Shown here: positions 1-64,000 of the stretch, in pieces
Layout: each line of letters starts with the position of its first letter
How positions within the stretch are numbered: position 1 is the first letter of the stretch
Source of the DNA: an uncultured Nitrosospira sp.
GTDB lineage: Bacteria > Nitrospirota > Nitrospiria > Nitrospirales > Nitrospiraceae
Assembly: GCA_900696515.1 (NCBI GenBank)
Contig: CAADGK010000019.1
Location: 1 to 64,000, forward strand
DNA length: 64,000 bases
Direction: 5' to 3'
The notes under the pieces: generated by a model
Databases searched by the model: none
What the model was told of the DNA's origin: nothing
What the model saw: the letters and a program-made list of their open reading frames with translations, nothing else
Position numbers and translations under genes: made by a program

Positions 1-437
1 ATCTTCTTCTGGTTCGGCCAGATAATGCCATGAACATTGCCCATCATGATGATGCCGAGCAACCCACCGATGGCCAAAGCCACCGCTCCTGTTCCACCCT
101 TGTGATACATATGCCCATACAACAACACCCCGGCCAGCACGGTCACGGTGGCCCCATGCCTGAACCAATTGAGCGCTGCCGGCATCAGTTTCGGAATCAC
201 GATGTTCTTGGTTGGCCCATCCAGGCTTTTCAAGAACGAGGCATTGATCAGGTTGAAGAAATACAGGAGCCCGATCCAGGTAATCCCAGCCAGGAAATGC
301 ACCCAGCGAAGGATCATCTGACCCCAGTCCGCCTCGCCCGCGCCAATGCCAGCTAATCCCAGATATATCATGATCAAGACGACGGTGAGGGCAAACCCCA
401 CTCCCATCGTCTGCATCGGATCTTCAAGAAATTTCAT
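1..437 (-). CDS. PuuD-like (urate oxidase N-terminal/DUF989) membrane protein, partial
   Basis: The reading frame starts with ATG at 437, behind an AGAGGGGAG ribosome site, and runs off the left edge with no stop, so only about 145 N-terminal residues are visible. The translation is strongly hydrophobic with several membrane segments. Stretches such as HFLAGITWIGLLYFFN and NWFRHGATVTVLAGVLLY match the membrane domain found at the N-terminus of PuuD-type urate hydroxylases. In PuuD a cytochrome c domain follows, and whether one is present here lies outside the window. The gene follows mdh on the same strand. The name reflects only the membrane domain; a role in urate metabolism is not implied. 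Family match fairly sure, function unknown. Confidence 0.6.
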   Translation of the reverse strand, partial: MKFLEDPMQTMGVGFALTVVLIMIYLGLAGIGAGEADWGQMILRWVHFLAGITWIGLLYFFNLINASFLKSLDGPTKNIVIPKLMPAALNWFRHGATVTVLAGVLLYGHMYHKGGTGAVALAIGGLLGIIMMGNVHGIIWPNQKK

Positions 438-531
438 AACTCCCCTCTCTTAAAAAACGGTTGATGGCCTAGGCCGTTGTCTGTACGACAGCTTTTCTCC
501 GAATGTCAAGCCGCTACGTTGCTTGGTCATC

Positions 532-607
532 GGTCAGTAGTCATTGGTCAACACCGAACCGATAAGGAGCCGCTTTGTTCTTCTGAATGACCATTGACTA
601 ATTGACC
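532..607. repeat. Imperfect inverted repeat built of TGGTCA/TGACCA units
   Basis: The stretch 532-550 (GGTCAGTAGTCATTGGTCA) is nearly the reverse complement of 588-607, separated by about 37 bp, and more TGGTCA/TGACCAG units lie at 523-528 and 601-617. It sits between the mdh stop and the next gene on the same strand. It could be a hairpin that ends or processes the mdh transcript, or a copy of a dispersed intergenic repeat. No T-run is visible. Confidence 0.5.
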
Positions 608-620
608 AGTGACCAGTGTT

Positions 621-1559
621 CTACGCCATCAGTCGATCGACTGTGCTGCAGAGTTCTCGCACGGCATTGGCTGACGTGTCCAACGCGGCTCGTTCATCAC
701 TGGTCAGGTCATACTCCATAATCTGTTCGGCTCCCCCACATCCGATCTTCACCGGAACTCCAACGATGACGTTCTTCAGCCCATACTCGCCCTCGCACAG
801 CACCGCACAAGGCATGACCCGCTTTTCATCCTTGTGGATCGCCTTCACCATGGAGACGGCCGAGGCCGACGGAGCATAGAACGCACTCCCCGTTTTCAGG
901 AGACCGACGATTTCTGCTCCGCCATCGCGTGTCCGCTTCACAATGGCATCCAACGTTTCTTTTGACATGAGTTCCGACACCGGTCGTCCCTTCACCGTCG
1001 TATACCGCGGCAGCGGCACCATCGTATCCCCATGTCCTCCTAAGACCATCGCCTCGACCTCCGTCGACGGGACGTTCAATTCTTCGGCGATAAACGTGCG
1101 CATTCTGGCCGAGTCCAACACACCTGCCATCCCGATGATTTTCGATTTGGGAAGACCGCTGACACGAAGCGCCACGTGCACCATGGCGTCCAATGGATTG
1201 GTGACCAGGATCAGGATAATGTTCGGCGAGCGAGACACCAATTCCGTGACGACGGACTTCACGATTTTCGCGTTCGTCGCCAACAATTCGTCGCGACTCA
1301 TACCCGGCTTCCGTGGAATGCCGGACGTAATCACGGCAATCGACGATCCCGCTGTTGCGGCATAGTCCTTGGTGCCGACGACACGGGTGTCGTAGCCGCA
1401 CACTGGCCCGGCTTGAGAAAGATCAAGCGCCTTGCCCTGCGCCATGCCCTCATTGATATCGACAAGGACCACGTCATAGAGATTCTGCTCAGCCAACCGC
1501 TGCGCCGTCGTCCCACCGACGTTTCCTGCCCCTACCACTGTGATTTTCTGTCGTGCCAT
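621..1559 (-). CDS. mdh: Malate dehydrogenase (LDH-like type)
   Basis: NAD-dependent malate dehydrogenase interconverts malate and oxaloacetate in the cytoplasmic TCA cycle (oxidative or reductive). Visible marks are the N-terminal Rossmann motif [12 protein letters not shown], the substrate loop [11 protein letters not shown] whose arginines select malate over lactate, the segment VTNPLDAMV, and the active-site region [11 protein letters not shown] with the catalytic histidine. The length (312 aa) fits the family. I chose the ATG at 1559, behind GAGGTGGGA; an ATG at 1562 and a GTG at 1568 are in frame just upstream. The gene follows a 135-residue unknown protein on the same strand. Highly confident. 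Confidence 0.95.
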
Positions 1560-1631
1560 CATTCCCACCTCGTAAAACGTGATCCGTGAGGCATGAAGCG
1601 TAACGTCCCCTTACCCCTCACTCCCGACTGT

Positions 1632-2039
1632 TCACGCGTGTTCATGTTCAGTCCACCCTGCAACCTTGAAGTTGATCGTGCACACAAAATTGTCGTCATC
1701 ATAGAAGTTGACCTTGATCTTCTTTTTCCCATAGGTGTTTGCCAGAAACTCCTCTGGATTGTCCACGAGGGCCTGAAAGCTGCCCGGGGGATACTCACCG
1801 AGATCATGAAAGACCACGATCATGCCTTCCTTGACTTCTTGCAAGACCTTCACCCGACAACGAGGATACACCTCCCAGAATTTTGCTTCGATCATGTCCT
1901 TCGTCGGCTCGGGACGATCCTCGCCGGGCTTCACGACTTGCCCGAACTTGGCCAGACGTCGGACATAGGGATACTGATGCCCCGTGAAGAGTTTATACAG
2001 CCAGGCAGGGACGGCCGGTTTTCCTGTCGAGTTGGTCAT
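1632..2039 (-). CDS. Conserved-looking hypothetical protein (135 aa)
   Basis: I do not recognise this protein. It is soluble, with no signal peptide or membrane segment, and mixed charged and aromatic content. A basic N-terminal part (AWLYKLFTGHQYPYVRRL) is followed by a region rich in beta-forming residues ending in KVNFYDDDNFVCTINFKV. It starts 13 bp after the stop of the large VWA protein on the same strand, so the two are probably co-transcribed and may work together. No clear ribosome site precedes its ATG, which suggests translational coupling. Coding is supported by its position and by the unbroken frame. Confidence 0.65.
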   Translation of the reverse strand: MTNSTGKPAVPAWLYKLFTGHQYPYVRRLAKFGQVVKPGEDRPEPTKDMIEAKFWEVYPRCRVKVLQEVKEGMIVVFHDLGEYPPGSFQALVDNPEEFLANTYGKKKIKVNFYDDDNFVCTINFKVAGWTEHEHA

Positions 2040-2052
2040 GTTGGCAATGGGG

Positions 2053-5046
2053 TTATGCCGTCAATTGTCTGTACACACGCGGCAATCTGGTTGGCAGCGT
2101 CTCGACGCGGTCGATGACGCAGTACCGCGTCTCATCATACAGCGGACGCACATAGCTCTCCGCTTCCCGGTCGATCGTCACGCAAAATGTCTCGATTCCC
2201 TGTCGCTTTGCCTCGCGGAGCGCCGCTTTCGTATCCTCCAGCGAATAGTCATCCCGATACTGATCATCCAACGGTCTTCCGTCACTCAGCATCACCAGGA
2301 GGCGGTGCTTCGTATCACGGGTCGACAGCTTCGCCATGACATGACGAATCGCTGCACCGTCGCGGTTTTGGTGCCGAGGAGCCAAACCACCAAGCCGACG
2401 TGCCGTCCCCGCTCCCAGTCGATCATCAAAGTCCTTGATCGTCAGAAATTCGACCTTCCCTCGTCCTTGGCCCGAGTACGCATAAAGTCCGTACTGATCC
2501 CCGACCGCCTCCAACGCTTCACAAAGAAGCACCAGCGCTTCCTTCTCGACATCGATCACCCGCCGACCGGTTCCGAGGTGTTGACTTGTGGATCCGCTGA
2601 TATCGATCAGGAAGGCGACTGCCACGTCTCTCTCTCGTTTGTCATGGTGGATATACAGTCGGTCGTCGCCTTCCATACCCGCCCGCTGTTCCGCTGTTCG
2701 TCGGACCACCGCATCGAGATCCACCTCTTCTCCATCCGGTTGCCCCGCAACACGTCGATACGCCGGAGCACGCAACCCTTCAAAAAACCGGCGGAGCAGT
2801 TTGACCGTACTCTGCCGGGCCGCCAATGTTTCCGTGACAAACTCATCGGACCCGAGGTCCGCCGGTCGTTCCACCACGCGACACCAATTCATCCGATAGT
2901 CCTCGATCCGATGGTCCCATTCTGGATAGAGGACGGCGCGTTCCTCATCGGACGGCTGCCTCGACTGCGGAGTGAGTTCAAGGGTGAGGCATTCTTCCAC
3001 AATGGACGGCAGGGAGCGTGCCTCCCGAAGTCTTTCCCCACTCCCCGATGCGTGCCTCACGCTCGGAACATCTTGTCCGGCAGGACCATCCGCGGGGGCC
3101 GTGGGCTGGTGCTGTTGTTTCTCCGATTGCTCCGGACTCCACCGGACGAACTCCGGGTTCATCGCGCCACGATAGGCCACCTCGGTCACGGAACGATATT
3201 GGTCCTCTGCTCCATTCGATTGTGCCTGGGCCGCTGTGGTCTCCTCCGGCTGCTCACGCTCCTCTCCCTGTATCATCTCACCTCGAGCTGCCAACAGTTC
3301 CTCGAGCCGCACGTAGACAGCATCGACCACGCGTATGGTCTTCTCGGCCGTCGCTGTGGCCATGAGAGCCGACTGACACAAATTCCACAGAATGGAGACC
3401 TCTTCCCTGACCCCTTTGGGCACGACGGAATCCTCAGCATCACCGAGCGACAGTCTTAACAGGCAATCGACAACGAGCTCCTTCGGCGTTATCCCTTGCG
3501 CCGGATCACGCGGAGTGAGGGAGTCACTTGCCAATCGAGCAAGGTCACCCCGAAGCCCCGGATATTCCCTGTGCAGCAAGAATTCTACCCTCGCATCTTC
3601 CAGCACAACCCAGAGATCCCGTACCAGCGCGGGGTTCGGGTACAGCTGAAACAGAGCGGCCAGGGTATCCGGTCTCGCCACATCGGATCGCCCATATCGG
3701 TGTCTCACTGTCTCGACAAGGTCGGTCAAGGACTCGAGCTTGAGTTGATACGTGCCGAACTCTATGTGGCCGGCTTCATGTGCCGCCATCACGAGATACA
3801 GGCGCTCGTTCTCCTCGGCCGTTGGATACCGGCGGAGCAACGCCGGCAGCGAGACGACGCGCCCATCTTCGCTGACCGTTGCCCGGGCAGGAGCCGTGAC
3901 CGAATCCGGCAGTGCGACTACCGTCACGTCCGCTCCGCAGAGTCCCTGGACAAATAACGTCATGCGCCGCGCGACTTGCCGAAACGGTACTCCGCTCAAC
4001 GCTGCTTCGACGGAAGAGAGCGCTTTCCGAGACTCAACGGAAAAATATGCCAGCGCTCCGTCCGGGCTGTAGGCCAACACTTCCATTCCAGCCTTGAACC
4101 AATTCTCGAATCGTGACAGTGCATCGGGAACATTTCCGATGAGTGCAACCAACTCTGGAGCCCGCTGGACATACTTGAGCGCGGCGGCCGCATGCTTTTC
4201 GGCCAGTAAGGAACCATACTGCAGTACTCGAATCCTCCATTCGACGGAGGGCAGCCCTCGTAGAAGAGGAGGCGACGCAGCCAGCCAGTTCATGCTCGAC
4301 TCCGGTGACTCTTCGGCCAACAGCCGGCATAGAGACACGACCTTCGCACGAACCGCTGAGTCTTCAATCTCGCCCAGAATCGTCGGGCTGGTCCTGAGAA
4401 ATTCGATGGTCGCCACATAGTCCGGTTTTCCAAGACTGTTCGGCACGATCAGTCTCAAACCTACCTCCGCCCAGCTCCGCACCGTATCAAGAGGCAGGAT
4501 GGAAACCAGCTTGCCGATGTGTCGAACGAACTCAAGCCCCACGACCACGTTGATCTCGGTGAGTTCGGCGGCGATTTCCAACCAGGGTCGCAGGTGTGTC
4601 GCAGGAACGTCAGACAGAAGCTGCGGAGCCTGGCGCATGTATTCAAGTGCCACGTTCGCATCTCGCTCGGCGATCTCCAACCCGATGGTCAAGACCTCGG
4701 TACGGACATCGCCGGAATCGATCAGCCCAAGGACCAAGGGACTTTCCTTGAAATATTTCAGGGCGGACGCGCCGGATGACTCCGTCAAGGCAATGCCCAG
4801 GTCCAGCCATAATACTATATGCGAAAGCCCGCCCCTTCGGTCCAGTTCGGGAATTGCTCCCACTGCCGCACAGGCTGTTTTCTCAGAAAGTTCAGAGAGT
4901 TCGTCCAACAGCGTGAGGACCTGGGCGGACAGGTCGGGCTTGCCGGTCTCCTGGGCCAGGCGCGTCACGATGGTCTCGGCGACCGTCGGACTCAACTCAG
5001 ACACCAGCCGGTCTCGCAACAATTGTCGACTCGTTACGTCCGTCAT
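2053..5046 (-). CDS. NorD/CbbO-like VWA-domain protein (997 aa)
   Basis: This large cytoplasmic protein has a C-terminal von Willebrand A domain with a MIDAS motif DISGSTS near residue 812, followed by a conserved-looking VWA core. Proteins of this shape (NorD, CbbO) act with a MoxR-type AAA+ ATPase (NorQ, CbbQ) as chaperones that insert metals or remodel enzymes. The N-terminal 350 residues consist of helical repeats with a recurring pattern around ALxYxxxxPxLL. Near residue 423 lies AAHEAGHIEFG, a zinc-protease-like HExxH helix often seen in this family. No MoxR ATPase gene is adjacent, so any partner must be encoded elsewhere. The small gene downstream is probably in the same operon. The family is clear; the client enzyme is unknown. 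Confidence 0.8.
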   Translation of the reverse strand: MTDVTSRQLLRDRLVSELSPTVAETIVTRLAQETGKPDLSAQVLTLLDELSELSEKTACAAVGAIPELDRRGGLSHIVLWLDLGIALTESSGASALKYFKESPLVLGLIDSGDVRTEVLTIGLEIAERDANVALEYMRQAPQLLSDVPATHLRPWLEIAAELTEINVVVGLEFVRHIGKLVSILPLDTVRSWAEVGLRLIVPNSLGKPDYVATIEFLRTSPTILGEIEDSAVRAKVVSLCRLLAEESPESSMNWLAASPPLLRGLPSVEWRIRVLQYGSLLAEKHAAAALKYVQRAPELVALIGNVPDALSRFENWFKAGMEVLAYSPDGALAYFSVESRKALSSVEAALSGVPFRQVARRMTLFVQGLCGADVTVVALPDSVTAPARATVSEDGRVVSLPALLRRYPTAEENERLYLVMAAHEAGHIEFGTYQLKLESLTDLVETVRHRYGRSDVARPDTLAALFQLYPNPALVRDLWVVLEDARVEFLLHREYPGLRGDLARLASDSLTPRDPAQGITPKELVVDCLLRLSLGDAEDSVVPKGVREEVSILWNLCQSALMATATAEKTIRVVDAVYVRLEELLAARGEMIQGEEREQPEETTAAQAQSNGAEDQYRSVTEVAYRGAMNPEFVRWSPEQSEKQQHQPTAPADGPAGQDVPSVRHASGSGERLREARSLPSIVEECLTLELTPQSRQPSDEERAVLYPEWDHRIEDYRMNWCRVVERPADLGSDEFVTETLAARQSTVKLLRRFFEGLRAPAYRRVAGQPDGEEVDLDAVVRRTAEQRAGMEGDDRLYIHHDKRERDVAVAFLIDISGSTSQHLGTGRRVIDVEKEALVLLCEALEAVGDQYGLYAYSGQGRGKVEFLTIKDFDDRLGAGTARRLGGLAPRHQNRDGAAIRHVMAKLSTRDTKHRLLVMLSDGRPLDDQYRDDYSLEDTKAALREAKRQGIETFCVTIDREAESYVRPLYDETRYCVIDRVETLPTRLPRVYRQLTA

Positions 5047-5146
5047 GATTGGCTGCGGGAATCAGTGTGAAGGGACGGATTGTAAAGGAGCGAATTATCC
5101 TTGTAAACTAGCCGTTCCGCCCTTTGTGGCCCTGAGGAGGAGATCC

Positions 5147-5587
5147 ATGGCTGAACCGACAGAGGAAAGTCTCGAGAAAATTAGGAAGTTCATCTCGGGC
5201 TTTGCTGAAAAGAGTGGAACGGCGATGCATCCGAATGCCGCTGTGACGGACGCGGTCGTCAAAGGATTGGCGTCCCACATCGATGAACTGGGAAAACCGC
5301 TCTGTCCCTGCAATTTCTACAAGGACAAAGAAGCAGAAGCCAAGCTCCGACGCTGGATCTGCGCGTGCGACGAAATGCAAATCTACAAATACTGCCACTG
5401 CCTCCTGTTTGTGCGGGAAGATGGGATGCCGATTACCGAATATTTGCCGGATGGTCACGAAGGTCGCGAGGTCTACGGGGTGATCACGGATCCAACTCCC
5501 GACAAAGGTCGTGCCCTCAAGCACAAAGCGGTCCCGGTTCTCACTTCCCCAGACGAATCAACTACGGCATCGGCGTCCTCGACATGA
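5147..5587 (+). CDS. Ferredoxin-thioredoxin reductase catalytic-chain-like protein
   Basis: The 146-residue protein carries the complete cysteine pattern of the ferredoxin-thioredoxin reductase beta subunit: CPC at 53-55, CAC at 72-74 and CHC at 83-85, with the family spacing (16 and 8 residues). In that family four of these cysteines bind a 4Fe-4S cluster and two form the redox disulfide, passing electrons from ferredoxin to thioredoxin-like proteins. The ATG at 5147 follows GAGGAGGAGAT, a strong ribosome site. The gene is divergent from the VWA gene, and its stop overlaps the start of the next gene (ATGA). No variable (alpha) chain is next to it. The C-terminal tail is poorly conserved-looking. 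Confidence 0.85.
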   Translation: MAEPTEESLEKIRKFISGFAEKSGTAMHPNAAVTDAVVKGLASHIDELGKPLCPCNFYKDKEAEAKLRRWICACDEMQIYKYCHCLLFVREDGMPITEYLPDGHEGREVYGVITDPTPDKGRALKHKAVPVLTSPDESTTASASST

Positions 5588-6201
5588 TACGGCATCACTG
5601 TGCTTTCAGAGGCGTACTTGCCTGCTTCTTGCTGACGAGCTACTCTCTCGTGACCTCGGCACAGGCCGCGGCGACGCCTCCGCCGAATCCATCGGCTTTC
5701 AATGAGAAAGAGTTGTTCGCCTATAAGGCCAAAGGCCATGGAAGTGCGGCGGGACAAGTGTTTTTGCGGGCCGTTTCAGGCAAGGCGGTGACTCAAGCCG
5801 GTGCTTCGATCGTGTTGATTCCCATCTCATCCTACACTCGCGCGTGGTTCGACAAGCAGGTTAGGGAAAGCGCGTGCCCCTCAAAGGGCGGATCGCCGTC
5901 CGCTGAGGCCTCTACGGCTCAGAGCTCGGTCGTCGAGTGCCTTCGGGCGGTCATGGACCAATTGCTGACCGATAAGCGCCTGCTTCCCTATCTACGTGTG
6001 ACACGAGCCAACCCGACCGGTCACTTTTGGTTCACAAAAGTTCCCGCAGGCCGCTATTACGTGGTCAGTCTGCTCGAAGGCAGTGGTGGCGCTCATCAAG
6101 ATGAGCGAGCGGTGGGGATCGCCTGGTTGACCCTTGAGCTTGATGCCGATGAAAAGGCGACAAACCTGGTGGTCACCGATTGCAAAAGCAGCCTCTGCTA
6201 A
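5584..6201 (+). CDS. Exported hypothetical protein (205 aa)
   Basis: The ATG at 5584 overlaps the stop of the ferredoxin-thioredoxin reductase-like gene (ATGA), so the two are translationally coupled. The N-terminus is a typical Sec signal peptide: MIRHHCAFR, then a hydrophobic stretch, then a likely cleavage after SAQAAA. The mature part resembles a small carboxypeptidase-regulatory or beta-sandwich fold, with phrases such as AGASIVLIPISSYTRAWFD and FWFTKVPAGRYYVVSLLEG, as in domains that occur in envelope proteins. Cysteines at the C-terminus (VTDCKSSLC) could form a disulfide. Function unknown. Confidence 0.7.
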   Translation: MIRHHCAFRGVLACFLLTSYSLVTSAQAAATPPPNPSAFNEKELFAYKAKGHGSAAGQVFLRAVSGKAVTQAGASIVLIPISSYTRAWFDKQVRESACPSKGGSPSAEASTAQSSVVECLRAVMDQLLTDKRLLPYLRVTRANPTGHFWFTKVPAGRYYVVSLLEGSGGAHQDERAVGIAWLTLELDADEKATNLVVTDCKSSLC

Positions 6202-6363
6202 GCGACCGCCTCTTGGACTGTGCGCGTCGTGAAACGTCGTCCGCATCTCGTGGGTAAAGACCCTCCTGAGCTCTCCCAGCGGGGGAGCGACGGATGTAGC
6301 CGAGCACACGTACCGGCTTTTACCGTAGAAGCGCGCCTGAACCATTTGGGCTAGAGGTAGGTG

Positions 6364-7047
6364 ATGAGAATTCTGCTGGTTGAGGATGATGCGGATCTCG
6401 CTCAGTTCATCCGAAAGGGATTGAAAGAAGAGCAGTACGCCGTGGATGTCGCCAATGACGGTGAAGCGGGCTTAGCCCTGGCGTTGGACAACCCCTACGA
6501 TCTTGTGATTCTCGACATCATGCTCCCCAAGCTAGATGGTCTGACTGTCTGCCGCCGTATCCGCGACAAGGGCATCTCCACCCCCGTGCTCCTGTTGACA
6601 GCGCGCAACACGGTTGAAACCAAGGTTTCAGGCTATGATACGGGGGCGGATCAGTTTTTAGAGAAGCCGTTCGCGTTCGTGGAACTGCTCGCGCGGGTCC
6701 GGGCCCTCTTGCGGCGGGGCAGCTCCCAGCAACTCGCTCATCTTCAAGCGGCCGATCTTCGACTAGATCCGGCTGCTCACCGTGTCTGGCGCTCCGGTCA
6801 CGAAATTGCGCTCACGAACAAGGAGTATTCGCTCCTTGAGTTTCTGCTGCGCAACAAGAATCGCGTGCTCACGCGAACGGCGATCATCGAGCATGTGTGG
6901 GATATCAGTTACGACCCGATGACGAATATCGTCGACGCCCATATACGCGCCCTCCGTGCCAAGATCGATCGAGATTATTCTCCTCCATTGATCGCCACGG
7001 TTCGCGGCGCCGGGTACATGCTTGAAGAGCCGGACGCCTCCGCATGA
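6364..7047 (+). CDS. OmpR-family response regulator
   Basis: A two-domain transcription regulator. The receiver domain has acidic residues D9/D10, the phospho-acceptor D51 in DLVILDIMLP, and a conserved LLLTAR and EKPF segment. A winged-helix DNA-binding domain follows, with NKEYSLLEFLLRN and the C-terminal VRGAGYML. The ATG at 6364 is preceded by AGAGGTAGGTG; a GTG at 6361 is the only near alternative. The 3' end overlaps the kinase gene by ATGA, so the pair forms one two-component system. It groups with the QseB/TctD type by general look. Targets are not known; the palindrome at 8790-8807 downstream is a candidate. Confidence 0.93.
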   Translation: MRILLVEDDADLAQFIRKGLKEEQYAVDVANDGEAGLALALDNPYDLVILDIMLPKLDGLTVCRRIRDKGISTPVLLLTARNTVETKVSGYDTGADQFLEKPFAFVELLARVRALLRRGSSQQLAHLQAADLRLDPAAHRVWRSGHEIALTNKEYSLLEFLLRNKNRVLTRTAIIEHVWDISYDPMTNIVDAHIRALRAKIDRDYSPPLIATVRGAGYMLEEPDASA

Positions 7048-8483
7048 AATCATTGCGCAGTCTGATTAGTTGGTCCGCCTTCGTCCTGATGGCCGGGCTG
7101 CTCCTGTTTTCCGGGCTCGTGTACGCCGCGAGCGAGACCCTGTTACAGCGCTTCGTCGATGGACGCCTGCTGGTGTTGGCAGAAACTCTGGCCGAGTTTG
7201 TGGAGCAGTATCCGGACATCCTTGAAAAGCATGACCGCACCATTGCCCCCACGAATGAATTAACCCAAAACCTGACGGAACAGCATGTGCTGCCCGATGT
7301 CACCCACGCCCTTCGCATCTTTTCGACTAACGGCCGACTCCTGTGGAGCAGCCCCCATGCCGCCCCGCAAGATTCGCTGTCGCCCCGCGTGTTGGAGCGA
7401 GTCCGGATCTCGACGCTCGTCTTCGAGACGCTGACCGCACCGGACGGCTCTCCTGCTCGACATCTCTTTTTACCCCTCGTCGTACAAGGTGGTCGTATCC
7501 GGTATGTCCTCCAGGCGGAGACGTCTCTCCTGCATTATGAGGAAACGCTCCATGGGCTCGTGTTCCTGCTCAGCCTTGGATCAGGCGCCACGCTGTTTGT
7601 GGCGTGGGTGGGAAGCCTCTGGCTGGCCAAGAAAGTGTTGGCTCCGATCGAGACGCTGTGCAAGGGAGCCGAAACCATGTCGGAAACCGACCTCGGAAAA
7701 CGCTTGGCGCTTGATTCACCCTATCGAGAGTTTCGGCGGCTCACACAGGCGGTCAATTCCGTCTTGGATCAATTCCAGCGGGGAAGCGAAGTCCAGCGGA
7801 ACTTTTGTGAAATCGCCGCCCATGAAATGAAAACGCCCTTGACTATTCTCCAGGGGAATCTGGAGGTGGCACTCATGAAAGCCCGAACCGTTGAAGAGTA
7901 TCATGAGGTGCTGCTCAACAATCTCCAGCAGGTCGACCGGCTCATCGCGTTGACCCGCCCCTTGTTGACTCTGGCAAAGTTCACCAGCAGCAAACCTCCG
8001 GTTAACCTCGTGCCCCTTACTTTGGAGCCGTTGATTCAAGAGCTCATCGACGAGTTGATGCTCTTGGCGGATGACCGTCAGATCACGTTGACGTTCGAGT
8101 CCCAGCCAGTCCCCACCGTGCTCGGTGACGCACAGTGGCTCAAGCAAGCCCTGATCAACTTGCTTGACAACGCGCTCCGGTACACACCCTCGGGCGGATC
8201 CGTGACCGTTCGTCTGCAGGCAGTGGGACGTGAGGTCACCATCGCCGTCGAAGATACGGGCCACGGCATCGAGCCGGAGAATATTCCGCATCTCTTCGAG
8301 CGCTTCTACCGCACCGATTGGGCTCGGGCGAAAGATGCTGCCGGGACCGGTCTTGGGCTCCCCATCGTGAAGGAAATCATGGAAACCCACGGCGGGAGCA
8401 TTTCCGTCATCAGCGAAGTCAACAAGGGCTCCGTCTTTACTCTGCGGCTGCCGGCGCTTGCTCCATTGACCGGTCCCATCTAA
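7044..8483 (+). CDS. Sensor histidine kinase
   Basis: A membrane sensor kinase of 479 residues. One membrane helix near residues 10-30 and another near 170-190 enclose a periplasmic sensor region. A HAMP-like linker (LAPIETLCKGAETMSETDLGK) follows, then the HisKA box with the phospho-acceptor H260 in AAHEMKTPLT. The ATPase domain shows an N-box (LINLLDNALRYTP), a G1 box (VEDTGHGIEPEN) and the G2 motif GTGLGLPIVKEI. It is coupled to the preceding regulator by a 4-bp overlap. The signal cannot be read from the sequence; the sensor domain is about 135 residues long. Confidence 0.93.
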   Translation: MKSLRSLISWSAFVLMAGLLLFSGLVYAASETLLQRFVDGRLLVLAETLAEFVEQYPDILEKHDRTIAPTNELTQNLTEQHVLPDVTHALRIFSTNGRLLWSSPHAAPQDSLSPRVLERVRISTLVFETLTAPDGSPARHLFLPLVVQGGRIRYVLQAETSLLHYEETLHGLVFLLSLGSGATLFVAWVGSLWLAKKVLAPIETLCKGAETMSETDLGKRLALDSPYREFRRLTQAVNSVLDQFQRGSEVQRNFCEIAAHEMKTPLTILQGNLEVALMKARTVEEYHEVLLNNLQQVDRLIALTRPLLTLAKFTSSKPPVNLVPLTLEPLIQELIDELMLLADDRQITLTFESQPVPTVLGDAQWLKQALINLLDNALRYTPSGGSVTVRLQAVGREVTIAVEDTGHGIEPENIPHLFERFYRTDWARAKDAAGTGLGLPIVKEIMETHGGSISVISEVNKGSVFTLRLPALAPLTGPI

Positions 8484-8789
8484 CCGAACCTGTGCCCGGA
8501 GATGACCGGACCGATCAACCCTCTTTTGACTTTCTCGCCTACGTCGCATAGCCCCGGAACACACCCCATTTTCTCGCCGGCTGGCCGGTACCACTGCAGG
8601 GCATGAATGAACGGTGCCTTGTTTTGTACCCGTACTGAACCTGCGCATAACTCGAGACCGACAATAGTAATTTGTTCAAGCCTTCCGTTCGTCTACTCGG
8701 CCGGACCACTTTAAGCGCAAGGCAATGCTAACCATTTATGACTATTCATGTTTTTAACGTGCTCCAGTCATATGGTCATGCCTTCCGCA
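8484..8789. other. Intergenic stretch after the kinase
   Basis: About 300 bp without a supportable gene between the kinase stop and the palindrome. I see no tRNA-like fold, no clear terminator and no convincing reading frame. Confidence 0.5.
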
Positions 8790-8829
8790 CATGAAGAAGT
8801 CTTCATGATCTCCTCACGGTAGCTTCATC
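8790..8829 (+). promoter_or_regulatory. Palindrome and CTTCAT direct repeats upstream of a microprotein
   Basis: CATGAAGA and TCTTCATG (8790-8797 and 8800-8807) form an inverted repeat with a 2-bp spacer. A second CTTCAT at 8823 repeats the one at 8801 about two helical turns away. Such an arrangement suits binding of a dimeric regulator, perhaps the OmpR-type regulator encoded at 6364-7047. This is inference from spacing only. Confidence 0.4.
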
Positions 8830-8876
8830 TAGAAGGGGTATACATGTATGAAAGCGAAAGGGGGTGAGTAACCATC

Positions 8877-8957
8877 ATGATTTCCTTTATTGAAGTGTTT
8901 ATCTTGTTCAGCATCTTCGGAGTGTTGTACGCCATGTTGCAGCTCTCGCGAGGGTAA
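8877..8957 (+). CDS. Possible 26-residue single-pass membrane microprotein
   Basis: An ATG at 8877 preceded by GGGGGTGAG opens a frame of 26 codons ending in TAA at 8957. The product begins MISFIEVFILFSIFGVLYAM and ends LQLSRG, which is one hydrophobic helix with a short basic tail, typical of small subunits or regulators of membrane complexes. A seven-codon frame (ATG at 8844) ends within the ribosome site and could act as a leader. It stands alone with its own upstream palindrome and a small hairpin (TTGCAC/GTGCAA, 8968-8985) just after the stop. A chance reading frame cannot be excluded. No function assigned. Confidence 0.5.
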   Translation: MISFIEVFILFSIFGVLYAMLQLSRG

Positions 8958-9316
8958 TTAGGATCTGTTGCACTGTTTGGTGCAATCCCTGTCAGAACGG
9001 CAGACAAGAATATTGAAGCGGGAGTCTCGCCGTCCCTATGGAAGTCCCAGCAGAAACCCATCAGGGTGGCTCTGGCGAGAGGACGGGCTACGTAAGAAGC
9101 GGATCCTTTCGGACCTTCCCACAACATCGGACCGGGCACATAGACGGCAGTAATGGCTGGTGGTGTCGACGGATCGGGAGATCGCTCGCTCACACAGTCG
9201 TCGGCTTCCGAACCCGGTCCGCAGGAGTCTGGGTGTTTGACTCACTGATGAATGGATCGCTCTCCGGGCGCTGACCGTAAAATCTCCCCTGTTTGAAGGA
9301 ATGTCGGGCTATCCGA
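8958..9316. other. Intergenic stretch between microprotein and smpB
   Basis: About 360 bp. Apart from the hairpin at 8968-8985 I see nothing supportable. I looked for tmRNA, which often lies beside smpB, but found no tRNA-like acceptor ends or tag frame. Confidence 0.5.
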
Positions 9317-9790
9317 TTACTTTCTCTCCTTGATCGCCCGTTCAACTTCACGCCCTGCTTCACGAGCTTTGATCGAATCGCGGCGGTCATGCTGTTTCTT
9401 CCCCTTCGCCAATCCGAGTTCGACCTTCGCCTGGCCTCGCTCTGAAAAATAGATTCGGAGCGGAATCAACGTGAGCCCTTTCTGCTGAGTCTTTCCGAGG
9501 AGCTTGTTGATCTCCTTTCGATGCAGAAGCAATTTGCGGGTTCTGACCGGGTCATGGTTCATCATATTGCCGTGACTATAGGGACTGATGTGGCAGTGGT
9601 AGAGAAAGACCTCGCCGTCTTTGACACCCGCATAACTGTCTTGCAGATTTACTCGTCTGTCCCGAAGCGATTTCACCTCGGTGCCTTTGAGCACAATCCC
9701 GGCTTCGAATTTTTCCTCGATAAAATAATCGTGGTAGGCCTTCCGGTTGGTGGCCACCCCCTTCTGCTGATCTTCTTTGTCTTTCGCCAT
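9317..9790 (-). CDS. smpB: SsrA-binding protein SmpB
   Basis: SmpB binds tmRNA and brings it to stalled ribosomes for trans-translation. Family marks are the N-terminal [20 protein letters not shown], the segment [18 protein letters not shown], the HISPYSHGN region and the basic tail with [11 protein letters not shown]. The 157-residue length is normal. The gene is divergent from the DciA-like gene 53 bp away. No tmRNA gene is visible nearby. Highly confident. Confidence 0.96.
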
Positions 9791-9842
9791 ACCCAGACAC
9801 CACTACCTTGATCTCGGTCTCCGCTAACGCCTATGATACCGG

Positions 9843-10346
9843 ATGGCTCGCCCCGGCACCCTCGATTCCTTCGGCACGATTTTGTCCGGTCTGTCCAAAC
9901 GACTCGGCCTTGAATCGAGACTGGTGGAGCTGCGCTTGCAGCATCAGTGGCACGATGTCGTCGGCGAGCCTATGGCGTCCCATACCTGGCCGGCCAATAT
10001 TCGCTTCAAAAAGCTGTATTTGATCGTCAGGAATTCCGTCTGGCTTCAACAATTGACCTTTCTCAAACCGGCTCTCCTGACAAAGCTTCAGGCAGATGTT
10101 GGTCCCGAACTCGTGACGGACATTGTCGGTCGCGTCGGGGAGCTTCCGAACGATCTGGCAGCACCCCCGGTTGATCTCAATCAGGATATCCGCTCGGCGC
10201 AGTCTGAGGGCTCATGGGCTGAGGTCGTCACACATACCACCACTATCCAAGATCCCGCCCTTCGTGATCGATTCAGAGAGGTGATATCGCGATACCCCGC
10301 TCAGGTTCCGCCTCAACCGGCAAGGGGTCCGTCACGCGCCCCTTGA
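9843..10346 (+). CDS. DciA-like (DUF721) putative replicative-helicase loader
   Basis: The first 100 residues match the DUF721/DciA domain, with W-x-x-V-V-G near residues 36-41 (WHDVVGEPMASHTWP) and the KKLYLIVRNSVWLQQL strand-helix segment. In many bacteria lacking DnaC or DnaI, DciA loads the replicative helicase DnaB at the origin. The location 8 kb from dnaA and next to gyrA supports a replication role. A loosely structured tail rich in proline (PAQVPPQPARGPS) follows, and its last 74 bp overlap the convergent gene. Confidence 0.75.
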   Translation: MARPGTLDSFGTILSGLSKRLGLESRLVELRLQHQWHDVVGEPMASHTWPANIRFKKLYLIVRNSVWLQQLTFLKPALLTKLQADVGPELVTDIVGRVGELPNDLAAPPVDLNQDIRSAQSEGSWAEVVTHTTTIQDPALRDRFREVISRYPAQVPPQPARGPSRAP

Positions 10347-10860
10347 ATAGAACCCGGGTCTCGCTGGAAACTTGCCCGCTCTGTGGCATTGGACCGAGAC
10401 CGCCGTCTTCCTCCTGATCCAGTAATCGATAATATCCGCGCATGGCCCTTTCATAGTCTTTTGCCACAGCCGCATCTCCGGCCAGATACTTGGCTAGGAC
10501 TTCCGGATCGGTCCAGCCATGGTCATCAAATACGTAAATCATGATCTGCTTGTATGACCCACCAGGATCGCCAGGAGTCGTGGGATAGATCTTCATCCGA
10601 GCAAAATCATGGGTCTGGTGGCCGACCTTTCGAAAGCGTTTCACGAGCGACTCCACCTCATCATCGGTTGTACCACGAGGAACGTCCGTCACGACGAGAT
10701 GGCCGGATTGTGCACCGACAGTATAGGGAGGAATCGATCGATCAGGACGGCTCAGATACATGCCCCCCCAGATTAAGGCAAACGATCCGACAAAGACGCT
10801 GAGCGCGAACTTGACGACAATGTCGAGGGGCTTCTTGGTCTTTGGGTCATTCGGAGGCAT
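10273..10860 (-). CDS. Membrane-anchored hypothetical protein (195 aa)
   Basis: I do not recognise this protein. After a basic N-terminus it has one membrane helix (VVKFALSVFVGSFALIWGGMYL, about residues 15-37) and then a soluble domain of about 150 residues with a TDVPRGTTDDEVESLVKRFRKVG motif and several aromatic residues. The likely topology is N-in with the domain outside. It is 41 bp downstream of gyrA on the same strand and could be co-transcribed with it. The 3' end overlaps the convergent DciA-like gene by 74 bp. Confidence 0.65.
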   Translation of the reverse strand: MPPNDPKTKKPLDIVVKFALSVFVGSFALIWGGMYLSRPDRSIPPYTVGAQSGHLVVTDVPRGTTDDEVESLVKRFRKVGHQTHDFARMKIYPTTPGDPGGSYKQIMIYVFDDHGWTDPEVLAKYLAGDAAVAKDYERAMRGYYRLLDQEEDGGLGPMPQSGQVSSETRVLFKGRVTDPLPVEAEPERGIAISPL

Positions 10861-10901
10861 AGAAGCAGAAGAGCGGTCTGGGCATCGAACGGCCGGCCAG
10901 C

Positions 10902-13388
10902 TTAATCCGATGAATTCTCGGGGGTGTCCTCCGACGTAGCATCCTCTCGTTCGGCGGCGTCCGCCAATCTGGCCACGGCGACGACTCGGTCTCCTTCGCC
11001 ATCGAGATCAAGAATGCGAACACCCTGAGTGTTCCGTCCGATTTCACGGATATCATCGACCTTGCAGCGCAGCACTTTCCCCTGCGCAGCCATCAGCATG
11101 ATCTGATCGTCATCTCGTACTTGAAGGAATCCCACGGCCAATCCGTTTCGCTCAGTGGTCTTGACGCTGATGATGCCCTTTCCGCCTCGTCCCTGTACCC
11201 GATATTCACCTACCGGCGTCCGTTTGCCGTAGCCGCCTTCCGTCACGGTCAAGATTGAGGTGGTCGAATCCGGAGTAATGGTTTCCATTCCGATGACTTC
11301 GTTGCCCTCTTCGAGTGTGATCCCTTTCACACCGTGCGCCATCCGACCCATCGACCGCACTTCCTCTTCCTTGAATCGAATCGTAATGCCTTGTCGTGTC
11401 CCCAATAGGATTTCGCGCTGTCCGTCTGTCAGCTGGGCCCCGATCAACTTATCACCGCCTTCAAGGCCTAGCGCGATGATCCCGCCCTGTCTGGGGTTGC
11501 TGAACGCGGACAATTCCGTTTTCTTGATGATTCCCTTTTTGGTCGCCATCACGATATAGCGGTCATCACGAAACTCTTTGACCGGCAAGGTTGCGGTCAC
11601 CTTTTCACTCCCGGCCAAGGTAAGGAGATTGACGAGTGCTTTTCCTTTGGCTGACCGGCTAGCCTCGGGAATTTCATGGACTTTCAGCCAGTAGACCTTC
11701 CCGGCATCGCTAAAAAACAGGAGCGAATCGTGGGTGGAGGCGGAAAAGAGCGTCTCGACGAAATCCTCCTCCTTGATACCCATCCCGATCTTGCCTTTCC
11801 CTCCGCGCCGTTGAGCCCGATAGAGAGACACGGCATTGCGCTTGATGTATCCGGAATGCGAGATCGTGACGATCACTTCTTCCGCTGCAATCAGATCTTC
11901 GAGACTGATCTCGGCTTCTTCCTTGACGATCTGGGTCCGGCGGTCGTCTTTGTACGCTTCACGAATCTCGGCAAGCTCGTTCTGGATGATGGTGCGTACC
12001 AACGACTCGCTGGCCAACACAGATTTCAGATATTCAATCTGCTTAAGCACTTCCTGATACTCTTCGATGAGCTTGGTCCGCTCCAGCTGCGTCAAACGCT
12101 GCAGCCGCATGTCGAGAATCGCAGTGGCTTGGATCTCGGTCAGACCAAATTCCCGCATCAACCCTGCACGGGCTTCGTCAGGCGATTGCGATCGTCTGAT
12201 GAGCGCGATGACGGCGTCAAGATGATCGAGGGCGATCTTGAGTCCTTCGAGAATATGCGCCCGTTCTTCGGCCTTTCTGAGTTCGAAGGCGGTCCGCCTC
12301 ACCACGACTTCGCGTCGATGCTCGAGGAAATGATGCAGGATCTGCTTGAGCGTGAGGATCTCCGGGCGATTGTTCACCAGCGCCAACATGATGACACCGA
12401 AGGTCGTCTCGAGTTGGGTATGTTTATACAGATTATTCAACACCACCAAGGGGATTTCATTCCGCTTCAGTTCGATGACCACCCGAACCCCTTCACGATC
12501 CGATGACTCATCCCGCAAGTCGGAAATTCCTTTGATGCGATCGTCCTGGATCAACTCCGCGATCTTTTCGATCAGCTTGGCCTTGTTCACTTGGTAGGGA
12601 ATTTCCGTGACGATGAGCCGTTCTCGCTCGGTACGTTCGTCGGTCTCGACCACGACCTTTGCGCGCAACTTCAAGAGCCCACGTCCCGTCTCGTAGGCTT
12701 CCTTGATCCCGCCCATGCCATAGATGAAGCCGGCCGTGGGAAAGTCCGGTCCGGGAATTTTCTTCATGAGTTGGGCGATCGTGACCTCGGGGTTCTCCAG
12801 CAACAGAAGGAGCCCATCAATAATTTCAGCAATGTTGTGTGTGGGTATATTGGTGGCGTAGCCGACTGCGATACCCCCCGCCCCATTGATCAAGAGGTTC
12901 GGCACTCTGGTCGGAAGCACCAGTGGTTCTTGCCGTGACTCGTCATAGTTAGGGCCGAAATCAACGGTTTCTTTGTCGATATCGGCCAACATCTCCTCAG
13001 CCAGCTTGGTCATGCGGGCTTCGGTGTACCGCATAGCCGCCGGTGAGTCCCCATCCATCGACCCATAGTTGCCTTGGCCGTCGACGAGGGGATAGCGCAT
13101 ATTGAAGTCCTGCGCCATCCGCACGAGGGTGTCGTAGATAGCCGAATCCCCATGGGGGTGATAGTTCCCCATGATTTCGCCGACAATCTTGGCTGATTTG
13201 CGGTAGGCTCGATTGGAGGCCAAGCCCATTTCACTCATCCCGAAGAGGATCCGCCGATGCACCGGCTTCAGCCCGTCACGGACATCAGGCAACGCCCGTC
13301 CCACGATGACGCTCATGGCGTAATCGAGATAGGAGGACTTCATCTCGTCTTCGATCGCGATATGACCTAACCGTTCATCTGGCGGCAT
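10902..13388 (-). CDS. gyrA: DNA gyrase subunit A
   Basis: GyrA breaks and rejoins DNA during negative supercoiling. The catalytic tyrosine is Y121 in [10 protein letters not shown]. The resistance-determining region reads HGDSAIYD, with serine 82 and aspartate 86, the usual quinolone-sensitive residues. The C-terminal half shows the beta-pinwheel repeats, including the GyrA-box-like [10 protein letters not shown] and further GRGGKG repeats. The length (828 aa) is normal. It follows gyrB with an 82-bp gap that holds a hairpin repeat. The gap separates it from dnaA-dnaN-gyrB, so it may also have its own promoter. Confidence 0.98.
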
Positions 13389-13414
13389 GTCTTCTCCTCA
13401 AAGCGCACAGCGAT

Positions 13415-13465
13415 AAGCTTTCAGGCATCAGCTCCGGAAAGCTGATCGCTGAAGGCTGACAGCTT
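13415..13465. repeat. Hairpin-forming repeat between gyrB and gyrA
   Basis: The left arm 13415-13433 (AAGCTTTCAGGCATCAGCT) and right arm 13440-13465 are imperfect reverse complements separated by 6 bp, with GCTGA-type units. It may slow or end transcription between the two gyrase genes or be a dispersed intergenic repeat. I saw no T-run typical of a terminator. Confidence 0.5.
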
Positions 13466-13470
13466 CCTAG

Positions 13471-15942
<2,472 letters not shown>

Positions 15943-16085
15943 CTACCTATTCCATCCTCGTGATCAGAGGACTTGTTTCAGTTTTTAGCAAGGTTTTCCT
16001 GCCTGGAGTAGTACCTACACATTGCCAGGTGGAATTACCCGGTAATACTGGAGGAGCTATGTCCTTGAGTGTGCACAACATTCCG

Positions 16086-17219
16086 CTAAATCTTCACCGG
16101 CATGACAACGCACTTGAACCCGGGGCTTTCCGGCTCCTGAATCAGACAGGGACTCAGCGGTGTTTCCATCTGGAGCGAGATCGTTTCACCCTCCATCACG
16201 CTAAAGACATCCAGGAGGTACCGAGCATTAAAACCAGTCGTCAGGCTTTCTCCCTCATAGCGGGCGGGTAATTCTTCCGTCGCTTCCCCGAAGTCCGGGC
16301 TGGCTGAAAACAGCGTCATCTTGCCGGGCCCGAAGGACAGTTTTACCGCACTCGCCTTGTCTTTCGACAGTACGGACACACGACGTAGGGCACTCTCCAG
16401 GTCCGTCCGATTGACACTGATGTTCTTGCCCCCGTCTTTCGGGATGACCTGTTGGTAGTTCGGATAATTGCCCTCCATCAACCGTGACGTCAGCAGCAGG
16501 CCGCTCTTTCGGAAGATCATCAGGTTCTTTGAAAATCCTATGAGCGGTTCAGCATCTCCGCCTTCTTCCAACAGGTGGCGAATTTCATGAGCGGCTTTCT
16601 TAGGAATGATCGCTTTTATTTCCTGAGGAACGGCCGCCGACTTGGCCCCGGCTTTGCCGACCTCCTGTTCCGCAACCGCCAAACGGTGCCCGTCCGTGCC
16701 GACCAACCGGAGAGCCGTCTTCTTCTCGGTCACGATCAAAGTGACCAGAAGTCCGTTCAGAATGTACCGGGCATCGTTGTCTCCGGCAGCAAAGAGCGTC
16801 TTCCGAATCAATTCAAGCAACCCGTCTCCAGCCAATGGAAGCAATCCCTCACGTTCGATCGCCGGCAACGCCGGATAATCGGAGCTGGGGAGGCCCACGA
16901 TCTTGAATTGGCTTCTCCCAGCCTGAATCGTCGTCCAGTTATTGTCCGTGGCTGTCAACTCAATATCCCCGGCCGGTAACTCCTTCACGATTTCAAAGAG
17001 TTTTCTGGCGGAGATGGTAACCCCTCCTGTCGACAACACCGTCGCCTTGTAGAGACCCCTCATACCGAGCTCAAGGTCCGTTGCGACAATTTCGACACCG
17101 TCCTGCTTGGCTTCCAGCAGGATATTCGACAGAATGGGCATGGTGTTGCGTTTTTCCACGACGCCCTGCACGCGTTGAAGACCCGTCAATAATTCATCTC
17201 GCCCGATCCGTACTTTCAT
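16086..17219 (-). CDS. dnaN: DNA polymerase III sliding clamp (beta subunit)
   Basis: DnaN forms the ring that tethers DNA polymerase III to the template. The sequence has the three-domain clamp pattern: MKVRIGRDELLTGLQRVQGVVEKR at the start, then PLVGTDGHRLA-like RLVGTDGHRLAVAE in the middle, and a C-terminus ending in VVMPVKI, the usual clamp tail. I take the ATG at 17219, which follows GGGGGAG at good spacing, giving 377 residues; an ATG at 17234 lacks a ribosome site. It starts 23 bp after dnaA on the same strand. Confidence 0.97.
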   Translation of the reverse strand: MKVRIGRDELLTGLQRVQGVVEKRNTMPILSNILLEAKQDGVEIVATDLELGMRGLYKATVLSTGGVTISARKLFEIVKELPAGDIELTATDNNWTTIQAGRSQFKIVGLPSSDYPALPAIEREGLLPLAGDGLLELIRKTLFAAGDNDARYILNGLLVTLIVTEKKTALRLVGTDGHRLAVAEQEVGKAGAKSAAVPQEIKAIIPKKAAHEIRHLLEEGGDAEPLIGFSKNLMIFRKSGLLLTSRLMEGNYPNYQQVIPKDGGKNISVNRTDLESALRRVSVLSKDKASAVKLSFGPGKMTLFSASPDFGEATEELPARYEGESLTTGFNARYLLDVFSVMEGETISLQMETPLSPCLIQEPESPGFKCVVMPVKI

Positions 17220-17242
17220 GGAATGCTCCCCCATCGACGTCG

Positions 17243-18586
17243 CTAACTGCGAAGAATCTGTTCCTTTAATGATTCGATCGTCGTCTGCAATCCTGTATCG
17301 GTTTCCTTGGCCTTCGTCACCTGTCGGCAGGCGTGAATAATGGTCGTGTGGTCTTTCCCTCCGAATTGCCGACCAATCTCGGGGTATGAGGCGTCCGTCA
17401 GCTCCCGACAGAGGTACATGGCAATCTGCCGAGGATGCACCAGTGTTTTGCTTCGACGCCGAGATTTCAGCTCCGCAATCTTGACATGAAATTGAGCGCA
17501 GACGGCTTCCTGGATATCATCCATGGCGACAACTTTCTTTTTATCCCCAATGAGATCTCTCAGGACTGTTTTTGCAAGGTCGAGACTAATGACTTGCCCT
17601 GTAAGCGAAGCGTAGGCACCCAGACGAACAAGACTTCCCTCCAGTTCTCGAATATTGCTCTTCATCGTGGTTGAAAGAAACTGGATCACATCTTCCGGCA
17701 GTTTGACTCCTTCGTCCTCTGACTTCTTCCTCAGAATGGCGATCCGTGTCTCGACATCCGGTGGTTGTAAGTCCGCGATTAAACCCCATTCAAATCGAGA
17801 TCGTAACCGTTCCTCGATATCAGGCATGTCCTTCGGGAACCGGTCGCTCGACAACACGATCTGCTTGTGGCCTTCATAGAGCGCATTAAATGTATGGAAG
17901 AACTCTTCTTGAGTCCGTTCCTTTCCGACCAGAAATTGGATGTCATCGATCATCAGCATATCGATGTGTCGGTAGCGCTTTCGGAGGTCCATCATTTTAT
18001 CGTAGCGGATCGAGTTAATGACCTCGTTTGTGAATTGTTCGGTCGTGAGATACGCGATTCGTAGATCCCTTTGTTCAGCCACATGATTCCCTATGGCGTT
18101 GAGGAGATGGGTTTTTCCGAGTCCCACACCGCCATAGATAAATAAAGGGTTGTAGGTTTGGCCCGGTTGCTCCGCCACCGCCATACAGGCCGCATGGGCA
18201 AACTGATTACCAGCTCCGACAACAAAGTTTCGGAACGTATATTTTGGGTTGAGGAGAATCCCCCGCCGTGGTTTCCCTGGCGTTTGAACCCTTCCCCCTG
18301 GTGTCCCGAGGGGCAACTCTTCCTGGGCCGCAGCTGTTTTCTCACGCACGATAAAGGCCACCGTCAAGGGTTCACCCGCACCGGCTGTCGCCACAGCTTC
18401 AGCCAAAAGGGCTCCGTAATGCGTATCCAACCACTCCCCAAAGAATTTATTCGGTACTCCAATATACACAGTGGAATTCTCGACCCTATCGAATTGCACT
18501 GGTAAAAACCATGTATCAAAGACCTGCTTCGGTACCTTTTGCTGAATGTACTGAAGCGCTTCATCCCACTCAATGTCTATCTTCAT
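17243..18586 (-). CDS. dnaA: Chromosomal replication initiator DnaA
   Basis: DnaA binds DnaA boxes and opens the origin. Visible are the N-terminal DnaB-interaction domain, the AAA+ core with Walker A GGVGLGKTHLLNA and Walker B MLMIDDIQFL, and a C-terminal DNA-binding domain with the signature GGKDHTTIIHACRQV. The length of 447 residues is normal. The ATG at 18586 is preceded by GAGTGGGG; a GTG at 18595 is also in frame. The upstream region holds the origin, so transcription of dnaA can be self-controlled through the boxes at 18604 and 18627. Confidence 0.98.
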   Translation of the reverse strand: MKIDIEWDEALQYIQQKVPKQVFDTWFLPVQFDRVENSTVYIGVPNKFFGEWLDTHYGALLAEAVATAGAGEPLTVAFIVREKTAAAQEELPLGTPGGRVQTPGKPRRGILLNPKYTFRNFVVGAGNQFAHAACMAVAEQPGQTYNPLFIYGGVGLGKTHLLNAIGNHVAEQRDLRIAYLTTEQFTNEVINSIRYDKMMDLRKRYRHIDMLMIDDIQFLVGKERTQEEFFHTFNALYEGHKQIVLSSDRFPKDMPDIEERLRSRFEWGLIADLQPPDVETRIAILRKKSEDEGVKLPEDVIQFLSTTMKSNIRELEGSLVRLGAYASLTGQVISLDLAKTVLRDLIGDKKKVVAMDDIQEAVCAQFHVKIAELKSRRRSKTLVHPRQIAMYLCRELTDASYPEIGRQFGGKDHTTIIHACRQVTKAKETDTGLQTTIESLKEQILRS

Positions 18587-18600
18587 AAACCCCACTCACA

Positions 18601-18860
18601 CCCTTATACACAGGATTACTCACACTTGTGGATAACCTCTCATTTCGGATCGATTTCTAGCGTAAAGAGGGCCCGGTGAATACCATGTTGTGTCACAGCC
18701 TGTCGAGTTACTCTCCACCTCTCAAGATCTATCAACAAGCTGTTCATCCCTTCTCACACCTCTATACAGTGAATTTCCACAAAGTTATCCATATTGGAAT
18801 TTGTAAAATATATAAATAAAATCAAGTACCTATATACTATCCACTCTATACACCTCATTA
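18601..18860. other. Replication origin (oriC) candidate
   Basis: Directly upstream of dnaA lie two perfect DnaA boxes: TTATACACA at 18604-18612 and TGTGGATAA (reverse of TTATCCACA) at 18627-18635. Near-matches are ATTTCCACA at 18773-18781 and TTATCCATA at 18785-18793. The last is followed by an AT-rich run (18794-18838, with AAAATATATAAATAAAAT) suited to unwinding. The dnaA-dnaN-gyrB-gyrA neighbourhood supports this. I did not compute strand skew, so the exact unwinding site is inferred. Confidence 0.8.
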
Positions 18861-18907
18861 CTCCTAATCCGACGGCGACGAATTTTCTTTATTACAGAAC
18901 ATCGGAG

Positions 18908-19129
18908 TTACAGAGTAATAATCCGCCGACTTCTTACTAATAACTCAAGTAAGTCTTTTCCGGACAGCTCAACCCCTTCCTTCAAACCACAGCTGCTGTT
19001 GCTTTTTAATACAGTCCCAGTCAAAGAAGAGTTCCTTAAGCCAATAACAATGGCACTATCAGCTTTTGAGTACAAAAAAGGTGAGACTCCCTCTACCGGA
19101 GACCGAGCAAGATACACCACTGTCTCCAT
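18908..19129 (-). CDS. DsrH/TusB-like sulfur-relay protein
   Basis: A 73-residue protein beginning METVVYLARSPVEG, similar in pattern to DsrH/TusB (VNRSP-type start, AVLLIxxGV-like core), with one cysteine in NSSCGLKEGVELSG near the usual position. AAGGGAG precedes the ATG at 19129. It is the last of three small genes (19819 to 18908) that resemble a DsrE-DsrF-DsrH set. In that set the proteins carry sulfur as persulfide, either for tRNA 2-thiouridine (TusBCD) or for sulfur oxidation/reduction. Assignment rests on order, size and cysteines, as the sequence is divergent. Confidence 0.5.
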   Translation of the reverse strand: METVVYLARSPVEGVSPFLYSKADSAIVIGLRNSSLTGTVLKSNSSCGLKEGVELSGKDLLELLVRSRRIITL

Positions 19130-19142
19130 TAGAAACTCCCTT

Positions 19143-19484
19143 TTAAAATATGAGTGTGCAGTCCATTAATTGAATTACAGCAGCCACCTCATCCTCCGAT
19201 TTACATTGCACTGCAAACGCACCACTCAACAGTGACCGATCAAATGTTTTCGGGAGAATAAAAGGGATTTCCAGCTGTTCAATGGAAGGAAGGTACTTTT
19301 CAAGAATATCGAGATCAATAATGTCGTCCGTATCATCTCTCAGTAAGCGAACAGCCTCACCAATGAGAATGACCGTCGTGTTGTGAGCCCCGGCAACAAG
19401 CCCGAGGGCAATTCGCAGTGCCTCAACCGGACGATGTGTGGTCCGTGGATCCTCTTGGATGACAACCGCGATGTTTTTTGACAC
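19143..19484 (-). CDS. DsrF/TusC-like sulfur-relay protein
   Basis: A 113-residue protein with a DsrE-superfamily pattern: IAVVIQEDPRTTHRPVEALRIALGL at the start, then NTTVILIGEAVRLL, and a cysteine in FAVQCKSEDE near the C-terminus. The start is a GTG at 19484, 17 bp after the preceding stop. It sits between the DsrE-like and DsrH-like genes. In TusBCD/DsrEFH the F subunit joins the hexamer, though sulfur is mainly held by E. The exact partner is unknown. Confidence 0.55.
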   Translation of the reverse strand: MSKNIAVVIQEDPRTTHRPVEALRIALGLVAGAHNTTVILIGEAVRLLRDDTDDIIDLDILEKYLPSIEQLEIPFILPKTFDRSLLSGAFAVQCKSEDEVAAVIQLMDCTLIF

Positions 19485-19501
19485 GTGAAATTCGCAACGC
19501 C

Positions 19502-19819
19502 TTAAGTAAAAGAGATGAACGGCTTACAGGCATCAATAAGTCCAGAGAGAACAACCAACCCACAAAGGGTAAATTCTTTGTCAACGTCTGTCGTTGACAC
19601 CTGATGTTGTTGACAGCCATATGCGCACACAAAAATGCGTACCCCTGAGCTGGCAAGATCTCGATAGGGCTGAGACCTCATATTTTTAACCCCTTCGTCA
19701 ATAAGGTAGAGATACACCTCATGACCGGCATCCAGTGCTGTTTGGGCAAGTCCGGTAACTGTTTCTGAATTTGGATGTGTGGGGGGAAGGGCTAGAAGAA
19801 TTCCGATTTTTTGTTTCAC
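19502..19819 (-). CDS. DsrE/TusD-like sulfur-relay protein
   Basis: A 105-residue protein of the DsrE fold. It has GILLALPPTHPNSETVTGLAQ, then GHEVYLYLIDEGV, and a cysteine pair in FVCAYGCQQHQ (C65, C69), where the persulfide cysteine of DsrE/TusD lies. The start is a GTG at 19819 without a strong ribosome site. The local DNA (18.6-19.9 kb) looks more AT-rich than its surroundings, which may reflect the origin region or transfer. Next upstream is hisS, which ends about 100 bp earlier on the same strand. Confidence 0.6.
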   Translation of the reverse strand: MKQKIGILLALPPTHPNSETVTGLAQTALDAGHEVYLYLIDEGVKNMRSQPYRDLASSGVRIFVCAYGCQQHQVSTTDVDKEFTLCGLVVLSGLIDACKPFISFT

Positions 19820-19926
19820 AGGTTAATTCACAGGAATTTATGTGAATATTCAGTGTATTCGATAATTTACTCACCTCCGTGAGACTAAGTGGTTTTGAGG
19901 GGAAAGTCAATGACTAAAGACAGCGG

Positions 19927-21195
19927 TCAGGAAGACAAGAGAAGAGACTCTATCTGACTTGGAAGAGATGCTAAAAGAACGTCATGTTGGCTCTTTGATT
20001 CCATGTTTCGGAGTACTGCGACTCCCTTTGTAACCTCATCGTCACCAAGTAAGAGTGTGAATTGGCAGCCAAGCCGGTCGGCTTGGCGAAGGTGAGCCTT
20101 TAAGGTGGTCGACCGAAAATCACAAACCGCTGGTATGCCAAAGGTGCGAAGGTCTTCAAGAGCGCTAAGCCCGGCTACTGAACCTTTATTCCCGAAACCG
20201 GCAACATAGACAGTCTTGTCAGTGGGGATGGGAGAACTCAGAGAGTCTGGTAACAACATCGCTATACGTTCAAGTCCCACAGCAAAACCGACGGCAGGAG
20301 TCGAGGTACCTCCGAGTGTCTCCACGAGCCCATCATATCGGCCACCTGCTCCCACGGCATTTTGTGCTCCGAGATTGGTCGCGGTGACTTCGAACGTCGT
20401 GAGATTGTAATAATCGAGGCCTCGCACAAGCCGGTGATTTAGCGAATAGGGTATATGGATGAGATCGAGGCCAGCCAGTACTTGGGCGAAGTAGGAACGG
20501 GCGGTCTCAGCCAGGGATTCAGAGAGACGAGGAGCCTGTTCCGTAATGGAACGGCACTCAGGAACCTTGCAATCCAGGACGCGAAGCGGGTTTGCCTCAA
20601 TGCGGTGCTGACAGTTACCGCACAAACTCGGCACATGGCGTTTGAGATAGCTGACAAGGATGGGGCGGTAGATGTCACGATCAGCTGCCTGGCCAAGGTT
20701 ATTGATCTCGAGGGTGAGGCTAGGAAGGCCTAGCTCATGGAGCATGCGCCAGAGGAGGGCAATTACCTCAACATCGGCACGCGGATCGGCTATGCCATAT
20801 GATTCAACACCAAATTGATGGAACTGTCTCAGCCTGCCGGCCTGCGGGCGCTCGTGACGAAACATCGGACCGGTATAGAAATATTTTTGGGGCACCGGGA
20901 TCGCGGCACGATTGTGTTCGATATAGGCCCGGACGGTACCGGCAGTTCCCTCCGGTCGAAGAGTCAACGAGGTACCATCCCGATCCGGGAACGTGTACAT
21001 TTCTTTCTCGACGATATCCGTGGATGCACCAATACTCCGTGCAAATAAGGTGGTCACCTCAAAGATTGGAATACGGATTTCGTGAAATCCATATCGGGTC
21101 GCCCATCGCCTCGCAGACTCTTCGATGAACCGCCAGCGCGGGGTCTCTTCCGGCAACAGGTCCTTGACGCCTTTGATACCTTTGATCACGGACAC
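19927..21195 (-). CDS. hisS: Histidyl-tRNA synthetase
   Basis: A class II synthetase that charges tRNA-His. Marks are motif 1 near FHEIRIPIFE, motif 2 FRHERPQAGRLRQFHQFG, the histidine-binding RGLDYY, and the C-terminal anticodon-binding domain. I favour a GTG start at 21195, because AAGGAGAT ends 6 bp before it; the ATG at 21213 has no ribosome site. The likely product is about 422 residues. On the opposite strand, thyX starts 140 bp to the right. Confidence 0.95.
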   Translation of the reverse strand: MSVIKGIKGVKDLLPEETPRWRFIEESARRWATRYGFHEIRIPIFEVTTLFARSIGASTDIVEKEMYTFPDRDGTSLTLRPEGTAGTVRAYIEHNRAAIPVPQKYFYTGPMFRHERPQAGRLRQFHQFGVESYGIADPRADVEVIALLWRMLHELGLPSLTLEINNLGQAADRDIYRPILVSYLKRHVPSLCGNCQHRIEANPLRVLDCKVPECRSITEQAPRLSESLAETARSYFAQVLAGLDLIHIPYSLNHRLVRGLDYYNLTTFEVTATNLGAQNAVGAGGRYDGLVETLGGTSTPAVGFAVGLERIAMLLPDSLSSPIPTDKTVYVAGFGNKGSVAGLSALEDLRTFGIPAVCDFRSTTLKAHLRQADRLGCQFTLLLGDDEVTKGVAVLRNMESKSQHDVLLASLPSQIESLLLSS

Positions 21196-21352
21196 GGAAT
21201 GATCTCCTTGCATATGTGCTTGTCGGATAACGGAGTTCGCGCGGACTATAGCGGCGGCCTCGGCGGCAAGTCAACGGCGTGGAGCTTGCGCCGTCCAACC
21301 CCGAGAGGTATAGTGCCCAGCTCATGATACGGTCCTTGTCACTCAACCTCCT

Positions 21353-22840
21353 ATGAGCCAAGATCAATCAGGCCGTCGGGTTCTGGCCCTGGCCCCTATG
21401 CCCCCTGAAAAGTCCGCGTATGCGTTGGCACGGTACAGCCGATCTCCCGACTCCATTGAGGAGAGTATTCGATGGGTGCACGGACACTCGTCGGAAAAGT
21501 TCTGGGAGCAGTTTTATTTTGATTACGGACATGCATCGATTGCCGATCTTGGACACGTCATCATCTGCTTCGAAGAGATTTCTGAGCTGGCGGCGATTCG
21601 TCTGGAAGATGAGCCGCTGTGGGATGGTCAGGCGAAATCCAGCCGCTATCAAAATTTTGCCTCGAGCAGATGGTTCGTCCCAGGCCAAATTCGTGGAAGT
21701 GAAACCGAGGCTCTGTACGAAGGGATTCTCCGAAGCCTTGGTGATGTGTACCGACTCCTCCACGAGCCTCTGAAACAATTCCTAGCTACACGCGAGCCAC
21801 GGCCTGAGTCGATGAAGCAGGCCGACTATGATCGGACCATCGCGGCGCGGGCGTTCGATGTCACGCGGTACTTGCTTCCCCTTGCGGCCAAGACCAATGT
21901 CGGGCAGGTCGTCAGTATCCGGACGTTGGAGAAGCAGATTACGCGGCTCTTGTCCTCTCAACTCCCGGAGTTGCGGGCAATCGGGGAGGATCTGAAGGAC
22001 GCGTGTCAACGTCCCCCGGTGAACCTCTGGGGCGAACTCTGCGGCCAGGCTGCCGGCTTGAGTGATCCATTGGCTCCGACCCTGGCACGGCATGCGAAGG
22101 CGAACACCTACCAGGAATTGGTGTACTCCGATTTGGCTCGCCATGCCAAAGAAGCCTTGCATGGGACTGGTCTCGATCAACCTGGAAACTGGGGACCGGT
22201 TGAATCCGTCGAACTGATAGAGCCGCACCTTCCGCTGGACGAACTGGTGGCTACGCTGCTCTATCGCGTTTCACAGGCTCCCTATCGCAAGATCCTCGAG
22301 GTGGTGAAAGAGTGGACTGAAAAGGAGAAACAGGCGACCATTGAAGTGGCCACCGGACAGCGTGGTCCATACGATGAACTCATCAAAGAGTTCCGCAGCG
22401 GCTATGCCTTCATATTCGATATTCTGATGGACATTGGGGCTTGGCGAGATATGCACCGCCATCGCCGGTGCCAGCAGGTGCAACAGAACTTCACGACCGT
22501 CCACGGGTACGATGTCCCGCAGTCGTTGATCGATGCCGGTTTGGATCAGGAGTACCGGCAGGCCATGGATGCCGTGCGCCAGGATATCGAATCACTGAGG
22601 AAGAAGGACCAAGAAGCTTCACTCTACGCCATTCCGTTTGGCTTCAAAGTCCGGTGCTTGTTTAAGATGGACTATGCGGAAGCAGAATATATCAGCAAAC
22701 TACGGTCCGGCGTGAAGGGCCATTGGTCGTACCGAACCGTGGCCTGGCAGATGAAGCAACAGCTGGCCAAGAAATTTCCCTTCCTCGGCGAACAGATCCG
22801 GGCGACACCGCCTGATATCGAAGACGCGCTGACTCGATAA
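21353..22840 (+). CDS. Two-domain ThyX-like flavin-dependent thymidylate synthase homologue
   Basis: A 495-residue protein made of two ThyX-type halves. Domain 1 (about 1-230) has the GHASIADLGHVIICFEEIS segment and SSRYQNF (96-102), the latter matching the second half of the ThyX signature (SxRY). Domain 2 (about 240-495) has MDIGAWRDMHRHRR (R369, H370, R371), matching the first half (RHR). Normal ThyX has RHRxxSxNExSxRY in one chain, and makes dTMP from dUMP with FAD and methylene-THF. So each half keeps one part and loses the other. No thyA is in the window. It may be a divergent functional enzyme or a related flavin protein. Confidence 0.65.
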   Translation: MSQDQSGRRVLALAPMPPEKSAYALARYSRSPDSIEESIRWVHGHSSEKFWEQFYFDYGHASIADLGHVIICFEEISELAAIRLEDEPLWDGQAKSSRYQNFASSRWFVPGQIRGSETEALYEGILRSLGDVYRLLHEPLKQFLATREPRPESMKQADYDRTIAARAFDVTRYLLPLAAKTNVGQVVSIRTLEKQITRLLSSQLPELRAIGEDLKDACQRPPVNLWGELCGQAAGLSDPLAPTLARHAKANTYQELVYSDLARHAKEALHGTGLDQPGNWGPVESVELIEPHLPLDELVATLLYRVSQAPYRKILEVVKEWTEKEKQATIEVATGQRGPYDELIKEFRSGYAFIFDILMDIGAWRDMHRHRRCQQVQQNFTTVHGYDVPQSLIDAGLDQEYRQAMDAVRQDIESLRKKDQEASLYAIPFGFKVRCLFKMDYAEAEYISKLRSGVKGHWSYRTVAWQMKQQLAKKFPFLGEQIRATPPDIEDALTR

Positions 22841-22856
22841 GATCCTCGTACCGCTC

Positions 22857-23888
22857 ATGCACACCTATCAGGAACAATGCGAAGCCGCCATTATGGCCGG
22901 CGCATGGGATACTCTCTTTGCCGAGTCTCTGGCTTGGAGCCGAGATCCGGATGGAGTCAAGGACCCGCGCCCGCTCTTTGCGCGGAATGTGGTGTACCTC
23001 GTGCAGGGTCGGTTTGCCGAGGCCTGGAAAACCCATGGGCTCTGTCTTGAAGCCCAGGAACACATTGCAGTCGTGGGGAGCTGGGTAAACGACCTGCTCG
23101 TGCGGCACGGCGACAGCGGCTATGCCCATCTCGTCAAGGGCTTGTTTCTCGCCCAGTCTGGTCAATCCGAACAATCGATGGGACCATACGCGGAAGCCGC
23201 AAGACTGCTTCCACAATCTGCATATCCACATTACTTTTTGGCCCAGATCCACGAGCGGGCCGGCCATCTAGAAATGGCAATCAAAGAGTATCGTGAAGCG
23301 GTCCGACTGGCTCCGGACTATGCACCGGCACGGATGAATTTGGGTGTGGCCTACCAAGACCAGGGGCGGCTGGAGATGGCCATCAAGGAGTACCGTGAGG
23401 TGATCAAGCTCACCCCGAACGACTCAGCCGCGCATTCCAATCTCGGTTGTGCCCTGGCTGAACAAGGGAAAATGGAACCGGCGGTGCAATCCTACAAGAC
23501 GGCGTTGAAGCTGAACCCCCAGGATGCCGAAGTGTATTTTGCATTGGGGGGTCTCTACGAAACACGCGGCCGTCTGGACCTGGCCCAACGGAGCTATCAA
23601 GACGCGCTTACTGCCAATCCGGACTTTGGCGCAGCCCACTCTGCCCTCGGGTGGCTCGCGTTAGGGAAGCAGCGGCTTCAAGAAGCGGCGGACATCTTCA
23701 GCCGGGCACTTAAGTGCAATGAGGAGGATGCGCGGGCCTATCACGGCATTGCTGAGATCTATGCAATCCGAGGTAAACGCCAAAGCGCGATGGAAAACTA
23801 CAGCAAGGCGCTCAAGTATTATCGCGATCCTGAAAAACGGAATCAGATCATGAATCAGCTGTTCCAGGAGGGGCAGGTGGGGGACTGA
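22857..23888 (+). CDS. TPR-repeat protein
   Basis: A 343-residue protein with about six tetratricopeptide repeats from residue 80 on, for example LARAHLEMAIKEYREAVRLAPD-like units at 136-170 and repeated A-x-x-NLG-x-AL patterns. No signal peptide is visible, so it is probably cytoplasmic and acts as a protein-protein scaffold. It begins 16 bp after the ThyX-like stop, so co-transcription is likely. The function is unknown. Confidence 0.8.
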   Translation: MHTYQEQCEAAIMAGAWDTLFAESLAWSRDPDGVKDPRPLFARNVVYLVQGRFAEAWKTHGLCLEAQEHIAVVGSWVNDLLVRHGDSGYAHLVKGLFLAQSGQSEQSMGPYAEAARLLPQSAYPHYFLAQIHERAGHLEMAIKEYREAVRLAPDYAPARMNLGVAYQDQGRLEMAIKEYREVIKLTPNDSAAHSNLGCALAEQGKMEPAVQSYKTALKLNPQDAEVYFALGGLYETRGRLDLAQRSYQDALTANPDFGAAHSALGWLALGKQRLQEAADIFSRALKCNEEDARAYHGIAEIYAIRGKRQSAMENYSKALKYYRDPEKRNQIMNQLFQEGQVGD

Positions 23889-24012
23889 ATTGGGCCCCAG
23901 CCGCCGTGCTCGCCTGATCCGCGCAAAGCGAAATACCTACCGTTCTTGACGAGATCCTCCTGCCCGAGATAGCATCCATAATGGATCCGATATGGAACCT
24001 CTAGGGAGGACT

Positions 24013-24255
24013 ATGGCTACCTTGACCATCAAAAATATTCCTGAGCCGTTGGTCAGACGACTGAAACAGCAAGCGGCAGCTCAGCACCGGAGCTTGAATT
24101 TTCAGGTCATCTCCTATCTGGAACAGATGACGCGGAGTGTGCCGGTCGATGCCGACACATTGCTGGCGCGGGCACGAGCGATTCGCCAAATTCCCAAAGG
24201 GATGAAGTTGACGGATCGCCTTCTCAATGAGCTGAAGGCGGTTGGTCGGTCATGA
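24013..24255 (+). CDS. FitA/VapB-type antitoxin
   Basis: An 80-residue protein whose N-terminus (MATLTIKNIPEPLVRRLKQQAAAQHRSLNFQVI is the relevant region, residues 1-33) is a ribbon-helix-helix DNA-binding fold typical of FitA antitoxins. The C-terminal part should wrap the toxin. The ATG at 24013 follows AGGGAGGA. It overlaps the toxin gene by 4 bp (ATGA), the usual arrangement for a toxin-antitoxin operon. Autorepression by the pair is expected. Confidence 0.85.
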   Translation: MATLTIKNIPEPLVRRLKQQAAAQHRSLNFQVISYLEQMTRSVPVDADTLLARARAIRQIPKGMKLTDRLLNELKAVGRS

Positions 24256-24653
24256 TCGTGGCCGATACGAATTTATTGATCTATCTTTATGTCCAGGGAG
24301 ATAGAACGGCGGATAGTGAGGCTGTACTCAGACGCGATGCCACATGGGCGGTTCCGTTGCTATGGCGTTCCGAATTTAGGAATGCATTGATCGGCCTCGT
24401 TCGTAAAGAATTTGTACAGCTGGAAAAAGCCGTCGCCATAGTTGATGAGGCAGAGCGATGGTTGGCCGGGCGGGAATATAGCGTGATCTCCCGCCATGTA
24501 CTCACCCTTGCAGAGCATTCTGGCTGTTCAGCGTATGACTGTGAATTTGTGGCTCTTGCCCAGGATCTTGGGGTGCCGTTGGTGACGACCGACCAGCGGG
24601 TTCTGAAGGCGTTTCCCGACCTCGCTGTCTCGCCGCAGACCTTTTTAGGCTGA
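24252..24653 (+). CDS. VapC-type PIN-domain toxin
   Basis: A 133-residue PIN ribonuclease. The four acidic residues expected to bind magnesium are visible: D5 (MIVADTN), E41 (WRSEFRN), D96 (SAYDCEFVALA) and D114 (VTTDQRVL). Such toxins cut tRNA or rRNA when the antitoxin is lost. It forms a pair with the preceding antitoxin. The gene looks intact. Confidence 0.9.
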   Translation: MIVADTNLLIYLYVQGDRTADSEAVLRRDATWAVPLLWRSEFRNALIGLVRKEFVQLEKAVAIVDEAERWLAGREYSVISRHVLTLAEHSGCSAYDCEFVALAQDLGVPLVTTDQRVLKAFPDLAVSPQTFLG

Positions 24654-24769
24654 CCGCAATGGAAAGCTGAATGGAATGGTGCCGGATGATCTCCGAAGAC
24701 GGACAGGAGAGAAGCCTCTAGCCGTTGGTTTTGGACGAGATACGCTTCACGAACGACGAATCACGAGAT

Positions 24770-25039
24770 TTACAGTTCTCGAATTGCGCCTTGCAGGACA
24801 GTAATCTGTGTCGTGGGGTCGCCCGTTGCTTGCAGTTCGTTACGAATCTGGTCCTTGAGGTAGGAGGAATAGCCGACGCGGTCGATGAGGAAGTCGAGGA
24901 AGCGTTCGGCCGGTAACAGACTCTGTTCCTTGAGTTCGTCGATGGTCTCATCACTCACGGGGACGTACGTGCTGCCGATATGGAAGACCACGTTGTAGTG
25001 GCGCCCTGTCGCAATTCTTTCAAATCTCAAGCCCTTCAC
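24770..25039 (-). CDS. Small hypothetical protein (89 aa)
   Basis: The start is a GTG at 25039, behind the strong site AAGGAGGATCC. The 89-residue product is soluble (GRHYNVVFHIGSTYVPVSDETIDELKEQSLLPAERFLD) and not recognised. It lies opposite the toxin operon and divergent from the helicase-like gene. The shorter overlapping frame on the same strand (ending 24718) has no ribosome site and is disregarded. The very good ribosome site makes coding likely. Confidence 0.6.
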   Translation of the reverse strand: MKGLRFERIATGRHYNVVFHIGSTYVPVSDETIDELKEQSLLPAERFLDFLIDRVGYSSYLKDQIRNELQATGDPTTQITVLQGAIREL

Positions 25040-25197
25040 GGATCCTCCTTACAAGCTCCACAAAGGGTTCCATTCTAGACAAGGTCGAGTTGTGAAGACA
25101 AGGGCTTATGAAGGGTTATCGCGGTGGACAGTAACGGCGACAGGCATCTATCATGACGTTCTCGTACATTAAGATGAGGCGGAAGAAGTCAGTCGTC

Positions 25198-26700
25198 ATG
25201 ACCGCAACAGAACTCATCGAATTCTGGATCAGTCGACTTGAAGCCGAGCAAACGCGTCTGATTGAAACAGGACAGGATGCTCCTGCCATGGCATCACTGG
25301 GCCGACTCGTCAGGACGACCGGCGGGCCGCACCTATACGAATTTATTGTGGCCGGTGAGGTCAGCTTGCCGATCGACCTTCCGGTTTCCCTCGTTCCTGC
25401 CGATGACACGGATACGACAGAGGGAATCGTATTGCGGCAAACGGGACAGTCGCTTCTGGTTCAACTGTTCGATCACCTCGGAAGTGATGTCCCTTCTGGC
25501 ACCCTGGTTCCAGACCAAGCCGGCCTCGTTGGTACGGCAGCGACCCGTCTGAAAGACATTCTGGCAAAACCTGACTTGTACCACCTTGGGCCTGCGGAGC
25601 GGTTGGCGGCGCTTCTCCAGCTGCCAATTGGGGAAGTAGAAACGTTCGCCCCCAATTCCTCCGTCTTCACAACGCTGTGGTCCGATGACCGAGCGCTCCG
25701 TCGACAAAGGCTTGGGAGCCTAGCGATGGACCTGGTTCGCGCCAACAAGCGTATCCTGTTGCTGAGTCCCGGCCATGACGACAGTGATGAGCTGGTCGGG
25801 ATGGTGGGGCGGACCATGAAGGCGGGCGGGCTGAATCCCAAGACGTGGGTGACGCGATATGAACTCCCCCTGGTATCGTACGCCGCCGGCCTTGATCTTC
25901 AGGAGCTGAGTTTTGAAGCTCAGATGCATCAATTCTATGCCAAATCACAGGGCGACAAAGCTACGTTGAAACAGAAGTACGACCGGTTCCGTGAGTTGAC
26001 TCCGTTTCTGGCCAAAAAGGAGGCGAAACAAAAAGATTTGGACGAAGTCCGTCTTCTGGAGTGGCGTCTGGTGACGCAGTTCCGAGAGCTTCAAGTCAAG
26101 CTGGCTGGAGTCGAGACCACGCTCAAAGAGTTTGAGACCCTTCCGCTGTTTCAACGCCTTGCGATGCAGACCATGGGGAAAAATGTGGAGTCGCTCAAGC
26201 AATACCGCACACTGTATCAGCGTCAGATGGATCGTCTGGACAGCGAGATCGATGTGGCCAAAGGCAGGATTCAGCAACTTGTTCCGGAAGCAGCGGTGCC
26301 TCGAGGGCAGCGTGCGGAATGTGAGGAACTTAAAGAACAGATCGTGAAACTGGGTGGAACCAAGAAAGTCCGAGAACTCCTCGCGGCCGAGGAGAATCCG
26401 AATCGCCAGGCCTTTGTCCAGAATCGACGCCTGGTTGCCGCAACGCCCATGCGTGTCGCGACCGACCCGTTGTTCAGTCGCGTGCGGTTCGATGTACTCG
26501 TGGTCGATGAGGCTCCGCAGATTGCCGTGCCGTCACTAATGGCTGCAGCCGGACTGGTCCGTGAACGCATTATTGTCAGCGGCGATCCTCGAGACATCAG
26601 CGCAGCGAGGCAATGGGCGATACCTCAGGAGGGGGCCCGGACTGCTTGGAAGCCGATCCCGTACCGCTTGCTTGACGTGGGTGAGGAGAATTCAGGATAA
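25198..26700 (+). CDS. Degenerate SF1-type helicase-like protein
   Basis: The C-terminal half shows pieces of an SF1B (Dna2/IGHMBP2) helicase: a segment before motif II (QNRRLVAATPMRVATD), motif II as DVLVVDEAPQIAVP, and motif III as IIVSGDPRDI. An upstream motif Ia-like RILLLSPGHDDSDE is also present. But no Walker A (GxxGTGKT) appears and the chain ends after motif III. A coiled-coil-like region (about 245-390) separates Ia from II. ATP hydrolysis is therefore doubtful; it may bind DNA or act as a regulatory relic. The start may be ATG 25198 or in-frame ATGs at 25174 and 25153. No recognised partner nearby. Confidence 0.6.
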   Translation: MTATELIEFWISRLEAEQTRLIETGQDAPAMASLGRLVRTTGGPHLYEFIVAGEVSLPIDLPVSLVPADDTDTTEGIVLRQTGQSLLVQLFDHLGSDVPSGTLVPDQAGLVGTAATRLKDILAKPDLYHLGPAERLAALLQLPIGEVETFAPNSSVFTTLWSDDRALRRQRLGSLAMDLVRANKRILLLSPGHDDSDELVGMVGRTMKAGGLNPKTWVTRYELPLVSYAAGLDLQELSFEAQMHQFYAKSQGDKATLKQKYDRFRELTPFLAKKEAKQKDLDEVRLLEWRLVTQFRELQVKLAGVETTLKEFETLPLFQRLAMQTMGKNVESLKQYRTLYQRQMDRLDSEIDVAKGRIQQLVPEAAVPRGQRAECEELKEQIVKLGGTKKVRELLAAEENPNRQAFVQNRRLVAATPMRVATDPLFSRVRFDVLVVDEAPQIAVPSLMAAAGLVRERIIVSGDPRDISAARQWAIPQEGARTAWKPIPYRLLDVGEENSG

Positions 26701-26784
26701 TCGCCCTTCTTGCGGTCTGGCATCCAAGGGAAGTTGATGTAGGGCTGTCAGCAAGCTGCAAGGGTCACATCAGCAGCCTCTAGA

Positions 26785-26870
26785 GCCGAAGTGGTGGAAT
26801 GGCAGACACGCCAGCCTCAGGAGCTGGTGCTCGTAAGGGCGTCCGGGTTCAACTCCCGGCTTCGGCACCA
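26785..26870 (+). tRNA. tRNA-Leu (anticodon CAG)
   Basis: Acceptor arms GCCGAAG and CTTCGGC pair; the anticodon stem CCAGC/GCTGG encloses CTCAGGA with anticodon CAG. A long variable arm and T-loop GTTCAACTC are present, and CCA is encoded at 26868-26870. Its 3' end from 26854 on is one copy of the 18-bp att repeat, so this is the integration target of the element to its right, and integration restored an intact gene. Confidence 0.95.
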
Positions 26871-26871
26871 C
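26854..26871. repeat. att site, left copy (in tRNA-Leu)
   Basis: The 18-bp core TCCCGGCTTCGGCACCAC spans the T-arm end and acceptor/CCA of tRNA-Leu(CAG). The identical sequence at 31898-31915 marks the other end. The match stops exactly at both sides (26853 C versus 31897 A; 26872 C versus 31916 A). Confidence 0.9.
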
Positions 26872-26884
26872 CGTTCATTCCTGC

Positions 26885-28057
26885 CTAATTATTCAGTGAG
26901 TTAGAAAACCGTGCGGAAGCACGTGTTGCGGGGGTGTTAAGCCTGGCGTCCAGTCGGGCCATTGCAGCATCCAACCGGTCTGCCTTCACTGTGCGATATC
27001 GCAGGAACATTTCCACCGAGGAATGACCGACGATCTTCATGATGGTTTCAATCTCGACCCCTTCATCGGCTAGGTTGGTCACGGCACAGTGACGAAGGTC
27101 ATGAAAAACGAAGTCTTCAATCTTCTGTTCCTGGCACAGCCGCTGAACCTCTCGATAGGTATGGCTCAGTTTCCGCCCGTCCTTGTGAAAGACTAGGCCC
27201 TGAATGCGCGTGACGCCCTCAAGGCTCCGGTGACGTTGGAGTTCTCGCCGCAGGGTTGCCGTGATCGGTACCAGACGTTCCTGCCCCGTCTTCGTCAAGT
27301 GGCCTGGAAGGAAGATCCGTCCCTTCTCCAAGTCGACCCGATCCCACGTCAGGGTGAGAATCTCTTCTAACCGCATGCCGGTGTGGTAGCCGGTCAACAA
27401 TACCGGCTTGAACCAGTCAGGGGCCGCACCGTGGAGTCGTGCCCATTCCTCAGGCTCAAGGACGCGGCTTCTTGCGTTCTTCGGCTTAGGAGCCGCCACG
27501 AGAGAAGCAACGTTCCGCGTGATCAGATCCCGTTTCATCGCCAGTTTCAGCATGTGCTTGAGGTAATTGTGATCGACGTTCACGGTTCCGACCATATGCC
27601 CCTTGCTCCGTTCCTGCCGGAACGCCTCGACATCTTTCACGGTGATATCTTGAAGCAGACGATTGCTTCCAAAGAAGGGCACGATCACCTTGTCGATCCG
27701 CTGACAGCGTTCCCTGTAGGAGCGAATCCGCCTCACTTCTTCCGTAGCCTTGTATTCCTCGGCCCACTGGCCTAAGGCCATCACGGCTTTCTTGGCTCGC
27801 TCACTCTCAACGGCTCCGGCTAGGAGCTTGGTCCTAATGACGGCTTCTTGCTGCCGCGCCAGCGTCTTGTTGTCGCAACCGACCTTCCAACGCTTCAGCT
27901 TGGCTCCTGGCATGCGCTTAGTGAGCGTCAGCCGCTCCCCATCATCCAACACATAAAACTCGACGTAATAGGCCCAGGACTTCGGGCAAGGGCATTTTAA
28001 GCCCTTCACCCCATCCGGGCATCCCCGCGCACACTTACCCCTTCGCGTCAGTCCCAT
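26885..28057 (-). CDS. int: Tyrosine integrase of the element
   Basis: A 390-residue tyrosine recombinase. The catalytic set is complete: R229 (TGMRLEEIL), K256 (LTKTGQER), H319 and R322 (FHDLRH), H345 (IVGHSS) and nucleophile Y354 (MFLRYRT). A SAM-like core-binding domain lies at about 95-175. The N-terminus carries a small cysteine group C9, C13, C22, C24 (CARGC...KCPCP), which might bind zinc and contact the arm sites. Its stop is 15 bp from the tRNA end, as in many elements. The start overlaps the XRE gene by 23 bp. Confidence 0.94.
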   Translation of the reverse strand: MGLTRRGKCARGCPDGVKGLKCPCPKSWAYYVEFYVLDDGERLTLTKRMPGAKLKRWKVGCDNKTLARQQEAVIRTKLLAGAVESERAKKAVMALGQWAEEYKATEEVRRIRSYRERCQRIDKVIVPFFGSNRLLQDITVKDVEAFRQERSKGHMVGTVNVDHNYLKHMLKLAMKRDLITRNVASLVAAPKPKNARSRVLEPEEWARLHGAAPDWFKPVLLTGYHTGMRLEEILTLTWDRVDLEKGRIFLPGHLTKTGQERLVPITATLRRELQRHRSLEGVTRIQGLVFHKDGRKLSHTYREVQRLCQEQKIEDFVFHDLRHCAVTNLADEGVEIETIMKIVGHSSVEMFLRYRTVKADRLDAAMARLDARLNTPATRASARFSNSLNN

Positions 28058-28277
28058 GAGAACGTCCTCCCTTTCCCCGTGGTTCCCCCACGAGTTGATT
28101 TAAAGTGATATCGAGCGACCGACACAGCTTGAGCAAGGTTGAGAGTTGCGGATCCAGCTTCCCGGCCTCCAGCTTGATGATGCTGATGTAATGCACGCCG
28201 GACAAGTCGCCGAGCTTGCGTAGGCTCAAGCCCCGCTTCTCTCGCCATTCCCTCAGCCGTGTCTGCATGGGGTGCAT
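28035..28277 (-). CDS. XRE-family HTH regulator
   Basis: An 80-residue protein with a helix-turn-helix of the phage-repressor type (LREWREKRGLSLRKLGDLSGVHYISIIKLEAG). It is probably the element's repressor or int/xis controller. An alternative ATG is at 28268. It lies between the AlpA-like gene and int, overlapping int by 23 bp, so integrase expression depends on its translation. No ribosome site is obvious. Confidence 0.8.
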   Translation of the reverse strand: MHPMQTRLREWREKRGLSLRKLGDLSGVHYISIIKLEAGKLDPQLSTLLKLCRSLDITLNQLVGEPRGKGGRSHGTDAKG

Positions 28278-28286
28278 GGTAGTCTT

Positions 28287-28505
28287 TTAGCTACCTGTAA
28301 TCAAGGGGGTGGAGACCGAAAACGGTCGTCGAGCTTTCACCGATTGAGACGTAATCCAACGGTCAAGTTCGTACCGGTCGAACTTCGTCAGCCGACCGAG
28401 CTTCACAAAGGGAATGCGCCGTTGCGAGACCATCGTGTAGAGCGTATGGGGAGAAAGACCGGTGTACTCGGCCACTTCTTGGATATTCAGCAAACGGCGG
28501 GTCAT
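28287..28505 (-). CDS. AlpA/excisionase-like HTH protein
   Basis: The ATG at 28505 gives a 72-residue protein with a winged helix-turn-helix of the excisionase/AlpA family (RRLLNIQEVAEYTGLSPHTLYTMVSQRRIPFVKLGR). Such proteins bend DNA for excision and often control int. It overlaps or abuts its neighbours, consistent with one operon. An upstream ATG at 28523 is possible. Role in excision inferred from family and place. Confidence 0.8.
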   Translation of the reverse strand: MTRRLLNIQEVAEYTGLSPHTLYTMVSQRRIPFVKLGRLTKFDRYELDRWITSQSVKARRPFSVSTPLITGS

Positions 28506-28526
28506 GGATGAAGGCTCACGCATGTC

Positions 28527-28835
28527 CTATGTGCCTACAGATCCCTGTGTACCCTCGGAGTGCTTCTCGATCATCACGGGCTGTTTTCTGGAGGGTGACG
28601 GCTCGATGATGACATTAATCGTCCGATCTTCCTCAGAGCGCAGTTCAGCAGGAATGAGCCTAGCCGCAATCCGATAGTATTCGGTAGGATTCTCCCGTGC
28701 CCATGCGAGGAACGCCGCGTGTCCGCCGAGACCGTCATAGACGACTTGCACGGCTTCTCGAAACTGGCCCGTGAATCGATTTGGCGTCCCAGATTGTCGA
28801 CCTCCGGTCTTGGATTTGCCTGGTTGGAAAGGCAT
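28527..28835 (-). CDS. DUF5681-like phage-type protein (102 aa)
   Basis: The N-terminus (PFQPGKSKTGGRQSGTPNRF) matches the basic start of the DUF5681 family, found mostly in phages and near terminase genes. The rest contains AFLAWARENPTEYYRIAARLIPAEL, a helical stretch. It could bind DNA; a small-terminase-like packaging role is a guess only. It lies between a hypothetical gene and the excisionase-like gene. Confidence 0.6.
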   Translation of the reverse strand: MPFQPGKSKTGGRQSGTPNRFTGQFREAVQVVYDGLGGHAAFLAWARENPTEYYRIAARLIPAELRSEEDRTINVIIEPSPSRKQPVMIEKHSEGTQGSVGT

Positions 28836-28857
28836 TCTGTTTCCCTCTGTTTTAGAT

Positions 28858-29205
28858 TCAGCGAATCAGTTCTATTTCTTGGAGTTCTCGTTGGTTCAGA
28901 AACGCTTTGTGTGATCGCAATCGATCCGCATTGATCCAGCGGATCTGTCCCTCAAACGTCACACTGACCCAAAAGGTATTGCCGTCTTTACCCAGGAATT
29001 CCGGCACCGCTGGCCCCAGGATTCGACCATCACCCGTTTCCCAGTAGATCGGTCGGGTATTCGGGGCGGCGGGTTGACACTGGAATTTCTTGTCTGAGAG
29101 AGAGGCGGTATTCTCCCCGGCTGCTATGGGGTCCGCCATGGGCGCAGGTCCCTGCTTCGGGTGAGCCAGAATGGCCCGGGCTTTGTCCAAGAGTGCTTTA
29201 CTCAT
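28858..29205 (-). CDS. Hypothetical protein of the element (115 aa)
   Basis: Not recognised. The protein is basic and soluble, with a low-complexity start (ALLDKARAILAHPKQGPAP) followed by a domain with NTRPIYWETGDGRILGPAVPEFLG and WVSVTFEGQIRWINADRLRS, which looks like a small beta-rich module. It is the first gene after the iteron region. The ATG at 29205 follows a purine-rich run ending in AGGGGGGTATAGGCA. Its neighbourhood suggests replication or packaging use, but no motif shows it. Confidence 0.55.
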   Translation of the reverse strand: MSKALLDKARAILAHPKQGPAPMADPIAAGENTASLSDKKFQCQPAAPNTRPIYWETGDGRILGPAVPEFLGKDGNTFWVSVTFEGQIRWINADRLRSHKAFLNQRELQEIELIR

Positions 29206-29225
29206 TGCCTATACCCCCCTGTAAG

Positions 29226-29316
29226 TGGAACATCTGGAACATCTGGAACGCCTCATAAGTCATTGTATTCATAAGCTAATATCACTTATTTCCCGTTCCA
29301 TGTTCCGGTTGTTCCA
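29226..29316. repeat. Iteron-flanked AT-rich region, candidate replication origin
   Basis: Three TGGAAC units at 29226, 29235 and 29244 (9-bp period TGGAACATC) face three GTTCC units at 29295, 29302 and 29311. Between them is a mostly A/T core of about 45 bp (29250-29294), with ATAAGT and ACTTAT as an inner inverted pair (29255-29260 and 29284-29289). All pairs are nearly centred on 29271-29272. Satellite origins of the SaPI type have iteron clusters on both sides of an AT-rich core. The right arm overlaps the ATPase gene's 3' end. A simple long hairpin is the alternative. Confidence 0.6.
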
Positions 29317-30694
29317 GATTCCCGGGGGTATAACGGCGAGCGAGATCGTCAATCTGGGTCCTAGTGAACTGATACCCGCGTTGATTGGTTTGCCCTTCCC
29401 GCCAGCGAGAGGACTTCAACCCGAGCGGATGAAGACGGTTTGCAAGTGCCTTCAAGGTAAGGGAGTCCCACCCGAGCCGGGTCCGTACTTTCTCAGCGAG
29501 ATCCTCCGCCCTGATCTTCCCTTCCGCCCCAAAACCCAGGCATTCATCCAGGACTTCAATAATGATTGGGTTCGGGTCATCGGCGGAGCGTGAGGCTCGA
29601 TCCCCGCCAAGACGTGCCGCGAGGTGAATCATTCTGTCGGTTAAGGTTCCGGTTCCACCGCTCGCATCAATCACCGCAGCGATTGAGAGAAGCGGTTCCC
29701 AGAGATCCACCGCCCGATGATCGAGGTCTGACAGACCGGGAAATTCTGATCCGTCGTACAGCTCCGCAATGGTTGGAGCCATCGTTAACGCGAATATGTG
29801 GAGGTCGTCCCGGAGAATCTGGGCTTGAGCATCAAGCCGACGAAGGCTGAACCGTTCCGTTTTCTGTCCAGGGAGTAGGCGTTGCATCATGACCATGATC
29901 GAGCGATCCTCGAGGGTGGTTTCTAGAGCGGAAATCGAGGCAATCGCTCTCGGCACATAGGTTTCAAACGTTTCTTTTTGTTGCCCCTGAGCGGATTTTC
30001 GGTATCGTGCAACCGACTGCCCTCGATGGAAGCCACTGTTTAAGATCTGCGTCACTGCGCTCCATCGCTCTTTGTCTCCTGTCATCCCTTCCATCTCGTC
30101 GTAGATTTGAACGCCTCCGTCCTCCCGTGGCTCACGGAATATTTGCGCTTCTGTTGGAGAGGCTGTTGGCTGGTGGGCGTTGAACCCGAGCATGGAAATG
30201 AGGTCTAAGGTCCGCGACTTCCCGCAACGTTTCTCAGGCGACCGCAACACGAGGTAGGGGAAGTATTCAAAGACCGAATAGCAGTAGGTCCCCATCAGCC
30301 ACAGGGCAAGCAGTGGTGGAAGATCCTCCCCCATCACCACGAATCGATGAAGGAACGTTTCAACCTGTTCAAAGAGATCCGGCCCCGAAATAGCATCGCC
30401 TCGTAAGAATCGCCTGATCCCATCCTTCGAGAACCGGACATTCGAGAGGCCATAATTCACGGCCCCAAAGTCTTCAGCGGAAACAATCTCACGATCCCCG
30501 CGTACGACGTAGGGCTGTCCATCAAGCAGCACGCCGCTGCTCAGGTGTCCGTCGCGAAAGTCTTGGGGCAGTCGGGGTGCCGGGAGCGCGTCCGGCCCAT
30601 CAAGCAAATGCGCGAAGCGCACCAATGGAGAGGACACCCCGCTCAATAGGGGTGCTGCTGCCAACTCTTCGACTTCCTCAACGCTAGGCTGCAT
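29282..30694 (-). CDS. DUF3631-type helicase/ATPase of the element
   Basis: A 470-residue P-loop protein. Walker A is SPEKRCGKSRT (152-162) and Walker B is VQIYDEMEG (195-203). The C-terminal part has the DUF3631 pattern (LDHRAVDLWEPLLSIA, then ADDPNPIIIEVLDECLG). DUF3631 proteins are common in primase-helicase operons of mobile elements. It follows the CHC2 gene with an 11-bp overlap. Together they resemble a split replication initiator. Helicase activity is inferred from the family. Confidence 0.75.
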   Translation of the reverse strand: MQPSVEEVEELAAAPLLSGVSSPLVRFAHLLDGPDALPAPRLPQDFRDGHLSSGVLLDGQPYVVRGDREIVSAEDFGAVNYGLSNVRFSKDGIRRFLRGDAISGPDLFEQVETFLHRFVVMGEDLPPLLALWLMGTYCYSVFEYFPYLVLRSPEKRCGKSRTLDLISMLGFNAHQPTASPTEAQIFREPREDGGVQIYDEMEGMTGDKERWSAVTQILNSGFHRGQSVARYRKSAQGQQKETFETYVPRAIASISALETTLEDRSIMVMMQRLLPGQKTERFSLRRLDAQAQILRDDLHIFALTMAPTIAELYDGSEFPGLSDLDHRAVDLWEPLLSIAAVIDASGGTGTLTDRMIHLAARLGGDRASRSADDPNPIIIEVLDECLGFGAEGKIRAEDLAEKVRTRLGWDSLTLKALANRLHPLGLKSSRWREGQTNQRGYQFTRTQIDDLARRYTPGNLEQPEHGTGNK

Positions 30695-31190
30695 GGCGGT
30701 TGGTCCTTTCGTGAAAGGCTTTCAGCCTGAAGTCATCGGCCACGGTTTCCAGGAATTCGGCTTGGTCTCTGTCGGCATAGGCACGAGCAACCACCTTCAT
30801 GAGTCGATCCCGATCTTCGTCGCTCAAATTATCGCCATTGAAATTCTCGACAGCCTTGAGAGTCCATTCAGCTCTGAGCCGTCGGTCTAGTGCCGCCATT
30901 TCGAACCGGAAGGCCACGTCGACCAGATCGAGCTTCTGAAGCTTCGCAATTGGCCGTTGTCCGTGAGGGGTGGGTGAGTCGGTGAAGAGGTCTTTCAGGT
31001 CGAGTCCGAGTGCCCCCACAATCTCTTCCGGCGTGCATCCCCCAAAACAATGGAGCAGCACCTTGCCGTCGACTTCTCGAATCGATAGTGACGGCGACTT
31101 ATCCGGGTGTGCAGGGCAGCGAGCAGACCATTTGCCGTGTGCGCGAGAGCGAACACCATCGAGTCGGCTGAGCAAGTCGGTGATCGTCAT
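30684..31190 (-). CDS. CHC2 zinc-finger primase-like protein without TOPRIM
   Basis: A 168-residue protein. Residues 25-52 hold the CHC2-type zinc ligands: C25, H28 (CPAH), C48 and C52 (CFGGC). In DnaG-like primases a TOPRIM catalytic domain follows, but here the chain ends after a helical segment. So it may act only in DNA recognition and hand over to the ATPase, or a TOPRIM may come from the host. The gene overlaps its neighbour by 11 bp. Confidence 0.75.
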   Translation of the reverse strand: MTITDLLSRLDGVRSRAHGKWSARCPAHPDKSPSLSIREVDGKVLLHCFGGCTPEEIVGALGLDLKDLFTDSPTPHGQRPIAKLQKLDLVDVAFRFEMAALDRRLRAEWTLKAVENFNGDNLSDEDRDRLMKVVARAYADRDQAEFLETVADDFRLKAFHERTNRHAA

Positions 31191-31399
31191 GGCGTCACCG
31201 CCTTATCCAAAGCCTTGCGGAGTTCACCTACTTGCCAGGCGCACGCCCGATTGAAATGCTTGCGTGGTTTTGGAATGCGACCAGACTTGACCCCACGCCA
31301 GACAGTCGCTTCGCTGCACGCGAATAGAGCCGCGACGACTGGAAGACGGACATGTGCGGAGTCTGGGAGAGAGTCGAAATTCCTGAGAGGTTCCTGCAT
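31187..31399 (-). CDS. AlpA-like HTH protein, first gene of the element operon
   Basis: The ATG at 31399 follows GGAGGATTCGCCG, a strong ribosome site, giving 70 residues with a helix-turn-helix pattern (RLPVVAALFACSEATVWRGVKSGRIPKPRK). The stop overlaps the CHC2 gene's start by 4 bp. An upstream ATG at 31504 adds 35 poorly conserved-looking residues and has no better ribosome site. It may be a regulator or excision factor. Confidence 0.65.
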   Translation of the reverse strand: MQEPLRNFDSLPDSAHVRLPVVAALFACSEATVWRGVKSGRIPKPRKHFNRACAWQVGELRKALDKAVTP

Positions 31400-31538
31400 C
31401 GGCGAATCCTCCAGGGGTGCGAGGTCCGCCGAAAAAAGAAACCGCCTGACAGCGAACATCCACACCCCGCTAGGGGTTGAAAGTCTGCCGCTGTCGGCGG
31501 CCATGTGCGGAAACTAACCTTAAAACGAAACGACTTAC

Positions 31539-31567
31539 TGTTTACATGAGGTCTCAGATCGTGTCAA
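31539..31567 (-). promoter_or_regulatory. Possible sigma70 promoter of the element operon
   Basis: Reading leftward, TTGACA (complement of 31562-31567) is followed after 17 bp by TAAACA (complement of 31539-31544), a weak -10. It lies upstream of the HTH gene. The -10 is only a half match, so this is tentative. Confidence 0.4.
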
Positions 31568-31743
31568 GGAACGTCAGGAGCAAACTCGTTCGAGATTCAG
31601 TCGCAACGAGGTTTCCTTTTCTCTGCACACGAATATGGGAAAGCCCCCGGGGTCTTTCTGATGGTGCGCTGGATGCAATGCGCCATACCGAGAGGCTCAA
31701 CGAGGCTACCCCGGCGTCGACAACATGCCCGGGGGGTCTTCCT

Positions 31744-31821
31744 CCAGGTGTTGCCCAGGTGTTACATTTGGCGGCAGATTCAGCCGAACCGGACCAAAGA
31801 GCGACAAAGAGAAACAAAGAG
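31744..31821. repeat. Phased short repeats near the distal att site
   Basis: Two CCAGGTGTT units (31744-31752 and 31755-31763) are spaced 11 bp. Three CAAAGAG units (31795-31801, 31805-31811, 31815-31821) are spaced exactly 10 bp. Tandem sites at helical spacing next to an att site are typical of arm sites for tyrosine integrases or Xis. No protein was tested. Confidence 0.55.
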
Positions 31822-31847
31822 CATGTCCGCATGTATCAAGGGGATAA

Positions 31848-31889
31848 GTGGGAATCACCGCTCCCATCAAGGGCTTCAGCGATTCCCAC
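31848..31889. repeat. Inverted repeat beside the distal att site
   Basis: GTGGGAATC (31848-31856) and GATTCCCAC (31881-31889) are perfect reverse complements 24 bp apart, ending 9 bp before the att copy. It may bind integrase or form the end of an RNA. Confidence 0.5.
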
Positions 31890-31897
31890 CTTTCCTA

Positions 31898-31915
31898 TCC
31901 CGGCTTCGGCACCAC
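31898..31915. repeat. att site, right copy
   Basis: Identical 18-bp copy of the tRNA-Leu 3' end (TCCCGGCTTCGGCACCAC). It marks the far boundary of the element; ordinary chromosome resumes after it. Confidence 0.9.
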
Positions 31916-32062
31916 AACACCTCACACTCTCCTATTTCAAGGGAGTTTCTCGCTTCATTTTTTAAAACCGGTTAACACCCATTCTGACGTTTGGCTGTGC
32001 CGAATGGTTATGTCACTGTAAAGTGAACACGGAGTTAATCACCCTATGAGGAACCGTTGATC

Positions 32063-32275
32063 ATGGTCTCACTCGGGGTTTACCGTCACTATAAAGGTCA
32101 GCAGTATGAAGTCTTGGGGGTTGCCAGACATTCAGAAACGGAGGAGGAGTTTGTCGTGTACCGAGCCTTGTACGGCGATCGAGGCCTCTGGATTAGGCCC
32201 ATCGCCATGTTTACTGAGAGCGTCGAGAAGGAAGGCGTATCTGTCCCACGATTTTCACGGATAGATGAAACGTGA
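32063..32275 (+). CDS. DUF1653-family protein
   Basis: A 70-residue protein with the DUF1653 pattern: GVYRHYKGQQYEVLGVARHSETEEEFVVYRALYG, then GLWIRPIAMFTESVE and VPRF. The family is small and widespread, of unknown function. I chose ATG 32063; GAGGAAC lies a little far upstream. It is the first gene beyond the element. Confidence 0.8.
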   Translation: MVSLGVYRHYKGQQYEVLGVARHSETEEEFVVYRALYGDRGLWIRPIAMFTESVEKEGVSVPRFSRIDET

Positions 32276-32507
32276 TGGTGCCTGTCTCGCGTGACGCATT
32301 TTGGGGCAGATCGACCGCCGATCACAGCTTCCTACAACGTTCCACGTATCATACTCAGGCCCCAAAATGGTATTTTGCTGACAGCTCGCTCAGGTTCGAC
32401 AACAATGGACTGTGCAGGGATCCACTTGCGGAGAATGTGAAGGCGGGTTATCAATGGCGAGTCGGTCAGATTTACGAGAAATGACTAGGATGAAGGGTAG
32501 GTATGTA
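32276..32507. other. Short intergenic stretch
   Basis: About 230 bp between the DUF1653 gene and the Sel1 protein. Nothing recognised beyond the ribosome site of the next gene. Confidence 0.4.
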
Positions 32508-33062
32508 ATGAGCCGACTTGTGCTCGCAGGAGTCTTGATCCTTAGCGGGACGGCGATCGCTACTGCGGTAGAACCGCTGACTAAAGCTCCAAAGCCAGTA
32601 GTCCCCCAGAGATCGATCCCACTCGCCGGGGAGGAGCCCTACGAAGCATTAAAGCGGGGAGACTACCGAGTCGCTGCGGGGCTCTTCGCTCCACGGGCGG
32701 AAAAAGGCGATGTGCGGGCGCAGTACAATCTCGGGCTCCTGTATGCCAGCGGAATGGGCGTGATGCAGGACTACCAGACGGCCCTCAAATGGCATCGCAT
32801 GGCAGCGGGACAAGGCCACGCTGGGGCGCAAAATGAACTCGCTCAGATGTATGCGAAGGGACAGGGTGTTCAGCAGGATCAGGTGCGGGCCTATGTGTGG
32901 TACAGCGTCGCGGGAGAATCGTCGACCGGCGGGTCAAAGACGGAGATCATTAAGGACCGGGACCACATGGCGAAGCATATGACTCCGGATCAGATTCAAA
33001 AAGCGGAGGGGCTGACCAAACAGTGCTTAGAGTCGCAGTTCAAGAAGTGCGGCGAGAAATAG
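32508..33062 (+). CDS. Exported Sel1-repeat (TPR-like) protein
   Basis: A 184-residue protein. A hydrophobic N-terminus (LVLAGVLILSGTAIATAV) looks like a Sec signal peptide with cleavage near AVEP. At least two Sel1 repeats follow: AEKGDVRAQYNLGLLYASGMGV and AAGQGHAGAQNELAQMYAKGQGV. A C-terminal region with cysteines ends it. I chose ATG 32508 behind GGTAGG; an ATG at 32490 is in frame. Probably a periplasmic scaffold. Confidence 0.75.
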   Translation: MSRLVLAGVLILSGTAIATAVEPLTKAPKPVVPQRSIPLAGEEPYEALKRGDYRVAAGLFAPRAEKGDVRAQYNLGLLYASGMGVMQDYQTALKWHRMAAGQGHAGAQNELAQMYAKGQGVQQDQVRAYVWYSVAGESSTGGSKTEIIKDRDHMAKHMTPDQIQKAEGLTKQCLESQFKKCGEK

Positions 33063-33217
33063 AGCGTTCCTCACAATTATCTGCTGCCGCACCACTTCGA
33101 GTTTAAAGCCTTTCGGAGTTCGTTTCCCCTGTGTATCTAGCCAGCTCCATTGGATTTTGTCTCGTTCATGTAATTCCTAGCCTTTTGCCGTCCTCCTCGA
33201 CCATCACAGCGTGATTG

Positions 33218-34537
33218 TTATGCGGCGCGGAGTTCTTTGATTGCTCGTAAGGTCGTGTCTATTTCTTCTGCTGAGTTGATGATACTCGGTGCGAGCCGGG
33301 CGAATTTCGTGGCGTAGGGTGTCACGCTGCCGACGATGTTACGTTGCCTGAGCTTCTCTACAACTGTGCGAGGCGCCATACCGGCCACCTCGAAACAGAT
33401 GATCCCCGCAGAGAGATCTTGCGACATCGGTGTATGTAATGTGACATGCGGCATAGCCGCCAGGCCCTGTTTCAGCTGCTGATTCAGTTCGTAGATACGT
33501 TGCATGACACTTGATTTTCCCATGGTCTGGTGAAACGTGAACGCTTCATCCAGCGCCCAGCGATGTTCGAAGGAATGGAATCCGCCAGGAGTCATATGAA
33601 CGGATTGTGGAAGGTCTTTCGAGGATTTGTTCTCCATCCAGAGGTCATAGGCCTGACTGGTAAACGTTGGGATCGTTGCCCTGGCGATCGGCCAGGCTCG
33701 TGGGTGGCCCCAGACGAGCCCAGTCCCTCGAGGGCCGAACATCCACTTATGAGTCCCGGCGACCAGAAAATCGCAGCCGAGTTCATTCACACGGAAGTCT
33801 TCAACCCCCAAGGCATGAACTCCATCCACGCAGAAGGTGATGCGGTCCTGTTCATCCCGTGAACGATTGATGGCCTGGATTGCGTGAGCCATCTCATGAA
33901 TCGGCAGTTTGAGACCCGTGCTGGAATGCACCCAGGTGACGGCCACAATGCGCGTCATCGGGGTGATGCCCTTTCGCAGCGACTCGACGATTTCATCGCG
34001 TGAAACGGTCTTGAGTGAACGATAGAGGTGAATCTGTCGTACCATGGCGCCCGTCCGTTCAGCGCGAAGACGCAGCGCAGTTTCCGTTGAATAGTGGTCG
34101 TGGGTCGTTGTCAGAATTTCCTGCTCGTTGCCAAGCGTGAGACCACCATAGAGAAGGCCCAGCCCCATCGTCGTGCTGTCGGTTAAGGCGATATCGGTAG
34201 GGTTCGCTCCCAGATACTCGGCTGCGGCCCGGAGGACTTTCGCCTCCTGTTTCTCTTCATGTTCAAACCAATAGCCGATCGGATCGGCATCCAGGCCGGC
34301 TCGATGTCGTTCGATCGCCGCTCGGACCGGGGTGGGATGGGATGTAAGAAAGAACGCGGCCAAGTGGATAAGCTGAGGGGAGAGAGGAAACTGAGCACGA
34401 ACTTCGTCCCAGTTCTTAGGTTTCCTTCGTGAAGCTTGTGGTTCGGCATGGGTGTGACTGTGGGTACCAGCCAGCAGCGCGGCACTTAACGCCAAGCCAC
34501 TCCTGACCAGAAAGCCTCGACGTCCAATGTCGCTCAT
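33218..34537 (-). CDS. Tat-exported class V aminotransferase-like PLP enzyme
   Basis: A 439-residue protein. The N-terminus has a twin-arginine signal (GRRGFLVRSGLALSAALLAG), implying export folded with its cofactor. The rest is an aminotransferase V fold as in isopenicillin-N epimerase and cysteine-desulfurase-like enzymes. The PLP lysine lies in VAGTHKWMFGPRGTG, and the aspartate in FCVDGVHALG. The substrate is unknown. PLP enzymes with Tat signals are uncommon. No obvious partner gene adjoins it; gcvP starts 3 kb away on the same strand. Confidence 0.8.
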   Translation of the reverse strand: MSDIGRRGFLVRSGLALSAALLAGTHSHTHAEPQASRRKPKNWDEVRAQFPLSPQLIHLAAFFLTSHPTPVRAAIERHRAGLDADPIGYWFEHEEKQEAKVLRAAAEYLGANPTDIALTDSTTMGLGLLYGGLTLGNEQEILTTTHDHYSTETALRLRAERTGAMVRQIHLYRSLKTVSRDEIVESLRKGITPMTRIVAVTWVHSSTGLKLPIHEMAHAIQAINRSRDEQDRITFCVDGVHALGVEDFRVNELGCDFLVAGTHKWMFGPRGTGLVWGHPRAWPIARATIPTFTSQAYDLWMENKSSKDLPQSVHMTPGGFHSFEHRWALDEAFTFHQTMGKSSVMQRIYELNQQLKQGLAAMPHVTLHTPMSQDLSAGIICFEVAGMAPRTVVEKLRQRNIVGSVTPYATKFARLAPSIINSAEEIDTTLRAIKELRAA

Positions 34538-34616
34538 AGGATGCCCTCCTCAGAGATGAGCCCTCTGTACTGTACCGCTTGTTTGGAAAATCAGGCAAGG
34601 AGAGGCATAAACGAAG

Positions 34617-34642
34617 CCCCTGGCCGGTAAGCCAGCCAGGGG
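34617..34642 (-). terminator. Terminator-like hairpin after gcvP
   Basis: CCCCTGGC (34617-34624) and GCCAGGGG (34635-34642) form a perfect 8-bp stem between the gcvP stop and the preceding gene. On the minus strand only a short T-rich run follows, so it is an imperfect intrinsic terminator. Confidence 0.5.
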
Positions 34643-34670
34643 TCGGACATGCATGATACAGGGGATCCTG

Positions 34671-37571
34671 CTAGTTCTGATACGTTTCCATCGGCGGACA
34701 ACTACAGACAAGATGGCGGTCGCCGTAAGCTTCGTCGATGCGGCTGACACTCGGCCAGAACTTGCTGTGCTTGACCCAGGAAGCAGGAAAAGCCGCTTGC
34801 TCGCGGCTGTAGGGCCGGTTCCATTCCGAAGCGGTGACGCTCGCAGCGGTATGGGGCGCGCTCTTCAGCACATTGTTAGTCCGTGGCTGACGGCCGTCGA
34901 CGATCTCCTGAATTTCTGCGCGGATCAATATGAGCGCTTCGCAGAGTCGATCGAGTTCCTGCTTCGATTCGCTTTCGGTCGGTTCGACCATGAGAGTACC
35001 CACCACGGGGAACGACACGGTCGGCGCATGGAAGCCGTAATCCATCAGTCGTTTGGCGACATCCATCGCCTCGACACCGGCACTCTCCTTGAATTCACGC
35101 AGATCCAAAATGAACTCATGCGCCACCAGTCCTAACTCTCCGCGGTACAGGATGGAGTAGTGCTTTTCAAGGCGCTTGGCCATGTAGTTGGCATTGAGAA
35201 TGGCGACCTGTGTTGCCTTGGTCAGGCCTTCGCGGCCCATCATGGCGATATAGGTCCAGGAGATCGGAAGAATCCCTGGGCTGCCGAACGGCGCCGCTGA
35301 GACCGAGCCAATGGTCTGCGGGCCACCAAGCTTGACCACGGGGTGCCCTGGTAAAAACGGTACCAGGTGCCGCGCGACGCCGATGGGTCCCACGCCAGGC
35401 CCTCCGCCGCCATGGGGAATACAAAACGTCTTATGGAGATTGAGGTGGCAGACATCGGCTCCAATATCGCCGAGACGGCAGAGGCCGACCATGGCATTCA
35501 TATTGGCTCCGTCGATATAGACCTGTCCCCCGTGGGTATGGACGATTTGGCAAATGCGCCGCACGCTGGCCTCAAACACGCCGTGGGTCGAGGGATAGGT
35601 GAGCATCAGGGCCGCCAATCGGTCTCGGTATTCAGCCGCTTTGGTTTCCAGGTCAGCCACATCCACATTACCGTTCCGATCGCAGGCAACGACGACCACG
35701 GTCATGCCAACCATGGCGGCGGTAGCCGGATTTGTCCCGTGGGCTGAGACAGGGATCAGACAGACATCCCGGTGTCCTTCACCCTGTGACCTGTGGTACG
35801 CCCGGATCACCATCAAGCCGGAATATTCTCCCTGTGAGCCTGCGTTCGGCTGAAGCGAGAAGGCCGTAAATCCGGCGATCTCGGCCAACCAGCCCTCCAG
35901 TTGACGGAACAGAGTTTGATAGCCAAGGGTTTGGTCAGCCGGCGCGAACGGATGGAGACGGGCGAACTCCGGCCAGGTTACGGGCAGCATTTCTGATGTC
36001 GCATTGAGCTTCATCGTGCAGGAACCCAGCGGGATCATCGAGTGCACGAGTGAGAGGTCGCGCGCCTGCAGTCGATAGAGGTAGCGGAGCATTTCGTGTT
36101 CAGAGTGATAGCGATGGAATACCTCATGCGTGAGGTATGGACTGCTTCTCATCAATGAAGCGGGGTAGTTCAGATCAATAGAGGAAGCAAGCTCCGAGAG
36201 GCGGAACGGTAACTGATCATGGCCCACGAAGATCTGTAGAAGGCGATGGACCTCCTGCTCGGAGCTGACTTCGTCGAGCGACAAGCCGATGGAGCCGTCT
36301 TCGTATCGTCGGAAATTGAATCCTTGCCCCTCCGCCCTCGCAACGATCTGCTCGGCTTGGGATTTGGAAACTGGGAGTCGAATCGTATCGAAAAAGACTT
36401 TGGGCAACACCTCGAATCCCAGACGACGTAAGCCCTCCGCGAGCAAGAGCGTCAGGCCGTGGACCCGTTCGGCGATGCGACGCAACCCGTCCGGCCCATG
36501 GTAGACCGCGAACATGGCCGCCATCACCGCCAGCAAGACCTGAGCGGTACAGATGTTACTCGTGGCCTTTTCCCGTCTGATGTGTTGCTCCCGTGTTTGA
36601 AGTGAGAGCCGGATGGCCGGTTTGCCGGTGACATCTTTGGAGACGCCGACGAGCCGACCAGGGATCTGCCGTTTGAACTCTTCTTTGGTCGCCAAAAACG
36701 CGGCGTGGGGTCCCCCAAAGCCGATCGGGACGCCGAAGCGTTGAGTCGAGCCAACAGCGATATCCGCGCCGAATTCTCCGGGTGACCGGAGAATGGTGAG
36801 TGCAAGGAGATCAGTGGCCACGACGACAAGAACCCCGGCCTCATGAGCTTGGGTCACCAATGCGCTGAAATCGCCCACATACCCGTCCGTGGCAGGGTAC
36901 TGGAGAAGAATGCCGCACAGCTCTGGGCGTGCACAATCAGCGGCCGATGGGACTCCCGTCTTGAGGACGATGCCCAAGGGTTCAGCCCTGGTCCGCAACA
37001 CAGCGAGAGTTTGTGGATGGCAGTCATGCGAGACGAAGAACGTATGGCGTTCCTGGCCGGCATGGCGGGCGATTGCGTAGCACATGGCCATCGCTTCTGC
37101 GGCCGCCGTCGCTTCATCCAACAAAGAGGCATTAGCTAGCGGCAGACCGGTCAGGTCCCCTACCATGGTCTGGAAGGTAACGAGGGCCTCCAAGCGGCCT
37201 TGTGAGATCTCAGCTTGATACGGAGTGTACTGTGTATACCAGGCCGGATTTTCGAGAATGTTCCGTTGAATCACCCCGGGCGTGACGCAATCGTAGTACC
37301 CCATGCCGATCAGCGACCGATAGACCTTATTCTGGGCGGCGATACCCCGGAGTCGTGCGAGAACGGCTTGCTCGCCCTCACCGCTTGGAATGTCCAGGGC
37401 TTGCCGAAGACGGATATCAGGTGGAACGGTCGTATCGACTAATGTATCAAGCGACTGGTGGCCTAAAGTAGCCAGCATCTCTTGAATATCAGCATCGGTA
37501 GGACCAAGGTGTCGATGTACAAAGTCATCCGTCGCTTGAAGCCATGTCGGACCGTTCATGAAATCATCCAT
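34671..37571 (-). CDS. gcvP: Glycine dehydrogenase (P protein)
   Basis: The P protein decarboxylates glycine in the glycine cleavage system, using PLP. The single-chain form (966 residues) is seen. The PLP lysine is in [19 protein letters not shown]; upstream are the N-terminal PLP-domain segments such as [15 protein letters not shown] chose ATG 37571; an ATG at 37559 and a GTG at 37613 are possible. gcvT, gcvH and lpd are not adjacent. PurU lies 5 kb away and also handles one-carbon units. Confidence 0.95.
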
Positions 37572-37858
37572 CCTCTGTTCGGTTTTTGAGACCGCCGCCA
37601 GTGCAAGACGCACCTGTCGCCGCGTTGACCGCGCAGCCTACCATGGGATCACCACATTGCCAAGCGCTCTGATCTGCTCAGGGGGAACGTTCATGGCGAC
37701 GATGGGTACGGAGTGATCGGATGTGAGATCCATGTTCAGCTTTAGGAACCATTCCGTTCATTTCCCAACGAGATGACTCTGCAGGGCCTCGATCTTTCGT
37801 TGCTTTTTGAAGAATTCACGCTATGGTGAGGTGATCAATCGAGTTTGGAGCGCTGACC

Positions 37859-38494
37859 ATGACCGCCACAAGTCGAAGCTCCAGTCAGGGTTCTGAAAAA
37901 CCATCCGCTGATCGTCCCTTTAAGGGAACTGCCCTCATCATCCCGCTGACTCTCGGCCTCCTGGCCGTGGGCGGATACGTGATCTTCAACGGCCCAGGGC
38001 TACCGACCACGTTCTTGGCCCCCTCTACTCAACGAACTGCATCGCTGACGGAACACCAGTCGAACTCAAAGGCGATGGATATGCGTCTTACTCGTGAAGG
38101 AATCGATCGGCTTCTCGGAGCTCTCGACGAGGCCGTTCGGAGGAAAGATGTCGAGGGCGTCCTCCGTCATATTTCGTATGACGCGACCATCACCATCCAT
38201 CTGAAGCAGGGCCCGCAACAGCAAACGGCCTTGCTGACCAGGGACGACTATCGCAAGACATTGGCCATGGCGTTTGCCTTTCCAAGCGACCATGATTTCA
38301 CGCGCACGAGTACGTCGGTCTCGTTTGCTGCGGATGAGCGAAGTGCCAAGGTGTCCTTCAAGTCCAGTGAGACCCTCAGACCGGCCAATCATGAATTCAA
38401 GGCAGAAGGCGAAGAGACCCTGGTTTTTACGATCCGTGACGGGAAACCCATGATTACCTCTGTGGAACAGACCTTTCCAGGCGACTCCACCTAA
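37859..38494 (+). CDS. Membrane-anchored NTF2-like hypothetical protein
   Basis: A 211-residue protein divergent from gcvP. One membrane helix (about residues 28-45, ALIIPLTLGLLAVGGYVIF) follows a short cytoplasmic start. A domain from residue 75 on (LTREGIDRLLGALDEAVRRKDVEGVL) resembles SnoaL/NTF2 folds by its helix-then-strand pattern. The function is unknown. The fold call is tentative. Confidence 0.6.
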   Translation: MTATSRSSSQGSEKPSADRPFKGTALIIPLTLGLLAVGGYVIFNGPGLPTTFLAPSTQRTASLTEHQSNSKAMDMRLTREGIDRLLGALDEAVRRKDVEGVLRHISYDATITIHLKQGPQQQTALLTRDDYRKTLAMAFAFPSDHDFTRTSTSVSFAADERSAKVSFKSSETLRPANHEFKAEGEETLVFTIRDGKPMITSVEQTFPGDST

Positions 38495-38671
38495 CTGTGC
38501 TGCTACCCCCTCATTCTCGTGAGGCAAAGCCCTGTCATCCTCTGCCCAGTTGCCTCTGTCGAGCCTGTCGCCGCATGTGAATCAGGCTTTCCGCCGGCTT
38601 TCTTGAGCTTCAAGATTCATGGTATGTCGTTTGGTATAATCACCTCCTGATCAATCTTGGTAGGAGTGGGT

Positions 38672-39343
38672 ATGCGGGTACTTGTCCTTGAAGACGAAAC
38701 CAAAGTCGGTTGTTTCATCAAGCGGGCATTGGAAGAAGAAAGCTACGCCGTCGATCTCTGTGAAGACGGGGCGAAGGGGTTGGAGATGGCATTGGCGACC
38801 GATTATGACCTCCTGGTGGTCGATGTTATGTTACCGGGCATGTCCGGGTTGGATGTGCTCAAGAATATTCGTCGTGGACGGATCCAAACGCCGGTGCTGA
38901 TTCTGTCCGCTCAATCGCAGATCGATCAGAGAGTCAAAGGTCTGGATGCCGGTGCCGATGACTATCTCACGAAACCTTTTGCCATTGATGAGCTGTTGGC
39001 ACGGGTTCGTGCCTTACTGCGCCGTGGTGCAACGGAAAGTCCGGGAGTGCTCCAGGTCGACGACTTGTTGCTCAATCCGGCGACGCGTGAGGTGACACGA
39101 GGCGGGCAACGGATCGAGCTGACTCTGAAAGAGTATGCCTTGCTGGAATACCTGATGCGACATACCGGTCGGGTTCTCACCCGACCGATGATTTCCGAGC
39201 ACGTCTGGAATCAAGACTTTGATACGTTTACGAATGTCATCGACGTCTATGTGAACTATCTCCGGAACAAGATCGACCGAGGACGGACGAAGAAATTGAT
39301 CCATACCATCCGGGGAAGCGGATATATGCTGAAGGCCGACTAG
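38672..39343 (+). CDS. OmpR-family response regulator
   Basis: A 223-residue regulator with receiver aspartate D51 (DLLVVDVMLPG) and a winged-helix domain ending IRGSGYML. The ATG at 38672 follows TAGGAGTGGG. It precedes a histidine kinase and a DegP-type protease, a grouping often tied to envelope or metal stress (CusR/CpxR-like look). It is transcribed toward the kinase, 93 bp away. Target genes are likely the adjacent protease gene, but this is inference. Confidence 0.92.
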   Translation: MRVLVLEDETKVGCFIKRALEEESYAVDLCEDGAKGLEMALATDYDLLVVDVMLPGMSGLDVLKNIRRGRIQTPVLILSAQSQIDQRVKGLDAGADDYLTKPFAIDELLARVRALLRRGATESPGVLQVDDLLLNPATREVTRGGQRIELTLKEYALLEYLMRHTGRVLTRPMISEHVWNQDFDTFTNVIDVYVNYLRNKIDRGRTKKLIHTIRGSGYMLKAD

Positions 39344-39436
39344 CAGGATGCTGAGACATGCGGCTCCGGAGGTCCGACACCGGTACCAAGACTGCACCGC
39401 GAATCTCGTCCGCGTTCATCGGTCAGGAGGTCACTG

Positions 39437-40840
39437 ATGCCGCTACGTGTCCGGTTGACCCTCTGGTATGGGACCGTGCTTGCCCTGGTCTTGATCGTGT
39501 TCTCCATGGTTCTCTATGCCATTACGGCAAGAAATCTCCGCGACACCGTTGATGAATCATTAGAGGACACGGCAACGACGGCTGTACGCTTGCTCGAAAC
39601 GAACGGATTTCTTCCTCTGATCGATGAAGAGGTACTGCTCTCTCAATTTCCGGAGCTGACGCGAATCGATAAGTTCTTCCAGATCTTCAGCCCGTCCGGC
39701 ACCATCACGATTCGCTCTCCGAACATCAAACGCCACGAGGTTCCGCTGAGCCGGACGGCTCTCGACGCCGCGTTTGCCGGGCAGAGTATTTATGAGTCGG
39801 CCAAGTACCCGAAGGAGCCTCCCTTGCGGCTGATTTCCATGCCGATCATGTACCGAGGCAATCTGCTGTACATTGTGCAAGTTGGTACCTCGATGGAATC
39901 AGTCGGAGAGACGCTCCATCGATTCCTCGTCCTGGTTCTTGTGGCGATTCCAGTTGCATTGGCCGTGTCGCTCGCTGGTGGCTGGTTTCTGGCTGGGCGA
40001 GCGCTCCGCCCGGTCGATAGGATTACCCTGGCCGCGCAGCGGATTGCCGCGGGAGATCTCAGCCAGCGGCTCACTATACCTGGGGCTCACGATGAGATTG
40101 GACGTCTGGCGGCCACCTTCAACAACATGATCGGCCGGTTGGATGCGTCATTTCGCCAGATCCGTCAATTTACCAGCGACGCCTCCCATGAGTTAAGAAC
40201 CCCTCTGACCGTGATGAAGGGTGAAACAGATCTCGTGCTCAGGAAATCTCGTCCGCTCGAGGATTACAAGGCGGTGTTGGAGAGTAACCTCGAAGAGATT
40301 GATCGGATGACCCGCATTGTGGATGAACTCTTGTTTCTGTCCCGAGCCGATATGGGAGAGGTGAAGGTGGAGTCTGTGCCGGTGGCCCTGCAGCCCCTGG
40401 TGGAAGACGTCCATCGCCAGGCGAAGTTGCTCGGGCATGAACGAAATATCGAGGTGGTGCTGGGAACCATCATGCCGGTCACTGTCCAAGGGGATGATCT
40501 GCGGCTTCGCGAATTGCTGTTGAATCTGGTTGAGAATGCGATGAAGTACTCGAACCCTGGCGGCAAAGTTGAAATCACGTTGGTGAGAGACGGCCAGGAA
40601 GCGCGCCTTTCCATTACCGACCATGGTATCGGTATTGCCACGGCCGACCATAAGAAGATTTTCCAACGTTTCTTCCGCACGGATGTGGCGCGCGCCCATA
40701 CGAAAAAGGGCACAGGGCTTGGCCTTGCCATCTGTGCCTGGATTGCGGATCTCCATAAGGGACGGGTTGAGGTCAAGAGTGAGCTTGGTCAGGGATCAAC
40801 CTTCACCGTTGTGCTTCCGCTCATGAGGCTTCCAGCTTAG
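39437..40840 (+). CDS. Sensor histidine kinase
   Basis: A 467-residue kinase with two membrane helices (about 12-35 and 165-190), a HAMP domain, the phospho-acceptor H251 in DASHELRTPLT, an N-box (LLLNLVENAMKYS) and G-boxes (DHGIGIATAD, GTGLGLAI). The periplasmic sensor domain (about 40-160) is unassigned. It is paired with the regulator just upstream. Confidence 0.93.
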   Translation: MPLRVRLTLWYGTVLALVLIVFSMVLYAITARNLRDTVDESLEDTATTAVRLLETNGFLPLIDEEVLLSQFPELTRIDKFFQIFSPSGTITIRSPNIKRHEVPLSRTALDAAFAGQSIYESAKYPKEPPLRLISMPIMYRGNLLYIVQVGTSMESVGETLHRFLVLVLVAIPVALAVSLAGGWFLAGRALRPVDRITLAAQRIAAGDLSQRLTIPGAHDEIGRLAATFNNMIGRLDASFRQIRQFTSDASHELRTPLTVMKGETDLVLRKSRPLEDYKAVLESNLEEIDRMTRIVDELLFLSRADMGEVKVESVPVALQPLVEDVHRQAKLLGHERNIEVVLGTIMPVTVQGDDLRLRELLLNLVENAMKYSNPGGKVEITLVRDGQEARLSITDHGIGIATADHKKIFQRFFRTDVARAHTKKGTGLGLAICAWIADLHKGRVEVKSELGQGSTFTVVLPLMRLPA

Positions 40841-40968
40841 CCACGTTTAATCCTCGACTAATCTCCCTCTCATAACCGGTTGGTAGTTCTAGTACTCGAT
40901 CTCGAACAACAGGCTGCGCAGGGATCAGTTCTGAGCACGTGATCCTTAGCGTGATGAGGGAGGGAGTC

Positions 40969-42453
40969 ATGTCATCATATCCGCGTCGTCGCATCGGTTC
41001 TATTCTTGGTGTCGGTCTTGTCAGTGGAGCGTTGATCTGGGGCGGTCACTTACTCACCGTATCCTATGCATCCACTGCTCCGTCACAAGGCATCGCGTCT
41101 GCCGCGGGTGTCTCTCCGGCGACGGGTTTTACTGACGTGGCCAAGCGAGTTACTCCGGCGGTCGTGAACATTACAACGGTCATGACGGAGCAGGTGGCCG
41201 ACGGCTCCCCTGTCCCGGACGAGTTACAAGAACGAATGGAGGAATTCTTTGGGAAACCATTCGGCCCTCGTGGTCGGCGACCTGGGGACCCATTTGATCA
41301 TCGGGCGCCTCGGATAGGGCAAGGATCTGGTGTAATCATTTCGCCTGATGGCTATATTGTGACCAATAATCATGTGATTGCCCAGGCCCGTGAGGTCAAC
41401 GTCACGCTTCCCGACAAGCGGGAATTTCGAGGCAAGATTATCGGAGTGGATCCGAAGAGTGATCTTGCCGTGATTAAGATCAATGCCGGCCACCTTCCGA
41501 CCGTGACCTGGGGCGATGCGTCGAGTCTGCAGGTCGGTGAGTATGTCTTGGCGGTTGGCAACCCCTTCGGGCTGAATTCCACCGTGACACTTGGGATTGT
41601 GAGCGCGGTGGGACGTAGTCACATGGGCATCACGCAGTATGAGGACTTCATTCAGACCGATGCCGCAATCAACCCGGGCAACTCCGGAGGCGCGTTGGTG
41701 AATACCAACGGGGAGCTGGTTGGCATCAACACGGCGATCTTTTCCCAGTCCGGGGGGTACCAAGGCGTTGGCCTTGCGGTCTCGGCGACAATAGCGAAGC
41801 CCATCTATGAGAGCCTCATCAAAACCGGTAAGGTGGTCCGAGGGTATCTCGGGATTGGGCTTCAGGGATTGAACCATGATCTGGCCGCAGCATTCGGACT
41901 CAAGGATGCGAGAGGCGCGTTGATCAGTGATGTGAAAGCAGGGAGTCCTGCGAAGCAGGCTGGTCTCAAGCAGGGGGATGTGATCGTCAGCTATCAAGGT
42001 ACTTCCGTAGAAGATGGTGTCGCGTTACAACGACTCGTCACCAGGACCACCGTTGGTGCCAGAGTGACACTCAACGTCATTCGCGATGGACATGAACGTG
42101 AGTTGACCGTCAGGGTCGGTGAGCAGTCGGACGACTCCAAAGTTGCGAAGGTGCAGCACGAAGATTCCGACGCTGCGCTATCTGGCCTTGTGGTCGAGGA
42201 GCTAGGTCAAGATCGGGCAAGGCAGCTTGGATTCCAGGGAACACAGGGTGTTGTGGTGACAAGGGTTGATCCAGACAGCGGTGCCGAGAGGGCCGGTCTT
42301 TCTGCGGGCGACGTGATCCAAGAAATGAATCGGCGGCCGATCAAGTCAGTCAAAGATTTTGAAAAGGTCTCCGCAGACCTTAAGAAAGGAGCCAGCGCCC
42401 TGATTCTGATCAATCGGCGGGGGAATTCATTGTTCGTATCCGTCAAAGTGTAG
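40969..42453 (+). CDS. DegP/HtrA-type periplasmic serine protease
   Basis: A 494-residue envelope protease. A signal-like hydrophobic N-terminus is followed by the trypsin-like domain with the triad H135 (VTNNHVI), D165 (KSDLAVIK) and S239 (GNSGG). Two PDZ domains follow. It degrades or refolds misfolded envelope proteins. The ATG at 40969 follows GAGGGAGGGAG. It lies 128 bp after the kinase gene, so this two-component system probably controls it. Confidence 0.93.
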   Translation: MSSYPRRRIGSILGVGLVSGALIWGGHLLTVSYASTAPSQGIASAAGVSPATGFTDVAKRVTPAVVNITTVMTEQVADGSPVPDELQERMEEFFGKPFGPRGRRPGDPFDHRAPRIGQGSGVIISPDGYIVTNNHVIAQAREVNVTLPDKREFRGKIIGVDPKSDLAVIKINAGHLPTVTWGDASSLQVGEYVLAVGNPFGLNSTVTLGIVSAVGRSHMGITQYEDFIQTDAAINPGNSGGALVNTNGELVGINTAIFSQSGGYQGVGLAVSATIAKPIYESLIKTGKVVRGYLGIGLQGLNHDLAAAFGLKDARGALISDVKAGSPAKQAGLKQGDVIVSYQGTSVEDGVALQRLVTRTTVGARVTLNVIRDGHERELTVRVGEQSDDSKVAKVQHEDSDAALSGLVVEELGQDRARQLGFQGTQGVVVTRVDPDSGAERAGLSAGDVIQEMNRRPIKSVKDFEKVSADLKKGASALILINRRGNSLFVSVKV

Positions 42454-42528
42454 AATTGTGCTCGTTCGAAGGCCGAGGGAGGAGGCAACATCCTGCCTCT
42501 CTGTCCCCCGGTTCCAGTTCAAAACCGT

Positions 42529-43395
42529 TTAATCGAAGACCACGGTTTTTCTCCCGTACACCAGGACTCGGCGCTCAACATGACGACGAACAGCTCTTGC
42601 CAGCACGACTTCCTCAAGATCCCGCCCTTTCCGAACGAGATCCTCCACCGTATCCCGATGTCCCACGCGAATTACGTCTTGTTCGATGATCGGTCCTTCG
42701 TCCAGGTCTTGGGTCGCGTAATGGGCGGTCGCTCCAATGATTTTCACGCCACGGTCGTACGCCTGTCGGTAGGGATTGGCTCCGATAAAGGCCGGGAGGA
42801 ACGAATGGTGGATGTTGATGACGGGGCAGCCGACCTGAGCTAGAAAATCAGCGCTGAGGATCTGCATATAGCGAGCCATGACCACCAGCTCGACATGATG
42901 TTCCTTCAGCAGGGCTGCGACCTGTTGCTCCTGCTGCGGTTTGGTTTCCTTCGTGACGGGATAGACAGTATAGGGAATATTGAAAAGCTGAGCCCAGCCT
43001 GCGCAGGTTTCATGGTTCGAAATGATGATGGGAATGTCGATGTGCAGCTCGTCTCGACGGTGCCGCTGGAGAAGGTCGGCCAGACAGTGATCCTGTTTCG
43101 AGACCAGGAGCCCGACACGAGGCCGCTGGTTGGACGAATACACCTCGTAGTGCATCTCGTACACTTTCGCGATCGGCTCAAAGGCGGCCGGAATCTCGCC
43201 GGGGGGCAGCTGAAGCCCATCCGTGGTAAATTCCATTCTCATGAGAAACGCGTTTGTTTCTTCGTCAGTATGGTGGTCGGAGTCGAGAATATTGCCGCCG
43301 AAATCGTGAATGAACCCCGACACGCGTGCGACAATGCCTTTGCGGTCTTTGCAACGAATCAGGAGAACGATCGAGTCCTTTTTCCGTGCAGTCAT
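42529..43395 (-). CDS. purU: Formyltetrahydrofolate deformylase
   Basis: PurU hydrolyses 10-formyl-THF to THF and formate. A 288-residue protein with an N-terminal ACT regulatory domain (VLLIRCKDRKGIVARVSGF) and a C-terminal formyl-transferase-like domain with NIHHSFLPAFIGANPY and GATAHY. It is convergent with the protease gene. In its purine context it balances one-carbon pools. Confident on family. Confidence 0.92.
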   Translation of the reverse strand: MTARKKDSIVLLIRCKDRKGIVARVSGFIHDFGGNILDSDHHTDEETNAFLMRMEFTTDGLQLPPGEIPAAFEPIAKVYEMHYEVYSSNQRPRVGLLVSKQDHCLADLLQRHRRDELHIDIPIIISNHETCAGWAQLFNIPYTVYPVTKETKPQQEQQVAALLKEHHVELVVMARYMQILSADFLAQVGCPVINIHHSFLPAFIGANPYRQAYDRGVKIIGATAHYATQDLDEGPIIEQDVIRVGHRDTVEDLVRKGRDLEEVVLARAVRRHVERRVLVYGRKTVVFD

Positions 43396-43458
43396 GGGTG
43401 TGTACTCCTTCTGGAGTCGTGACGATCAGTGTAGGAGAGAGGTAGCAAGGTGCCGTAC

Positions 43459-44901
43459 TCAGTGAGCCGTTGTGGTGACGATGTGTCCGACGAGGTCGAA
43501 TCCCGCCGCGTCGGTGATCTCGACTCTATAGAAGTCACCGGGTTCCGGAGCTGCCACCTTGGACCCAGCGTTGGGTGAGTCCTCATCGACGTAGACGACG
43601 CCGTCGATTTCAGGTGCAAGCCCTTCGTGACGCCCTTCGAGGACACCCTCCGTCTCTTCGGATCGCCCGTCAATCAGGACATCGAGAATCGAGCCGATCT
43701 TCGACGTCCCCTTTGACGCGGCAATCGTTTCCTGGATAGCGAGGATTGCATTGCGGCGGTCATCCATCACGTCCCGCTCGACTTTGTCGTCTAACTGAGC
43801 TGCCGGAGTGCCTTCTTCATCCGAGTATACAAACACCGCGACTCGGTCGAACTCAGCCTGTTCCACATAGTCCCGCAGCTCGGTGAAGGCAGCATCGGTC
43901 TCTCCTGGGAAGCCGACGATGAAGGCCGTCCGGAACGTGACCCGGTGAATGCGTGTGCGGATGCGATCCACAAGACTCTCGATGGCAGCTCGATTACCCA
44001 GTCGATGCATGCGGGTGAGCATCCGGTCATTGATATGCTGGAGCGGCATATCGATATACTTGACCATCTTTTCTTCCCCTGCATACAGGTCAAGGAGATC
44101 ATCCGTGATCTGTTGAGGATAGAGGTAAAACGGCCGGATCCAGCGCAGGCCATCCACCTTGACCAATTCACGAAGGAGTAAAACGAGGCCTTGGCGAATG
44201 CCGAGATCGACTCCGTAGTTGATCGTGTCTTGAGAAATGAGGTTGATCTCTTTAACCCCTTCGGCGGCGAGCCGGCGTGCTTCTGCCACGATAGATTCTA
44301 CAGGTCGGCTGCGTTGTTTCCCGCGCATCAATGGGATCGCGCAGAACGTACAGTTGCGATTGCAGCCTTCAGCGATTTTCACATAGGCACTGTGTTGTGC
44401 GCCGAGTCTCAACCGAGGGGCTAACTCATCGTAGAGATAGGGAGGCTGACTGATCCAGAGGCGCTGGTGCCGCTTCTTCGATGCCAACAAATCTCGGCAG
44501 ATCTCGGCGATCTTGCCGAATTCACCGGTACCGACCACGCCGTCTAATTCCGGTAACTCTTTCAATAAGTCTCCCTGATACCGCTGGGCCAAGCAACCGG
44601 CTGCGATCAGGACGCGACAAGCTCCTGTTTTCTTCAGATGGCCATGTTCGAGGATCGTGTTGATCGACTCCTGTTTCGCTTCCTCGATGAAGCCGCAGGT
44701 ATTGACGATGACCACTTCGGCTTGTTTTGGGTCGCCGGTGAGTTGAAAGCCTTCCGTCACCAATGTCCCGAGCATGATCTCGGAATCGACCTGATTCTTG
44801 GAGCAGCCAAGATTGACGAAACCGATGGTCGTTGCCGATTGGTTGACGCGAGCGGTTTTGGTGGAACGCACCCGTTTTGGAATGATCAACGGTTGTGACA
44901 T
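43459..44901 (-). CDS. rimO: Ribosomal protein S12 methylthiotransferase RimO
   Basis: A radical-SAM enzyme that methylthiolates Asp89 of S12. The protein has three parts: the MTTase N-terminal domain with cysteines around SKNQVDSE, the radical-SAM CxxxCxxC motif in CNRNCTFCAIP, and a C-terminal TRAM-like domain. The length (480 aa) is slightly above average, from an N-terminal extension. It starts at ATG 44901. RimO and MiaB are similar; the sequence fits RimO better, by the N-terminal pattern. Confidence 0.88.
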   Translation of the reverse strand: MSQPLIIPKRVRSTKTARVNQSATTIGFVNLGCSKNQVDSEIMLGTLVTEGFQLTGDPKQAEVVIVNTCGFIEEAKQESINTILEHGHLKKTGACRVLIAAGCLAQRYQGDLLKELPELDGVVGTGEFGKIAEICRDLLASKKRHQRLWISQPPYLYDELAPRLRLGAQHSAYVKIAEGCNRNCTFCAIPLMRGKQRSRPVESIVAEARRLAAEGVKEINLISQDTINYGVDLGIRQGLVLLLRELVKVDGLRWIRPFYLYPQQITDDLLDLYAGEEKMVKYIDMPLQHINDRMLTRMHRLGNRAAIESLVDRIRTRIHRVTFRTAFIVGFPGETDAAFTELRDYVEQAEFDRVAVFVYSDEEGTPAAQLDDKVERDVMDDRRNAILAIQETIAASKGTSKIGSILDVLIDGRSEETEGVLEGRHEGLAPEIDGVVYVDEDSPNAGSKVAAPEPGDFYRVEITDAAGFDLVGHIVTTTAH

Positions 44902-44983
44902 GTCGGGCAGTCTACGGGAGGGTGAAAAAGGCTGTCAATGAGCCCCTTGCGGAAGGCCGCGCAATTCCCCTAGAGTGCCCATC

Positions 44984-45520
44984 ATGATTCGCACGTTTCA
45001 AGGCATCAAACCCACGGTTCCGAAGTCCTGTTTTATCGAAACGACGGCGGTTGTGATTGGTGACGTCGTTCTGGGGGAAGAGTGCAGTGTCTGGTTCAAT
45101 GCTGTGATCAGAGGTGATGTACATTATATTCGGATGGGGGATCGGACCAATGTCCAAGATCTCTGCATGTTGCATGTGACGCATGACACCCACCCCCTGA
45201 TCATTGGTAATGATGTGACGATTGGTCACAACGTGGTGTTGCATGGCTGTACGATTCAGGATCGCGTGCTGGTTGGTATGGGTGCCATCATCATGGATGG
45301 GGCCGTGATCGGGGAAGATTCAGTGGTGGGGGCCGGAGCCCTGGTTGTGGAAGGAACGATCGTGCCGCCGAAGAGTCTCATTTTCGGGTCACCTGCGAAG
45401 GTCAAGCGGCCGGTTACCGAGAAAGAATTAGCCTGGATCAAGGAATCAGCAGGAAACTATGTGCGATATGCCAGGCAGTACATTGGTGATCCAGCCAAGA
45501 AAACCGGGTTTGAACTCTGA
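44984..45520 (+). CDS. Gamma carbonic anhydrase-like hexapeptide protein
   Basis: A 178-residue left-handed beta-helix protein. Zinc-binding histidines are H64, H82 and H87 in the typical spacing (MLHVTHD, IGHNVVLH). Such proteins (PaaY/YrdA group) include gamma carbonic anhydrases and enzymes with thioesterase-like roles. I chose ATG 44984; a GTG at 44975 is also in frame. It is divergent from rimO, 82 bp away. Confidence 0.85.
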   Translation: MIRTFQGIKPTVPKSCFIETTAVVIGDVVLGEECSVWFNAVIRGDVHYIRMGDRTNVQDLCMLHVTHDTHPLIIGNDVTIGHNVVLHGCTIQDRVLVGMGAIIMDGAVIGEDSVVGAGALVVEGTIVPPKSLIFGSPAKVKRPVTEKELAWIKESAGNYVRYARQYIGDPAKKTGFEL

Positions 45521-45562
45521 TTGATCTCGTCCTCAACCCTTTTACCCCTCCCTGCTTACTTT

Positions 45563-46252
45563 TCACCCAAGCTTTATAAAACAGATCGGATCTCCCACGA
45601 GTGCGGTGGGATAGTGTATTCGAGATACGCGATACGGCACCTTATGCCGATGGCACCAGTCTGCAATCCAGACTACTTCTTCTGTTGACGTCGTTATCAG
45701 ACATGGGATTGTCAATTTCGCCAGACATCGATTAACGATCGTCTGAACAATCCGCCGTTCTTTCTGAAACTCAATAGGATTGAACGTCACCGGATTCGCC
45801 TGGCCGTACGACAGCGGGGAGAGGTGAGGAAACCGTTCTGGATCGTTCAGGACGCTGACCATCCAGAGATGATCGAACCGGCCTTGCGCTGATGCGGCAT
45901 CGCGAGCCAGGAAGCACACCGGCAGGTCACGGCACGCGCGGTTCAGCACAACCACCTCTGCTTGCCGGAGGTTATAGGGCTCAACTTGTCGCTCACGGTC
46001 GACGGCTTCCGCGATCAGCACCGGCAGCTCCGCTACGCCAGCGCCGATGTAGAGGCTTCGACCGTCACGCGGCAACCTCGGGACGAGAGCCTCAGCCACC
46101 TTGGTGCCTAATCGCCGGCAGGGTTCCCGCTTCACCTGCCAGAATTCATCACCGCCTTCGTAGCAGTAGACGGACTCCAGGCGCTTGTAATCAAGGTGGG
46201 CAAAGACGTTGGCGATCGTCTGTCGAGTTGAAGGAGAAAGTCGTATTCTCAT
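45563..46252 (-). CDS. Putative SAM-dependent methyltransferase-like hypothetical protein
   Basis: A 229-residue protein. SLYIGAGVAELPVLIAEAV (about 90-108) resembles motif I of SAM-dependent methyltransferases (GxGxxExP). The remainder is not recognised. It overlaps the M28 peptidase gene by 4 bp (ATGA), so coupled translation is likely. Weak evidence for the enzyme class. Confidence 0.5.
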   Translation of the reverse strand: MRIRLSPSTRQTIANVFAHLDYKRLESVYCYEGGDEFWQVKREPCRRLGTKVAEALVPRLPRDGRSLYIGAGVAELPVLIAEAVDRERQVEPYNLRQAEVVVLNRACRDLPVCFLARDAASAQGRFDHLWMVSVLNDPERFPHLSPLSYGQANPVTFNPIEFQKERRIVQTIVNRCLAKLTIPCLITTSTEEVVWIADWCHRHKVPYRVSRIHYPTALVGDPICFIKLG

Positions 46253-47109
46253 GGGTGACCGGCTAACTCAACGACGGTGGCTGTGAGGCCGGTGGCAACA
46301 GCAGCAATGAAGTCGAGATTCAAAGTCTCAACCGTATCGGTCGGTCGATGGTATTGGGGGTTACGGAAGTTAGCAGTATCCGTGAGCATAACAGCGGGGA
46401 ACCCTTGTTCCCAGAATGAGGTGTGGTCGCTCCGTCTGGTGTCCGGGAGCTTTTCGCCGTTTCCCGGCACGATCAGCGGAACAATGGGAAGGTGCGGCTT
46501 CATGGCTTGGGCAACAGCACCGGTCAGATGGTGAGACCGTTCGTTACCGATGACGGCAAGAAAATTTCCCGTTGTGGGTACTGCGATCGGGACACCAGTC
46601 GGGATTTTCTGTGAATTGGGTAGATGGCTCGCATAGCCGACACATTCCAGCACGATGGCTCCTTGGATAGTTTCACCATTCTTTCGTAAGAGAGAGGTGT
46701 AGGCCTGGCTCCCAAGAAGGTTTTCTTCTTCCAGGTTAAAGGCAATGAAACGGATCGGTCTGGCCAATGTCATAGTTCTCACCTGACGAGCCACCTGGAG
46801 CATCACGGCGAGCGCGCTGGCATTATCGTCGGCGCCGGGAGATCCTTCAACGGTATCGAAGTGCGCGGCGATAATCAGGGGTGTTGTAGATTGGGATGAT
46901 CTCTTTTCAGGACGTACTGTTCCGATCACATTGTGGAACGTGTTCCCCAAGGCAAGAAAAGGTTGCGTGGTTACGGACAGTTTTGCTTCAGAGAAACAAT
47001 GGTGCAGGTAGGATTCCGTCTGTCGTAAGCGGTTCGGTGAGGTGATGGGATGGCGTTCCCCCACCAGGACCTGAAGATCTTCCCTGAGACGATTGTGATC
47101 GATGGGCAC
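46249..47109 (-). CDS. M28-family metallopeptidase
   Basis: A 286-residue aminopeptidase-like protein. Two-zinc ligands are visible: H83 in AAHFDTVEGS, D94 or D95 in PGADDNASA, and E128/E129 in NLEEENLLGS. No signal peptide is seen, so it is probably cytoplasmic. It lies 27 bp after argB and is coupled to the next gene by ATGA. Substrate unknown; amino-acid release or modified peptides are options. Confidence 0.85.
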   Translation of the reverse strand: MPIDHNRLREDLQVLVGERHPITSPNRLRQTESYLHHCFSEAKLSVTTQPFLALGNTFHNVIGTVRPEKRSSQSTTPLIIAAHFDTVEGSPGADDNASALAVMLQVARQVRTMTLARPIRFIAFNLEEENLLGSQAYTSLLRKNGETIQGAIVLECVGYASHLPNSQKIPTGVPIAVPTTGNFLAVIGNERSHHLTGAVAQAMKPHLPIVPLIVPGNGEKLPDTRRSDHTSFWEQGFPAVMLTDTANFRNPQYHRPTDTVETLNLDFIAAVATGLTATVVELAGHP

Positions 47110-47136
47110 AGAACTGGTTTTCCAGCTACAAGGGGG

Positions 47137-48033
47137 TCAGGTCACGATTTCCGTGCCGATACCCTTCCTCGTGAAGATTTCAAGGAGGACAGCATGCGGA
47201 ATACGCCCATCAATGATATGAGCTTTTCCAACCCCATCACCCAAGGCATCCAAGCAGGCATGGACTTTGGGGATCATCCCCTCTGTAATCGTCCCCTTCT
47301 TCATCATCCGCTGCACATCTTTGCGGGATACAGTCGAGAGGTGGCGCCCGTTGGCGTCGCGAATGCCTTTAATATCGGTCATCATCAGGAGTTTTTCCGC
47401 CCGCAACGCACCGGCTATGGCTCCAGCGACAAGATCGGCGTTAATGTTGTAGGTATTGCCCTCGCGATCTGTGCCGATGGGTGCGATAATCGGGATGTAG
47501 TGATCCTCTTGGAGGTTACGTAACAGGCCCGGATCGACCTTTTCGATATCCCCTACCAGTCCAAAATCGCCTTTCGCATCTTCTTCATCCAGGTCGCGAT
47601 CGAGGCTTTCCGCCCAGGCTTTGGCTGTCAGCGGTTTGCTGAGGATGAGTCCTCCGTCCTTTCCGCTCAAGCCCACAGCGCTGCCTCCATGCCGGGTGAT
47701 CAGGTCCGTGAGTTCCATGTTGATTTTCCCGGCCAGGACCATCTCCACAATTTCCATCGTGGCGGCGTCGGTAATCCGGACCCCATGGCGGAACTTCGCT
47801 TGAATGCCCAGTCGATCCAGCATCTTGTCGATTTGAGGCCCGCCACCGTGAATGATGACCGGATTGATACCGACATACTTCAACAGGACGACATCTTGCG
47901 CGAACCGCTCTTTGAGCGACGCGTCCGTCATCGCGTGGCCGCCGTATTTCACGACCACGGTTTTGCCACGGAACGTCCGGATGTATGGCAAGGCTTCGAT
48001 CAAGACATCGGCTTTTTTAATGAGTTTATTCAT
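47137..48033 (-). CDS. argB: N-acetylglutamate kinase
   Basis: ArgB phosphorylates N-acetylglutamate, the second step of arginine synthesis. The nucleotide and substrate motifs VVVKYGGHAM and IHGGGPQID are present, and the length is typical (298 aa). The C-terminal GMIPKVHACLDAL region is characteristic. It follows hslU by 45 bp on the same strand, probably co-transcribed. Confidence 0.95.
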   Translation of the reverse strand: MNKLIKKADVLIEALPYIRTFRGKTVVVKYGGHAMTDASLKERFAQDVVLLKYVGINPVIIHGGGPQIDKMLDRLGIQAKFRHGVRITDAATMEIVEMVLAGKINMELTDLITRHGGSAVGLSGKDGGLILSKPLTAKAWAESLDRDLDEEDAKGDFGLVGDIEKVDPGLLRNLQEDHYIPIIAPIGTDREGNTYNINADLVAGAIAGALRAEKLLMMTDIKGIRDANGRHLSTVSRKDVQRMMKKGTITEGMIPKVHACLDALGDGVGKAHIIDGRIPHAVLLEIFTRKGIGTEIVT

Positions 48034-48078
48034 GTCTTACTCCCGTTGCGAAAAACGCGCGACTCGCGCAAGTCTCGC

Positions 48079-49479
48079 CTAGAGAATATACCGGCTCAGA
48101 TCTTGGTCCTTGACGATGTCCTTCAACCGATCCCGGACGTAGGCGGCAGTGATGTTGATCCGCTTGTCAGGCCAACCCGGTCCCTCAAAAGAAATTTCTT
48201 CCAACAACCGTTCCATGATGGTGAAGAGGCGCCGTGCGCCGATGTTCTCGGTCCGTTCATTCACCTGGACCGCGATCTCCGCGATCTCCTCCAGACCGTC
48301 TTTGGTGAACTCAATGGCCAGTCCTTCCGTTGCCATCAAGGCCTGATATTGCCGAACCAATGCCCCTTTTGGTTCAGTCAGAATGCGGACGAAATCCTCT
48401 TTCGACAAGGGACTGAGTTCGACGCGGATCGGGAAGCGTCCCTGGAGCTCCGGGATGAGGTCTGACGGCTTGGCGACATGGAAGGCTCCGGCGGCGATAA
48501 AGAGGATGTGATCCGTTATGACCGGGCCATGTTTGGTGTTGACGGTGCAGCCTTCTACGATGGGCAGCAAATCTCGTTGCACACCCTCTCGGGATACATC
48601 GGGTCCCGACGTGCGTTCGCGGCCAGCGATCTTATCAATCTCGTCGAGAAACACGATGCCGGTTTGCTCCACCTTATTGATCGCTTCACGCGTCGTGTCG
48701 TCCATATCGATCAATTTCTGGGCTTCTTCCTGCGCAAGGTGTTTCAGCGCTTCAGGCACTTTCATGAGCCGCTTCTTTTTTTTGCCCTGGAACATGCCAC
48801 CTAGCATGTCGCGAAGATTGTTCTCGAGGTCATCCAACCCGCCCATATTGGAGATGACGCCGACCGGAACTCCACGCTCTTTGACTTCCATTTCAACGGT
48901 TCGTTCATCCAGTTTGCCTTCTCGCAGCTGGAGACGGAGTTTTGACCGGGTCGCTTCGTTGGAGTCAGGAAGGACTTGGGTGGACGTCTCCGTTGTGCTG
49001 TCCACAAATCCTGGCCGAGGCGGGGGCGGAGGTAAGAGGAGATCGAGCAAGCGCTCCTCAGCTTGTTGTTCGGCCTTTTGTTGAACGAAGGCCAGGCGCT
49101 GGGTCTTGACCATGTTAATCGCGAGCTCGGTGAGGTCGCGAATGATCGATTCCACATCGCGTCCGACATAGCCCACTTCGGTAAATTTTGACGCCTCGAC
49201 CTTGATGAATGGCGCCTCGGCCAGCTTAGCCAGCCGCCGGGCGATCTCTGTTTTGCCCACGCCGGTTGGTCCGATCATGATGATGTTCTTCGGCATGACC
49301 TCATCACGCAGGTCGGGCGAGAGTTGCTGACGGCGCCAACGGTTGCGAAGGGCAATGGCCACCATGCGCTTCGCGTCCTTTTGCCCGATGACGTAGCGAT
49401 TCAATTCTTCGACGATCTGACGGGGTGTGAGATTATTGAGATTCAATGCGACGGGCTCATTCGTGAGCGACTTCATCAT
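48079..49479 (-). CDS. hslU: ATPase subunit HslU of the HslUV protease
   Basis: HslU is the AAA+ unfoldase that feeds HslV. Motifs: Walker [18 protein letters not shown] and Walker [12 protein letters not shown]; the I-domain region lies between about 110 and 240. The length is 466 residues, slightly above average. It follows hslV by 6 bp. The trmFO-xerC-hslV-hslU order is common in several phyla. Confidence 0.96.
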
Positions 49480-49485
49480 TGTGGA

Positions 49486-50022
49486 TTATCCTCGAAGTTC
49501 TTCAACAAGAATCTGTTGGTTGGTATAGATATCAATAGAGCCCGCGATGGTCAGGGCTTCAGTGATGATCACCGGGGCTTCCAGTTGTGAATGGCGGAGC
49601 AAGCCTCTGGCCGCGGCGAGCGCATAGGGGCCACCCGACCCGATAGCCAGGATGCCGTCTTCGGGCTCGACGACGTCACCGGTTCCGGTAATGATGAACG
49701 ACTGCTCGCGCCCGGCGACGGCCAGGAGCGCTTCCAGGCGGCGAAGCACGCGATCCGTCCGCCAATCTTTTGCCAGCTCGACCGCGGCCCTGGTGAGATT
49801 CCCCCGGTACTCTTCCAGTTTGCTCTCGAATTTTTCAAAGAGCGTGAACGCGTCCGCCGTGGCCCCCGCAAATCCCGCCAAGATCTGGTCGTGATGCAAA
49901 CGCCGAATCTTCTTGGCATTGTGCTTCATGACCGTGGTGCCGACGGTGACTTGGCCGTCACAGCCCATGGCGACCCGTCCGTCGCGACGGACACAGAGAA
50001 CGGTCGTTGACCGGATTTTCAT
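49486..50022 (-). CDS. hslV: Peptidase subunit HslV of the HslUV protease
   Basis: HslV forms the proteolytic double ring of the HslUV complex. After a short propeptide (MKIRS) comes the catalytic threonine T6 in [10 protein letters not shown], exposed by processing, then the GCDGQVTVG loop. The length of 178 residues is normal. It overlaps xerC by 4 bp. Highly confident. Confidence 0.96.
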
Positions 50023-50957
50023 GATGACTTGGGATCCTTTCCATGTGGCAGACGAGTCGCCTGTGCGCGAGGATGGGCTCGGTCGTAGACCGCGAGCAGT
50101 TGGTCCATCGCCACATGCGTATATTTTTGAGTGGTGCTCAGGGAGGCATGGCCGAGTAGTTCCTGGATCGATCGTAGATCGGCTCCTTCGTCGAGAAGGT
50201 GGGTGGCATATGAATGCCGGAGGGCATGGGGACTGACCGCGCCACTTACGAGACGGCTGGAGTACCGGGAGACCATCTTGGCGACACTTCTGGTAGTCAA
50301 CCGTCCACCACGATGATTCAGGAACATCGGAGACGACGGATGACGATTGCCAGGAGTCGGCTTCAAGGACCGGCGATACTCGCGGATGGCTTGCAACGCT
50401 ACATCGCCGATCGGGACCAGCCGTTCCTTACGACCTTTCCCTTTTAAGCTCACGATGCCGTCTGCTTCGTCCAGGTCATTGAGATTGATCCCGACGACTT
50501 CACTCACCCGCGCGCCGGTCGAATACATGGTTTCCAGCAGGGCACGGTCACGGAGCGAGAGAGGCAAGGGGCCAGTGGGAAATGCCATGAGGGCTGCCGC
50601 ATCATCCTTGGTGAGCACACGAGGGAGGCGTTTGGGGAGTCTCGGGCTCCTCAGCGTTTCAGTCGGATTGGTTTTTACGAGTTCTTCACGGAGGAGGAAG
50701 CGGAAGAAACTGCGCAGGCTCGCCAACTTTCTCGCCAGGGACGCCGCCTTCTCGCCTTGGCGATCCAGTGAGTGGAGATGGGCACGAATCTCGTCGCTGG
50801 TGATCGAGTCAACCGGAATGGATGAGCTGCCCTTCTTTGTGTTTCTGAGAAACCCGGTGAACTGCCGAAGATCTGAGCGATAGTTGCGGATCGTCTCAGA
50901 GGACGCATTGCGCTCGACCTGCAGGTACATTACGAAAGCCTTGATTGCGTCTTCCAT
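50019..50957 (-). CDS. xerC: Tyrosine recombinase XerC-type
   Basis: A 312-residue Xer recombinase that resolves chromosome dimers at dif. Catalytic residues appear in order: R in TGARVSEV, K in [21 protein letters not shown] in LLGHASLST and the nucleophile Y in QKYTHV. I chose ATG 50957, which has AGAGG upstream and overlaps trmFO by 28 bp. A longer frame upstream lies within trmFO in another frame. The Xer type is likely XerC by place. Confidence 0.9.
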
Positions 50958-52246
50958 GCGCCAAAATCCTCTAGGGCCCGCTGGCTTATTGCACGACGCT
51001 TCTTCTCCTTGTCCCTTGGATTGTTCGTCAAGGGTGGAAAGAGACCGAAATTGGTATTCATCGGTTGAAAGTGGCGAGGATCTGATGAGGCGACATGGGA
51101 CACGAGACACCCATGCGCTGTCGTGGGTGGCGGTATAACCACGGGTTGTCCGGTGAGAGCCCGAGCAGCATTGATACCGGCGAGGCCACCCATCGCTGCC
51201 GACTCGGTATACCCTTCCACTCCGACGAGCTGCCCGGCAAAGAAGAGGGAGGCGCGGGCTTTGAATTGTAACGTGTTCATCAGCAACTGAGGCGAATTGA
51301 TAAACGTGTTGCGATGCAGGCTGCCGTACCGGAGAAACTCGGCTTGTTCCAGACCAGGAATCATGCGAAACACACGCTTCTGTTCCGGATAGGTCAGTTT
51401 GGTTTGAAACCCCACCAGGTTGTAACAGGTGCGATGGATATTTTCTGTCCGCAATTGCACGACCGCCGCTGGTTCGATCCCTGTTCGAGGGTCTTTCAAG
51501 CCGACCGGCTTCATCGGGCCGAACTGCATAGTCTGACGGCCACGCTCAGCCAGCACTTCAATCGGTACACAGGCCTCAAAATAGGGCGTCTTCTCAAATT
51601 CTTTCGGTTGCACTTTTTCCGCCGCCGTTATGGCGTCGTAAAACGCATTGTACTGCTCTGCCGTCATGGGGCAATTTAAATAGTCATCCCCGCCCTTGTC
51701 GTATCGAGAGGCGCGAAAGACGATACTCATATCAATCGAGTCGGCATCGACGATTGGCGAGATGGCGTCATAAAAGTACAAATGCTGCGACCTCGTGGAG
51801 GCGCGGATGGCCTGGGAGAGTTTATCTGATGTTAAGGGTCCCGTTGCAATGATGCAGAAGCAGTCTGTTGGGATCTCAGCAATCTCCTCGTGGAGAATGC
51901 GGATGTTTGGATGGGCCTCGAGCGCACGGGTAATGTGCTGAGAGAACTGGTCACGATCGACAGCCAGGGCCGACCCAGCCGGTACACGGGCTTGCTCAGC
52001 GGCGGCGATGATCAACGAATTGAGCCGCCGCATCTCTTCTTTCAGAATGCCCGGCGCGTTCAGCGGATCTGCTGAGCCGAGCGAATTCGAGCAGACGAGC
52101 TCGGCTAGGTTCCCGGTCTTGTGCGCCTTGGTCATCTCTTTCGGGCGCATCTCATAGAGCGTGACCTTTGCGCCACGATTCGCCGCTTGCCAGGCCGCTT
52201 CCGACCCAGCCAGACCTCCGCCTACGATGACAATGTCGTCACGCAT
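50930..52246 (-). CDS. trmFO: Methylenetetrahydrofolate-tRNA-(uracil-5-)-methyltransferase TrmFO
   Basis: TrmFO methylates U54 of tRNA using FAD and 5,10-methylene-THF. The FAD motif is [15 protein letters not shown], followed by LYEMRP. The C-terminal region has [15 protein letters not shown]. The ATG at 52246 gives 438 residues; an upstream ATG at 52285 lacks a ribosome site. It is the first gene of the trmFO-xerC-hslV-hslU run. Confidence 0.93.
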
Positions 52247-52667
52247 GTGATTGGAACATCCGATGATTGGAGAGTGAAGAGGCATTGTACGAATCGATTT
52301 TTTGCTCTGTCAAGGAAAAGGGCGGGTGAAAGCATGTTGTGCGTGAGGAGTCCATTTCTGGTGAGACCGTCAATTCACTCAGCGCAGCTTATCGAAATGG
52401 GCATGGAACCGAGTGCATGGTCCCTCTACAACTCTCAGTCCCCTGACGTTCTGGCTGGAGATCAAGCCAGGGGTGGAACTGCGGAACGCGTGAACACAGG
52501 GCTACATGGTTGACCGGCCATACCGGGTGCTACTCGTGGAGAGTGTTCTATACTATGGGAAGAGAAACTTCATCGACTGGTCGCTGAGTCGGGAAGGCGA
52601 CCTCCGCGTTGACTGCCCCCAAGACACAGTGCTAGAGTTTGGCCGACCTTTGAATTCTCTCCTGGTC
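52247..52667. other. 420-bp intergenic stretch with possible structure
   Basis: No supportable gene. A hairpin-like CCCCT...GGCT and AGCC...AGGGG pairing near 52439-52474 suggests secondary structure, perhaps a non-coding RNA. I could not match it to 6S, RNase P or tmRNA. A short plus-strand frame (52335-52513) looks like chance. Confidence 0.35.
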
Positions 52668-52742
52668 GGGCGATTAGCTCAGTGGTAGAGCGCTTCCTTC
52701 ACACGGAAGAGGCCACAGGTTCGATACCTGTATCGCCCACCA
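52668..52742 (+). tRNA. tRNA-Val (anticodon CAC)
   Basis: Acceptor arms GGGCGAT/ATCGCCC, anticodon stem CTTCC/GGAAG with loop TTCACAC (anticodon CAC), T-loop GTTCGATAC and encoded CCA. A lipoprotein gene follows. Confidence 0.95.
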
Positions 52743-52922
52743 TCTCCTTACAAGACCATCTTGGCTCTCTGCTGCTGCAGTACAATGGTGACGGGCTTCT
52801 GCCAGCCAAACCTCTCGATTCCTGGACAGAAACCGGGTTGTCGGCTAGACTTCAGGTTGTCTTTTGTATGATGTCTCGGTCGAGATTTCGGTACGAGGCG
52901 TCGAAACCAGCGAGGTCATGCT

Positions 52923-53264
52923 ATGAGAGGAACTGTAACGGGTATCGGAGTCCTAACGCTGCTGTTAATGGCATCTGGTTGCGGCACGACACACCAACAG
53001 AGTGCTGGAACGAATGATCGGGAATATATGCCCCCGACGAGTATTTATAACATTCTGGACAGCACTGCCCTCGTCTATTCTTCTCCTGCTGCGGGGTCGG
53101 CTGTCAACGACCATCCACTCCGGTGGTTAGGCTTTCTTGCTCATCCGATTGGCCACGCCTTCGATTACGGGATCAATCGGTCGATCTATCGAGTTGGTGC
53201 CAGTTCTCCCTATCTCCACGGGTATACGGCGGAAGATAGCATGTTGGATGCCCAACGCCAGTAG
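52923..53264 (+). CDS. Small putative lipoprotein (113 aa)
   Basis: The N-terminus (MRGTVTGIGVLTLLLMASGC) has a lipobox LMASGC, so the mature protein starts with a lipidated cysteine. Later, IGHAFDYGINRSIYRVG and HGYTAEDSM are seen. The function is unknown. A strong terminator follows at 53293. Confidence 0.7.
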   Translation: MRGTVTGIGVLTLLLMASGCGTTHQQSAGTNDREYMPPTSIYNILDSTALVYSSPAAGSAVNDHPLRWLGFLAHPIGHAFDYGINRSIYRVGASSPYLHGYTAEDSMLDAQRQ

Positions 53265-53292
53265 ATCCATGAATCTGACCGCCTAGGGATGC

Positions 53293-53325
53293 AGCCCGCT
53301 CTTCACAGGAAGAGCGGGCTTTTTT
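53293..53325 (+). terminator. Rho-independent terminator
   Basis: AGCCCGCTCTTC (53293-53304) and GAAGAGCGGGCT (53309-53320) form a perfect 12-bp stem, followed by a T-run. It ends transcription after the small lipoprotein gene. Confidence 0.9.
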
Positions 53326-53373
53326 ATATCTGCCTCGCTCGAATCCGTTCCAATCGTGGTATTGTTTCGCTCG

Positions 53374-54534
53374 ATGCGTCCTTTCCCGATGTCGACCCGA
53401 AACTGGCTTTCGGTTGGCCTGCTCATACCAGTGGGGCTTGTGTTGGGATGTGCGAGTTCGGATGCCCCTGTACGGCCCCCGCTCCCTCCCTCCAAGAGCG
53501 ATCTTGTGTTGTTGGTCTCGACGACACTCTGTCAACACAAAGCCGACTTTCTGAACAAGCATCTCTCCGCGACGCAAGCGCCGAAAACCTGGGGGAGTGG
53601 TGAGGAATGGATAATTTCTGAAGACAGGAGTGCCTCACATAGCCACGAATCCTATTTTTTTGATGAGGATGGCCTGTTGGTTGGAGCACTCTTTACATTT
53701 CCCAGGGGACTCGACATGGGTCCCTATCCTGTTCTGCGCGATACGCTGTCACGGTTGAAACCCTCCCTCGAGTTTTATCTGAACGTGGCCCAGCTGGAAA
53801 CGAAAACCAGTATGGAGAGCAGCTCGCTTCTGGAGACCGGTGACGAGAAAAGCACCACGCAATATCTCGTGATCGGATTGCGCGATCGACCAATCCTACT
53901 CCAGGCCTCCTTCACCATTGACCCCTATGTTCGACTCTTTTCTCCTTACCGACGTGAATTTCTTGATCGACTTCGCCATTCGGCTGAGGGGGGCGGAGGC
54001 CAGACTATGGAAAGTCAGGGGACCGAGGATAAGGAACCATTCCCTTCGTTGCAGCAATTCGCGCGTGGTCAGACGGCGCAACTCGCCTATTGCGGTGAGA
54101 AAAATTACGACATTGCCCTTGATGCGTACAAGCGAGCCATTGCGAGTGGGTTCACGAACAAGGTTTGGCTGGCTGAAGCGCGGCATAAGCTCGGTGTGGC
54201 CTTTCTGATTAAGGGCCAGGTGGAACAGGCGAAAGCCGAGTTGCTCCAGTCACTTGCGCTTAGGCCAAATGTTCCCGAGGTGCTGAATAACCTAGGCACT
54301 GTCCAGGTCAAACTCGGCGACAAGGTCGCCGGCTTGATGTCGTTTGAGCGAGCGATCGTTCTTCGTCCCAACTATGCGTTGGCCCGCTACAACTTGGCGG
54401 AGACCTCTGAGGCGACGAATCCCAAACGTGCGTTGTCGGAATACGAGACCTATGTCGCGATTGTGGAAGGCATTCCAGAGGAAGCCGACCGGATTGTGCA
54501 TGCCAAAGAACGCATCAAGGTTTTGAAGCAGTAG
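53374..54534 (+). CDS. TPR-repeat putative lipoprotein
   Basis: A signal-like N-terminus with a lipobox LVLGC, then a domain of about 200 residues, then tetratricopeptide repeats (for example AELLQSLALRPNVPEVLNNLGTVQVKLG). The start is uncertain: ATG 53374, ATG 53389 or GTG 53356. It is convergent with the dksA-like gene. A role in envelope assembly is plausible. Confidence 0.7.
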   Translation: MRPFPMSTRNWLSVGLLIPVGLVLGCASSDAPVRPPLPPSKSDLVLLVSTTLCQHKADFLNKHLSATQAPKTWGSGEEWIISEDRSASHSHESYFFDEDGLLVGALFTFPRGLDMGPYPVLRDTLSRLKPSLEFYLNVAQLETKTSMESSSLLETGDEKSTTQYLVIGLRDRPILLQASFTIDPYVRLFSPYRREFLDRLRHSAEGGGGQTMESQGTEDKEPFPSLQQFARGQTAQLAYCGEKNYDIALDAYKRAIASGFTNKVWLAEARHKLGVAFLIKGQVEQAKAELLQSLALRPNVPEVLNNLGTVQVKLGDKVAGLMSFERAIVLRPNYALARYNLAETSEATNPKRALSEYETYVAIVEGIPEEADRIVHAKERIKVLKQ

Positions 54535-54609
54535 GGCAGTTTTTATTTGTCAGCGGTTTGATTGGTTGGAGGGTTTGTCGTCGGCTCCGAGGAGGAGCAG
54601 ACATCAATC

Positions 54610-55023
54610 TCAGCTTCGAGCTTGCTCTTCCTGTTCCTGAAGGGTTTTGCACTCGATGCAAAAGGTGGTGACCGGTCTGGCTTTGAGCCGCTTGTACGGA
54701 ATCTCTCCACCGCAGCCTTCGCAAATCCCATAAGTCTCGGTCGTCATCCGCTCGAGCGCCTCGTCAATCTTTTTCAGTAACTTTCGCTCCCGATCGCGAA
54801 TGCGCATGGAGAAGCCTTGATCAACTTCGGCGGAGGCTTGATCACTGACATCGGGAAATGCTTCGGGGTTCTCGCGGTGTGTCAGCACCTCGCCTGTTTC
54901 ATTGAGGATTGCCGCTCGTTGGCGCTCAAGATCCTGACGGATATCGGAATACTTCACGCTTGCGGAACTCGGTTCTCGATGCGTGGCCGGAGCAGGTTGT
55001 TTCTTAGAGGGAGGCGTTTTCAT
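54610..55023 (-). CDS. DksA/TraR-family zinc-finger protein
   Basis: A 137-residue protein with the C4 zinc finger C101, C104, C122, C125 in CEGCGGEIPYKR...FCIEC. A coiled-coil region lies at about 65-95. DksA proteins bind RNA polymerase with ppGpp; the acidic DxxDxA tip seen in E. coli DksA is not evident here, so this may be a TraR-type variant. It lies downstream of recR on the same strand, with about 100 bp between. Confidence 0.85.
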   Translation of the reverse strand: MKTPPSKKQPAPATHREPSSASVKYSDIRQDLERQRAAILNETGEVLTHRENPEAFPDVSDQASAEVDQGFSMRIRDRERKLLKKIDEALERMTTETYGICEGCGGEIPYKRLKARPVTTFCIECKTLQEQEEQARS

Positions 55024-55126
55024 AACTAGGGCTCGCTGTAAGATGGGTTTGGATATCTTGATGGATACGGAAACTATATCAACCTCAATGAGAGAGGGTC
55101 AACGAGAGTTGGGCGGTATTCAAGGG

Positions 55127-55729
55127 CTATAAATCTCGCCGTCCCTCGATTGATTTCAGCAGGGTCACTTCATCTGCGTACTCAATATCCATGCCTACGG
55201 GAATGCCATAGGCGATGCGGGACACGCGTACGCCGAAGGGCTTGAGCATTCGGGTGAGATAAATGGCTGTGGCCTCTCCTTCGATGGTAGGATTCGTTGC
55301 CAGGATGACCTCCTCGACCCCGCCAAGCTTGACCCGCTCGAGGAGCTCCTCAGCCCGGATATCTCCGGGCCCTACACCGTCCAGCGGAGAGAGCGCACCT
55401 AATAAGACATGATAGAGCCCACGATAGGCTCCTGCGCGTTCCACAGCATAAAGGGTGCTTGGTTCCTCGACCACGAAAATCTTGCTGCGATCGCGTTTCG
55501 GATCACGGCAAAACTCGCAGAGCTCTCCCTCGGCGATATTTCGGCATTGGCTGCAAAACGCCAACCCATCTTTGACCGCTCGGATGGCATCGGCGAGCCG
55601 TAAGGCATCCTCCCGCTCCATTTTCATGAGATGAAAGGCCAGCCGTTGCGCGCTCTTGTGCCCAATCCCTGGGAGGCGGACCAACTCTTTGATGAGCCGT
55701 GCCAGCAGGCCCTGCTGATCGACGGCCAT
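55127..55729 (-). CDS. recR: Recombination protein RecR
   Basis: RecR works with RecF and RecO to load RecA at gaps. The helix-hairpin-helix start (LVRLPGIGHKSAQRLAFHL), a C4 zinc finger (CSQCRNIAEGELCEFC), and the TOPRIM core with VVEEPSTLYAVER are visible. The length of 200 is normal. It lies 2 bp from ybaB in a dnaX-ybaB-recR group. Confidence 0.95.
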   Translation of the reverse strand: MAVDQQGLLARLIKELVRLPGIGHKSAQRLAFHLMKMEREDALRLADAIRAVKDGLAFCSQCRNIAEGELCEFCRDPKRDRSKIFVVEEPSTLYAVERAGAYRGLYHVLLGALSPLDGVGPGDIRAEELLERVKLGGVEEVILATNPTIEGEATAIYLTRMLKPFGVRVSRIAYGIPVGMDIEYADEVTLLKSIEGRRDL

Positions 55730-55731
55730 TG

Positions 55732-56055
55732 TTAGAACAGACCTGGGATCTTCATCCCACCCGTCAGTGCCTTCATCTCACCTTCCATCAATTCCTTGGC
55801 TTTACGGAGGGCCTCATTGGTGGCGGCTACGACCAGATCCTGGAGCATGTCGACATCGCCGCTCTTAACGATCTCCGGGTCGATGGCCACACTGACGATC
55901 TGCATGGCCCCATTTGCTGTGACGGTGACGATCCCGCCTCCGGCGGTTCCACAGGCGGTTTTGGATGCGGCCTGCTCTTGGATTTTGGCCATCTGCTCTT
56001 GCATGGCCTGCGCTTGTTTAAGGATGTTGTTCATATTGCCGAATGGATTCTTCAT
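55732..56055 (-). CDS. YbaB/EbfC nucleoid-associated DNA-binding protein
   Basis: A 107-residue YbaB-family protein. NNILKQAQAMQEQMAKIQEQAAS forms the first helix, and VTVTANGAMQIVSVAIDPEIVKS is the typical core. It lies between dnaX (4-bp overlap) and recR. Confidence 0.93.
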   Translation of the reverse strand: MKNPFGNMNNILKQAQAMQEQMAKIQEQAASKTACGTAGGGIVTVTANGAMQIVSVAIDPEIVKSGDVDMLQDLVVAATNEALRKAKELMEGEMKALTGGMKIPGLF

Positions 56056-57821
56056 TCGCTTGTCTCCTGTTGGGCGATGCTGCGGACTTCTGCTAACTCC
56101 ACGCCGAATATCTCCAGCGCTTGTTTCACGGTGGGATTGGTTTTCGCCTGTTCAAACAGCGCGGCTCGATGTTCTTGTTCCTTGGCCGCCCGTGCTTGGG
56201 CCATCGTCAGTCCTTGAGGGTGCGTCTCCGTCAGCTCGATAATGCGGACACGGGTGGGTTGTCCTATCTGCCGCTCACATAACTGTGAGATCACCCTGGT
56301 ATTCTCTTCCTTCTCGAGTCGAGCCCTGGCCACCGTGGCTTGCTTGGCAAATCCGATCGTGACCACCCCGCCTTCTAATCCAACGAACCGACCGGCCTCG
56401 AGGAACGGGGCAATGTTTGGAAACGATGCCGCAATTTCTTCCTGGACCAACTCCCATAGCAAGATTGGTGGTTGAGATGCGACCCGAGGAGACCTGGTGG
56501 ATGGTGTGGCAGCAGCTGAATCAACGGGGGGTTTTGGGGAAGGATTAGGGGAGGGCATCGGTTGCTCTCCTTTCCCTGCCTTGAACGCAGGAGGAGGCTG
56601 GCCGACTGGCTTGCGGGTTGGTGGAGCGGCTGGTGCGTTTTTTGGCTTTTCTGGTTCACCCACCAGTTTAGGATTTGAAGATGGGGATATCTGTCGAGAA
56701 GCAAGCAAATCGGTCGGGCGGGCGCGCAACAGTCGGGTAGCTCGCACTGCAGCCGTTTCCATTACAAAACGGGGATGGGTGCTGAATCTCAACGAATCCT
56801 CTGTGTGAATGAAGATAGCGAGTAGCTCCTGGAGTTGTTCTGGTGTCACCGTCTTGGCATCAGACGAAAGCTGATTGAGATCTTCTTCCGAGGTTTCAAT
56901 CAAGCTCCTGAGTTCGGTCGTGCCCGGAACAACAGCGGCCACGAGCAGGTTGCGGATATGTTCCACGACATCCGCACAGTACGCCCGCAAGTCATGTCCT
57001 CTATCGAGCAGGCTAGCGAGACTGGCAAGGGCTGCAGGGCTGTCTTGAGTCAGAATGGCTCTTATGAGGCCCTGTACCAGTTCTTGAGGGACGGCTCCCA
57101 ATAGCAGTTCAAGATCGGCGTGGCTGATAGCCTTGCCGCTGTATGCAATCGCTTGATCAAGCAAGCTTAGGGCATCGCGCATACTCCCTTCGCTAGCCCG
57201 AGCCAAGGCCATGAAGCTTCGTTCTTCAAGAGTCAAGTGATCTTGGGTTGCCACATGTCGAAGTCGTTGGACGATTTCGGACCTGGCGATACGGCGGAAA
57301 TTGTAGTGTTGGCATCGTGAGAGAATGGTTACGGGAATTTTGTGAATTTCTGTTGTTGCAAAAATGAACACCGCGTGAGCCGGAGGCTCCTCGAGCGTCT
57401 TCAACAGAGCATTGAAGGCAGAATTGGAGAGCATATGAACTTCATCGATAATGTAGACACGAAACTGACCACGAAACGGGGCGAATTTGACGTTCTCGCG
57501 GATCTCTCGTACATCATCCACGCTTGTATTGGAGGCGCCGTCGATCTCTATGACATCCACCGAATTTCCTAGCGTGATCTCACGGCAATTCTCACAGGTG
57601 TCGCAGGGGTGACTGGTGGGCCCTTGCCCGCAGTTGAGGGCTTTCGCAAAAATTCGGGCCACAGTCGTTTTCCCGACGCCTCGTGTGCCGGAAAATAGGT
57701 AGGCATGCGCCACCCGCTTAGTGGAGACCGCGTTCATGAGCGTCTGAACAACGTGAGGCTGTCCGATTACGTCGTCAAATGTGCCGGGTCGATATTTTCG
57801 TGCGGAAACCTGGTAATCCAC
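56052..57821 (-). CDS. dnaX: DNA polymerase III subunits gamma/tau
   Basis: DnaX is the clamp-loader ATPase. Walker A GTRGVGKTTVARIFAKALNC and Walker B region IIDEVHMLS are visible, with zinc cysteines near CDTCENC. A long proline-rich linker (about 370-460) and a C-terminal tau-type domain follow. The start is a GTG at 57821. It begins the dnaX-ybaB-recR group. Confidence 0.96.
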   Translation of the reverse strand: MDYQVSARKYRPGTFDDVIGQPHVVQTLMNAVSTKRVAHAYLFSGTRGVGKTTVARIFAKALNCGQGPTSHPCDTCENCREITLGNSVDVIEIDGASNTSVDDVREIRENVKFAPFRGQFRVYIIDEVHMLSNSAFNALLKTLEEPPAHAVFIFATTEIHKIPVTILSRCQHYNFRRIARSEIVQRLRHVATQDHLTLEERSFMALARASEGSMRDALSLLDQAIAYSGKAISHADLELLLGAVPQELVQGLIRAILTQDSPAALASLASLLDRGHDLRAYCADVVEHIRNLLVAAVVPGTTELRSLIETSEEDLNQLSSDAKTVTPEQLQELLAIFIHTEDSLRFSTHPRFVMETAAVRATRLLRARPTDLLASRQISPSSNPKLVGEPEKPKNAPAAPPTRKPVGQPPPAFKAGKGEQPMPSPNPSPKPPVDSAAATPSTRSPRVASQPPILLWELVQEEIAASFPNIAPFLEAGRFVGLEGGVVTIGFAKQATVARARLEKEENTRVISQLCERQIGQPTRVRIIELTETHPQGLTMAQARAAKEQEHRAALFEQAKTNPTVKQALEIFGVELAEVRSIAQQETSE

Positions 57822-57920
57822 CTTATGCGTATGCTCCTACTGCAAGTGTTCACAGCAAACTGAAAGAACGGTGAAGACCAAGAGGCTCACTAGGCTTGCT
57901 CTGCCACATATTGAAGAAGT

Positions 57921-58021
57921 GGGGCCAGGTGATCCTGCGGCACACAGAACTGGCTGCTTACCGTTGCTTCCTTCCGGACCTGGCGGGGTTCACAGGGTTC
58001 TATTGCACAGGGCCCAGCCCC
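57921..58021 (-). ncRNA. ffs: Signal recognition particle RNA (4.5S type)
   Basis: The minus strand carries the conserved SRP core CCAGGTCCGGAAGGAAGCA, preceded by GGGGCTGGGCC and ending in a complementary GGCCCC. It lies between dnaX and tRNA-Ser, an arrangement seen in many bacteria. Ends are approximate. Confidence 0.85.
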
Positions 58022-58130
58022 TGTTCTCAAATCTGAGTCCACTACAGCATCCCATGCTCAAGGTGCGCCCGTTCATCCTCACTAGACCTAACACGGTAAG
58101 GAGCGGTCGGTACACACGAGCTGATCGGTA

Positions 58131-58220
<90 letters not shown>

Positions 58221-58455
58221 GCATCGAGAAGTGTAAAGGTGGGCATCTTAGCATGCGTGTCTAGCAGCAGCAAGGCGATCAAGGGTACCACCAGGCACCG
58301 TCTTTGTTTGAGCGAGTTGTGCGCCAGACGCACTATAGAGAGAATAATACTGAGTAGCTTATTTAAGGGAATACGAAAACGGTAATGGATTAGGGCATCA
58401 TAATTGCCGGATCGGGCCATTCATACTAGGTATGGAATACCCTCGGTCGTATGGG
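58221..58455. other. Intergenic stretch between two tRNA genes
   Basis: About 235 bp with no supportable gene. The next promoter starts at 58456. Confidence 0.4.
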
Positions 58456-58485
58456 TTGACACTTGCATGGGTCCAACGGTACAAC
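58456..58485 (+). promoter_or_regulatory. Possible sigma70 promoter for tRNA-Leu and tig
   Basis: TTGACA at 58456-58461, an 18-bp spacer, and TACAAC at 58480-58485 form a plausible promoter about 70 bp before tRNA-Leu(TAG). Confidence 0.5.
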
Positions 58486-58556
58486 GCTATACAACATCGC
58501 GTGTTTAGGCTGTCTTGATTACTAGATGAAAACAGCTCCTTGAGATCCTCCACTGT

Positions 58557-58639
58557 GCGAGAGTGGCGGAACTGGCAGACGCGCGAGACTTAGGATCTCG
58601 TGGGTAACCGTGGGGGTTCAAGTCCCCCCTCTCGCACCA
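58557..58639 (+). tRNA. tRNA-Leu (anticodon TAG)
   Basis: Acceptor arms GCGAGAG/CTCTCGC, anticodon stem CGAGA/TCTCG with loop CTTAGGA (anticodon TAG), long variable arm and CCA at 58637-58639. It lies 44 bp upstream of tig and may share its transcript. Confidence 0.95.
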
Positions 58640-58683
58640 CCATTCCGAATCCCCTTAAGCTGGATGGGAGCCAGACTTTTACG

Positions 58684-60000
58684 ATGAAGATGGAAGTCAC
58701 TGAATTAGGACCGATGAAACGCGCTTTGAAAATTGAGGTGCCAGCAGCAGAGGTCACTCAGCAATTTTCGCGCGCCTATGTAGAATTGAATCGTCAGGTT
58801 CATATTCCTGGTTTCCGGCAGGGGAAGGCTCCATTGGCTATCTTGGAAAAACGGTATGCCAAGACTGTTGAAGAAGATGTTATTCGAAAACTGGTTCCGG
58901 AATTTTATGATCGGGCGATTAAAGAAGCGGGGATCCATCCGGTCGTGGTGGATATACCTCCTCTAGATCGCGTCAAGATAAAAAAAGATTCCCCGTTTAC
59001 GTTTACAGCGACGGTTGAAATCAAGCCGAGCATCGAACTTCGTGATTATAAGTCCCCTAATCCTATGTCTTTGCAAGCCGACAAGCGCACGGTTTCCGAA
59101 GAACAAGTGGACCGTGCCCTTGAGGTGTTTAGAGAACAACAGGCTCGATTGGATGCGACTCCAACTGGTACAGCTTTAGCTGACGGAGATTATGCGATCG
59201 TCGATCTTGAGGGATTTTTGGACGGAGTGGTTCTTGAAGGGACAAAGAAAGAAGGCCAACTGCATCGCGTGGGATCGAAGGCCGCCTTACTGGGCATTGA
59301 AATAGACGCGCACTTGCTGGGGAAGCAAGAAGGTGAGGTGGTGGATATTCCGCAGACCTATCCAGTAAGCCACCCGGATCACCGAGTTGCGGGAAAGATG
59401 GTTCAATTTCGCCTGGATATCAAGGGAGTCAAACGCAAGACACTTCCAGCCCTTGATGATGAGTTCGCAAAAGATTGTGGACCATATAGCTCACTCCAAG
59501 ACTTACGAGAGAAGCTACGCGGTGAAATGGAAAGGGCGCTCAAAAAAGACATTGAAGAGTCCTACAAAGACACTCTTCTCAAACGCCTGATTGAGACCCA
59601 TCATTTTGATCTTCCCGAGACACTTGTTGAACGAGAGCTCACCACGATCGTACGACAGCAACTGCAAGCACGTCAGCGGGGCAAGGCCACTGACTCTCTT
59701 CCGGAACCGGACGAGGAGGAAGTGAAGGCAATCAGAGAGGAGCACCGTGAAGAGGCAAATCGTCGTGTTAAAGCAGGACTGATCCTCGAGACCATTGCCG
59801 AGAAAGAAAGCTTGTCAGTGAGTCAGGATGATCTGAACAATGAGGTCACTCGATTAGCTAAGGAACTTCGGGTGCCGATAGCCGATCTTGTCAAAATGAT
59901 TCAGGCGGGCGGTCAAGATTCGATTGAGGAATTGCGTGCTCGGATCCTGGTCGACAAAGCGCTGGATCTTGTCTATCGTCAAGCAGTTATTCAGGGGTAA
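58684..60000 (+). CDS. tig: Trigger factor
   Basis: A ribosome-bound chaperone with peptidyl-prolyl isomerase activity. The ribosome-binding signature GFRQGKAP is at about residues 43-50; the FKBP-type middle domain and a helical C-terminus follow. The ATG at 58684 gives 438 residues. The tig-clpP-clpX order is conserved in many bacteria. Confidence 0.95.
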   Translation: MKMEVTELGPMKRALKIEVPAAEVTQQFSRAYVELNRQVHIPGFRQGKAPLAILEKRYAKTVEEDVIRKLVPEFYDRAIKEAGIHPVVVDIPPLDRVKIKKDSPFTFTATVEIKPSIELRDYKSPNPMSLQADKRTVSEEQVDRALEVFREQQARLDATPTGTALADGDYAIVDLEGFLDGVVLEGTKKEGQLHRVGSKAALLGIEIDAHLLGKQEGEVVDIPQTYPVSHPDHRVAGKMVQFRLDIKGVKRKTLPALDDEFAKDCGPYSSLQDLREKLRGEMERALKKDIEESYKDTLLKRLIETHHFDLPETLVERELTTIVRQQLQARQRGKATDSLPEPDEEEVKAIREEHREEANRRVKAGLILETIAEKESLSVSQDDLNNEVTRLAKELRVPIADLVKMIQAGGQDSIEELRARILVDKALDLVYRQAVIQG

Positions 60001-60062
60001 ATCGGCGCTCGATCATCCCGTGTGTTTGCGCCGATACTCGTTGAGGAAAGGAAGCGAACGAC

Positions 60063-60689
60063 ATGTTGGTTCCGATCGTAGTCGAGCAAACGAATCGAGG
60101 CGAACGCGCCTATGACATCTATTCTCGTCTCCTCAAGGATCGCATCATTTTCCTTGGGGCCCCTATTGATGATGTCTTTGCCAATCTAGTAATCGCGCAG
60201 CTGCTTTTCCTTGAAGCGGAAGATCCGGAAAAGGACATCAATCTCTATGTGAATTCGCCGGGGGGTAGTGTGACGGCCGGATTGGGAATCTATGACACGA
60301 TGCAGTATGTGAAACCACCGATCAACACTATTTGCCTTGGTCAGGCGGCGAGTATGGGAGCGCTACTGCTGACCGCCGGAACAAAAGGAAAACGATTTGC
60401 CCTACCTAATGCCCGGGTGATGATTCATCAACCTCTAGGTGGATTTCAAGGACAGGCGACAGAAATCGACATTCACGCGAGAGAAATTCTAAAAATTCGT
60501 GAACGTCTCAACGAGATTATGGCCAAGCACACGGGACAACCGATCGAAAAGATCGCCCATGACACAGAGCGAGATTATTTCATGTCCGGTGAGGAAGCAA
60601 AACGATATGGCCTCATTGATGAGGTCATTACAAGGCCACCCAAGTTTATGAAGGTGGGTGAGTCTGGCGACGGGGCAAAGGGCAAGTAA
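60063..60689 (+). CDS. clpP: ATP-dependent Clp protease proteolytic subunit
   Basis: ClpP forms the barrel of the ClpXP protease. Active-site S97 (QAASMGALL) and H122 (VMIHQPLGG) are visible; the aspartate lies later, in the C-terminal third. The length (208 aa) is normal. It lies 63 bp after tig and 14 bp before clpX. Confidence 0.97.
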
Positions 60690-60702
60690 CACAGGAGGGT
60701 AC

Positions 60703-61959
60703 ATGGCCAAGCAGGAAAAGATGGACCGACACTTGCGGTGTTCTTTTTGTGGCAAGAGCCGTGATGAGGTTCGGAAGTTGATTGCCGGGCCGACGGTCTA
60801 TATCTGCGATGAATGTGTGAACCTCTGTAATGACATCATCGCTGAGGATTGGGAGGAGGCCAAAGAAGAAATTTCCTCGAAGCTCAAGAAACCTGCTGAA
60901 ATCAAACATCATCTGGATCAGTATGTCATCGGACAGGAACGTGCCAAACGCATTCTGGCGGTGGCCGTGCACAACCACTACAAGCGTATCTCTTCGAAAG
61001 AAAAAGGGGTGGATGATATCGAGCTTCAGAAAGGCAACATTCTCATGGTGGGTCCAACCGGAACGGGGAAAACCCTGTTGGCCCAGACTTTGGCTAAGTA
61101 TCTCGATGTCCCCTTTACTCTTGCAGATGCCACGACCCTCACTGAGGCAGGTTATGTGGGGGAAGACGTCGAAAACATTATTCTGAAGCTCTTGCAGGCT
61201 GCCGACTACGATGTAGAACGGGCCGAACGTGGGATTGTGTACATCGATGAGATTGATAAGATCAGCCGAAAGAGTGATAGCCCATCGATTACTCGGGATG
61301 TTTCCGGTGAAGGAGTTCAACAGGCTTTACTGAAGTTAATCGAAGGAACGGTTGCGAATGTTCCGCCACAAGGTGGGCGAAAACATCCTCATCAAGAGTT
61401 TATTCAGGTGAACACGAGCAACATTCTGTTTATCTGCGGTGGTGCGTTTGTGGGCTTGGAGCAGATCATCGAACAGCGCCTGAATAGAAAATCAATCGGT
61501 TTCGGCGCTGAACTACGGGGGAAATGTGACGCTCGATTAGGTGACATGCTGGCCAAAGTACAACCTGAGGACTTTCTGAAATATGGACTGATCCCGGAGT
61601 TTGTTGGGCGGCTGCCTGTCGTGGCTACACTCGATGAGTTGGACGAACGAGCCCTCGTTCGTATTCTGACTGAGCCGCGTAACGCCCTCACGAAGCAATA
61701 TGAGAAGTTGCTGTCCTTCGAGAAGGTCAAACTCCGATTTACAGAAGGGGCGTTAGGTGCTGCTGCGCGAAAAGCCTATTCTCAACGGACTGGGGCTCGA
61801 GGTCTCCGGGCAATTCTGGAAGAGGTGATGTTGGATGTCATGTATGACGCCCCTTCTCAAAAAGACATCATGGAAGTAGTAATTACCGAAGATGCGATTG
61901 TGGGGAAAAACCCACCGATGCGTATATTTGAACATGAACAAGATGCAAAGACCGCGTAA
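60703..61959 (+). CDS. clpX: ATP-dependent Clp protease ATPase subunit ClpX
   Basis: ClpX unfolds substrates for ClpP. The zinc-binding domain has C13, C16, C35 and C38. Walker A is [12 protein letters not shown], and Walker B is [10 protein letters not shown]. The ATG at 60703 follows AGGAGGG. The length of 418 residues is normal. It ends the tig-clpP-clpX group. Confidence 0.97.
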
Positions 61960-61987
61960 GTCATTGGTAATATTAACATTGTAATTG

Positions 61988-62036
61988 CCGGAAAAGACTG
62001 ATTTCATACCTGATGGCAATCGGAAGTCTTTTCCGG
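61988..62036 (+). terminator. Hairpin after clpX
   Basis: CCGGAAAAGACT (61988-61999) and AGTCTTTTCCGG (62025-62036) are perfect reverse complements with a 25-bp loop. No long T-run follows, so it may be a processing site or a weak terminator. Confidence 0.5.
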
Positions 62037-62140
62037 CTGACCTGTGTAATCCTGCTCCTCATCCGAGGCTCCTCCTCTTCCTCGACAAGTAGAAACACCG
62101 CGCTATACTTATCACGTGTAAGCCAGTGAAGGGAGCATGT

Positions 62141-62659
62141 GTGAAGTATTCAGTTCTGTCTAGCCTTCGTCATAGAGGCAAAGTGCTTCAAATTGATGCG
62201 GAAAGGGAAATTGTCACCTTATTGGGGGGGAATGGAGATGTCATTGGGAATTTGTCATGGGATGTTGTGATCGATCAAGTCCTCGCCCATCGCAAGGGCG
62301 TAGTTCAGAATGAAGTTCGTGCGGAGCCGCGGATTTCCCTCATTTTTACGGTGCGCTACACCACACCAGAAGGGCAGCAATTTGAGAGTCGTGCCGGTGG
62401 TATTGGAGGAGGAGGGTTATTTATTGAGAGCCACAGTCCTCTTCCCATTGGAACAAAATTAGCAATGGAATTCTCCCTTCCGCAAAATCCAGAGCAATGG
62501 CTCCCGGCCAAGGGGACCATTGCTTGGGTATGTCCGAAGGCCGATCAATATACTTTTAGCCCCGGAATGGGGGTGCGGTTTACAGAAGTAGAGCCGAGGG
62601 TACGCGACCAAATTCATGAGGTGATGAAAGCAATTCAGGTGACGAGCCAAGCGGCCTAA
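62141..62659 (+). CDS. PilZ-like domain protein, copy 1
   Basis: A 172-residue protein; a GTG at 62141 is preferred because AAGGGAG precedes it and the length then equals that of the next gene. The core RISLIFTVRYTTPEGQQFE and GGIGGGGLFIES resembles PilZ-type (TIGR02266-like) domains, though the canonical RxxxR/DxSxxG motif is altered. PilZ domains bind c-di-GMP in many proteins; binding is not assured here. Confidence 0.6.
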   Translation: MKYSVLSSLRHRGKVLQIDAEREIVTLLGGNGDVIGNLSWDVVIDQVLAHRKGVVQNEVRAEPRISLIFTVRYTTPEGQQFESRAGGIGGGGLFIESHSPLPIGTKLAMEFSLPQNPEQWLPAKGTIAWVCPKADQYTFSPGMGVRFTEVEPRVRDQIHEVMKAIQVTSQAA

Positions 62660-62702
62660 AACTCTTCCCAAGTACAGAGTCATTGACATCACATCGATCA
62701 AT

Positions 62703-63221
62703 ATGAAAATCCCGGTTGTTGCTACCGTAGGTCATTGTGGTAAGTCGTTAGTCATTGACGCGCAGCAAGAAACGATTCATGTGCATGACACGTCGGGTCA
62801 GTTGCTTGGCGATGTGTCATGGGGTTCTCTTATTGAGCGAGTGCTAGCGACTAGCGAGGACGCCCGCTTTGCCCATTGTCGCACACAGCCTCGGGCCCCT
62901 CTCGCTCTGAAGGTCCGCTATACTACTCCAGAGGGAAAGCAATTCGATAGCCTGACGGGAGGAATCGGTGGAGGCGGACTTTTTATTGAAAGTGGTGCTC
63001 CGCTAAGTCCTGGTACCGAACTCACGGTTGAGTTTGCACTTCCAGATCGACCAATGGAGAAAATTAAAGCCAAGGCGAAGGTTGCCTGGGCTCGCCACAA
63101 GCCGGAACGATACCTCCTCTTTCCTGGCATGGGCATTCAGTTCCTGGATTTGGAAGAGAAGATACAAGAAGATCTCGTTAGTCTTGTCGAGGCATTGAAT
63201 CGAAGTCGAACCCCATCCTGA
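62703..63221 (+). CDS. PilZ-like domain protein, copy 2
   Basis: A 172-residue paralogue of the previous gene, with the shared TPEG(K/Q)QF and GGIGGGGLFIES segments. The start ATG 62703 is 43 bp after the first gene. The two arose by tandem duplication. Expected partners are motility, adhesion or polysaccharide machinery. Confidence 0.6.
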   Translation: MKIPVVATVGHCGKSLVIDAQQETIHVHDTSGQLLGDVSWGSLIERVLATSEDARFAHCRTQPRAPLALKVRYTTPEGKQFDSLTGGIGGGGLFIESGAPLSPGTELTVEFALPDRPMEKIKAKAKVAWARHKPERYLLFPGMGIQFLDLEEKIQEDLVSLVEALNRSRTPS

Positions 63222-63422
63222 GGCTTCTCGAAGGTCTGTGTCCGATTGTAAGAGGTCTTGACTGCCTTCGCTTGGCACCTATCCCTTCTACAAGATTTTC
63301 CATGGTTGAGCGATGAGAAATTAAGGAGCCACTGGGAGATCTAAGCGAATTGAACAGCTCTGATGTGTGTTTGCCCCGCCTGCAGCGAAGTATCAAACTT
63401 GGCGAGTAACATGCGAGTAGAC
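63222..63422. other. Intergenic stretch
   Basis: About 200 bp between convergent genes; nothing recognised. Confidence 0.4.
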
Positions 63423-64000
63423 TCAGCTTGATTTTGGGGATTCGTCTTGGACGGATGGAAGCTCTTTCGCTGCTTCAATGGAGTGCTGAATTTCTTTTTG
63501 GGCGACGTCTACCTCGGCTTGGATCGTGCGCATTTCGGGGTCGACGTTGCTTCGGATGTCGGTTACGGCCTGCCTGAATGTTCGTACAACCTCGCCCAGG
63601 CCCTCACCAAGACTTTGTAGATCATGGGGCGATACACCCACGGTTGAGGGCGAAGCCTTCGTCTTGAGGGCAGCTTGTTGCGCTTGCACCCGGGCAACTG
63701 CCTCCTGATTGACGATAGCGGAAGGACGTTTCGTCGCTGATTTTGTCTGAACTCCTGCGGGCAGAGGTGGGTACGCTGTTTGAGCTATTGGAACAGGATT
63801 CGCTGCCCGCTCTTCCATCGAAACGACCTGACTGGGCTGTGACGGTCTGGGTAGCGGTGAAGGAGACACTGACGTATGAGGGGCTTGAGAACTTGCATTG
63901 TATAGAAACGAGGCTGTGGTTCCGGGGGTCAGTTCTGGGCCTGGAATATAGGGCGTATTTGCTTTGGTTGGCGTCGGCGAAGTTACTATCGGTGTAGTGA
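63423..64000 (-). CDS. C-terminal part of a proline-rich protein, partial
   Basis: The minus-strand frame is open from the right edge to the stop at 63423, so only the C-terminal part is visible. A Pro/Thr/Ser-rich region (SPSPLPRPSQPSQ and others) is followed by a helical segment (EGLGEVVRTFRQAVTDIRS) which looks like the amphipathic helix of TatA/TatB proteins, then a charged end. The visible part does not contain the Tat membrane helix. Identity unknown. Confidence 0.55.
   Translation of the reverse strand, partial: TTPIVTSPTPTKANTPYIPGPELTPGTTASFLYNASSQAPHTSVSPSPLPRPSQPSQVVSMEERAANPVPIAQTAYPPLPAGVQTKSATKRPSAIVNQEAVARVQAQQAALKTKASPSTVGVSPHDLQSLGEGLGEVVRTFRQAVTDIRSNVDPEMRTIQAEVDVAQKEIQHSIEAAKELPSVQDESPKSS

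What the first reader, a model, noticed from the sequence alone, without database searches (positions are those of the whole stretch)
26854..31915. Compact satellite-like integrative element in tRNA-Leu
An 18-bp direct repeat frames 5,044 bp with integrase, excisionase-like and XRE regulators, a DUF5681-like gene, a DUF3631-type ATPase, a CHC2 zinc-finger protein and a second HTH gene, all one way, plus an origin-like iteron array, but no capsid, tail, portal or large terminase. Gene logic resembles SaPI/PICI-type phage satellites, though the proteins are not those of the known groups. If true it would be a minimal satellite in a group from which such elements are little known.
Basis: partly seen in the sequence, partly recalled or inferred. 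Interest (0 to 1): 0.85.

Follow-up and report, generated by a model that had tools for sequence, protein, structure and literature searches.

The report
Minimal tRNA-Leu mobile island in Nitrospira
A 5-kb piece of DNA that inserts itself precisely into a leucine-tRNA gene of Nitrospira carries only genes for inserting, controlling and copying itself, while sister copies in other Nitrospira add anti-phage genes; it looks like a bare-bones hitchhiker that borrows another element, perhaps a phage, to travel.

Summary
Confirmed: an 18-bp repeat (26854-26871 / 31898-31915) frames an integrative element at the 3' end of tRNA-Leu(CAG) in a Nitrospira genome. At least five relatives have exact empty sites. 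Three congeners carry sister elements at the same tRNA; their integrases are 87-92% identical in DNA although the neighbouring chromosomal gene is only 70-75% identical, so the element moves horizontally. Eight genes, all on the minus strand, encode an integrase, XRE and excisionase-like regulators, two small proteins, a DUF3631 ATPase, a CHC2 zinc-ribbon protein and an AlpA-like regulator. The ATPase is modelled as an MCM-fold AAA+ helicase beside a conserved iteron origin whose two repeat clusters change together in a diverged relative. Sister elements carry a dCTP deaminase or a helical REase between AlpA and the distal end; this copy has nothing there. It is a self-integrating, probably self-replicating, non-autonomous island. 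It works like a minimal phage satellite (closest: PICMI), but no packaging gene, cos/pac site or helper was found, and the host has four VirB4 loci, so conjugative mobilisation is a serious rival. It is not shown to belong to any defined satellite family. New variant of a known kind.

The parts
26785..26870 (+). tRNA-Leu(CAG), the attachment gene; left intact by the insertion
26854..26871 (+). attachment core, int-side copy (18 bp)
   Evidence: empty sites with a single copy in G006, G011, G019, G023, G067
26923..26939 (+). arm repeat GTGTTGCGGGGGTGTTA, probable integrase arm site (int side, inside the 3' end of int)
   Evidence: 2 matches in 64 kb, 0.03 expected; conserved in sisters
26885..28057 (-). 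tyrosine integrase, 390 aa
   Evidence: PF00589 5.7e-25, phrog_1 2.6e-64
28035..28277 (-). XRE-type regulator, 80 aa (probable repressor)
   Evidence: HTH_3 3.4e-11
28287..28523 (-). HTH_17 excisionase-like protein, 78 aa
   Evidence: PF12728 6.7e-15, TIGR01764 excise over its cut-off
28527..28835 (-). DUF5681-like small protein, 102 aa, function unknown
   Evidence: no Pfam hit; phrog_11043 1e-5; conserved in sister elements
28858..29205 (-). conserved 115-aa protein, function unknown
   Evidence: homologues in G034, G017, G026, BO4, L151
29210..29332 (.). putative replication origin: two inverted clusters of 9-bp iterons flanking an AT-rich spacer (left cluster runs into the 3' end of the ATPase gene)
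29282..30694 (-). DUF3631 ATPase, 470 aa, modelled as MCM-fold AAA+ helicase
   Evidence: PF12307 2.2e-9; model pLDDT 73; VIA-align Z 17.9 to MCM
30684..31190 (-). CHC2 zinc-ribbon protein, 168 aa, no catalytic primase domain recognised
   Evidence: PF01807 1.2e-4, phrog_6088 DNA primase 1.8e-14; fused to DUF3631 in L113, L119
31187..31504 (-). AlpA-like regulator, 105 aa
   Evidence: PF05930 22.4 bits, cut-off 21
31505..31710 (.). cargo slot, empty in this copy
   Evidence: in G061 and G024 the cargo lies between AlpA and the distal arm
31711..31897 (.). conserved distal attachment arm, with GTGTTGCCCAGGTGTTA at 31748-31764 and CAAAGAG x3 at 31795-31821
   Evidence: 83-88% identical in three sisters with different cargo
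31898..31915 (+). attachment core, distal copy (18 bp)

Best explanation
It is a cargo-less member of a modular family of small, helper-dependent integrative elements of Nitrospira. Shown from sequence: precise insertion at the tRNA-Leu(CAG) 3' end, horizontal spread, shared attachment arms, exchange of replication genes and cargo between elements. Inferred: the XRE protein keeps it silent; on induction (AlpA-like and HTH_17 proteins) the integrase excises a circle; the MCM-fold DUF3631 helicase, with the CHC2 zinc-ribbon protein, opens the iteron origin at 29210-29332 and host or helper enzymes copy it; the copies are carried to new cells by a helper. The most likely helper is a phage, as for PICMI/PICI-type satellites, which would also explain anti-phage cargo in sister elements. 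Sub-estimates: mobile integrative element 0.95; replicates when excised 0.8; packaged by a phage 0.45.
For: Empty sites with one 18-bp core in five relatives. Sister elements at the same tRNA in G034, G061, G024; integrase DNA 87-92% identical against 70-75% for the adjacent chromosomal gene and 74-81% for a 16-kb block; absent from the closest relatives G006/G011 at 89-90%. Same arm repeat in both attachment arms. ATPase modelled as MCM-fold helicase, Z 17.9; Foldseek list includes the SaPIBov1 replication protein 8tch, PriRep1 7pds and the NrS-1 PrimPol helicase part. Iterons beside it conserved in five elements, with paired change in L151. Anti-phage cargo in sisters: dCTP deaminase 6e-155, helical REase 2e-12. 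[quoted passage not shown]
Against: No packaging gene, cos/pac site or helper identified; portal PF04860 and terminases PF03354/PF03237 absent from the own genome; close relatives of the helicase not found among IMG/VR contigs; no match in phage records. The own genome has four VirB4 loci. No read evidence for circles.
Confidence: 0.5

Rival explanations
1. An integrative mobilisable element moved by conjugation: it excises and replicates like an AICE or IME, and a resident conjugative element transfers it from an unrecognised oriT.
For: Four VirB4 loci in the own genome, one each in G024 and G034; DUF3631 is the RepAM initiator of actinobacterial integrative conjugative elements (PMC3218068); no resident HK97-type helper seen.
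Against: No relaxase or FtsK-type transfer gene in the element; carriers G061 (one contig) and G017 have no VirB4 hit; anti-phage cargo in sisters is at least as expected of satellites.
Confidence: 0.3
2. A decayed remnant that no longer moves; the missing cargo and packaging genes were lost.
For: This copy has the smallest content of the sisters with the helicase; degenerate tandem remnants exist at the same tRNA in G012 and the G004 helicase is broken.
Against: All eight genes are open, both cores and both arms are intact, and the iterons are complete.
Confidence: 0.12
3. A trimmed temperate phage: the integrase module of a Nitrospira prophage whose virion genes are lost or lie elsewhere.
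For: An IMG/VR contig carries a 79% identical integrase with a similar att core next to terminase small subunit, tape measure and tail genes.
Against: Sister elements with the same ends are conserved as small islands without recognised virion genes; that contig holds a second integrase, so it may be two adjacent elements.
Confidence: 0.05

Closest known systems
PICMI, phage-inducible chromosomal minimalist islands of Vibrionaceae (PMC10803314)
   Same: Very small island; integrase, AlpA and a replication gene as core; no capsid-remodelling, TerS or packaging gene; anti-phage genes carried.
   Different: PICMIs sit at fis and have a prim gene; this one sits at tRNA-Leu and has a split CHC2 protein plus MCM-fold helicase with an iteron origin; no helper phage known.
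PICI / SaPI
   Same: Integrase, regulator, replication initiator with helicase activity (8tch is among the fold matches), iteron origin next to the rep gene (SaPI origin layout recalled, not tested here).
   Different: No TerS, ppi or cpm homologue recognised; other host phylum.
P4-like satellites
   Same: tRNA-integrated, integrase, AlpA, helicase, slot with defence genes.
   Different: No psu, sid or delta; no P4 alpha-type primase.
AICE of the pMEA300 type, RepAM = DUF3631 (PMC3218068)
   Same: Integrase, excisionase-like protein and DUF3631 replication protein in a small tRNA-integrated element.
   Different: No FtsK/SpoIIIE transfer protein; not in Actinobacteria; CHC2 protein and AlpA present.

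Membership tests
tRNA-integrated mobile element (genomic island) | direct repeats at a tRNA end, integrase beside one, empty sites in relatives | tested here: met
PICMI | co-located int, alpA and prim | tested here: inconclusive
   int and AlpA met; only a CHC2 zinc ribbon and a helicase, no catalytic primase domain recognised
PICMI | integration at fis (called a hallmark by the authors) | tested here: not met
   inserted in tRNA-Leu(CAG) (PMC10803314)
PICMI / any phage satellite | induction and packaging by a helper phage | not testable with these tools
   needs phage or particle sequencing
P4-like satellite | psu, sid, delta present | tested here: not met
   no such Pfam or PHROG hit in any of the genes (components listed in PMC8628076)
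PICI | TerS or other packaging-redirecting gene | tested here: inconclusive
   none recognised; the DUF5681-like protein could not be settled: poor model, no fold match, though a sister's version hits a TerS PHROG weakly at 0.001
PICI | replication initiator with helicase fold and iteron origin | tested here: met
   fold and iterons by prediction and conservation only
AICE | FtsK/SpoIIIE-type transfer protein | tested here: not met
   no hit in any of the genes
Integrative mobilisable element | relaxase or oriT | tested here: inconclusive
   no relaxase recognised; oriT not searched
Prophage | virion genes (capsid, portal, terminase, tail) | tested here: not met
   none in the element, none recognised in the examined sister cargo

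The most novel reading that the evidence does not exclude
A new family of minimal phage satellites in Nitrospira: an eight-gene backbone with an MCM-fold helicase split from its primase zinc ribbon and an iteron origin, a cargo slot for anti-phage genes, and no dedicated packaging genes.
Probability: 0.4. Interest if true: 0.72.

Novelty: new variant of a known kind. Interest (0 to 1): 0.52.

Why it matters
Nitrospira carry out much nitrite oxidation and comammox (general knowledge), and their mobile elements are hardly described: the paper library held no report of satellites there (most subscription journals are missing from it). A modular island family that spreads between Nitrospira species and swaps anti-phage genes would show one way these slow growers acquire phage resistance. 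The cargo-less copy shows the smallest gene set the family keeps, which makes the question of what a hitchhiking element needs testable outside Vibrio and Staphylococcus.

Tried and rejected
TerS identity of the DUF5681-like gene: the AlphaFold model from three sequences was poor (pLDDT 54) and Foldseek gave nothing, so left open. Counting repeated 7-mers in the element against shuffles did not by itself single out the iterons (3 copies seen, 3 in most shuffles); the case rests on the tandem array, its position and its conservation. ORF 31554-31832 (92 aa) rejected as a gene: it overlaps the conserved attachment arm and has no family hit. The integrase relative in IMG/VR (L164) first looked like an excised circle or phage; a second integrase near the other contig end makes two adjacent elements at least as likely. 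PADLOC gave no hit for the tested cargo of G017, G026 and BO4. DNA match to phages: none. L163 (DUF5681-like match in IMG/VR): nothing else of the element matched there. Helicase matches in plasmids and phages were few and distant.

Full report
WHAT IS THERE. The window lies in a Nitrospira genome: the named records that share its helicase are Nitrospira and Nitrospiraceae MAGs. tRNA-Leu(CAG) is at 26785-26870. Its last 17 bases plus one are repeated exactly at 31898-31915, 5,044 bases on. Between the copies are eight genes, all on the minus strand: integrase, XRE regulator, HTH_17/excisionase-like protein, a DUF5681-like small protein, a conserved 115-aa protein, a DUF3631 ATPase, a CHC2 zinc-ribbon protein and an AlpA-like regulator. 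About 390 bases without a credible gene lie between AlpA and the distal repeat. GC content does not differ from the flanks.

IT IS A REAL INSERTION. Searching 117 related genomes with the left flank plus tRNA and with the right flank shows, in G006 and G011, that the two matches overlap by exactly the 18 repeated bases. The extracted sequences of G006, G011, G019, G023 and G067 hold one copy of the core, followed directly by sequence homologous to the window's right flank. These are empty sites.

IT MOVES BETWEEN SPECIES. G034, G061 and G024 carry sister elements at the same site, of about 6.0, 9.7 and 8.1 kb (in G034 the tRNA itself lies in a run of N). Their integrases are 92, 89 and 87% identical to the window's in DNA, while the gene on the other side of the tRNA is only 75, 70 and 73% identical, and pieces of a 16-kb chromosomal block are about 74-81% identical. 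The closest relatives, G006 and G011 (89-90%), lack the element. The distal attachment arm, 31711-31897, is 83-88% identical in the three sisters although their cargo differs. The motif GTGTTGCnnnGGTGTTA occurs twice in 64 kb, once in each arm, and variants are in both arms of every sister and of the element on contig 27 of the same genome; I read it as the integrase arm site.

IT IS MODULAR. Close relatives of the helicase and CHC2 genes (about 80-82% and 62-65% protein identity) occur in G017, G004 and Nitrospira sp. BO4 with other integrases or other tRNA genes: tRNA-Leu(TAA) in G017, tRNA-Phe in BO4. Conversely, related integrases sit with other replication genes: a DUF3854 protein in G024, a D5/DUF5906 protein in G000:C27. 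Cargo lies between AlpA and the distal arm: in G024 an anti-phage dCTP deaminase (PADLOC 6e-155), in G061 a DpnII-like helical REase (PADLOC 2e-12) plus proteins of unknown role and an FG-GAP protein. This window's copy has nothing there, so it is close to the bare backbone.

REPLICATION MODULE. A 27-sequence alignment gave an AlphaFold model with mean pLDDT 73 and the ATPase core mostly above 80. Foldseek against the PDB returned MCM helicases first, and further down the NrS-1 PrimPol helicase part, PriRep1 and the SaPIBov1 replication protein. VIA-align gave Z 17.9 (3.4 A over 253 residues) to an MCM subunit. The Walker A region (SPEKRCGKS, with G158 and K159 invariant) and Walker B (IYDE, with D199 and E200 invariant) are present. 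DUF3631 is the RepAM initiator of some actinobacterial integrative elements (PMC3218068). In two IMG/VR contigs CHC2 and DUF3631 are one protein, which supports that the two adjacent genes here work together. Directly behind the ATPase gene lies a stretch with GGAACAacCGGAACA, an AT-rich spacer, then TGTTCCA repeats at 9-bp period. The layout is kept in G034, G017, BO4 and, as far as read, G004. In the more diverged L151, GTTCC is replaced by GCCTC on one side and GGAAC by GAGGC on the other. Paired change of two separated repeat clusters is what a cognate binding protein would impose, so I call this the origin; replication itself is not shown. The left cluster lies in the ATPase coding end, so its conservation is partly a coding constraint, and L151 is one case.

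HOW IT TRAVELS IS OPEN. No terminase, capsid, portal, tail, relaxase, FtsK or T4SS gene was recognised in the element. In its own genome portal PF04860 and terminases PF03354 and PF03237 gave no hit, while four VirB4 loci are present. Carrier G061, a single contig, has no hit to any of these four models. PICMIs show that int, AlpA and prim suffice for a satellite packaged by a virulent phage without packaging genes of its own (PMC10803314), so absence of a resident prophage is no refutation. I put phage packaging at 0.45 and conjugative mobilisation at 0.3.

VERDICT. By the features tested, the element is not a PICMI (site), not P4-like (psu, sid, delta missing) and not an AICE (no FtsK-type transfer protein); PICI membership is inconclusive. 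It is a new variant of the helper-dependent, satellite-like integrative kind, in a genus where I found no published example in the library available.

Noticed in passing
L164 and L167 (IMG/VR record G117, 18.8 kb): An integrase 79% identical to the window's, with the same type of att core right behind it, then two terminase small subunits, a tape measure and tail genes, and a second integrase near the other contig end: two adjacent elements, or a phage using the same attachment site.
   Followed up: partly
L031 (G000:C27:1-10501): A second element of the same genome, about 10.3 kb, at another tRNA-Leu(CAG) gene, with a 70% identical integrase, a D5/DUF5906 helicase and a 596-aa tyrosine recombinase.
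   Followed up: partly
L153 (G024:C1), 5081-5223: Fragments of a second, related integrase lie just beyond the distal att of the sister element: trace of an earlier element at the same site.
   Followed up: no
L176 (G012:C3:66000-78500): Three attachment arms in a row (about 2.9 kb apart) behind tRNA-Leu(CAG), with decayed content: tandem remnants.
   Followed up: partly
L025 (G026:C128) and L029 (G089:C6): Elements with related integrases whose 40-41-bp repeats are the 5' end of tRNA-Pro and tRNA-Arg rather than a 3' end.
   Followed up: no
L023 (G004:C196): A relative of the helicase gene split by an in-frame stop or frameshift next to an intact CHC2 gene.
   Followed up: no
window 50064-50891 (-): Another tyrosine recombinase (508-aa frame, 26% to the element's integrase) in the window, about 1.8 kb from tRNA-Val at 52668-52742.
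   Followed up: no
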